A stretch of DNA of 35,707 nt from NCBI RefSeq assembly GCF_030268965.1, contig NZ_BSSE01000044.1, positions 1 through 35,707 of the forward strand. The letters run 5' to 3'. The number at the start of each line of letters is the position of its first letter. Position 1 is the stretch's first letter. The notes below the pieces were generated by a model. The model had not been told where the DNA came from. It ran no database searches and saw nothing but the letters and a program-made list of their open reading frames with translations. The translations under genes and the position numbers were made by a program. The stretch comes from Microtetraspora sp. NBRC 16547 (lineage in GTDB: Bacteria > Actinomycetota > Actinomycetes > Streptosporangiales > Streptosporangiaceae). This document shows positions 1-35,707 of the stretch, piece by piece.

Positions 1-228
1 ATCGACACCGACCACTCCATCCGCGGCCGGATGAGGGGAGAACGGCCGCGCACGGCATGATCTCGGGCTATAACAGCTCAGGTCACGGACCCGACACCCG
101 CGTGTCGCGAGTTAGCCAGCAGAGTCATGGTGTCCACCAAACCGGAGCAACCCCAGTCGAGGCGAGGTTCGGGTATCGCGTCGTCGCGGGTGCTGAGAAC
201 ACTCCATGGCGAACCATCGCGGCCCCAC
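1..228. other. Left edge, no gene recognised
   Basis: No reading frame here has the composition of a real gene or a recognisable product. The stretch lies downstream of the minus-strand lactonase gene, so it may hold that transcript's 3' end. A small inverted repeat, GACAC/GTGTC, sits near 93-106. I see no convincing terminator. Confidence 0.4.
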
Positions 229-1083
229 TCATCCGGCGAACGCCGTCGACGGCATGCCCACGGCGCCCAACCGGTCGATGGCGAACACTGATCCGGCGGG
301 ATCGTCGTCGGAGAGATCGAGCCCTTCACGGGCCGACGTGATGTACAGGACGTCGAGGCGGGAGCCGCCGAACGTGCAGGAGGACGGCTGGTGCACGGGC
401 AGCGGGACCTCACTGAGCAGGTCTCCGTCCGGAGAGATGCGTGCCAGGCGGTCGCCGCCCCATATCGCGACCCATAGGCACCCGGCCGCGTCGACGGTGA
501 GCCCGTCCGGCAGGCCTGCGTGAGCGGGGATCCGGAACAACGTGCGTCGGCGACTGATCGTGGTGGACCCGGGATCGGTGTCGAAGGCCGAAATCTCGCC
601 GGCGATGCTGTCGGCGAGATAGAAGGTGTGTCCATCGGGACTCCAGCCAAGCCCGTTGGGCAGGGCCAGTCCCTCAAGGACGACGCGGCTCGTCCAGTCC
701 GGCATGAGGACATGCAGAGCGCCTTTGCCGGGTTGGAAATCCATCGTGGTACTGCCGGCCCAGAGTCGACCATGCCTGTCGCACTTCGCATCGTTCATGC
801 GCTCGCCGTCGGGCAGGATCGCGCGCCGGATGTTCATCGATCCGTCTGCTTCGACGGTCGCGAACCCTTCGGCCGTCGCGGCGACGAAGCCTCCGCTGCG
901 CCGTGGTGCCACGGCGCCGACGTGTGTCGGCAGTTCGATGCTGGTGGTCTGACCGGTGGCCGGGTCGCTGGTATGGATGTGTCCGGCGGGGATGTCGACC
1001 CAGTGCAGGCGACTGTTCTCGGCGTCCCACACCGGTCCTTCGCCGACGCGGGCCCTACTGGGCACCACAATCTCAGCCGTCAT
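229..1083 (-). CDS. SMP-30/gluconolactonase/LRE family sugar lactonase
   Basis: Predicted cytoplasmic six-bladed propeller lactonase of 284 residues that opens an aldonolactone to the sugar acid, with a divalent metal. The metal ligands expected for the family are visible: Glu15 (GEGPVWD), Asn143 (LPNGLGWSPDG) and Asp193 (LPDGLTVD); Arg95 and Asn97 in GERMND fit the substrate-binding pair. The reading frame extends 79 codons upstream into the neighbouring gene, but the family N-terminus (TAEIVVPSRARVGEGPVW) begins at the ATG at 1083, so that start is chosen. It lies 118 nt downstream of an SDR gene on the same strand, which would supply the lactone. The exact sugar cannot be read from sequence. 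Confidence 0.9.
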   Translation of the reverse strand: MTAEIVVPSRARVGEGPVWDAENSRLHWVDIPAGHIHTSDPATGQTTSIELPTHVGAVAPRRSGGFVAATAEGFATVEADGSMNIRRAILPDGERMNDAKCDRHGRLWAGSTTMDFQPGKGALHVLMPDWTSRVVLEGLALPNGLGWSPDGHTFYLADSIAGEISAFDTDPGSTTISRRRTLFRIPAHAGLPDGLTVDAAGCLWVAIWGGDRLARISPDGDLLSEVPLPVHQPSSCTFGGSRLDVLYITSAREGLDLSDDDPAGSVFAIDRLGAVGMPSTAFAG

Positions 1084-1201
1084 CTGGGGTCCTCGGTCAT
1101 CCCCGGCTGCCCGAGCTGTCCAGGGGTGACCCAGCGGCTCTTCGAGACGAACGGAAGGCAGTCTGGCCGACCGGGATCGCGGTCGTAGCGGACGTTCTCT
1201 C

Positions 1202-1984
1202 TCATTCGGGAAGCACCACCGCGGCGTTGGCCAGCAGCCCGCCGTCAACGGGGAGCGCGATGCCGGTGATGAAGCTGGCGCGGTCACTGGACAGGAAGGC
1301 GATCGCTTCGGCAACCTCATCCGGTCGCGCCACTCGTCCCAGCGGGTGCATCCGTCCCCAGGACTCGACCACCGCTTGTGCGGCTTGGTCGCTGCCGTCG
1401 GAGAAGGTGCGGGCCGAGAACCGCAGCATCGGGGTGTCCACCGACGCGGGACATACGGTGTTGACCCTGATCCCGTTCTTCGCCTCGTCGATCGCGATCG
1501 ATCGTGCGAGCGCGTTGAGCGCCCCTTTGCTGGTGGTGTAAGCGGCGACGGCGCTTTGGGTGACGAAGGCTTGAACGGAGGAGACGATCACGACCGATCC
1601 CGTTCCGCGAGCGCGCAGGTGGGGCAAGGCGTGCTTGACAGTGTGGAAGACGCCGGTCACGTTGACGGCGAGCACCTCGTTCCACTCATCGGCGCTGGTG
1701 TTCGCCGCCGTGCCGTAGCGTTGGATTCCGGCGGCGGCGACGACGATGTCGAGCCCGCCGTATGCGGCGGCGACGTGTGCGACGAGTTGCGCGGTGGCGG
1801 TCTCGTCGGTGACGTCCACATCGAGGTGTTCGACACCTGGGAGCGGAGCTTCGGAGTCACGTGTCGGTGGGACACCCGCTGCCACGACCGTCGCGCCGCG
1901 CGCCGAAAGCACCTGGGCTGTCGCACGTCCGATACCGCTGAGTCCACCGGTGACGATGGCGACCTTGCCGTCAAACTCCGCCAC
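1202..1984 (-). CDS. SDR family NAD(P)-dependent oxidoreductase (probable sugar dehydrogenase)
   Basis: A classical short-chain dehydrogenase of 260 residues, the usual length. It shows the Rossmann cofactor motif TGGLSGIG near residues 12-19, VAAAGI at the position normally NNAG, the catalytic Ser in VIVSSVQ and the YTTSK active-site motif, and ends with the usual ITG.A.PVDGG segment. The GTG at 1984 is chosen because an AGGGGAG Shine-Dalgarno lies just upstream and VAEFDGKVAIVTGG is a typical SDR start; the longer frame to 2056 adds a low-complexity arginine-rich leader. With the lactonase downstream, oxidation of an aldose to its lactone is the likely role (inference). The palindrome at 2127-2136 may control it. 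Confidence 0.9.
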   Translation of the reverse strand: MAEFDGKVAIVTGGLSGIGRATAQVLSARGATVVAAGVPPTRDSEAPLPGVEHLDVDVTDETATAQLVAHVAAAYGGLDIVVAAAGIQRYGTAANTSADEWNEVLAVNVTGVFHTVKHALPHLRARGTGSVVIVSSVQAFVTQSAVAAYTTSKGALNALARSIAIDEAKNGIRVNTVCPASVDTPMLRFSARTFSDGSDQAAQAVVESWGRMHPLGRVARPDEVAEAIAFLSSDRASFITGIALPVDGGLLANAAVVLPE

Positions 1985-2126
1985 GATCCACTCCCCTCGA
2001 TGTCGTCCACGGGCTCCCCGCCGTGAACGGCGCTGGGGGTCAGCCGCGGTGGGCATTCTCGTCCAACCGTCGCCGCGACTGTCGTGCCAGTACGGGCTGT
2101 GAGCCGGTTGTGCGGGATCACTCTAA

Positions 2127-2136
2127 ACAACGTTGT
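2127..2136. promoter_or_regulatory. Candidate LacI-family operator in the SDR / beta-galactosidase divergent region
   Basis: The perfect 10-bp palindrome ACAACGTTGT with a central CG, as LacI/GalR-family operators have, lies in the 371-nt gene-free stretch 1985-2355 between divergent genes. The LacI gene at 4559-5599 is the obvious candidate reader. A related half-site (ACAACG) occurs at about 4536-4541, just before lacI, hinting at autoregulation. Nothing else is recognised in this intergenic stretch. The assignment is inference from symmetry and context. Confidence 0.45.
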
Positions 2137-2355
2137 CTCAAGCCGCTAGTCTGATCTGCCGCGACCTGGCGCTGCTCCGGGCGGCGATCCTCAGGTCGTG
2201 TCCGACGGTCTCCCGACGTCGTGTCGGGGTGCCGGCCTGCGGTCGGTGGAGCCGGGGTGGTCGTCCAGTGGCGGGCTTACCGGGTCTCGGTTCGCCGGCC
2301 GGCAGGGCGGTCTTCGCGTGGGTGTTCGTTCGTTGGGCAGTGAGGAGAAGAGTTC

Positions 2356-4389
2356 GTGACGGCAGAGTGGATCCGGTGGCCCGCCAACGTCGTGGCCCGG
2401 TTCGGCGGCGAACCCGTGGCGTTCGGAGGCGACTACAACCCCGAGCAGTGGGACGAGAGCGTGTGGCACGAGGACGTGCGACTGATGCGCGAGGCCGGTG
2501 TCAACCTCGTCACGGTCGGTGTCTTCGCCTGGTCGATGCTGCAGCCGGCGCCCGATCGATGGAACTTCGGATGGCTCGATCGCGTGCTCGACCTGCTGCA
2601 CGCGAACGACATCGCTGTCGATCTCGCCACGGCCACCGCATCGCCTCCGCCGTGGCTCACCACACGGTTTCCGGAGGTGCTGCCCGTCGATCGAGACGGG
2701 CGGATGATGTCGCAGGGTGGACGCCAGGCATGGTCGCCGTCGTCGCAGGTCTATCGCGAGCACTCGCTCGCGCTGGTGGAGAGGATTGCGGAGCGCTACG
2801 GCGAGCACCCGGCTCTCGCGCTGTGGCACATCTCCAACGAGCTCGGCGGCCACAATTCGCGGTGCTACGACGACGCGAGCGCCGTGGCCTTCCGGGGCTG
2901 GCTGAAGGAGCGGTACCGGGACTCGCTCGACGAACTGAACGCCGCGTGGACGACCGCCGCGTGGAGCCAGGCCTACTCGGCGTGGGAGCAGATCCAGCCT
3001 CCGCGGGTGACGTTCACCGACTCGAACCCCACCCAGGTGCTGGACTTCGATCGGTTCAGCTCCGACCAGCTGCGCGAGCAGCTGCGAGCGGAGATCGCCG
3101 TGCTACGGCGTGTCAGCCCGGACGTGCCGATCACCACGAACCTGGTGCTCTTCGACGCCGGAAAGAACATGGACTACAGCTCGTGGACCGGCGACCTGGA
3201 CCTCGTCTCGAGCGACCACTACCTGAGGCCGGCGCCCGACGCTCACGTCGAGCTGTCGTTCTCGGCCGACCGGGCACGCGGCTTGTCGAAGGGGAAGCCG
3301 TGGCTGCTCATGGAGACGGCCACCGGTGCCACGAGCTGGCGCCCGGTCAACCCAGCGAAGCGCCCGGGGCAACTCCGGCGGGACGTGTTCTCCCACGTCG
3401 CCCGCGGATCCGACGGGATCTGCTTCTTCCAGTGGCGGGCCGCCAACGCGGGCGCCGAGCGGTTTCATTCCGCGATGCTCCCGCACGCCGGTGCCGACAG
3501 CCGGAAGTTCCGGGAGGTGACGGCGCTCGGCGCGGAGCTCGCCTCCTGTGCCGAAGTGCTCGGAACCCGGGTGGTCGCGGACTGCGCGTTGCTGTTCTCC
3601 GAGGAGTCGTGGTGGGCGGCCGAGCGGGAGTCACATCCGCACAACGGCCTCTCGTACATGGAGTCCGCCCTCGATTGGTACCGGAGTCTCTGGGACGCGG
3701 GCATCACCGTCGACGTCGTGCCGCCGTCGGCCGACCTGTCGGGCTACCGACTGATCGTCGTGCCCATGCTCTACCTGGTCTCCGACCACGACGCGGCCGC
3801 CGTCGCCGCCGCCGCGGACGCGGGGGCGACCGTGATCGTCACCTACTTCTCCGGCATCGTCGATCCGCTCGACCGGGTGCGGCTCGGCGGTTACCCCGGG
3901 GCGTTCCGCGAGCTGCTGGGGGTGCGCGTGGAGGAGTTCGCGCCCATGGTGGAGGCGGACTCCGTGGAGATCGACGGGGTCACGGGGCCCGCACGGGTCT
4001 CGACCTGGCACGAGGAGATCGATCTGACGGATGCGGTGGCCGAGGCCCGGTACGTCAGCGGCGACTTCGCGGGCGCGCCGGCAATCACGCGCGCGCCCCG
4101 AGGCGCTGGGGAAGCCTGGTACGTGGGCGTCGAGCTGGCCGCCGACGCACGCGCGCGTCTGGTGGCGGCGATCACGAAGCGGGTCGCGGCAACGGCAGCA
4201 CCTTCCGACGGCGGCCTCGAGGTCGTGACGCGCCGCTCGGCCGATCACGACTACGTCTTCCTCATCAACCACCGCGACACCGAGACGACCGTTCCGGGGT
4301 CGGGAGCCGACCTGCTGGACGGGTCCGTTCACGAGAGAGAGATCACGGTGCCCGCGGGCGGGGTGAGGGTCGTCAGACGGGCCGGTTGA
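2356..4389 (+). CDS. Beta-galactosidase, glycoside hydrolase family 42
   Basis: A retaining glycosidase of 677 residues, the usual GH42 length. The N-terminal TIM barrel starts with VAFGGDYNPEQW. The acid/base is Glu162 (HISNELGGHN) and the nucleophile is Glu320 (WLLMETATGATSW), both in the expected contexts. The trimerisation domain follows from about residue 400 and a short C-terminal beta domain closes the protein. There is no signal peptide, so it works inside the cell on imported oligosaccharides. The GTG start follows GAGGAGAAG with proper spacing. The family cleaves beta-D-galactosides and sometimes alpha-L-arabinopyranosides. The lacI gene follows in the same direction, and the nearby ABC importer probably brings in the substrate (inference). 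Confidence 0.95.
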   Translation: MTAEWIRWPANVVARFGGEPVAFGGDYNPEQWDESVWHEDVRLMREAGVNLVTVGVFAWSMLQPAPDRWNFGWLDRVLDLLHANDIAVDLATATASPPPWLTTRFPEVLPVDRDGRMMSQGGRQAWSPSSQVYREHSLALVERIAERYGEHPALALWHISNELGGHNSRCYDDASAVAFRGWLKERYRDSLDELNAAWTTAAWSQAYSAWEQIQPPRVTFTDSNPTQVLDFDRFSSDQLREQLRAEIAVLRRVSPDVPITTNLVLFDAGKNMDYSSWTGDLDLVSSDHYLRPAPDAHVELSFSADRARGLSKGKPWLLMETATGATSWRPVNPAKRPGQLRRDVFSHVARGSDGICFFQWRAANAGAERFHSAMLPHAGADSRKFREVTALGAELASCAEVLGTRVVADCALLFSEESWWAAERESHPHNGLSYMESALDWYRSLWDAGITVDVVPPSADLSGYRLIVVPMLYLVSDHDAAAVAAAADAGATVIVTYFSGIVDPLDRVRLGGYPGAFRELLGVRVEEFAPMVEADSVEIDGVTGPARVSTWHEEIDLTDAVAEARYVSGDFAGAPAITRAPRGAGEAWYVGVELAADARARLVAAITKRVAATAAPSDGGLEVVTRRSADHDYVFLINHRDTETTVPGSGADLLDGSVHEREITVPAGGVRVVRRAG

Positions 4390-4558
4390 GCGAGCGAGGG
4401 CACCGGCCGTGCCGCCGCCTCCAGGGTCTCCCGTACGCGGCGGAGACGCGGCCGGTGTCCTGGGTCATGCCGAGTTCGAGACGCGGCCGGCTGACGCTCG
4501 CCCTCAGTGATCCGGGCGGCTTGTACGATCGGGCGACAACGTCGACTGGAGAGACCAG

Positions 4559-5599
4559 GTGCCACGCCACCCCACGATGAAGGATGTCGCTCACGAAGCA
4601 CGAGTCAGCTTGAAGACCGTCTCGCGTCACGTCAACGGGGAAACGAACATCGATCCCATCCTCGCGGATCGAATCAGTGCGGCGATCGTGAAGCTCGGTT
4701 ACCGCCGCAACCTCTCCGCAGCGAGCATCCGGCCCGGTCGGACGAGCAAGACCATCGGCCTGGTCATCAGCGACCTCGCGAACCCCTATTACTCCACGCT
4801 CGCGCGAGCCATCGAAAGCGTGGCGGATGCGGCGGGATACCTCGTCACGATCGCCAGCTCCGAAGAGGAAGGGCTGCGGCACGATCGCCTGGTTGATCGG
4901 CTCATGGAGCAGCGGGTGGACGGCTTGATCGTAGTGCCGCCGCGGAACGCCGCCCGCGACTGGTCCGACGTCGCCGCGCCCATCCCTCCGCTGGTCTTCC
5001 TCGATCGGCCCGTGCCGTACGCCGAGGCCGACGCCGTGCTCGCAGACAACGCGGCCGGGGCGCGCGAGGCCACCCTCGCGCTCGCCTCCGTCGGCTCGCG
5101 GCGCATCGCCTTCGTCGGCGACTCGCTCGACATCTACACGATGCGCGAACGTCATGCCGGATACGCCGCGGCGCTCGCCGAGGCCGGGATCGGCGTCGAC
5201 GACTCGCTCACGATCACGACGGCGCGCACCAGGGAACAGGCGGAACGCGAGGTCGGCGCCGTGCTCCGCGACGACTCGGCCGACGCCGTCTTCGCGGCCA
5301 ACAACCGCTCGACGATCGGTGCGCTGCTCGCATTCCAGACGGCCGGCCGACGGCTGCCCCTCGTCGGCTTCGACGACTTCGAGACGTCGTTGCTCGGCAA
5401 CCCTCCGGTGTCGGTCGTGAGCCAGGACATCGAGCTGATGGGGCGCACCGCCGCGGATATCGTCCTCGGTCGCCTGAATGGCGACACCTCGGCGTTCGCC
5501 GTCCGGATGCTCCCCACACAGCTCATCCTCAGAGGCTCCGAAAAGCCGGAGCCCGAAGAAGCCGAGGAGAGGCTCTCTAGGGGCCCCTCCCGGCAATAG
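4559..5599 (+). CDS. LacI family DNA-binding transcriptional regulator
   Basis: A sugar-responsive repressor of 346 residues. The N-terminal LacI helix-turn-helix is clear (MKDVAHEARVSLKTVSRHVNG), followed by the hinge helix and a periplasmic-binding-protein-like ligand domain beginning with TIGLVISDLANPYY, with the typical VGFDDFE near residue 275. The GTG at 4559 has GGAGAG 5-6 nt upstream; the internal ATG at 4577 is an alternative that shortens it by six residues. It lies 169 nt after the GH42 gene and convergent, only 10 nt away, with the UxuA-like gene. It probably senses the galactoside or its product and controls the GH42 and lactonase/SDR promoters through palindromes like ACAACGTTGT (inference). 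Confidence 0.93.
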   Translation: MPRHPTMKDVAHEARVSLKTVSRHVNGETNIDPILADRISAAIVKLGYRRNLSAASIRPGRTSKTIGLVISDLANPYYSTLARAIESVADAAGYLVTIASSEEEGLRHDRLVDRLMEQRVDGLIVVPPRNAARDWSDVAAPIPPLVFLDRPVPYAEADAVLADNAAGAREATLALASVGSRRIAFVGDSLDIYTMRERHAGYAAALAEAGIGVDDSLTITTARTREQAEREVGAVLRDDSADAVFAANNRSTIGALLAFQTAGRRLPLVGFDDFETSLLGNPPVSVVSQDIELMGRTAADIVLGRLNGDTSAFAVRMLPTQLILRGSEKPEPEEAEERLSRGPSRQ

Positions 5600-5609
5600 C
5601 GATGCTCTG

Positions 5610-6686
5610 TCAGGTGGTCAGGGCGGTCGTTGCCGGCAGACCACGCGTGCCGTCCGGCTCGTCGAGCGCCAGGCCGTTCAGGACGCCTTGCAGGTATCCG
5701 ATCGCGTGTGCCCGGCCACGGCTGCAGTATGCCTCGGACGATGTGTCGCCCCAGGTGTCCAGGTCTCCGATCATCGCTGGGACGTGGTCGTCGATGATGA
5801 ATCCGTCGAATCCGGAGTCGTTGAGCCGGCGGATCACTCGTGCCGGGTTGAAGTTGCCCTCGCCGAGGAAGCATTCGCTGAAGCGTGGCACGGTCCCGCG
5901 TACGTCCCGAAAATGGACGTAGAAGATGGACGGTCCCATGAGGTCGATGACCTCGTTGATGCTCTGCTCGCCGGCCATCTCCGACACCGTTCCGAGGCAG
6001 AGGTTCAGCCCCCATGAAGGACTGCCGCCGGCTTGCCTGCGTGCTTGTCCGATGGCGACCGGGGAGATGAAGATTCGGGCTGCGCCGCCCAGGGGCTCAT
6101 CGATGGGTGGATCGTCGGGGTGCAGGGCGAGCCGCACACCGACTTCCTCGGCGACGGGGAGAACGGCGTCGAGGAAGTACTGGTGGTTGGCCCACATCTG
6201 GTCGGCCGTGATCGGCTCGTCCATGGGCTGCTCCGGGGTCAGCCGGTACCCGGCGAGCGCGTTGCCGCGGTGCACGTCGGCCAGGTCGAAGGCGCTGACC
6301 TTGGCGCCGCCGCGTCCCTTCGCGGCCATGTCGGTGCGCCAGACGTAGGTGGCGAGGAAGTTGTAGCCGAGCAGGTCGATTCCGACGGCGGCGAGGTTGC
6401 GGATCGTCTTCTGGTAGTTCTCGATCTGCTCATCCCGCCCGGGCAGGCCGCGTTGGATCTTCCAGAAGTGGGCGAGCGGGACGTTCTCGAGGCCGTCGAT
6501 CGCCAGCCCGTCAGCGTCGCAGCGTTCCCGGAGCGCGCGCAACTCGGCCAGGCTCCAGAAGCCGTCGACTCCGGGCAGCACGTCGGGTGTGTGCAGCTGC
6601 ACGCCGGTGAGTCCGAGCTGGTGGGCGAACGTCGCGACGTGGGAGTCGTACTTGTCGATGTGGCCGAGGGAGAGACGGATGCTCAT
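5610..6686 (-). CDS. UxuA-like mannonate dehydratase family protein
   Basis: A TIM-barrel sugar-acid dehydratase of 358 residues related to UxuA (D-mannonate to 2-keto-3-deoxygluconate); E. coli UxuA is somewhat longer. Visible family segments are GVQLHTPDV near the N-terminus, the metal-binding LALHPDDPP, LCLGTVSEM, FYVHFRDVRG and the C-terminal GFDGFIIDDHVP. It is the last gene of the operon: its ATG overlaps the stop of the upstream FAH-family gene (ATGA), so the two are translationally coupled. Because its partners are a dehydrogenase and a diketo-acid hydrolase, its real substrate may be another aldonate than mannonate (inference). The family call is firm; the substrate is open. Confidence 0.88.
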   Translation of the reverse strand: MSIRLSLGHIDKYDSHVATFAHQLGLTGVQLHTPDVLPGVDGFWSLAELRALRERCDADGLAIDGLENVPLAHFWKIQRGLPGRDEQIENYQKTIRNLAAVGIDLLGYNFLATYVWRTDMAAKGRGGAKVSAFDLADVHRGNALAGYRLTPEQPMDEPITADQMWANHQYFLDAVLPVAEEVGVRLALHPDDPPIDEPLGGAARIFISPVAIGQARRQAGGSPSWGLNLCLGTVSEMAGEQSINEVIDLMGPSIFYVHFRDVRGTVPRFSECFLGEGNFNPARVIRRLNDSGFDGFIIDDHVPAMIGDLDTWGDTSSEAYCSRGRAHAIGYLQGVLNGLALDEPDGTRGLPATTALTT

Positions 6687-7534
6687 GCCTGCCCGACCCG
6701 CTGCCGCTGCCTGCCGAGCCCGTCGATCTCGAGCTCCACGACGTCACCTTCCGTCAGGTAGGGGAACCGGCCGGACAGCGCGACACCTTCGGGCGTGCCG
6801 GTATTGATCACGTCGCCCGGTTCGAGGACGGTCACCTGGCTGAGTTCGTAGATCAGCGTGGCGACGTCGAAGATCATGTCCTTGGTGTTGGACGCCTGCC
6901 GAGCCTCACCGTTGACCCACGAGCGCAGGCCGAGGGTCTGGGGGTCGGGAATCTCGTCGGGGGTGACCAGCCAGGGGCCAAGCGGATTGAACGTCTCGCA
7001 GCTCTTGCCCTTCGACCACTGCCCACCGCTGGTTTCCAGCTGAAGGGCTCGCTCGGACACGTCATTGCCGATGGTGTAACCGCCGACGTGAGCCAGCGCG
7101 TCGGCGGGCGAGTCGAGGTATCGGGCCCGACGTCCGATCACGACCGCGAGCTCGACCTCCCAGTCCGCCTTCGCCGACCCGCGTGGCAGCAGAACCTCGT
7201 CGTACGGGCCGACGACGGTGTTGGGAGCCTTGTAGAAGATGACCGGCCACTGTGGCGCGTCAGAGCCGGACTCTGCGGCGTGCGCGGCGTAGTTCATGCC
7301 GATGCAGAGCACGACCCCGGGCCGGGCGACGGGAGCGCCGACGCGCTGCCCGACGACGTCGATCTCCGGCAGCCTGCCTTCGGCGACCGCATCGCGCAGC
7401 CGGCTCGGGCCGTCACCGGCGAGAAAATCGCCGTCGATGTCGTCGGTGAGCCCAGACATGGCGAGGTGACGACCGTCGGGGAGCAGAACGACGGGCCGTT
7501 CGGCGCCGGGTGCGCCGATCCGCATGATTCTCAT
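6683..7534 (-). CDS. Fumarylacetoacetate hydrolase family protein (likely 2,4-diketo-3-deoxy sugar acid hydrolase)
   Basis: 283 residues with an N-terminal cap (residues 1-75) and a C-terminal FAH domain. The start of the fold (GMNYAAHAAESG), the metal-ligand segment around DWEVELAVVIGR, the GYTIGNDVSER motif and the end NTGTPEGVALS are all present. Relatives hydrolyse C-C bonds of 2,4-diketo-3-deoxy acids (rhamnose, fucose, arabinose routes) or act as ureidoglycolate-lyase-like enzymes. Two ATGs, 7534 and 7525, are possible; neither has a strong Shine-Dalgarno and the first is used. It is the middle gene of the three-gene operon, 25 nt after the SDR and overlapping the dehydratase by 4 nt. 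It would perform the last, carbon-splitting step (inference). Confidence 0.9.
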   Translation of the reverse strand: MRIMRIGAPGAERPVVLLPDGRHLAMSGLTDDIDGDFLAGDGPSRLRDAVAEGRLPEIDVVGQRVGAPVARPGVVLCIGMNYAAHAAESGSDAPQWPVIFYKAPNTVVGPYDEVLLPRGSAKADWEVELAVVIGRRARYLDSPADALAHVGGYTIGNDVSERALQLETSGGQWSKGKSCETFNPLGPWLVTPDEIPDPQTLGLRSWVNGEARQASNTKDMIFDVATLIYELSQVTVLEPGDVINTGTPEGVALSGRFPYLTEGDVVELEIDGLGRQRQRVGQA

Positions 7535-7559
7535 GGTGATCCGTTCGTGATAGGAGCTG

Positions 7560-8294
7560 TCAACCGGCGAGCAGGCCGCCGTCGACGACCAGTTCGGTGC
7601 CGGTGATGAACGCGGCCTCGTCCGAGGCGAGGTAGAGGGCCGCGGCCGCGACCTCCGCCGGCGTGCCGAGCCGACCCATCGGCTGCCTGGCGACGAGCTG
7701 GTCGCGGGCGTGTGCCGGGTCGTCGGCCGCCGCGAGCAGCCGCCCGACCCACGGCGAGTCGACCGTCCCGGGGCAGACGCTGTTGCAGCGCACACCGGTT
7801 CCCGCGTACTGCACCGCGACCTGGCGGGTGAAGGCGATCACCGCGCCCTTGCTGGCGCAGTAGGCCGCGCGGTCCTTCAACCCGACGAGTCCCGCCGCGG
7901 ACGCGGTGTTGACGATGACTCCGTATCGCTGGGCGAGCATGTGCGGCAGCGCGAACTTGGTGCCGAGGAAGACGCCGCGGCTGTTGACCGCGAAGGTGTG
8001 ATCCCACTCCTCCACGGTGCAGGCGATCGGGTCCGTGGTCGAGGACGCTCCCGCGTTGTTGCACAGGACGTGCAGGGAGCCGGTCTCGTCCACCGCACGA
8101 GACACCGCCGCCGCGAAAGAGTCGGGGTCGGTCACGTCGACCGTGAGAGGGATGCTGCCGTCCGGTACGCCCGCGGGGTTGAGATCCGCCGCGTACACCG
8201 TTGCCCCTTCGTCCAGAAATCGGCGGGTCATCTCGTAGCCGATGCCGGAACCCGCGCCTGTGACGAGTACCGTCCGCCCGTCGAACCTGCTCAC
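7560..8294 (-). CDS. SDR family NAD(P)-dependent oxidoreductase (probable 3-deoxy-ketoacid 4-dehydrogenase)
   Basis: A classical SDR of 244 residues. It has the cofactor motif TGAGSGIG, NNAG (LCNNAGAS), the catalytic Ser in NTASAAG and YCASK, and the final ITGTELVVDGGLL. The GTG at 8294 is preceded by AGGAAGGA on the minus strand and gives the canonical VSRFDGRTVLVTG start. It is first in an operon with FAH-family and UxuA-like genes. In known non-phosphorylative routes an SDR oxidises the 2-keto-3-deoxy acid at C4, making the diketo acid that the FAH enzyme cleaves; the gene order fits that role (inference). The candidate GntR operator at 8388-8399 lies about 95 nt upstream. Confidence 0.9.
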   Translation of the reverse strand: MSRFDGRTVLVTGAGSGIGYEMTRRFLDEGATVYAADLNPAGVPDGSIPLTVDVTDPDSFAAAVSRAVDETGSLHVLCNNAGASSTTDPIACTVEEWDHTFAVNSRGVFLGTKFALPHMLAQRYGVIVNTASAAGLVGLKDRAAYCASKGAVIAFTRQVAVQYAGTGVRCNSVCPGTVDSPWVGRLLAAADDPAHARDQLVARQPMGRLGTPAEVAAAALYLASDEAAFITGTELVVDGGLLAG

Positions 8295-8387
8295 GTGGTG
8301 ATGTCCTTCCTGGGCCGGTCGGCCGGTCGTTTTCTGTCTCCCCGGAGCGCGCCGAGGCGAGCATCCGGCAGCCGGCCAACCGCAGCG

Positions 8388-8399
8388 GTCGCATACAAG
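8388..8399 (-). promoter_or_regulatory. Candidate GntR operator upstream of the SDR-FAH-UxuA operon
   Basis: On the minus strand this reads CTTGTATGCGAC. Its first nine bases are identical to those of the palindrome CTTGTATGCAAG at 9243-9254 beside the GntR gene. GntR/FCD regulators commonly bind TTGTATACAA-like sites. It lies in the 184-nt gap between the regulator gene and the operon it should control. Confidence 0.55.
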
Positions 8400-8478
8400 C
8401 GGGGCGCCCGCGTGCCTGACCGGCACCGAAATGGCCCCGCACGCTCCCCGACCTCGCGTCAGCCGGCTGTCGGCGCGC

Positions 8479-9216
8479 TCATTCTGTGAAGTAGTCCGGG
8501 TGTTTGGCGCGCAGTGTCGGGCCGAGTTCGAGAGCGCGCCTGGCATGGCGGCTGATCAGGGAGCGGCCAGTGGACAGATCAGCGGCCTCCAGCGCGTCCA
8601 CGATCATTCTGTGCTCGTCGATCAGCTCGCGCACCGCGGCGGGATCGGGCAGGGTGAGCCGCCGAAGCCGATCCAACTGCAGCTTCATCCGTTGCACGGC
8701 CTGCCAGGCTCCCGGATAGCCGCTGAGCGTGAAGATCTCGCTGTGCAGCGCCTCGTCGGCCGTGAAGAAGGCGTCATAGTTTTCCGTGCGATAGCTGTGC
8801 TCCTGCCGTTCGAGCAGTTCGCGCAGCTCGGAGACGTCCGGCGCCGGGATCGCGCACGCCACCTCGAAGGCCGCGACCTCCAGGCTCTCGCGGACGAAAC
8901 GCGCCTCTTCCACATCACGCAGGCTTATCAACCCGACCCGCGTGCCTACCTGCGGTACGACCCGCACGAGTCCCGCGTCGACGAGCCGCGCGATGGCCTC
9001 GCGCACCGGCGTACGACTGACGTGCAGCCGTGCGGCGAGGTCCGTCTCGGACAGGGAGGCTCCAGGGGCGAGTCGCAGTTCGCGGATCGCGGAGACCAAC
9101 TCGTCGTAGACGCGATCGGACGTCCGTGCTGACGGACGGTCTCGGACGACCGGTACCAGCATCGGATCGCGCCCGACGGGTGCCGGCTCAGGGATGAGCG
9201 CTTGATGAGAACTCAC
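8479..9216 (-). CDS. GntR family transcriptional regulator, FadR/FCD subfamily
   Basis: 245 residues. The N-terminal winged helix-turn-helix runs from about residue 33 (SDRVYDELVSAIRELRLAPG) through LHVSRTPVREAIARL. The C-terminal all-helical FCD ligand domain shows the metal-ligand pattern of this group: Asp and His in ADEALHSEIF, His in DEHRMIVDAL and His in ISRHARRAL. Such regulators usually sense sugar acids or other carboxylates. It lies upstream of the SDR-FAH-UxuA operon on the same strand and divergent from the transporter side. Matching half-sites near 8388-8399 and 9243-9254 suggest it represses both the operon and its own/divergent promoter, with a sugar acid intermediate as inducer (inference). 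Confidence 0.93.
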   Translation of the reverse strand: MSSHQALIPEPAPVGRDPMLVPVVRDRPSARTSDRVYDELVSAIRELRLAPGASLSETDLAARLHVSRTPVREAIARLVDAGLVRVVPQVGTRVGLISLRDVEEARFVRESLEVAAFEVACAIPAPDVSELRELLERQEHSYRTENYDAFFTADEALHSEIFTLSGYPGAWQAVQRMKLQLDRLRRLTLPDPAAVRELIDEHRMIVDALEAADLSTGRSLISRHARRALELGPTLRAKHPDYFTE

Positions 9217-9242
9217 GAAAATGATCGTTGCATGCTTGGAGG

Positions 9243-9254
9243 CTTGTATGCAAG
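9243..9254. promoter_or_regulatory. Candidate GntR operator in the regulator / transporter divergent region
   Basis: CTTGTATGCAAG is a palindrome with 10 of 12 matching positions, close to the TTGTATACAA consensus of FadR-type regulators, and lies 27 nt upstream of the GntR start. A second TTGCATGC element sits at about 9229-9236, giving an extended site. It also precedes the remains of an ATPase gene at 9294. Confidence 0.55.
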
Positions 9255-9293
9255 TATCCGGGCACTAACCTGATCGTCGTAAAGGGGAACAAA

Positions 9294-9507
9294 GTGTCCG
9301 CCGACTCGCACGACTCGTCGGCGCCGGCCCCGAGTCCGCCCCCCGGGGCGCGGCGCCACCACGGTGCTGTGGACCGCGGGCATCTCCCAGCGTTTCGGTC
9401 GCCTCGCCGTCCTGAGCGATGTCTCCCTCAGAGCCGCTGCCAGGGAGGTAGTCGGCCCGTGCGGCAAGGTCGGCGCGCTCACCGTGATCATCTGTCCGAA
9501 TCCGTAG
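9294..9507 (+). pseudogene. Remnant of a ribose-type (CUT2) sugar ABC transporter ATPase, N-terminus only
   Basis: An intact-looking ribosome site (AAAGGGGAAC) precedes GTG 9294, then a frame change leads into the frame starting at 9364. This reads GISQRFGRLAVLSDVSLRA, the normal start of an RbsA/MglA-like ATPase (compare the family pattern GISKRFGGV.AL.DVSL). What follows corresponds to the Walker A region but is corrupted (VVGPCGKVGALT instead of a GxxGxGKST motif), and the frame stops at 9505. About 450 residues of the normal protein are missing. The current importer is of a different class (CUT1), so this is debris of an older transporter. Confidence 0.6.
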
Positions 9508-9510
9508 TAG

Positions 9511-9650
9511 GTCGCACAGCTCGCGATCGGGGACGCGCTGAAAGATCTCAACGGCGACAAGGGCATCCCGCAAGACCAGCCGTGCATGCCCCTGGTCCCC
9601 CCAAGGACGACCTGGATGACCGAGCAACATGCAACGCGCTGTACAAGTAG
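9511..9650 (+). pseudogene. Remnant of the C-terminus of a sugar ABC substrate-binding protein (RbsB-like)
   Basis: In one frame the DNA reads VAQLAIGDALKDLNGDKGIP, a typical last helix of periplasmic sugar-binding proteins; at about 9600 the frame shifts and continues as KDDLDDRATCNALYK with a stop at 9648-9650, resembling the family's usual ending. It follows directly on the ATPase debris, so ATPase start and binding-protein end are now fused by a deletion that would have removed the rest of both genes and any permease between them. The intact lipoprotein gene starts 17 nt later. Confidence 0.55.
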
Positions 9651-9666
9651 CAGTCGAGAGGAAGTC

Positions 9667-10959
9667 ATGCTCAACCGAAATGCGCGACTCACTGCGGCCG
9701 CAGTCATCGCCGCCACCGGCATCGCGCTGACGGGGTGCACCGGCAGCACGGAAGCGAGCACCAGCGGCCCGGTGAAAATCACCTTCTGGGGCTGGGCTTC
9801 GGGCTACGAGAAGTCCGTCGCGCTGTGGAACGAGTCTCACCCCGACATCCAGGTGAAGTACGAGGCCATCGCCAACGGCGGCGCGGGCGGCTACGACAAG
9901 ATGCTCACGGCCGCGAAGGCGGGCACGGCCCCGTGCCTGACGCAGATCGGCTACGAGACGTTCTCGAGCTTCCTCGCCGCCGGGATGCTGCAGGACGTCA
10001 GCCAGTACGTCAAACCGCAGCGGGCCGAATTCCCCGACTGGGTGTGGGGCAATGTCGGCATCGACGGTGCCGCCTACGGCGTGCCGGTCGACACCGCGCC
10101 GATGGGCATGTTCTACCGTTCCGACCTCTTCACCGCCGCGGGCATCGCGGTTCCGAAGACCTGGGAGGAGTTCAAGGCGGCCGCCGCCGCGGTGAAGACC
10201 GCCGACCCGAAGGCCCGCATCATGAACCTGCCCACCGACCCGTACCTCTACGCCGGCTTCGCCTGGCAGGGCGACGCTCCCTGGTTCGGAGTCAACGGCG
10301 ACGCCTGGACGGTCTCGCTCGACAGCGCCGCGGGCAGCACGGTCGCCGGCTACTGGCAGGACCTCTTCGACCAGGATCTCGTCACCTCCCATCCCGCCTT
10401 CGACGCGGCGCTCTACTCCGCGTGGAGCAACGGCAAGGTCTGGGCAGAGGTCGGTCCGGTCTGGTCGGCATCACTCATCCGCGACAACGCCGCCGGCTCC
10501 GCGGGCAAGTGGGCCGTCGCGGCCATGCCCCGGTGGGGCACCACAGACGCCGTCGGCAACTCGGGCGGATCCGCCACGGCCGTCATGAAGGACTGCGCGA
10601 ACCCGAAGGAGGCCACCGAGTTCGCCATGTGGATGTCGACCAACGACACGTCCGTGTCGAACCTGATCGAATCCGCGGCCATCCTTCCGGCTTCCACGTC
10701 CGGGCTCGCCAACGCGGCGCTCGACAAGCCGGAGAGCTACTACGGCGGCCAGGCCATCTACCAGCTGTTCCGTACGGAGTCGGCCAAGGTGAACTCGAGC
10801 TGGCGGTGGGGGCCGGTGATGTCCACCACGGCCGCGGCGCTCGGCGACGGTCTCGGCAAGGTGCACACCAAGAGCGCGACCTTCCAGGACGCCCTGGGCC
10901 GTGCCCAGACAGACACGGTGTCCGCGCTGACAACCCAAGGGTTCTCCGTCAGCAAGTAG
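9667..10959 (+). CDS. Sugar ABC transporter substrate-binding lipoprotein (CUT1 family)
   Basis: 430 residues. It has a lipoprotein signal peptide with lipobox LTGC, Cys24 being the acylated residue, so it is anchored outside the membrane. The mature part is a family-1 solute-binding protein, opening with VKITFWGWASGYEKSVALWNESHPDIQVKYE split over its first strands, with the family's YGVPVDTAPMGMFYRSDLF and PKTWEEF segments. ATG 9667 has AGAGGAAG just upstream; the longer frame from 9586 reads into the older transporter debris. Two permease genes follow. A stem-loop overlaps the stop codon. The substrate is probably an oligosaccharide cleaved by the GH42 enzyme (inference). Confidence 0.93.
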   Translation: MLNRNARLTAAAVIAATGIALTGCTGSTEASTSGPVKITFWGWASGYEKSVALWNESHPDIQVKYEAIANGGAGGYDKMLTAAKAGTAPCLTQIGYETFSSFLAAGMLQDVSQYVKPQRAEFPDWVWGNVGIDGAAYGVPVDTAPMGMFYRSDLFTAAGIAVPKTWEEFKAAAAAVKTADPKARIMNLPTDPYLYAGFAWQGDAPWFGVNGDAWTVSLDSAAGSTVAGYWQDLFDQDLVTSHPAFDAALYSAWSNGKVWAEVGPVWSASLIRDNAAGSAGKWAVAAMPRWGTTDAVGNSGGSATAVMKDCANPKEATEFAMWMSTNDTSVSNLIESAAILPASTSGLANAALDKPESYYGGQAIYQLFRTESAKVNSSWRWGPVMSTTAAALGDGLGKVHTKSATFQDALGRAQTDTVSALTTQGFSVSK

Positions 10960-10982
10960 CGCTTCTCGGGGGGGCGCGCTAC
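10956..10982 (+). other. Intercistronic stem-loop between binding-protein and permease genes
   Basis: GTAGCGC (10956-10962) and GCGCTAC (10976-10982) form a 7-bp stem with a 13-nt loop overlapping the lipoprotein stop codon. No U-tract follows. Such stems after the first gene of sugar importers can stabilise the upstream mRNA or attenuate read-through so that more binding protein than permease is made; this role is inferred. Confidence 0.45.
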
Positions 10983-11031
10983 GCGAGCCACGCGAATCCG
11001 CGTCCCCCGCTTCTTCGACAGGTAGGTGACC

Positions 11032-11937
11032 GTGTCCCATGTGACGATTCAGCGGCGGAGCCGACGTCGCGAGCTTCGGCGAGCCGCGCCGTTCGTTCTG
11101 CCGTTCCTTCTGCTCTTCGTCGTTGTCTACCTGGTGCCGACCGGGTACTCCGTGGTGGAGAGCTTCTTCTCGCTGAAACGCTCGGGCCTCGGCCTCGGCG
11201 GCGCCGAAACCGTCTTCGCGGGCTTCGGCAACTACGTGCGGGTGTTCCAGGATGGGGACTTCATCGCATCCTTGGGCCGGGTGACCTTCATCGGCGTCAT
11301 CCAGGTGCCCGTGATGCTCGGCATCGCGCTCATCCTCGCCCTTCTCATCGACTCGTCGGTGTCGACGGGGCGCAAGTTCTTCCGGGTCGCCTACTTCGTG
11401 CCCTACGGGCTGCCCGGCGTGATCGCGGCCCTGGTGTGGTCGTTCCTGTACGCGCCCACGCTGAGCCCCATCACCGGATTCTTCGCATCGATCGGCATCG
11501 ACGTCAGCTTCGTCACCGACGGCGCCCTGCCGTTCTCGATCGCGAACATCCTGACCTGGGCCTGGACCGGCTACAACACGATCCTGATTTTCGCGGCCCT
11601 GCAGGCCATCCCCGAGGAGACGATGGAGGCCGCCGCTCTCGACGGCTGCTCCGGCTGGAAGGCCGCGCTGCTCATCAAGGTCCCGCTGATCCGGCCGGCG
11701 CTGCTGCTCACTCTCGTCTTCTCCATCATCGGCACGTTCCAGCTCTACAACGAGCCGGTCACCATGAAGTCCGTGGCGCCGAATCTGCCGTCCACCTACA
11801 CGCCGATCATGGCCGCTCTCCGTTCACTCACGGCCAACGACTTCAACTACGCGGCCGCGCAGTCCGTGGTGCTCGGCGCCCTGATCTGCGTGCTGTCCGT
11901 ATTCGTCTTCCGCGCATCGGCCAGGAGAGTCGACTGA
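11032..11937 (+). CDS. Sugar ABC transporter permease (MalF-like, CUT1)
   Basis: An integral membrane subunit of 301 residues with about six hydrophobic segments: the first at residues 19-40 (FVLPFLLLFVVVYLVP), the last near the C-terminus. The EAA loop that docks the ATPase is EAAALDGCSGWKAALLIKVP. GTG 11032 is preferred over GTG 11026 because AGGTAGG sits about 6 nt before it and immediately against the other. It follows the lipoprotein by 72 nt and its TGA overlaps the ATG of the next permease (TGATG). No ATPase gene is present; in actinobacteria such importers usually borrow a shared MsiK-type ATPase encoded elsewhere. Confidence 0.92.
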   Translation: MSHVTIQRRSRRRELRRAAPFVLPFLLLFVVVYLVPTGYSVVESFFSLKRSGLGLGGAETVFAGFGNYVRVFQDGDFIASLGRVTFIGVIQVPVMLGIALILALLIDSSVSTGRKFFRVAYFVPYGLPGVIAALVWSFLYAPTLSPITGFFASIGIDVSFVTDGALPFSIANILTWAWTGYNTILIFAALQAIPEETMEAAALDGCSGWKAALLIKVPLIRPALLLTLVFSIIGTFQLYNEPVTMKSVAPNLPSTYTPIMAALRSLTANDFNYAAAQSVVLGALICVLSVFVFRASARRVD

Positions 11938-12857
11938 TGACCGCCGCACTGCAATCGCCCGCACAAACCGCACCCGTCGCCGCGGCGCCGCGCCCGCGGC
12001 GGCCCAAGGCGCATCCGCTCACGACGGTGAATCCCGCCTCGCGCCTCTTCGTGCTGGCCATCATGATCCTCTTCGCCATCTACTTCCTGCTCCCGGTGTG
12101 GTGGCTGGTCGTCTCCGCGACCAAGAGCAGCGGAGAGATCTTCTCGGGCAACGGCTTCTGGTTCGGCGAGAGCTTCGCCCTCGTGGAGAACATCCAGACC
12201 CTGTTCCAGGCCCAGGGCGGCATCTACTCGCGCTGGCTGCTCAACTCGCTGCTGTACGCGGTGGGCGGCGGCATCGTCTCCACGCTCCTGGCGTCCATGT
12301 GCGGGTACGCGCTCGCGAAGTTCCCGTTCCCGGGACGCGAGGCGGTCTTCGGCACCGTGCTCGCCGCGGTGCTCCTGCCCGCGCCCGTGCTCGCCGTCCC
12401 GCTCTACCTCGTGTTCAGCTTCACCGGAACCGTCAACACTTTCTGGGCCGTCTTCATCCCGAGCATCGTCAGCCCATTCGGCGTGTATCTGAGCCGGATC
12501 TACGCCGCATCGTCGATACCGGACGCCCTGCTCGAGGCCGGTCGGCTCGACGGCGCCGGCGAAATGCGCATCTTCGCGATGGGCGTGCGGCTCATGGCGC
12601 CCGCGATGGTCACGATCTTCCTGTTCCAGTTCGTCGCGATCTGGACGAACTTCCTGTTGCCCTCGCTCATGCTCGCCGACACCTCCCTCCAACCGGTGAC
12701 CGTGGGCCTCGTCGGCTGGCGCGAACTCCAGGGCTATCCCATCAGCTACACCACCGTCGTCACAGGCGCGTTCGTCTCCGTCGTGCCGGTCGTCGCCATG
12801 TTCCTGTCGTTGCAGTCGTTCTGGAGCAAGGGCCTCGCGACGGGAGCCGTCAAGTAG
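11937..12857 (+). CDS. Carbohydrate ABC transporter permease (MalG-like, CUT1)
   Basis: An integral membrane subunit of 306 residues. A proline/alanine-rich cytoplasmic head (residues 1-35) precedes the first membrane segment (LFVLAIMILFAIYFLLPVWW). The EAA loop is EAGRLDGAGEMRIFAMGVRL, and the C-terminus ends with the usual FWSKGLATGAVK, typical of MalG-like subunits. The start ATG overlaps the upstream stop codon by one base and AGGAGAG precedes it, so translation is coupled with the partner permease. Together with the lipoprotein and a foreign ATPase it would form the complete importer. Confidence 0.93.
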   Translation: MTAALQSPAQTAPVAAAPRPRRPKAHPLTTVNPASRLFVLAIMILFAIYFLLPVWWLVVSATKSSGEIFSGNGFWFGESFALVENIQTLFQAQGGIYSRWLLNSLLYAVGGGIVSTLLASMCGYALAKFPFPGREAVFGTVLAAVLLPAPVLAVPLYLVFSFTGTVNTFWAVFIPSIVSPFGVYLSRIYAASSIPDALLEAGRLDGAGEMRIFAMGVRLMAPAMVTIFLFQFVAIWTNFLLPSLMLADTSLQPVTVGLVGWRELQGYPISYTTVVTGAFVSVVPVVAMFLSLQSFWSKGLATGAVK

Positions 12858-12939
12858 CCCACCAGCACGCCAATTCATGAACATCCTGGACACTCGCCCG
12901 ACGACCAAGCGACTGAAGTGATCCCTATTGCCAGGCGCT

Positions 12940-13812
12940 CTAAGGCATGAACCCGGAGCGGCGGGCGACGATCACGGTCTCCATCCGGCGGTGCGTGCCG
13001 AGTTTGCGCATGATATTGCGCAGGTAGCTCTTGACCGTCTCGGGAAGGATGCCGAGGCGGCGCGCCGTCTCGGCGTTGCCGCACCCCACGGCGACCAGGG
13101 CCAGCACGTCCAGTTCCCGTGGCGACAGCGGATTCTCCCGGAGGGGTTCGCCGTTGGAGCGGGCCAGCCGGTCGCACACGTCCTGAAGGCGTAGGCGGAT
13201 GGCGGGGTCGGCGATCTCCTGCGCGATCGACCGCAGTTGGGCGTGCGCCTGGCGGACCTCCTCCCACTCTGGGGCGGTCGGCGCCTCGCGCGCCGCACTG
13301 GTGATCGCGGCCGTCTCCAGCTCGGCCATCCGGCGCTCGACCTCGCGCCGTACGGTCAGCTCGATGCTCATGCGAAGGGCGACCTGCGTCATGGCGTCCA
13401 GCACGCGGGTACTGAGCGACAGCGACTCGCGTGTCCCGCCGTACAGGACACCGCACACCGAGCCGTCCATCGTGACCGGCACGGCCGCGATCGCCCGCAG
13501 CCCCTCGGCCATCACCGGCTTGTCGTACTCGTGGCTGATCCGCAGGTCGGTGGCATAGTCGTCGACGCTGCCCGGGCGCGCAGTGACGAGCACCCGGCCG
13601 CCGAGTCCGTTGCCGGCGCCGATGACGAGGCCACGCAGGGCGCCGGTCAGGGTCCCGGTGAGCACCGTGAGCCGCACGTCCCGCCGCCCGGGCGACACCG
13701 CGCCGCCGAACGCGACGGGAAGTCCCGTCGCCCGGCGCATTCGCCCCAGGGCGGTGTGCAGTGCCTCGCGTTCGTGATCCGGATTGCCGACCGGTGCGCG
13801 TGCTACCGCCAT
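12940..13812 (-). CDS. GAF-domain LuxR-type transcriptional regulator
   Basis: 290 residues. The N-terminal two thirds look like a GAF sensor (residues 20-150, with [20 protein letters not shown] and [17 protein letters not shown]), a helical linker rich in Glu and Ala follows, and the C-terminal LuxR/NarL helix-turn-helix begins at [15 protein letters not shown] with [19 protein letters not shown]. There is no phosphoacceptor receiver domain, so it probably responds to a bound small molecule. It is divergent from the acyl-CoA synthetase at 13899, with 86 nt and a strong inverted repeat between them, and convergent with the sugar permease. Control of the synthetase is the simplest reading (inference). 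Confidence 0.88.
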
Positions 13813-13844
13813 ATCACCGGAATGTAAAGGATTTGCCGACCGAA

Positions 13845-13870
13845 GCCACCCCCCGAACGGGGGTAGTGGC
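13845..13870. promoter_or_regulatory. Inverted repeat between the LuxR regulator and acyl-CoA synthetase genes
   Basis: Arms GCCAC-C-CCCC (13845-13854) and GGGGG-TA-GTGGC (13859-13870) face each other around a four-base centre. The symmetry is far beyond background and it sits in the only intergenic space between the divergent genes. It is a likely binding site of the GAF/LuxR protein. It could also fold as RNA, but it lacks a U-tract. Confidence 0.5.
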
Positions 13871-13898
13871 CCACCACATCGGCGCGGATGCTGCGTCC

Positions 13899-15536
13899 AT
13901 GGGTGATCTACCTCTCTCGTACTCCTCCGGCACCTCCGATGTCCCCCTGCTCGGGGAGACGATCGGGGAGAATCTCGAACGCACCGTCGCGCGCTTCGGT
14001 GATCGCGAGGCGCTGGTGGACATGGCGACCGGACGCCGCTGGACCTACGCCGAGCTCGACGCGGCGGTGAACGAGGTCGCGCTCGGCCTGCTGACCCGCG
14101 GCATCGCCAAGGGCGACCGGGTCGGCATCTGGGCGCCCAACTGCGCCGAATGGGTGCTCGTCCAGTACGCCACCGCGAAGATCGGCGCGATCCTCGTCAA
14201 CGTCAACCCCGCGTACCGCAGCCACGAACTCGCCTACGTGGTGAAACAGTCAGGCATGCGGCTGCTGGTCAGCGCGGTCGCGCACCGGACCAGCGACTAC
14301 CGGGCGATGCTCGCCGAGATCGGATTCCCCGACGTCGTGTTCATCGGCGAGCGCGGATGGGACGAGCTGATCGAGAGCGGCAGGCGCAGCGCCCCGGCCC
14401 TGCTGCGGGAGCGGGCGGCGACGCTGACCTTCGACGACCCGATCAACATCCAGTACACCTCGGGCACCACCGGCTTTCCCAAAGGCGCCACGCTGTCGCA
14501 CCACAACATCCTGAACAACGGCTACTTCGTGGCCGAGCTGGTCGGCTACACCGAGGCGGACCGGGTGTGCCTGCCGGTGCCGCTGTACCACTGCTTCGGG
14601 ATGGTCATGGGCAACCTGGGCGCGACCTCCCACGGCTCGTGCATCGTGCTCCCCGCGCCCGGCTTCGACCCCGAGCTCACGCTGCGCGCCGTCGAGCAGG
14701 AGCGGTGCACCTCCCTGTACGGCGTGCCCACCATGTTCATCGCCGAACTCGGCCTTCCGGACTTCACCGCCTTCGACCTGTCCAGCCTGCGTACCGGGAT
14801 CATGGCCGGCTCGCCCTGCCCGGTCGAGGTGATGAAGCGCGTCGTCACCGAGATGAACATGAGCGAGGTGGCGATCTGCTACGGCATGACGGAGACCTCC
14901 CCCGTGTCGACGATGACGCGCCGCGACGACGGGCTGGCCCGCCGTACCGAGACGGTCGGCCGCGCCATGCCGCACATCGAGGTCAAGGTCGTCGACCCCG
15001 CGTCGGGCCTGGCAGTACCCCGCGGCGAGGCCGGAGAGCTGTGCACCCGCGGGTACTCGGTCATGCTCGGGTATTGGGAGCAGCCGGACGCCACGGCCGA
15101 GGCGATCGACGCCGCCCGCTGGATGCACACCGGCGACCTGGCGATCATGGATGCCGAGGGGTACGTCAACATCGTCGGCCGGATCAAGGACATGGTGATC
15201 CGCGGCGGCGAGAACATCTACCCCCGTGAGATCGAGGAGTTCCTGTACACCCATCCCGACATCGCCGACGTCCAGGTGATCGGCGTGCCCGACGGGAAGT
15301 ACGGTGAGGAGCTCATGGCGTGGATCGTCATGCGGCCGGGAACCGAGCCGCTCACGAGCGCACAGATCAAGGAGTTCTGCGCGGGGCGTCTCACCCATTA
15401 CAAGATCCCGCGCTACATCCACGTGGTGGACACGTTCCCCATGACGGTCACAGGAAAGATCCGCAAGGTGGAGATGCGCGAACGCGCCGTCGACATCCTC
15501 GGCCTGCACGACGCGGCCCGCATCCGGAACGCCTGA
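13899..15536 (+). CDS. AMP-binding acyl-CoA synthetase (FadD-like fatty-acid--CoA ligase)
   Basis: 545 residues; activates a carboxylic acid to its CoA thioester through an acyl-adenylate. The AMP-binding P-loop [18 protein letters not shown] starts at residue 186, [11 protein letters not shown] gives the A5 motif, [10 protein letters not shown] the A7 motif, [16 protein letters not shown] the hinge and A8, and Lys520 (TVTGKIRK) is the catalytic lysine. ATG 13899 is chosen because relatives start with a similar [18 protein letters not shown]; its Shine-Dalgarno is weak, and a GTG at 13866 is the alternative. It is divergent from a GAF/LuxR regulator. The chain length of the substrate cannot be read; medium-chain or branched acids are plausible and would suit the nearby IcmF. 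Confidence 0.9.
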
Positions 15537-15690
15537 TCACACTGGTAACTCCCGTCGCGTCGGCGTCTTCGAGCCCATCCGTGTTTCCGCGGCACATCCC
15601 GGCGGCGCATCCTGGCAGAAGGGGGAAATCCGGGAGGAGCAGCGACGGGAGGCTCGCTCGGAGTCCACGAACGGATGGACGGTAGCGGCG

Positions 15691-16875
15691 ATGAGCGATG
15701 GACAGGGACCCGGCGGCGCGACCGGCGCGTCGCGCGCCGGCGAGCCCCGAGCACGGGCCTACCCCTCGACCGGCGTACTCGTGACCTGGCTCACGGGACT
15801 CACCGTGGTCATCATCGTGCTCGATATCGTCACGGGTGCCGGCGTACGGCTGGCGCCGGTGCTCGTCTTCCTTCCCGCCTTCCTCGCGGGTGTCGGCACG
15901 GTGCGGCAGACCCTGGTGGCGTCGGTGTGGGTGACCGTCGTCGTCATGACCTCCGCCGTCTATGTGGGCGGGAGTCTCTCCGACAACGTGATCGCGTCGG
16001 TCTTCACCGCGGGCTTCAGCGCGCTGAGCGTCATCGGCTGCCGGTACCGGATACACCGGGAGGAAGAGATCACCCGGCTGCGCTCCGCCGCCGCGGCCCT
16101 GCAGCGGCAACTGCTCCGCCCGCTCCCCCTGCGCACCGAACAGGTCGTGGTCGACGGCGTCTACCAGCCGATCGAGGAGGACAGCATGGTCGGCGGCGAC
16201 ATCTACGAGGTGGCGGCGTCGCCGTACGGCACCCGCGTGCTGATCGCCGACGTCCAGGGCAAGGGACTGCCCGCGATCGGCGCCGCCTTCGCCGTCCTCG
16301 GCGCCTTCCGAGAGGCGGCCCATCGGGAACACGCGCTCAGCGTGATCGTGGACTCGCTGGAAAGCGCGGTCACGCGGCACAACGACTTCGCGACGGAGAC
16401 GGGCGAGCCGGAGCGGTTCGTGACCGCCCTCGTCCTCGACATCGACGGCGGGAGCCTGGTGCGGGCCGTCAACTGCGGCCACATCCCCCCGTACCTGCTG
16501 TACGCGGGCTACGCGGGGCCGGTCGCCCTGCCGGGCACCGGGGTGCCTCTCGGGCTGGCGCGGCTCTCGCGGGATGCCCACGTCGTGGAGCGGTTCGCCT
16601 TCCCCCTTGGGGCGAGCCTCCTGCTGTGCACCGACGGTGTCACCGAGGCCCGGGACGGGGACGGCGCCTTCTATCCCCTCGCGGAACGGCTGCGCAAGTG
16701 GGGAAACCTCCCGCCGGAGCGGCTCGTCACGACGCTCCGGGCCGACCTGGCGCACTTCACCGGGGGCAATCCCCGGGACGACATCGCCGTACTGGTCCTG
16801 CGCCGCAGGTCCGCCCACCAGCCGGCCATCGGCGTCTCCGCGACGGGCGAGCTTTCGTCCGACGCTCTCTGGTGA
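15691..16875 (+). CDS. Membrane-anchored SpoIIE-type PP2C serine/threonine phosphatase
   Basis: 394 residues. The N-terminal 115 residues hold about four hydrophobic segments (VLVTWLTGLTVVIIVLDIV onward) ending in the cytoplasmic RYRIHREEEITRLRSAA helix. The PP2C catalytic domain follows: RQLLRPLP, the metal-binding GGDIYEV and IADVQGKGLPA, LCTDGVTEARD and DDIAVLVLRR. Members dephosphorylate anti-sigma-factor antagonists (RsbU/SpoIIE type) in actinobacterial stress signalling. There is no STAS or RsbW-like gene next to it, so its partner is elsewhere. The ATG 15691 has only a poor Shine-Dalgarno (GGACGGTAGCGG). It stands alone, 154 nt after the synthetase. Confidence 0.9.
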   Translation: MSDGQGPGGATGASRAGEPRARAYPSTGVLVTWLTGLTVVIIVLDIVTGAGVRLAPVLVFLPAFLAGVGTVRQTLVASVWVTVVVMTSAVYVGGSLSDNVIASVFTAGFSALSVIGCRYRIHREEEITRLRSAAAALQRQLLRPLPLRTEQVVVDGVYQPIEEDSMVGGDIYEVAASPYGTRVLIADVQGKGLPAIGAAFAVLGAFREAAHREHALSVIVDSLESAVTRHNDFATETGEPERFVTALVLDIDGGSLVRAVNCGHIPPYLLYAGYAGPVALPGTGVPLGLARLSRDAHVVERFAFPLGASLLLCTDGVTEARDGDGAFYPLAERLRKWGNLPPERLVTTLRADLAHFTGGNPRDDIAVLVLRRRSAHQPAIGVSATGELSSDALW

Positions 16876-17101
16876 TCGACGGCCGCCTGGAATCGATCGG
16901 CGGCCGGAGGATACGGCCCGTATGACTGGGTATGGGACACCCCAGCGTGCCGGCCGCCAGGCGGCCGCTGTACGGCCTGCGGCCTGACGCCGAGGCCGTT
17001 TCTGACATGGGCCGAAGACCACCGTGGCCAACCGCGTGTGTGGCCTTCCGCGTACTTCGTCGCCGGTCGAAGCACGCACGCCCGCGCACAGGAGGTGCCC
17101 G

Positions 17102-18712
17102 ATGCGAGTCGTCGTCGATCTCACCCGATGCCAGGGGTATGGGCAATGCGTCTTCGCGGCACCGGAGGTCTTCACGATGCACGGGCAGGAAGCCCTGCTC
17201 TACGACCCCGACCCAAGCGACGAGCAGCGTGAGCGGGTGTTGCGGGCGAAGGCGGCGTGCCCGGTTCAGGCGATCTATGTCGACCGGCTCGCCGCTCATG
17301 TCGGCGGCGGCAGGTCTCAGGCGTACCCGGGTGCCGGCGACGGTGACGGTTTCAAACGCAGTGGCCGCGTCGTCATCGTGGGTGCCTCGCTGGCCGGTCT
17401 TCGGGCCGCGATGGTGCTGCGCAGGGAGGGTTTCGCCGGCTCGCTGACCCTGATCGGGGACGAGACGCACGAGCCGTATGACCGGCCGCCGCTGTCCAAG
17501 CAGGTCCTGGTCGGCCAGGTGCCCTTGGAGAACACCCTGCTGCCCCGGCTCGCGGATCTGGACGCCGAATGGCTGCTGGGACAGCGGGCGACCGGTTTGG
17601 ACGTGACCGGCAAGCGGGTGCACCTCGCCGACGGCCGGCAGATCGGGTTCGACCGCCTGCTGATCGCCACAGGCGTCCGCGCCCGGCCGTGGCCGAACGA
17701 GGCGGAGGCCGCCCTGGACGGCGTCTGCGTGCTGCGCACGATCGAGGACGCGACCCGGCTGCGGCAGCGGCTCGCCACCGGGGCCGGGCGGGTGCTGGTC
17801 ATCGGCGCCGGATTCGCCGGGTCGGAGGTCGCGTCCGTCTGCCGGGAGCTGGACCGGCCGGTGACGGTCGCCGAGCGGGGACCGTCACCGCTGGCCGGTG
17901 CGCTGGGCAAGGTGATCGGTGCGATCGCCGGGGAGATGCAGCGCGAGCACGGCGTGGACCTGCGCTGCGGCACCACGGTCACGGCGCTCGAAGGAGACGC
18001 GGAGGGACGGCTGCGCGCCGCGCGGCTGTCCGACGGCAGCACGTTGGAGGTGGAGACGGCGGTGGTCGCGCTCGGCGCGGTCCGCAACGTCGACTGGCTG
18101 GAAGGCGCGGGGCTGGCGGCCGGGGTGTGGGGCGTGGGCTGTGACGCGGGCTGCCGCGTTTTCGACATCAACGGTCTGGTCACCGATGACATCTTCGCTG
18201 CCGGGGACATCGCACGCTTTCCCCACCCGGTCTACGAATACCAGTTCCTTGCTTTGGAGCACTGGGGCAACGCGGTCGCCCAGGCCGAGATCGCGGCGCA
18301 CAACATGGTCAGCGACCAGACGCGGCGGTGGGCGCATCTGTCCCTGCCGGTGTTCTGGTCGAGCCAGTTCGGGGTCAACATCAAATCCGTCGGCGTCCCG
18401 ACGTTCGCGGACGAAGTCATGATCACGCAGGGGTCGGTCGCCGAGCGCCGCTTCGTCGCTGTCTACGGGTACCGAGGACGCGTCACCGCCGCCGTCACCT
18501 TCGACCAGGCCATGTGGCTGGAGTTCTACCAGCGGCTGATCGAGCGGGCGGCGCCGTTCCCGCCCGACTTCGACATGGTCGGCAGGCCCGCCGTGATGGA
18601 GCCGGTTCCGGCGGAGGTGCCGCAGCGTATCGGGGTCGCCCAGGGCGCCACAGTCGTGGTGACCGGTCATGACCCGGGCGAGCGGCGGGCCACGTTGGTG
18701 CGCCCCCAGTGA
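17102..18712 (+). CDS. Fused [3Fe-4S]-type ferredoxin / FAD-dependent ferredoxin reductase
   Basis: 536 residues combining two redox partners of a P450. Residues 1-65 are a small ferredoxin with Cys10, Cys16 and Cys53 (CQGYGQC and ACPVQA), three cysteines as in [3Fe-4S] P450 ferredoxins, with Tyr at the variable position of CxxYxxC. A Gly/Ala linker (residues 70-88) leads to a reductase with a FAD motif (VGASLAG, residues 93-99), an NAD(P) motif (IGAGFAG, 234-240), the C-terminal FAD segment IFAAGDIARFP and a reductase tail. A very strong AGGAGGTG precedes ATG 17102. The P450 gene starts 92 nt after it, so the fusion should carry electrons from NAD(P)H to that P450 (inference). Confidence 0.93.
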   Translation: MRVVVDLTRCQGYGQCVFAAPEVFTMHGQEALLYDPDPSDEQRERVLRAKAACPVQAIYVDRLAAHVGGGRSQAYPGAGDGDGFKRSGRVVIVGASLAGLRAAMVLRREGFAGSLTLIGDETHEPYDRPPLSKQVLVGQVPLENTLLPRLADLDAEWLLGQRATGLDVTGKRVHLADGRQIGFDRLLIATGVRARPWPNEAEAALDGVCVLRTIEDATRLRQRLATGAGRVLVIGAGFAGSEVASVCRELDRPVTVAERGPSPLAGALGKVIGAIAGEMQREHGVDLRCGTTVTALEGDAEGRLRAARLSDGSTLEVETAVVALGAVRNVDWLEGAGLAAGVWGVGCDAGCRVFDINGLVTDDIFAAGDIARFPHPVYEYQFLALEHWGNAVAQAEIAAHNMVSDQTRRWAHLSLPVFWSSQFGVNIKSVGVPTFADEVMITQGSVAERRFVAVYGYRGRVTAAVTFDQAMWLEFYQRLIERAAPFPPDFDMVGRPAVMEPVPAEVPQRIGVAQGATVVVTGHDPGERRATLVRPQ

Positions 18713-18741
18713 CCCGGCCCAGTGACCGGCCCAGTGACCGG
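18705..18741. repeat. Triple 12-bp tandem repeat at the reductase stop codon
   Basis: CCCAGTGACCGG occurs three times in tandem (18705-18717 with one extra C, 18718-18729 and 18730-18741). The first copy contains the stop codon of the ferredoxin-reductase fusion, so the copies look like a local duplication just past the gene end. Function, if any, is unknown. Confidence 0.75.
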
Positions 18742-18804
18742 TGATCCGGCCGCGGCGGCCCTTTGATCACACCTGGAGACGTCCCGAAGCCGAGGAGTGT
18801 CGTC

Positions 18805-20034
18805 ATGGCGGAGACCAGCATCTTCGATCAGATCCTGGACTACTCGCACCGCCCCGATCCTTACTCGCTGTACGCCGAGCTCCGCAAGACTCCGGTGCTG
18901 CGGTGGAAGGACGGCGGCTACGTGGTCAGTACCTACCGGGAGATCGTCGCGTTGCTGCACGATCCCCGGATCAGTTCGATCCGGCCCGAAGACGTGGGCG
19001 GCGGCCCGCCGTCGGCTGAGGAGGGTCTGCCGGGCCTGCCGCCCGCCTTCATCCGTCGTGATCCGCCTGACCATGACCGGCTGCGGCGTCTGGCGATGCG
19101 GCACTTCGGGCCGCCCCACTCACCTGGCCGGGTCGAGGGCATGCGGGACGAGGTCACCGAGATCGTCACCGATCTGATCGACGCCTTCGAGGGCGGGAAC
19201 CAGGTGGACATCGTCGATGAATTCGCCTACCCGCTGCCGGTCACGGTGATCTGCAGGCTGCTGGGTGTGCCCCGTGAGGACGAACCACGCTTCCGAGGGT
19301 GGGCCGCGGCGTTCGTCGAGACACTCGACCCGAGGGCCGGAGAGGCGGCGGAGCGACGGCGTACCGCCGCCCACGCGGAGCTGGGCGCGTATCTGAACGA
19401 GCTGGCCGACGCGCGCCTACGGCAGCCGAGTGACGACCTGCTGTCCGGGCTGGTCACCGGCGACGGCGCCGACGGGCGGATGTCGCGGGAGGATCTGCTG
19501 AGCACCGCCGCGTTGCTGCTGGTCGCCGGCCACGAGACCACCGTCAACCTCATCGCCAACGGAATGCTGACCCTGCTGCGGCATCCTGACGTGCTCGACA
19601 GACTGCGCCGCGAACCGGATCTCATCGACCCTCTCATCGAGGAGTTGCTGCGTTACGAGCCTCCGGTGCACATGTCGCCCCTGCGCACCGCGCTGGCCGA
19701 TATCGAGATCGCCGGTACCACCATCCCCAAAGGCGCCCACATCACGCTGATACTCGCCGCCGCCGACCGTGACCCCGACCGTTTCCCGGACCCCGACCGA
19801 TTCGATCCCGATCGGGAGGACAAGGAGCATCTCGGCTTCGGCGGCGGCATCCATTACTGCTTCGGTGCTCCGCTGGCCCGGTTGGAGACCCGGTTCGCGC
19901 TGTCCGAACTCGTACGTCGGCTGGAGAATCCCCGGCTGGTCACCGATCCACCGCCCTACCGGCAGAATCCGGCGCTACGCGGGCCTCGTCACCTCCTCAT
20001 CGAGTTCGACGGCGTCGTCCGGTCGCCGGCGTGA
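18805..20034 (+). CDS. Cytochrome P450 monooxygenase
   Basis: A soluble bacterial P450 of 409 residues. The I-helix oxygen-activation motif is AGHETT (residues 241-246, Thr245), the K-helix ExxR is Glu280-Arg283 and the heme loop is FGGGIHYCFGAPLARLE with the proximal Cys352. ATG 18805 follows GAGGAG at 7-nt spacing and is preferred over the TTG at 18763. It lies behind the ferredoxin-reductase fusion, giving a complete three-part monooxygenase system encoded by two genes. It resembles CYP107-like actinobacterial enzymes by eye. No biosynthetic genes surround it, so the substrate is not indicated; the convergent BtuF/IcmF operon has no evident link. Confidence 0.95.
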   Translation: MAETSIFDQILDYSHRPDPYSLYAELRKTPVLRWKDGGYVVSTYREIVALLHDPRISSIRPEDVGGGPPSAEEGLPGLPPAFIRRDPPDHDRLRRLAMRHFGPPHSPGRVEGMRDEVTEIVTDLIDAFEGGNQVDIVDEFAYPLPVTVICRLLGVPREDEPRFRGWAAAFVETLDPRAGEAAERRRTAAHAELGAYLNELADARLRQPSDDLLSGLVTGDGADGRMSREDLLSTAALLLVAGHETTVNLIANGMLTLLRHPDVLDRLRREPDLIDPLIEELLRYEPPVHMSPLRTALADIEIAGTTIPKGAHITLILAAADRDPDRFPDPDRFDPDREDKEHLGFGGGIHYCFGAPLARLETRFALSELVRRLENPRLVTDPPPYRQNPALRGPRHLLIEFDGVVRSPA

Positions 20035-20108
20035 GCACACCGGTGAGGGTCTATGCCGAAGGCGGTGCCGTACCGCCCACCCGGTGATCAACTCGTCTCT
20101 CGCACGAG

Positions 20109-20870
20109 TCAGGATGCCGCTGCGAGCTGGGCCGACAGGACCACGGGCGCCTCGACGAGCGACGGACCGTACCACGTGAGGTGGCGACCGTTCACCAGCG
20201 CCGACGGGATGCCGGGAAAGCACTCGGGCCCGTCGGTCGCGGTGAACCGGTACGGCTCGTCGGGCAGCACCACGAGGTCGGGCCGGGCGGCCACGAGCCG
20301 GTCGAGGGAGATCTTCGGGTATCGCTCCGGATGATCGGCATAGATGTTGTCGACACCGAGCCTGGCGAGCACGTCGCCGGTGAACGTGCCGTGGCCCACC
20401 ACCATCCACGGACGCCGCCAGATGGGAACGACGGCCCGCCGCCTCCGTGCGGCCACGGGCGCCCGCCACGCCCGCGCCGCCTCGTCCAGCCAGGCGGGAC
20501 GGGGCAGACGGCACGCCACGGTGAGCATCCGGTGCAGCGAGACGAGCGCCTCGTCCACACCTCGGACGGCTGTCGTCCAGACCGGGATGCCGTCCCCCCG
20601 CAGCGTCTGGAGGTCGACCTCGCGGTTCTCCTCGAAGTTGGCCAAAACGACGTCCGGCCGCAGCTTCCTGATCAGCTCCAGATTCGGGTTCTTGGTTCCA
20701 CGGACCCTGGTCACGTCGAGATCCGCCGGGTGGGCGCACCAGTCCGTGACGCCGACGAGGAGGTCGCGGCCGGTGACCGCCACCGCCTCCGTCAGGGATG
20801 GCACGAGCGAGACCACCCGGCGCACCCTCACGGGTACGGCGACAGGCACGCCGAGGTCGTCCTTCTCCAC
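20109..20870 (-). CDS. Signal-less BtuF-like helical-backbone metal receptor (putative cobalamin-binding protein)
   Basis: 253 residues of the class III periplasmic-binding fold used by BtuF and FhuD proteins. Typical segments are VVSLVPSLTEAVAVTG, GVTDWCAHP, the VRGTKNPNLELIRKLRPDVVLAN half-domain border, VWTTAVRG and the C-terminal YPKISLDRLVAARPDLVVLPDEPY, each seen in short pieces. There is no signal peptide or lipobox: the N-terminus MEKDDLGVPVAV is hydrophilic, so the protein should stay in the cytoplasm. It lies 32 nt downstream of icmF, probably in one operon, which suggests a role in handling the B12 cofactor of that enzyme (inference). No permease or ATPase of a B12 importer is near. 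Confidence 0.8.
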   Translation of the reverse strand: MEKDDLGVPVAVPVRVRRVVSLVPSLTEAVAVTGRDLLVGVTDWCAHPADLDVTRVRGTKNPNLELIRKLRPDVVLANFEENREVDLQTLRGDGIPVWTTAVRGVDEALVSLHRMLTVACRLPRPAWLDEAARAWRAPVAARRRRAVVPIWRRPWMVVGHGTFTGDVLARLGVDNIYADHPERYPKISLDRLVAARPDLVVLPDEPYRFTATDGPECFPGIPSALVNGRHLTWYGPSLVEAPVVLSAQLAAAS

Positions 20871-20902
20871 ACCTCACCATCGCTTCCGCTGGAGATCGGA
20901 AT

Positions 20903-23900
20903 TCACACGTTGCGACGGTACTGGCCGCCGATCTCGAACAGGGCGCCGGTGATCTGGCCGAGCGAGCAGACCCGGGCGGCGTCCATGAGGGCGTCGAAGG
21001 CGTTGTCCCGGGACATGGCCGCCTGTCGCAGCCGCGCCAGCGCCGCCGGCGCCTCGTCGGCATGGGCCTCGTGGAAGTCGCGCAGCCGGGTGAGCTGTGC
21101 CTGCTTCTCCTCCTCGGTGCCCCTGGCCAGTTCGAGCTCCCTGTCCTCGGTAGCGGCGCCGTTCGGGTTCCTGAAGGTATTCACGCCGATGATCGGGAGT
21201 GAGCCGTCGTGCTTGCGGGTCTCGTACAACATCGACTCGTCCTGGATCTTGCCGCGCTGGTAGCCGGTCTCCATCGCGCCGAGGACGCCGCCGCGGTCCG
21301 AGATGCGGTCGAACTCCTTCAGCACCGCCTCCTCGACCAGGTCGGTGAGCTCCTCGATGATGAACGCGCCCTGCAGCGGGTTCTCGTTCACCGCCAGGCC
21401 CCACTCGCGGTTGATGATGAGCTGGATCGCCATGGCGCGCCGTACGGACTCGGGCGAGGGCGTGGTGACGGCCTCGTCGAACGCGTTGGTGTGCAGGCTG
21501 TTGCAGTTGTCATAGATCGCGATCAGCGCCTGCAGGGTGGTGCGGATGTCGTTGAAGTCCATCTCCTGGGCGTGCAGGGACCGGCCCGAGGTCTGGATGT
21601 GGTATTTGAGCTTCTGCGCCCGCTCCCCCGCGCCGTACCGCTCGCGCATCGCGACCGCCCAGATCCGGCGGGCCACCCGGCCGAGCACGGCGTACTCCGG
21701 GTCCATGCCGTTGGAGAAGAAGAACGACAGGTGGGGCGCGAAGTCGTCGATCTTCATGCCGCGCGCCAGGTACGCCTCGACGTAGGTGAAGCCGTTGGCC
21801 AGGGTGAACGCGAGCTGGGTGATGGGATTGGCCCCAGCCTCGGCGATGTGGTAGCCGGAGATCGACACCGAGTAGAAGTTCCTGACCTTGTTGTCGATGA
21901 ACCATTCCTGGATGTCGGCCATCATCCGCAGGCTGAACTCGGTGGAGAAGATGCAGGTGTTCTGCCCCTGGTCCTCCTTGAGAATGTCGGCCTGCACCGT
22001 TCCCCGTACGGTGGCCAGCGTGGCGGCCCGCAGCTCCGCCGCCTCCTCCGGGGACGGCTCGCGCCCGTGCTCGGTCGCGAATCGCTCCAGCGCCTGGTCG
22101 ACGGCCGTGTTGAGGAAGAACGCGAGGATGGTGGGGGCCGGCCCGTTGATGGTCATGGAGACCGAGGTGTTCGGCGCGGACAGGTCGAACCCGTCGTACA
22201 GCGCCCTCATGTCGTCCAAGGTCGCGATCGACACACCTGACGTGCCGACCTTGCCGTAGATGTCGGGGCGCGGGTCGGGGTCGTGGCCGTACAGGGTCAC
22301 CGAGTCGAACGCCGTCGAGAGCCGCGTCGCGGGCTGGCCCTCGGACAGCAGCTTGAAGCGCCGGTTGGTGCGGAACGCGTCGCCCTCTCCGGCGAACATC
22401 CGGGTCGGGTCCTCGTCATCGCGTTTGAACGGGAAGACCCCCGCGGTGAAGGGGAAGCGCCCGGGCAGGTTCTCCGAGCGCAGGAAGCGCAGCAGGTCTC
22501 CCTGGTCGGTGTAGCGGGGCAGGGCCACCCGTGGAATCCGGCTGCCCGACAGCGTCTCCCTCCACAGTGGGGTGCGCAGCTCCCTGTCGCGGATCTTCAC
22601 GACGAGCTCGTCGGCTTCGTAGGCGTCCCGGGTCGCGGTCCACCCGTCGAGGAGCCCGCGGCTCTCCGCGTCGACGCGGCTCTCCGCGCGGGCGGCGAGC
22701 CGGTCCAGGTCGGCGGTGTCCGCTCCGTCGGCGGCCACCGTCTCGCGCGCGGCGAGGAGGGCCCGGTGGCGGCGTACGGCGTCCGCCTGGCCGTCGGTGT
22801 GGGCATGGTAGTCGCGGACGGCCCCGGCGATCTCGGCGAGGTAGCGGGCGCGGGACGGCGGAACGATCCCCGCGGTGACCTCGGAGGCGCTGCCCCGCAC
22901 CTCGGGAAGCAGTCCGGGCGTGGCGGGCAGGCCGTTGGCGCCGAGCAGGTCACGCAGCCGCTGGTAGAGCGCGGTCACTCCCTCGTCGTTGAAGCGGGAG
23001 GCGATCGTGCCGAACACCGGCATCTCCTCCGGGGGAACGCCGAAGGCCTCGCGGTTGCGCACCATCTGGCGGCGCACGTCGCGCAGCGCGTCCTCCGCGC
23101 CGCGCCGCTCGTACTTGTTGATCGCCACCACGTCGGCGAAGTCGAGCATGTCGATCTTCTCGAGCTGCGACGCCGCGCCGAACTCCGGCGTCATGACGTA
23201 CAGCGACACGTCGGAGAACGGCACGATCGCCGCGTCCCCCTGGCCGATGCCGGGGGTCTCCACGATCACCAGATCGTGGCCCGCCGCCCGGCAGGCCGCG
23301 ATCACGTCCCCGAGGTGCTCGGGCAGTTCCTGCGCCCCGCGCGTGGCCAGGGAGCGGAAGTAGGTCCCGCCCCCGGCCAGGCTGTTCATCCGGATCCGGT
23401 CACCCAGGAGCGCTCCCCCGCCGCGCCTGCGGGTCGGGTCGACCGCGATCACCGCGACCCGCAGCTTGTCCTCGTAGTCGATCCTGATCCGGCGCAGCAG
23501 TTCGTCGGTCAGCGAGGACTTGCCCGATCCGCCGGTCCCGGTGATGCCCAGTACGGGGATCTCGCGGGCGGCGGCGGCACGGTGGAGGTCCCCGAGCCAT
23601 CCGGGCTCCGTGCGTCCGGCCTCGACGAAGGTGATGGCGCGGGCCAGCGCCACCTGGTCACCGGCGACCATCTTGGCGATGTCGGGGACGTCCCCGGCGG
23701 CGAGGTCCACGTCGCACGCCTCGACGATCTTGTTGATCATCCCGGCCAGGCCCAGCCGCTGGCCATCCTCCGGTGAGAAGATGCCCGCCACGCCGCGCGC
23801 GTGCAGCAGCTCGATCTCCTCCCGCACGATCACGCCGCCGCCCCCGCCGTACACCTTGACGTGGCCCGCGCCACGCTCGCGCAGCAGGTCCACCAGGTAC

Positions 23901-24127
23901 GTGAAGTACTCCACGTGGCCGCCCTGGTAGGAGCTGATCGCCACCCCCTGGACGTCCTCCTGGATCGCGGCGGTGACGACCTCCTCGACCGACCGGTTGT
24001 GTCCGAGGTGGATCACCTCGGCGCCCTGCGACTGCAGGATCCTCCGCATGATGTTGATCGCCGCGTCGTGACCGTCGAACAGGGCCGCGGCCGTGACGAA
24101 CCGCGTGGGATGAACCGGGACGTGCAT
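20903..24127 (-). CDS. icmF: IcmF: fused isobutyryl-CoA mutase with built-in G-protein chaperone
   Basis: 1074 residues carrying three parts in the IcmF order. The N-terminal B12-binding domain (about 1-135) has FDGHDAAIN with His20 as lower axial ligand candidate. A MeaB/MeaI-like GTPase occupies the middle (about 180-420), Walker A GTGGSGKSS at 197-205, and its base-specificity motif reads NKYE (337-340) instead of NKxD. The C-terminal mutase barrel includes NTCIFSTEFS, SISGYHIAEAGANPITQ and LSFFFSNGMDPEYAVLG. IcmF interconverts isobutyryl- and n-butyryl-CoA and reloads its own cobalamin with GTP. ATG 24127 has TAGGAGTG upstream and matches the family start; TTG 24151 is less likely. Pivalyl-type specificity cannot be excluded without an alignment. 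Confidence 0.95.
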   Translation of the reverse strand: MHVPVHPTRFVTAAALFDGHDAAINIMRRILQSQGAEVIHLGHNRSVEEVVTAAIQEDVQGVAISSYQGGHVEYFTYLVDLLRERGAGHVKVYGGGGGVIVREEIELLHARGVAGIFSPEDGQRLGLAGMINKIVEACDVDLAAGDVPDIAKMVAGDQVALARAITFVEAGRTEPGWLGDLHRAAAAREIPVLGITGTGGSGKSSLTDELLRRIRIDYEDKLRVAVIAVDPTRRRGGGALLGDRIRMNSLAGGGTYFRSLATRGAQELPEHLGDVIAACRAAGHDLVIVETPGIGQGDAAIVPFSDVSLYVMTPEFGAASQLEKIDMLDFADVVAINKYERRGAEDALRDVRRQMVRNREAFGVPPEEMPVFGTIASRFNDEGVTALYQRLRDLLGANGLPATPGLLPEVRGSASEVTAGIVPPSRARYLAEIAGAVRDYHAHTDGQADAVRRHRALLAARETVAADGADTADLDRLAARAESRVDAESRGLLDGWTATRDAYEADELVVKIRDRELRTPLWRETLSGSRIPRVALPRYTDQGDLLRFLRSENLPGRFPFTAGVFPFKRDDEDPTRMFAGEGDAFRTNRRFKLLSEGQPATRLSTAFDSVTLYGHDPDPRPDIYGKVGTSGVSIATLDDMRALYDGFDLSAPNTSVSMTINGPAPTILAFFLNTAVDQALERFATEHGREPSPEEAAELRAATLATVRGTVQADILKEDQGQNTCIFSTEFSLRMMADIQEWFIDNKVRNFYSVSISGYHIAEAGANPITQLAFTLANGFTYVEAYLARGMKIDDFAPHLSFFFSNGMDPEYAVLGRVARRIWAVAMRERYGAGERAQKLKYHIQTSGRSLHAQEMDFNDIRTTLQALIAIYDNCNSLHTNAFDEAVTTPSPESVRRAMAIQLIINREWGLAVNENPLQGAFIIEELTDLVEEAVLKEFDRISDRGGVLGAMETGYQRGKIQDESMLYETRKHDGSLPIIGVNTFRNPNGAATEDRELELARGTEEEKQAQLTRLRDFHEAHADEAPAALARLRQAAMSRDNAFDALMDAARVCSLGQITGALFEIGGQYRRNV

Positions 24128-24152
24128 GCCCGCACTCCTACCGAACGACAAT

Positions 24153-24174
24153 TTTACTAGGACGTCCTACTAAA
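24153..24174. promoter_or_regulatory. 22-bp operator-like palindrome at the icmF promoter
   Basis: A 12-bp perfect palindrome TAGGACGTCCTA (24158-24169) is flanked by further symmetric bases so that 20 of 22 positions match; only the C/C pair at 24157 and 24170 breaks it. It lies 26-47 nt upstream of the icmF ATG and, on the minus strand, next to TAGTAAAAT, which could serve as a -10 element. A TetR-type acyl-CoA-responsive repressor is the most natural reader, but no such gene lies in this window (inference). Confidence 0.7.
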
Positions 24175-24292
24175 TCGCGGAGCATAGAGAGAACGGGCGG
24201 CCAAAGCAAGTGCTGATGTGCGTGGCTCGAGGCTGCCGGACTCGCGGAGGGCCGCCCTGAGCCGGTCGTGCGGGGGGCAGGGACAAGGGCAA

Positions 24293-24370
24293 GGTCGCGG
24301 TCACGTCGAGGTCGCGGTCACGTCGAGGCGGAGGTCGAGGTCACGTCGAGGTCGAGGTCGAGGTCACGTC
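24293..24370. repeat. Tandem repeat invading the 3' end of the amidohydrolase gene
   Basis: Two perfect 17-bp copies of GGTCGCGGTCACGTCGA (24293-24309 and 24310-24326) are followed by two longer variants (24327-24349 and 24350-24370) in which the hexamer GGTCGA is multiplied. The stop codon of the minus-strand amidohydrolase (24364-24366) lies inside the last copy, so expansion or contraction here could alter the end of that protein. It fills most of the 24128-24363 gap downstream of that gene. Confidence 0.8.
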
Positions 24371-25548
24371 ACCTCTCCGAGGCCGTAGACCCGGCGGGCG
24401 TTCTCCACGCCGATCATGGTGGCCACGCGTACGGCCTGGGCCTCGCTCCACTCGTCGTCGGCGACGAAGCCGCCGAGGACACGGGTCATCGCCCGGCGCC
24501 ACAGCAGCGCCCCGAGATGGTGCAGCTCGGCCGGGCCCCAGGCATCGGTGGAGAAGAGGATCTTGGCGAACGGTGCCAGCTCCAGGCTCTCGGCCACGAC
24601 GGCGACCGAACGCGCGCCGGTGTGGTTCACGCCGAGCCCCACGTCGAAGTACACGTTGGGGTAGACCTGCGCGAGGTAACCGGCGTGCCGGTGGAAGGGA
24701 TAGCAGTGCAGCAGGAGCAGCGGCACGCCGCGGGGCTCCGCGAGCTCGATCAACCCCCTCAGCAGCAGCGGATCGCCGCGGCGCAGGTCGGCGTCCAGAT
24801 CGCCGTACCCGATGTGGAACTGGAGCGGCAGTCCGCGGTCGATGCCGGTCCAGATCAGGTGGCGCAGCAGCACGGGTTCGTCCACGCGGATCCGGCCGGT
24901 GCTCTCGACGGCGCGCAGCCAGCATCCGGCCGCCTCCGCGACCTCGGCGGGCGCGGGCGGCCGTGGATCGAAGTCGAGCCCGTGACGGTAGGCGACGATC
25001 GTCTTCAGGCCCTGTGCCGTACGGCTCCGCTCCCACAGGGCGGCGGCGAAGCGGTCGGCGAACCCGGCCGCGTCCGTCCCGGCGGCGACCACCTGCTCGG
25101 CCACGGCCTCCAGCCGGACGACCTCGCCGGCGGGGCGGCCGCTCACCCGCGCCATCCCCGCCGGATCGAGGATCTCGTCGCCGCGGTAGCCGGTCTCGAT
25201 CAGGAAGTGCCCGATGCCGCTCGCCTCCAGCAGGCGCCGGTTGACCTCGGTCGCGCCGAGCTCGGCGCGGCGGGCGAGGTAGATCTCGGGATCGGCGTGA
25301 AGGGCGAGGCCGAGCACCGGCGCGCAGTGCCGCAGGATCGCGAAGCCCACCTGGGAGTCGAACTGGGTCATCCACGGCGGGACCGGCCGATCCGACTCCG
25401 TGATCAGCTCTTCGAACTCCCGGCGGGCCGGGTCTCCGGCGAGCGCCCCGTGCGCGTGATGGTCTACCAGCGGCAGATCGTCGATCGCCCGGGCCAGGCC
25501 GTCCCCGGACGGCACGGCGGAAAGTCCATGATCCTGGTCAGTGGACAT
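24364..25548 (-). CDS. Amidohydrolase family protein (metal-dependent, FluG N-domain-like)
   Basis: 394 residues. The metal-binding HxH comes early (VDHHAHG, His31 and His33), followed later by LQFHIGYGD (third His), LLLHCYPFHRHAGYLAQ (fourth His) and FSTDAWGPAELHHLGALLWR with the catalytic Asp near the C-terminus. This order is that of the amidohydrolase_2 / FluG N-terminal group, which hydrolyse or decarboxylate small carboxylic acids. No glutamine-synthetase domain is attached and no such gene is adjacent. It runs in the same direction as icmF but 236 nt upstream of it, with a repeat block between, so it is probably a separate unit. The substrate is not indicated. Confidence 0.88.
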   Translation of the reverse strand: MSTDQDHGLSAVPSGDGLARAIDDLPLVDHHAHGALAGDPARREFEELITESDRPVPPWMTQFDSQVGFAILRHCAPVLGLALHADPEIYLARRAELGATEVNRRLLEASGIGHFLIETGYRGDEILDPAGMARVSGRPAGEVVRLEAVAEQVVAAGTDAAGFADRFAAALWERSRTAQGLKTIVAYRHGLDFDPRPPAPAEVAEAAGCWLRAVESTGRIRVDEPVLLRHLIWTGIDRGLPLQFHIGYGDLDADLRRGDPLLLRGLIELAEPRGVPLLLLHCYPFHRHAGYLAQVYPNVYFDVGLGVNHTGARSVAVVAESLELAPFAKILFSTDAWGPAELHHLGALLWRRAMTRVLGGFVADDEWSEAQAVRVATMIGVENARRVYGLGEVT

Positions 25549-25767
25549 CGGCGATCCTCTCGCGGCGCTCCGTCTCGTCCAGCCCGTCGAGCGAGCGCGA
25601 CCCCGCCCGCTTCACCGAAGGTAGGTGGAGAGCAGGTCGGGCGCGAGGAAGCCGCGCATGACCTGGCGGACTCCAGAGCGTCCAGCTCGCACCGCAGGCC
25701 GGTCGTGCGAGAACGCCTGCGGGCGAGGCCGGGCCCCGTCGAAGCGACCTGATCCTTCGACCACGCG

Positions 25768-25794
25768 GAAGACCACGAAGACCACGAAGACCAC
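25768..25794. repeat. Three perfect 9-bp tandem copies in a gene-free gap
   Basis: GAAGACCAC is repeated three times without a mismatch. The repeat lies in the 303-nt stretch 25549-25851 between the amidohydrolase start and the secreted-protein stop. Apart from the hairpin at 25805-25835 and this repeat I recognise nothing in that gap; part of it must hold the amidohydrolase promoter. Confidence 0.7.
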
Positions 25795-25804
25795 AAGGAA
25801 CAGC

Positions 25805-25835
25805 GCGGCCCGCTCCCTGAGTGGGGGCGGGCCGC
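25805..25835 (-). terminator. Hairpin terminator after the secreted-protein gene
   Basis: GCGGCCCGC (25805-25813) pairs perfectly with GCGGGCCGC (25827-25835); three further pairs and a G-T wobble extend the stem to 13 bp around a five-base loop. It starts 16 nt past the stop of the minus-strand gene. Only a weak T-rich tail follows on the minus strand, as is common for actinobacterial terminators. Confidence 0.7.
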
Positions 25836-25851
25836 CTCTGTGTGAGCCGGA

Positions 25852-26364
25852 TCAGTTGCCGTTGAGACGGTCGCCGCCGAGCCAGTACCAGTAACCGCAC
25901 TTGGTCGGGTACTTGCTGTACCCGCCGATCTGGCAGACCTGGACCTGGACGCTCCGCAGGTCGGACCGCTGGACGCTGAAATCCCTGGAGCCACCGGACC
26001 CGCAGTACTTGTACGACTTGAAGCTGGGCGAGCTGTCGTCCACGTCGTCCAGGTCCTGGAAGCGGAACTTCACGTACGCGCATTTGCCGCCCTGGCGCTG
26101 GGTGCGGCTGTCGAGGTCCCACAGCTTGCCGGTGATGTTGATGCTGTTGGAGGTGTCGCTGTTCCAGTAGATGTCGATGTAGCCGTTGGTCTTGGCGAGA
26201 CGGTTCCTCGACCAGTACGGGCCCCAGTAGGGGTTGTTGTCGGCGGAGGCGGAGGCCGTGCCGGTGGTGGAGGCGCTCGCGGCGGTCGAGATGGCCGGGA
26301 TGCCGAGGGCGACGGTGGCGGTGACGGCGGCGAGAGCGAGGAGGTTGGGGACGGAGCGGCGCAT
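25852..26364 (-). CDS. Secreted small cysteine-containing protein of unknown function
   Basis: 170 residues. A Sec signal peptide is clear: MRRSVPNLLALAAVTATVALG followed by AISTAASAS gives likely cleavage around residues 28-33. The mature part is rich in Tyr, Trp, Ser and Asp and holds four cysteines (GKCAY, KYCGS, VQVCQI, TKCGY), enough for two disulfides. It begins with NNPYWGPYWSRNR and reads YIDIYWNSD, ITGKLWDLDS and FRFQDLDD, suggesting an extracellular beta-sandwich. I know no defined function. GGAGAAACC lies before ATG 26364. It is followed by a strong hairpin terminator and is divergent from the archease gene, so it is monocistronic. Confidence 0.85.
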   Translation of the reverse strand: MRRSVPNLLALAAVTATVALGIPAISTAASASTTGTASASADNNPYWGPYWSRNRLAKTNGYIDIYWNSDTSNSINITGKLWDLDSRTQRQGGKCAYVKFRFQDLDDVDDSSPSFKSYKYCGSGGSRDFSVQRSDLRSVQVQVCQIGGYSKYPTKCGYWYWLGGDRLNGN

Positions 26365-26645
26365 TTCGGTTTCTCCACTTTGAGGACGATCCCCTGCGCG
26401 GGTGCTGCCGGGGTGGCACCTCAGTGATAGGCCCGCCCGCCTGCAACCCGCTTTCAGCGGCCGGCAGCCGCTTGTACGCCGCCTACAGACACCTGAACGC
26501 GCCAAGAACAGCGAGTACGCCGACCCGCCCGTTCAGGCGGGCGACGCGAGTTCTCCGGAAGATTCCCGCTCCCGATGTCAGCCGTTCTTGGTCAGGCCAC
26601 GAATGGCACTTTCCTACGACCGAAATTGCTGATGGAGTGGACAGG

Positions 26646-27071
26646 GTGAGCAGGGGTCACAGGGCGGTCCCCCACACGGCCGACATCGCGCTGGAGGCGT
26701 GGGCGGACAGCCGGGAGGAGTGCCTGGCCGAAGCGGTGCTGGCACTGGTGGAGACCTTCGCCGACTTCGGCGAGGCGGTGCCGGACGACAGCGTCATGAT
26801 CGCCTTGGCCGAGGAGACCGACGAAGAGCTTCTCGTCACGCTGCTCGACGAGGTGGTCTACCTGGTCGAGGTAGCCGGTCGGGTGGCGGTGGACGTGTCG
26901 GTCGACGAGCGAACGGGCGTTACCGAGGGGCAGGTCGAGATGCGCCTGGCGACTGTCCCGGTGGAGACGGTCGTCCAGGTCGGCGCGTTACCCAAGGCGG
27001 TCACGCTGCACGGGCTGCGGTTCGGCCGTGAGGCCGGGATGTGGCACGCCCACGTCGTGGTCGATGTCTAG
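26646..27071 (+). CDS. Archease family protein
   Basis: 141 residues, the usual archease length. The N-terminal signature VPHTADIALEAWADS and the C-terminal KAVTLHGLRFGREAGMWHAHVVVDV match the family, in which Asp and His residues bind metal. Archease activates the RtcB RNA ligase by helping its guanylylation in tRNA splicing or RNA repair. No rtcB lies in the window, so its partner must be elsewhere or the protein may act alone. GTG 26646 follows GGAG by 8 nt; an in-frame GTG at 26637 is the alternative. The 281-nt divergent space towards the secreted-protein gene holds no other feature I can name. Confidence 0.9.
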   Translation: MSRGHRAVPHTADIALEAWADSREECLAEAVLALVETFADFGEAVPDDSVMIALAEETDEELLVTLLDEVVYLVEVAGRVAVDVSVDERTGVTEGQVEMRLATVPVETVVQVGALPKAVTLHGLRFGREAGMWHAHVVVDV

Positions 27072-27099
27072 ATGATTGATGCCAACGGGTTTATCGCGG

Positions 27100-27228
27100 G
27101 GCGGTGCAAGACCGAAGGCCATGGTCGGCTACCAGGACGGCGCGCTCGTCGGCGTTGTGATGATCGGCCTGCCGTCCGCCGTGGCCCGCTACTACTCGGA
27201 GCTGATGCGGGCCTCGGCCGTTGCCTGA
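27100..27228 (+). pseudogene. C-terminal remnant of an FAD-dependent ferredoxin-type reductase
   Basis: The frame through 27121 reads AMVGYQDGALVGVVMIGLPSAVARYYSELMRASAVA in short succession and stops at 27226-27228. This is the pattern of the last beta strands and helix of FAD-dependent reductases, and it parallels the tail of the ferredoxin-reductase fusion in this window (VYGYRGRVTAAVTF...FYQRLIERA). Nothing of the FAD or NAD domains remains upstream; archease ends at 27071. It overlaps the 3' end of the convergent histidine kinase gene by 37 nt. Confidence 0.45.
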
Positions 27229-29093
27229 TCTCCTGGTTCCCGCATCCGGATCGGGATCGTGGCCAGCAGTGACGTGCCCTCTCCCACGGGGCTCATGACG
27301 TCCATCGTCCCGCCGAGCGCCTCAACGCGGTCGCGGAGACCGATGAGCCCCGAGCCGCGGCGGGGATCGGCACCTCCGATCCCATCGTCGCGGACCGAGA
27401 TCCGGACGCTCTCCTCCTCCAGATCGAGGTCGACGTGCGCCACGGAGGCGTGGGCGTGCTTGGCCACGTTGGTCAGGGCCTCGGACACGATGTAGTAGGC
27501 GGCCACCTCGACGCTCTCCGGCAGGCGCCGGTCGGCGCATACGCCGAGCTCGACCGGGACGGCGGAGCGCCGGGCGAGCATCTTCAGAGCCGGCCCGAGG
27601 CCGCCCTTGGAGAGGATCGCCGGATGGATGCCGCGCGAGAGCTCCCGCAGGTCTTCCACGACGCCTGTCAGGTCATGCACGATGTGGGACGCCTCTGCTC
27701 GCAGTTCCGCCAGCTCGTACGGCACGGCGGCCTCCATGGCCCGCAGTTCCAGCGCAAGCGAGACAAGGCGTTGCTGGGCTCCGTCGTGCAGATCGCGTTC
27801 GATGCGATGCCGGGCCTCGTCGGAGGCCGCGACGATGCGGGCGCGGGAGGCGGCGAGCTCGTCGCGAGCCTCGGCGTTGGAGATCGCGGTCACGACGAGT
27901 TCGGTAAGGTCCAGCATGCGCTCCTCCACGGTTTCGAGTTGAAACTCGGAAGTTCTGAAGGAAGCGATCATCACGCCCCACAGGCGTTCCCCCACGTTGA
28001 TGGGGCTGCCGATCGTGGACGTGATTCCCCGCGTTCGTGCCCACGCAGCGATCTCTCCAGGCCTGTGGTCATAGCTCCTGATCCGCATTGACCGCCCGCT
28101 CTTCAGCACCAGCCCCGCAATGCTGTTCTCGTCCCGCGCCCAGCGCGAGCCCAGGGACAGCGTGTACTCAGGGCCACGATCGCTCCACGAGCCTGCCACG
28201 ACGATCGCACCATCGGGCTCGTAGCGTCCTATCGCCGTGCAATTCGTCTCGAGGATGAGGCCCATCTCGCGAGCGACCGCGCCGAATATCTCCGATGGTG
28301 GGACCCCGCGTGCGACCAGCGTCGCGACACGTCGCAGTGCGGCCTGTCCCTGCGCCACCCGGCGGAGTTCGTCGCGGCTCTCCTCAAGGGCACGGCTGAT
28401 GGCCTCACGATCGTGTGCCGCGCGCAGCAAGGCCTCCAGCGAAGGCACCACCCGGTCGTTCAGCCGTCGCATGGTCGCCTCCGGCAGGTCCGCGGGAACG
28501 ACAAGGGTTCCAAGTGACGTGGCACCGTCGCGCAGCGGCAACGCCTTGTGGCGTTCGTCGCCGGCGACCGGCTCAAGCTCGATCGCCAGGAACGGCAGCC
28601 CCAGCATCTGGGCCAGGCGGCGGGAGACCGTCGGCAGCGCCGAGCGCAGATGTTCCGTACGCAGCAGGAGACGGGCCAGCCGGGCGTCGAGATCGGCCTC
28701 ACGGTGGCGCTCAGCGGCCTCGATGCCCGCCGACCGCACCAGCGCCGTGCCCGAACTGACCAACAGCGCGACGCCGAGGAAGACGGAAAGCGGTATCCAC
28801 GACCAGTTACTGATGAGGGTGAAGGTCCTGACGGGCTGGACGTGGAAATAGTCGAAGGCAACACCGCTGACCACCGCAGTCGCCGCACCCAGCCCCAGAC
28901 CCCACACCATCGAGATCACCACGACGCCGAGCAGGTAGAGCACGCCGAGAGTGCTCCCGGGCGTGACGTCCGCGATCGGATAGTCCAGCAGGGTCTCTGC
29001 CACGATGAATACAACCCCGGTGACGATCCCCAGCAGGAGGGGTGGGTGCGCCGGGCGAAGCAGCAGCGACATCAGCCGTGCGCGCATACCCAC
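27192..29093 (-). CDS. Membrane sensor histidine kinase (DUF4118, GAF, NarL-type HisKA_3)
   Basis: 633 residues. The N-terminus has a DUF4118-like sensor region with about three to four membrane segments (LLLGIVTGVVFIVAE, LGVLYLLGVVVISMVWGLGLG, PLSVFLGVALLV), a coiled linker, a GAF domain (about 255-405), the dimerisation helix with phospho-acceptor His436 (ERDLHDGAQQRL), N-box EALTNVAKHAHAS and G-box DDGIGGADPRRGSGLIGL. GTG 29093 is preferred because GGAG lies 7 nt upstream; TTG 29096 and ATG 29087 are alternatives. Such kinases pair with NarL/LuxR response regulators. Here only a broken regulator tail is found beside it (29141-29251), so the kinase looks orphaned locally. Confidence 0.92.
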   Translation of the reverse strand: MGMRARLMSLLLRPAHPPLLLGIVTGVVFIVAETLLDYPIADVTPGSTLGVLYLLGVVVISMVWGLGLGAATAVVSGVAFDYFHVQPVRTFTLISNWSWIPLSVFLGVALLVSSGTALVRSAGIEAAERHREADLDARLARLLLRTEHLRSALPTVSRRLAQMLGLPFLAIELEPVAGDERHKALPLRDGATSLGTLVVPADLPEATMRRLNDRVVPSLEALLRAAHDREAISRALEESRDELRRVAQGQAALRRVATLVARGVPPSEIFGAVAREMGLILETNCTAIGRYEPDGAIVVAGSWSDRGPEYTLSLGSRWARDENSIAGLVLKSGRSMRIRSYDHRPGEIAAWARTRGITSTIGSPINVGERLWGVMIASFRTSEFQLETVEERMLDLTELVVTAISNAEARDELAASRARIVAASDEARHRIERDLHDGAQQRLVSLALELRAMEAAVPYELAELRAEASHIVHDLTGVVEDLRELSRGIHPAILSKGGLGPALKMLARRSAVPVELGVCADRRLPESVEVAAYYIVSEALTNVAKHAHASVAHVDLDLEEESVRISVRDDGIGGADPRRGSGLIGLRDRVEALGGTMDVMSPVGEGTSLLATIPIRMREPGDQATAEARISSE

Positions 29094-29140
29094 CAAAATA
29101 CTCCGATATCACACCGGCTGATTGCCACAGACCAGCAGGT

Positions 29141-29251
29141 CAGCTAACCGAGGGCACGGTCGAGAAGCACGTGCGCAGCATCGCGTCCAGGACGCGGCTA
29201 CCCGAAACCGAAGACGTTCATCGAGCTATTGCGCCTGGCCCCCAAAGGTGA
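29141..29251 (+). pseudogene. C-terminal remnant of a NarL/LuxR-type response regulator
   Basis: The frame reads QLTEGTVEKHVRSIASRTRL then PETEDVHRA before running off to a stop at 29249. LTEGTVEKHVRSI is the recognition-helix region of LuxR-type DNA-binding domains, and LPETEDxHRR is the usual continuation in actinobacterial regulators. The receiver domain and first half of the DNA-binding domain are absent. It lies divergent from the kinase, 48 nt from its start, as if a regulator gene was mostly deleted and its tail left. The rest of the 29094-29396 gap holds only an unassigned short open frame (29193-29315). Confidence 0.6.
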
Positions 29252-29396
29252 AGCCGAACGGGCCGGAGCGCGGTTGTTCAAGCCATTACGGCAGACCGGC
29301 AAGCGCCCAGCGTAACGTGGTCAGGCGCGGCCGGCCGCTGCCGTAGGCGGTCCGCTGATCCGGTGTCGAACCCGCCTTTCAGGGAAGCGGACCGGC

Positions 29397-29849
29397 ATGG
29401 CCGGAATAACGCTGCGCAGCACCGCTTTCGGTGATCACGCCGTGATCCCTCGCGGTTACTCCCACGATGCCGGCGACGTCTCTCCGCCGCTGCAATGGTC
29501 CGGCGTGCCGCCCGAGACGGCCGAGCTGGCACTGGTGTGCGAGGACCCGGACGCCCCCGGCGGCACGTTCACTCACTGGCTGGTCGCCGGCATCCCGCCC
29601 GAAAGCGACCATCTGGACGCCGGCGCCAAACTGGGCGAACATCTCGTAGGCCGTAACGACTTCGGCCGGCAGGGATTTGGCGGACCTCATCCACCGGTGG
29701 GCGACGCCCCGCACCGGTACTTCTTCCGCCTCTACGCGCTATCCGCACCGCCCGGCCTCTCCGACGGTTTCTCCGCCCGGGACCTCCGCCGCGCGGTCGA
29801 GGGACGCGTCCTGGCATCGGGAACGCTGGTCGGCACGTACGCCCGCTGA
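29397..29849 (+). CDS. YbhB/YbcL family Raf kinase inhibitor-like protein (PEBP fold)
   Basis: 150 residues, the usual length of bacterial PEBP-like proteins. The anion-binding pocket motifs are present: CEDPDAPGGTFTHWLV near residues 48-63 and GGPHPPVGDAPHRYFFRLYAL near 99-118, seen in pieces. The N-terminus (LRSTAFGDHAVIPRGYSHDAGDVSPPLQW) is also typical. There is no signal peptide. The cellular role of the bacterial family is not settled. GGAAGCGG precedes ATG 29397. It stands alone: upstream is regulator debris, downstream a convergent CBS gene 173 nt away. Confidence 0.92.
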   Translation: MAGITLRSTAFGDHAVIPRGYSHDAGDVSPPLQWSGVPPETAELALVCEDPDAPGGTFTHWLVAGIPPESDHLDAGAKLGEHLVGRNDFGRQGFGGPHPPVGDAPHRYFFRLYALSAPPGLSDGFSARDLRRAVEGRVLASGTLVGTYAR

Positions 29850-30022
29850 CCGCCGCTGATGTGACCTCGTGTGACCTCGCGCCGGACCAGCGGCCGGCGG
29901 GCGGCATCAGCCCGGACACGAACTCGGCCAGAGCGGATACCGTCCTCTGCGGCGACCGACTCGAAGCCTCGGCTGTCGATTCGACCTGCCAGGGCTGCGC
30001 TCGTCGCCTTGCTCTGTTCCGA

Positions 30023-30457
30023 TCAGTCGAGCGCGTACACGCGGTGGACGAACTCGGCGAGCTTGGTGTCGGACAGTTCCTTGGCGAGGTCGGCTTCGCT
30101 GATCATGCCGAGGAGGCGGTGCCTTTCGATCACAGGCAACCGCTTGATGTGATGCTCCTCCATCGTGAACAGGGCCTCTTCGACGCTGGCGTCGGCGTCC
30201 ACCCACACCAGGCCACGAGCCAGCTCACCGGCGGTGGTCTGGTCGATGTCCTTGCCCTCGGCGCAGCACGTGACCACGATGTCGCGGTCAGTAATGATCC
30301 CCTTGAGCCGGTCGTCGTCCCCGCAGATCGGCAGCGCGCCCACTCCCAGGTCACGCATCATCTGTGAGGCGGTACGCAGGCTGTCGTGCTCGCCGATGCA
30401 CTGAACCCCCTCGTGCATCACGTCGCGGGCCTTCTTCCCGGTTTCCTGTGTGCTCAT
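30023..30457 (-). CDS. CBS-domain pair protein
   Basis: 144 residues made of two CBS domains in tandem: RDVMHEGVQCIGEHDSL..ALPICGDDDRLKGIITDRDIV in the first (about 10-65) and VDADASVEEALFTMEEHHIKRLPVIERHRLLGMISEADLA in the second (about 82-128), each seen in short runs. Such stand-alone pairs bind adenine nucleotides and often act as energy or dormancy-related sensors in actinobacteria. ATG 30457 follows a G-rich GGGGG Shine-Dalgarno. No effector domain is attached. It is monocistronic, convergent with the PEBP gene. Confidence 0.93.
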   Translation of the reverse strand: MSTQETGKKARDVMHEGVQCIGEHDSLRTASQMMRDLGVGALPICGDDDRLKGIITDRDIVVTCCAEGKDIDQTTAGELARGLVWVDADASVEEALFTMEEHHIKRLPVIERHRLLGMISEADLAKELSDTKLAEFVHRVYALD

Positions 30458-31154
30458 CGTGAACCCCCGAAAGCGTCGATGCGCTCATTTCGTCCAGGTT
30501 CCTCTACCCCGACAGGACGGCAGAAGCGCGGCGCGGCACCGGAGCTTTCGCTGTTCCATGTGCAGGAGATACGGCAGATACGTACTACCTCGTGACTCCT
30601 CCGATCCCTGAAGGAAGCGGCTTCTCGCTGATATTCCAGCTGCACTTATCGATCTTTGAGTTGTCGTCGCCGGCAGTGGCGTCGTCGGCGTCGGCGTCGG
30701 CGTCGGCGTTGGCGTTGGCGTTGGCGTCGGCGTTGGCGTTGGCAAGATCATGGCCAGCGTCATGTACCGGTACCAGTGCTGGATAAAGCCGGACCTGACA
30801 AGGGGTTGGTAGTCGCGGTCGGGGTCGTGCATCAGCTCTGGACGGATCTCCAGGACTCCACAGTCGCTTCGGCGATGATTTCGATGCGGCGTCCGTATGC
30901 CATATGCCCATCGGACACAAAGCTGCCGTCCCTGAACGGCAACCCGCAGAACGTGGCGCGGAAGTGCCCGGGGGGTTCCGCCCGGCGGGAGCGGCTCGTA
31001 CGCCGCCAATGGCGCCATGTCGTAGCCCGACCGTGCCCCGTGCTTGTTCCGCGCCACCTGATGAGCTGTCACGCGAAGCGCGCCCAGCCTTTCCGCCGCC
31101 GCGCCCAGCCCTTCCGATCCCACCCACGGGTCGACGCCCGACCCGCGTAGGGCG
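30458..31154. other. 697-nt stretch without a convincing gene, possible decayed minus-strand gene
   Basis: No frame is coding-like throughout. On the minus strand, one frame near 30840-30940 reads FVSDGHMAYGRRIEIIAEA and stops; the next, near 30750-30850, reads MHDPDRDYQPLVRSGFIQHW; a third after the hexamer repeat ends with KIDKCSWNISEKPLPSG at the 30585 stop. Third positions are GC-rich in each piece but in different frames, which would fit a frame-shifted, decaying gene of unknown family. The long open frames here exist largely because the repeat at 30684-30743 has no stops. Confidence 0.3.
30684..30743. repeat. Ten tandem hexamers GTYGGC
   Basis: Ten uninterrupted copies of GTCGGC or GTTGGC (four GTCGGC, three GTTGGC, one GTCGGC, two GTTGGC). 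In the minus strand it would encode Pro-Thr, Ala-Asn/Asp or Gln-Arg dipeptides depending on frame. The hexamer length keeps the frame when copy number changes, so the repeat could sit in a coding linker, but the surrounding frames are broken. Confidence 0.85.
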
Positions 31155-32273
31155 TCACCTGCCGTTGGCGTTGGCCTGTACGACGATCAGTGCGATTAGG
31201 GCGACGATCGCCAGAGCCGCGAGGACGGCGGCGAGGATCCTGGCGACGCTGTACGGCCGCTGCCCGATGACCTCACCGGTGCTGGCGTTCACCATCACCT
31301 GCCAGGTCTTGCCGCCGTGCAGGTAGCTGAGGAACCAGACCGGCAGCAGCACCAGTTTGTAGGTGAGGCCGAAGTACCGTGTGGTGACCGAGCGCACCCG
31401 CTGCTCGTCACCGCCGATGTCGTGGCGGCAGTCGGACTCGATGACCGTAGCCATGCGTTCCTTGGCGAGTTCGAGGCCGTCCTCCGGCTCGATGTCGTAG
31501 CGCACGGTCTGGAAGCCCGCCAGGTACCTCCCCTGGTACGGAACCGCCTGGTCCAGGAGCCACGGGGCGAGTTTGTCCAGCCGCTCGGAGGCGACCCGGC
31601 TCGTTCCGGGGACGAGCACGTCGTCGAAGGCGCGTGACACCGTGCCGGAGGCGTGCGACCAGCGGGTCCGCATCACCTGACGGGTCTCCGTGCGGGTCGA
31701 GCCGTTCTCCGTGACGGTGTAGGTCTCGGTCTCCCAGTAGTGGTCGCCCCGCTGGCCGGTGTAGTCGGAGACCGTACGGGCGTCGTACGTCCAGTACGGC
31801 AGGTAGCTCCCTTTGAACGTCTCCGCCTCTGTCACCTTCTTGAGGCTGGAGGGGGCGAACCAGCGGGAGGACGTCCACGTGCGCAGCGCGGCGCGGGCGC
31901 CGTCCCGGTCGATGCCGAAAGGGAGAATCGCCTCGGGCACGATCCGCTCGGTGGACGCGTCGGTCACCAGTGGTGTGCCGCAGAACTGGCACCGTTCGGA
32001 CAGCGTGTCGCTCTCCGTGCGCGCCCGGCAACCTGGGCAGACGAACGCATGCGCCGCACCGGCGACTGCCCTCGGCTTGCGCGGCATCTGGGCCAGCTCG
32101 GCGTAGTCGTGCTCCCGCACTCCCCGCCCTGCCGGCGCGATCGGCTGTTCCTGCTTGCAGTACGGGCAGCGCATGGAGCTGGTGCCCGGGGCGTACTCCA
32201 GACTGGCGCCGCAGGACTGGCAGGGGTAGGAGCGGGACGCGATCTCCGCGCCGGCGCCGTTCGGGTCGGACAC
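31155..32273 (-). CDS. Membrane-anchored TFIIB-type zinc-ribbon protein (YdjG-like)
   Basis: 372 residues. Two zinc ribbons open the protein: CQSC/CPYC at about residues 18-39 and CPGC/CQFC at about 79-98. A central beta-rich domain follows (YLPYWTYDARTVSDYTGQRG, then GRYLAGFQTVRYDIEPEDG), and the C-terminus holds a membrane segment (ILAAVLAALAIVALIALIVV) just before the end, preceded by another hydrophobic stretch. Annotators often call relatives PriA-like helicase, but there is no helicase motif. In Bacillus the relative YdjG works with the SPFH protein YdjI and PspA at the membrane. Here the SPFH gene lies 45 nt upstream on the same strand, so a membrane-stress complex is likely (inference). 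Confidence 0.88.
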   Translation of the reverse strand: MSDPNGAGAEIASRSYPCQSCGASLEYAPGTSSMRCPYCKQEQPIAPAGRGVREHDYAELAQMPRKPRAVAGAAHAFVCPGCRARTESDTLSERCQFCGTPLVTDASTERIVPEAILPFGIDRDGARAALRTWTSSRWFAPSSLKKVTEAETFKGSYLPYWTYDARTVSDYTGQRGDHYWETETYTVTENGSTRTETRQVMRTRWSHASGTVSRAFDDVLVPGTSRVASERLDKLAPWLLDQAVPYQGRYLAGFQTVRYDIEPEDGLELAKERMATVIESDCRHDIGGDEQRVRSVTTRYFGLTYKLVLLPVWFLSYLHGGKTWQVMVNASTGEVIGQRPYSVARILAAVLAALAIVALIALIVVQANANGR

Positions 32274-32318
32274 GACCGGTCCTCCGGAGGGACGGATAGG
32301 GGGAAGGGGACGCGGCGC

Positions 32319-33434
32319 TCAGACCTGCGGCGGCAGGGGCGGCGGAACGCTGGACATCAGCGGGGACAGCTCGGGCACCTGGTCGGCCGGGAGCCAGGCG
32401 GGCATGCCCACACGCCAGACCAGGCTGGCGCGGGTCAGCTCACCAGTACCCACGAGCCCGGGCAGCGCGGCCGGGTCGTAGGGCCCCTGCTGCCGGCCAC
32501 CGACGGCCACGTACCACTGCTCCTGCGGGGGAAGCGGCGGCGGGCCGCCCGCCGCGCCGGGCGGAGGGGCCGGGACCGCCTGCGGGGCCAGCCCGGCGGC
32601 GAGGCGCTGCCCGACGGCCATCCCCATGCCCAGGCCGATGCCCTCGCCCGCGCCACCGGGGTTGCGGGCGGCGTCACCGATCGCGTTCGCGGTCTGGAAC
32701 CGGGTGTACTGGTCGAGGTCGCCCACGATCCCCATCCGGGCGCGCGTGTCGATCGCCGCCTCGACCTCCGGGGGCAGGGAGATGTTCTCGATGATGAACG
32801 TGGGCACCGCCACGCCGACAGGGGCCAGCTCCTCGCTGAGGATGCCCGCCAAACGCGCGCCCAGCGCGTCCTGGTGTCCCGCCAGGTCGAGAACGGGGAC
32901 GTTCGCGGTGGCCAGCGCGTTCGCCAGCCGTCCCACGATCAGCTGCCGCAGGTACTCCTGTACCTCCTCGGTGCGGAACTGCGGGTCCGTTCCCGCCAGC
33001 TCGCGCAGGAGGGCGGCGGCGTCCGTGATCCGGGTCGCGAACGCGCCGAACGCCCGCAACCGCACCATGCCGAACTCCGCGTCGCGGACGATGACGGGAT
33101 TCTGCGTGCCCCACTTCAGGTCGGTGAACAGGCGGGTGTTCACGAAGTAGACCTCGGCCTTGAACGGCGAGTGGAAGCCGTACTTCCACCCCTTCAGCGT
33201 CGCCAGCAGCGGCAGGTTCTGCGTCTCCAGGACGTAGGTGCCGGGGGTGAACACGTCGGCGATGCGGCCTTCGTTGACGAAGACGGCCGTCTGGGACTCC
33301 CGGACCACCAGCCGGGCACCCATCTTGATCTCGTTCTCGTAGCGCGGGAAGCGCCAGACGATGGTGTCTCTGCTGTCGTCCGTCCACTCGACGATGTCGA
33401 TGAACTCACCGCGGATGCGGTCCATCAAGCCCAC
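32319..33434 (-). CDS. SPFH-domain protein with C-terminal GYF_2 domain (YdjI-like)
   Basis: 371 residues. The N-terminus LMDRIRGEFIDIVEWTDDS is the hallmark of the virion-core-like SPFH group; the SPFH domain runs to about residue 215 (VFVNEGRIADVFTPGTYVL, FGMVRLRAFGAFATRI). A Gly/Pro/Ala-rich linker (about 240-305) leads to a GYF_2 domain (EQWYVAVGGRQQGPYD...LVWRVGMPAWLPA) and a PPPLPPQ tail. GTG 33434 has GGGGAAAC upstream; ATG 33425 is the alternative, and the frame to 33518 is not supported. SPFH proteins form membrane-bound rings. It is first in a two-gene operon with the zinc-ribbon protein; no pspA gene is present. Confidence 0.92.
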   Translation of the reverse strand: MGLMDRIRGEFIDIVEWTDDSRDTIVWRFPRYENEIKMGARLVVRESQTAVFVNEGRIADVFTPGTYVLETQNLPLLATLKGWKYGFHSPFKAEVYFVNTRLFTDLKWGTQNPVIVRDAEFGMVRLRAFGAFATRITDAAALLRELAGTDPQFRTEEVQEYLRQLIVGRLANALATANVPVLDLAGHQDALGARLAGILSEELAPVGVAVPTFIIENISLPPEVEAAIDTRARMGIVGDLDQYTRFQTANAIGDAARNPGGAGEGIGLGMGMAVGQRLAAGLAPQAVPAPPPGAAGGPPPLPPQEQWYVAVGGRQQGPYDPAALPGLVGTGELTRASLVWRVGMPAWLPADQVPELSPLMSSVPPPLPPQV

Positions 33435-33705
33435 GTTTCCCCGCCGTCCCCACTCCCCGTACGTCAGTGCCGAACGGCCCGTGCGCGGCACCGCCGATGA
33501 CGATAACAAGCCCGGCAATCAACGACCAGACCCAGATCTACTGGAACAATGCCGCCTATCTGGAGCTTCACGCCGTCCGTACGGCAGGCCACCCGACGTG
33601 CCGAAGATCTCGCACCTCGAGTTACCGCGAAACGAGCAGGCGCGTTCACGGCTCGCAGAGAGGCCGTCACGGACGGCGCGTGTGCTCAGGCGATTGGCCT
33701 CGTGA

Positions 33706-34814
33706 ATTCGCGAGCTGACCTCAGTGGCGGGCACGATGCACAAGGTGGCCCGGGCCGAGCCGGTGATCGGAACGGTCGCCTCCACGGTGACAGCGTGGCG
33801 GGCCTTCGACAAGCTCGACGACACAGCCCTGGCCAAGGTCGCCCAGGCTCGGGCGGCGCACCGCCGTCTGATCTGGCAGCACCTGGCCACCCGACCGCAG
33901 GGCTTCCCGCAGGTGCAGGTGGCCGGGCAGGTCTGGGACGGGTGGCTGGTCATCGACGTCGACGCGACGCTGGTGGCGTGCCACTCCGGCAAGCAAGGCG
34001 CGGCACCGACCTACAAAAAGCACATCTTCGGTCTGCACCCGATCGTGGTCACCGTCGCGAACACCGGCGAGATCTTGACCATCTACCTGCGGAAAGGTAA
34101 CTCTGGATCCAACACCGCCGCCGACCACATCACGGTATTGCGTGCGGCTGTCGCCCAGATCCCGGCCCGCTACCGCAAGAACATCATCTTCCGCTGCGAC
34201 GGCGCCGGAGCCACCAAGGACCTGCTGAACTGGATCACCTCCGAAGCCGCCGAACGCGGCTGCGACTGGCGCTACAGCGTGGGCTTCGATGTCACCCAAC
34301 CCTGGCCGGCGGCCGGCCACCCGGCATGCGGGTGAACGCCCGGACCGAACCGCTCCACCCCAAACACCGCAAGAAGGCCAGCGAGGTGAAGAAGAAATGC
34401 GGGCAACGCTTCCAGGCCGTCGCCCACGACCTGCCCGGACGCCACTACCCGCGACTGGATGCTTTCCACCGCAACCACGCCGGGGTCCAAGACGCGATCA
34501 AGGACAGCAAGAGCCTCGGGCTGCGCGCCTTCCCCTTCTATGCCTCCGCCGCCAACCAAGCCTGGTGCCTGGCCGTCATACTTGCCGCCGACCTGCTGAC
34601 CTGGCTGCGGCTGCTGGCCCTCGACCACCATTCTGAGCTGCGCAAAGCCAGCCCGGCCCGGCTCCGCCACGCCCTGCTGACCGTCCCCGCCCGCCTGGTA
34701 CGGCGCGCCCGCCAACGCCTCATCCGACTCCCCGACGACCACCCCCATCACGGCGACCTGATCATCGCCTGGAACACGATCCGCATGCTCGGGCTCGCCA
34801 TCGCACCTCCCTGA
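33706..34814 (+). pseudogene. IS1380-family transposase, 5'-truncated and internally deleted
   Basis: Two frames make up one broken transposase. The first (33706-about 34300) holds the core with the catalytic Asp in LVIDVDATLV, the family's SNTAADHITVL and the second Asp in IIFRCDGAG. The second (about 34300-34814) begins LAGGRPPGMRVNARTEPLHP and runs through ANQAWCLAVILAADLLTWLR to the end. A deletion of some 35-45 residues joins them out of frame near 34290-34302, and about 90 N-terminal residues are missing, with a stop at 33703. The element cannot move on its own. Its right end may lie near 34930-34955 (GCGAAAGATCCGGGCTGG); no matching left end is visible, and I found nothing in 33435-33705. 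Confidence 0.85.
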
Positions 34815-35077
34815 CCGAACCCCGGACTGTCCCGACGAGATGAAAGGCCCCGAGGACTCGGCCCGCCAGGGGAAACCAAGGGCTCCACCCGGCGACCACC
34901 GGGCCTTCACCATGCCCTGAACCCAGATTGATCGCGAAAGATCCGGGCTGGCTCCACGACGGCCGAGGGATCGCTTCCGAAAATGCTCTAGCCACCTCAT
35001 CTAGGATGATATTTCCGGTAGGCGGCCGGGCCGTGCCGCTCCATCGTGGGACGGCCCATACCAAAGCCGGGTTCCGG

Positions 35078-35569
35078 CTATCCAAAATGACGCAGGGTAA
35101 CGATAATCAGCGATGATACATCGCCGACGGTTGCGGCGATCTTCGAGGCCGCACGCTCTTCAGGATAGATGTTGTCACCGTTTCCCCATTCTTGAATGAA
35201 TGCGGAAAGAAATTGCACATCGGCCACCGTCTGATATTTATCAGACCTCAGGTGCCACCTACCCGACGTCGCACTCTCTAGCTCCCAACCGGACTCGCGC
35301 ATCCGGGATATCTGCTCACGAACGGCCGCTTCCGCACCGCCGCGGCCGCGATCTATCACGACATATTCATACTCAAAGAGTGGATTGCTGGCATTGGAAA
35401 GCTCTTGTACGGCAACAGCAATTCTGCCACCACGAGCCAGATTCTCTCGAATATCGTCACTAACCATCACTGGAGCACGGTGATTGACGAACCAGACTCC
35501 GGCAGCCAGCACGCCAGCGACCAGAACGACAGGGACCAACAGGAAGTAGTACCTCGACGCCCGCTTCAC
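35078..35569 (-). CDS. Small membrane-anchored protein of unknown function, lower GC
   Basis: 163 residues. A short basic head (KRASRYY) precedes one membrane segment (FLLVPVVLVAGVLAAGVWFV, residues 9-28); the rest is a hydrophilic outer domain with FEYEYVVIDRGRGG and MRESGWELESATSGRWHL, and no family I can name. Base composition is clearly less GC-rich than the other genes of the window, suggesting transfer together with the mobile debris around it. GTG 35569 lies only 16 nt after the 3' end of a group II intron, so either the intron cut it off from its promoter or the true N-terminus lies in an exon beyond the intron and outside the window. Confidence 0.65.
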   Translation of the reverse strand: MKRASRYYFLLVPVVLVAGVLAAGVWFVNHRAPVMVSDDIRENLARGGRIAVAVQELSNASNPLFEYEYVVIDRGRGGAEAAVREQISRMRESGWELESATSGRWHLRSDKYQTVADVQFLSAFIQEWGNGDNIYPEERAASKIAATVGDVSSLIIVTLRHFG

Positions 35570-35585
35570 GCCTGATCCATTTCTT

Positions 35586-35659
35586 GTCGGGTGGCCCCGA
35601 GGGATTTCACCTCGGGGCTCCCACAGATCCCGGCGTGAACCTCTCGGTTCACCGGGCTC
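35586..35659 (-). ncRNA. Group II intron domains V and VI
   Basis: Domain V is the 34-nt segment 35626-35659 on the minus strand: it begins GAGCCCGGTG with the AGC catalytic triad at positions 2-4, has a GAGA tetraloop closed by AACC/GGTT, a two-base CG bulge after TTCA, and closes with CCGGGATC. One pair (position 3 with 32) is G-A instead of the usual G-U. Domain VI (35586-35625) is a 9-bp stem GCCCCGAGG/CCTCGGGGC with an adjoining GGG/CCC clamp that leaves an unpaired A seven bases from the 3' end, the expected branch point. Length, loop, triad and branch position all agree. Confidence 0.82.
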
Positions 35660-35707
35660 CTGTCACTCTGGTCACCAGGCGTGCGGGACCGAAGGTGTCC
35701 ATGGCCA
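35586..35707 (-). mobile_element. Group II intron, 3' end only (cut by window edge)
   Basis: The minus strand from the edge reads into domains V and VI of a group II intron (35586-35659) and ends with ...CCGAC at 35586, the usual terminal AY dinucleotide. The 48 nt at 35660-35707 would be the link between the intron-encoded reverse transcriptase and domain V; short frames there end before domain V, as expected for the tail of such a gene, but too little is visible to identify it. The rest of the intron lies beyond the window. The 3' exon begins at 35585 and leads directly into the membrane-protein gene. Confidence 0.75.

Follow-up and report, generated by a model that had tools for sequence, protein, structure and literature searches.

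The 3′ end of a group II intron at a contig edge of Microtetraspora sp. NBRC 16547, very probably belonging to a mobile RmInt1-like element

Introduction

Group II introns are recognized by a domain V of about 34 nt with an AGC or CGC triad, a GNRA loop and a two-base bulge, and by a domain VI whose bulged A lies 7-8 nt before the 3′ splice site, the intron itself ending in AY. A GUGYG 5′ end, domains I-IV, EBS1-IBS1 pairing and an intron-encoded reverse transcriptase (RT)/maturase are further hallmarks, as are self-splicing and retrohoming activity. The closest described systems for the locus reported here are RmInt1 of Sinorhizobium meliloti and the class D introns, for which the cited part of PMC4238363 mentions a GGUGAAA and a short C run; RTs without an endonuclease domain occur also in classes A, C, and E, according to the cited part of PMC3552965. 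Introns of actinobacteria (Streptomyces, Micromonospora, Amycolatopsis, Mycobacterium, and others) are either annotated as ltrA or unannotated. Our literature search for Microtetraspora and group II introns returned no paper on this intron, and that for actinobacterial group II retrohoming found no paper.

Here, we report that the window, i.e., the whole stretch of DNA analyzed, which is an entire contig (C44) of 35,707 bases, ends inside a group II intron on the minus strand. The original prediction, which had taken the window edge for the 3′ end of a group II intron, is supported by a covariance-model match to RF00029, by the fold, and by covariation in both helices.

Results

The intron terminus

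The intron 3′ end occupies the last 122 bases of the window on the minus strand, with a G+C content of 67%. In cmscan, RF00029 (Intron_gpII) is the sole family reaching its gathering score in the window: the complete model (1-77) is matched at 35661..35586 (-) with 47 bits (gathering score, 40; E 2.3e-6 with the whole window as search space), and the covariance-model check that had been proposed for domain V is positive. The minus-strand fold of this end has a free energy of -45.2 kcal/mol (z -4.8), and none of 200 shuffles was equally stable. The segment 35661-35586 (-) is confirmed as domains V and VI of a group II intron, and the features of the region, in transcript order, are as follows.

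35672..35707, minus strand: 3′ end of the RT/maturase gene, last 11 codons (WPWTPSVPHAW) and stop (translation, identity to M. glauca)
35626..35659, minus strand: intron domain V, 34 nt (RF00029, fold, covariation)
35658-35656, minus strand: AGC triad of domain V (RF00029, fold)
35645-35642, minus strand: GAGA tetraloop of domain V (RF00029, fold)
35636-35635, minus strand: two-base bulge AC of domain V (fold)
35589..35622, minus strand: intron domain VI (RF00029, fold, covariation)
35592, minus strand: unpaired A of domain VI, presumed branch point, seventh base from the intron 3′ end (fold)
35586, minus strand: last intron base (3′ splice site), ...CACCCGAC (seven 3′ junctions compared)
35577..35585, minus strand: start of the 3′ exon, AAGAAATGG, 8 of 9 bases shared with the copy on contig C22 (junction comparison)
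35078..35569, minus strand: downstream ORF, 163 aa, in sense orientation with the intron (ORF list)

Length, triad, GNRA loop and two-base bulge of a domain V are all present in 35659-35626, and the 34-nt domain with its AGC triad and GNRA loop had been described correctly from the letters. The bulge had been read as CG; AC reads better, and this reading leaves a U-G wobble that is kept in all 21 distinct rows of the alignment described below. The 3′ splice site was set by comparing 3′ junctions on C44 and C22 of the same genome with four of Microtetraspora glauca and one of Sinosporangium album, and the intron terminates as ...GAC at 35586, i.e., with an AY ending and with the bulged A at 35592 as the seventh base from the end.

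Complete relatives and the rest of the intron

The statement that no RT gene lies in the window holds for a complete gene, but the last 11 codons and the stop are there, at 35707-35672 (-), and the rest of the window copy's RT falls beyond the contig end at 35707. It had been suggested to look for an LtrA-type RT on the minus strand before domain V: besides the tail in the window, a complete RT of 435 aa is encoded in M. glauca, and its C-terminus is identical to WPWTPSVPHAW. The complete M. glauca intron (contig BBYL01000059.1, 7154 bases) is 1931 nt long, starts with GUGUG, matches RF01999 for domains I-IV with 89 bits, and its last 122 nt are identical to the window at 122 of 122 positions. 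Its RT/maturase (L037:87-1394, minus strand) reaches 400 bits with TIGR04416, for which the cut-off is 300; Pfam finds RVT_1 and GIIM plus a below-cut-off RdRP_1 match, and GIIM ends at residue 411 of 435, with no endonuclease domain among the Pfam matches.

Another complete intron, again of 1931 nt, is carried by S. album (NZ_FNCN01000010.1), which belongs to another genus of the same family. It is identical to that of M. glauca at 1843 of 1931 positions (95%) without gaps and to the visible part of the window copy at 121 of 122, and the two RTs share 94% identity. The intron of the window copy is about 1.93 kb long in these close relatives, and its own genome has two 3′ ends of it. Within the genus, the intron is present in two (the window's own and M. 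glauca) of four genomes searched, and an RT relative at E 1e-100 is found in 5 of 60 genomes; the own-genome RT relative is a different intron on contig C8, with 65% identity and one TGA stop. As a yardstick, the ORF at 30023-30457 of the window (CBS-domain-like by eye) is 92% identical to its M. glauca counterpart and 76% to the S. album match, which might be paralogous. Between genera, the intron is thus more similar than this ORF, which suggests, on the thin yardstick of one gene, a recent transfer of the intron. Please note that a stretch nearby, at about 30587-30631 (query 565-609 of 30023-33518), has many further occurrences with 88-95% identity in three of four genomes searched (G001, M. 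glauca (G002) and S. album (G007)); it is perhaps a low-complexity repeat visible in the ORF list.

The same intron 3′ end is also found at the start of contig C22 of the window's genome, where C44 and C22 have exactly 127 bases in common before their flanks differ, and a 5′ junction with 112 intron bases, beginning with GUGUG, lies at the end of contig C58. Since the same 3′ end stands at another contig end with exactly 127 bases shared, we infer that the assembly broke at a repeat, i.e., that a short-read assembly collapsed the repeated intron and cut the window copy off; the 127 shared bases would be the expected leftover of an assembler using 127-base words. When this genome was searched for the start of the intron, three mismatches being allowed, C58 was an exact match and C8 and C9 had two mismatches each. 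The two 3′ junctions (C44 and C22) stand against a single 5′ junction, that on C58. A near-identical intron interior was not found on any contig of this genome among the 40 of 62 candidates scored, the best interior match among them being the related intron on C8 (69%).

This negative result would also be expected if the window copy were a dead, truncated 3′ fragment of a group II intron, having neither body nor RT, and intron ends without an RT do occur in this genome, where 10 RF00029 matches stand against 4 GIIM matches. We consider such a fragment quite improbable, however, because the last 122 nt equal those of the complete M. glauca intron throughout, RT codons included, and because C44 and C22 stop after exactly 127 shared bases and C58 after 112 intron bases, as is expected from a collapsed full-length repeat. 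Several intron lineages coexist in this genome, some of them probably as remnants.

Two assignments of the 5′ junction on C58 can be compared. Beside this junction, C58 (L057) has a 187-aa ORF (363-926) with weak similarity to the 163-aa protein of the window (E 3e-5, a single comparison), and this small-protein similarity is the one observation that weakly points to C58 and C44 as the two sides of one copy; the 163-aa protein and a 286-aa ORF of M. glauca gave no match (E 0.5). The 5′ flank of C58 resembles the sequence before an unoccupied site on contig C45 which continues into a C22-like leader, so that C58 may belong to the C22 copy rather than to the C44 copy. The same contig has a 3028-aa ORF (C58 896-9982) with RHS/YD-like repeats by eye. 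Neither the 163-aa nor the 187-aa protein has a Pfam match, and the two may belong to a single variable, immunity-like family.

Target pairing and insertion sites

Eighteen introns, namely those of M. glauca, S. album and 16 of 80 loci, were aligned with their 5′ flanks; they begin with GUGYG in 14 cases and with UUGYG in 4. EBS1 is a variable loop upstream of the RT, where domain I is expected, and it pairs with the last six exon bases (IBS1). All six pairs form in 16 of the 18 homologs, several of which are closely related, so that the 18 are not independent events. Among swapped partners the proportion is 24 of 306, and a count of 16 was not attained in any of 5000 permutations; EBS2-IBS2 pairing is weaker (14 of 18 versus 94 of 306 swapped). 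In this lineage, EBS1 AUCAGG pairs with IBS1 CCUGGU, the latter being common to C58, three 5′ junctions of M. glauca and the 5′ junction of S. album; the window copy's own 5′ exon lies outside the window, and the pairing is read in its homologs. A GCCAGG stretch, picked by eye as EBS1, was rejected, as the same six bases are present in 12 of 18 homologs though their IBS1 differ.

With their flanks, seven 3′ junctions were compared: two from the window's genome, four from M. glauca and one from S. album; a fifth M. glauca junction, on C59, is truncated by the end of its contig. Three of the seven run into an open transposase frame (PF13359, DDE_Tnp_4), and another three retain a portion of a similar leader before diverging, i.e., are leader remnants. 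The exception is the window junction, which has only AAGAANTGG in common with the C22-type junctions and shows no evident similarity farther on. Its first five 3′-exon bases, AAGAA, are the same in the C22 copy, which fits a target footprint; the S. album junction and two of M. glauca differ within these five bases. From these sequences, the intron is usually at home in the leader that immediately precedes DDE_Tnp_4-type transposase genes. Since the window site shares only AAGAANTGG with that home, the window copy is probably an ectopic insertion or a rearranged copy. In M. glauca, one intron 5′ junction lies some 270 bases from what looks like a CRISPR array, a long series of repeats of about 28 bases with a 61-base period (GGAGCATCCCCGCGGGCGCGGGGGCGAC) on contig C48 (L058, about 696-3469).

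The unoccupied related site on C45 reads GTAGTGAAGCGCCTGGT, one base off the GAAGCCCCTGGT of the occupied sites, and is followed directly by GGAAGTGG and a C22-like leader, without an intron. The first 3′-exon base is G here and A at all seven occupied junctions. This site is made up of two separate blastn matches that meet, one with 75% identity (E 4.2e-6) and the other with 82% (E 4.8e-11). A pattern for the empty site, searched with up to two mismatches in 60 genomes including the window's own, matched 49 of them (121 matches); its reversed control matched more (198 matches in 53 of 60), so that the search is uninformative and was not used. The 3′ flank of the window copy, 35078-35585, had no long match in 40 other genomes with up to 15 candidates per genome scored, and only matches of 27 and 30 bases were found, in two of the 40.

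The ORF that follows the intron begins at 35569, leaving the 16 nt that had been predicted, and its unusual composition is borne out by a G+C content of 55% versus 69% for the window. It has no Pfam family (E up to 0.1) and no NCBIfam family (E up to 0.001), and by eye its product looks like a small membrane-anchored protein. Farther along, at 33724-34814 (+), the window has a DDE_Tnp_1_4-type transposase in two overlapping frames of 203 and 162 aa; this is probably an insertion sequence with a frameshift, and it lies some 800 bases from the intron. The short distance and the sense orientation of the 163-aa ORF could be explained by a domesticated intron end that serves this gene as a leader or as a splicing control, rather than by a selfish element. 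Three of the seven 3′ junctions, however, lead into transposase genes and three into transposon-leader remnants; with six of seven junctions linked to transposons, the 163-aa neighbor of the window junction looks incidental, and we regard domestication as very unlikely.

Conservation of the two helices

The 76-nt stretch of the window was aligned with 21 others, i.e., C6 and C35 of the same genome, the S. album copy and 18 from other records, and 21 distinct rows were used for the pair statistics. Left out were L088 (the same S. album place as L090), the second L093 match (6118-6193), and the RF00029 matches C1, C2, C8, C9, C61, C22 and C35:20496 of the window's genome. Standard pairs are formed in 97.1% of cells (26 pairs, 21 distinct rows), and 15 of the 26 pairs are changed on both sides among relatives: 8 of 14 in domain V, where 95.6% of cells are paired, and 7 of 12 in domain VI, where 98.8% are. 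The alignment was compared with 500 shuffles, none of which equalled it in cells paired, in the number of pairs or of cells with two-sided changes, or in covariation score; in the number of further pair types, 83 of the 500 shuffles equalled it. Shifting the partners by 1 to 3 columns leaves no more than 50.3% of cells paired. In the lower stem of domain V, the third pair takes a standard form in only 10 of 21 rows. A chance pair of hairpins or a terminator before the 163-aa gene, as the G+C-rich last 122 bases and their position 16 nt before the ORF could suggest, is refuted by the covariance-model match, the covariation in both helices, the RT tail and the near-identical complete introns elsewhere, and we give it practically no chance.

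Discussion

The feature at the window edge is almost certainly the 3′ end, comprising the RT tail, domains V and VI and the 3′ splice site, of a mobile, ORF-bearing group II intron that resembles RmInt1. As judged from its family, the intron RNA would fold and bind its own RT/maturase, and would splice out as a lariat via the bulged A at 35592. The lariat would then reverse-splice into DNA, the target being selected through EBS1-IBS1, EBS2-IBS2 and a single 3′-exon base (EBS3), and the RT would copy the inserted intron into DNA; as there is no endonuclease domain, priming is probably at replication forks, as in RmInt1.

It is an ordinary mobile element, and what is new is one more member of a known intron kind and its choice of home. 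The intron repeat explains why the contig ends here, and it illustrates how repeated introns hide at contig ends, with most of the RT dropping out of the window. The copies and the related unoccupied site give insertion boundaries for target-choice studies of endonuclease-less actinomycete introns. A more speculative reading, which we would hold as unlikely, is that of a class-D-like lineage recently transferred between actinomycete genera and specialized on DDE_Tnp_4 leaders, in which the ectopic or rearranged copy at a variable-gene locus marks a possible point of cassette recombination. If this were true, an intron outside the transposase frame would not need to splice for the transposon to move, and the small variable genes concerned would be the 163-aa gene of the window and the 187-aa gene of C58, together with the RHS-like 3028-aa ORF.

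Among known systems, the M. glauca RT is 51% identical over 406 columns to a 419-aa ltrA product of S. meliloti, which we take to be the RmInt1 RT or a close relative, the record saying only ltrA; the best solved RT structures score at most 157 bits by phmmer, a different program whose scores are not directly comparable. By this similarity and by the absent endonuclease domain, the intron resembles class D / IIB3, to which it is tentatively assigned. As in RmInt1, the RT-maturase, seen in M. glauca, is without an endonuclease domain; both introns are at home in mobile DNA, RmInt1 residing in an insertion sequence (cited part of PMC5894124), and domain VI of the window has the GGUGAAA and the short C run near the 3′ splice site that are mentioned for RmInt1 and class D in the cited part of PMC4238363. 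In contrast to RmInt1, the window intron lives in an actinomycete, and its home is a DDE_Tnp_4-type transposon, whereas that of RmInt1 is IS630 (cited part of PMC5894124); three of the junctions precede the transposase domain and are in leader-like sequence rather than in a transposase-coding region. The catalytic motif also differs, being YVDD in the M. glauca RT and YADD in the S. meliloti ltrA. The actinobacterial introns in the flank alignment resemble this one in RT sequence (best-segment identity 63-94%), in their matches for domains I-IV and V-VI and in the position of the EBS1 loop, but they mostly have their own EBS1/IBS1 and target. The introns of M. glauca (BBYL01000059.1) and S. 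album (NZ_FNCN01000010.1) have the same IBS1 as the window's lineage, whereas their flanks differ.
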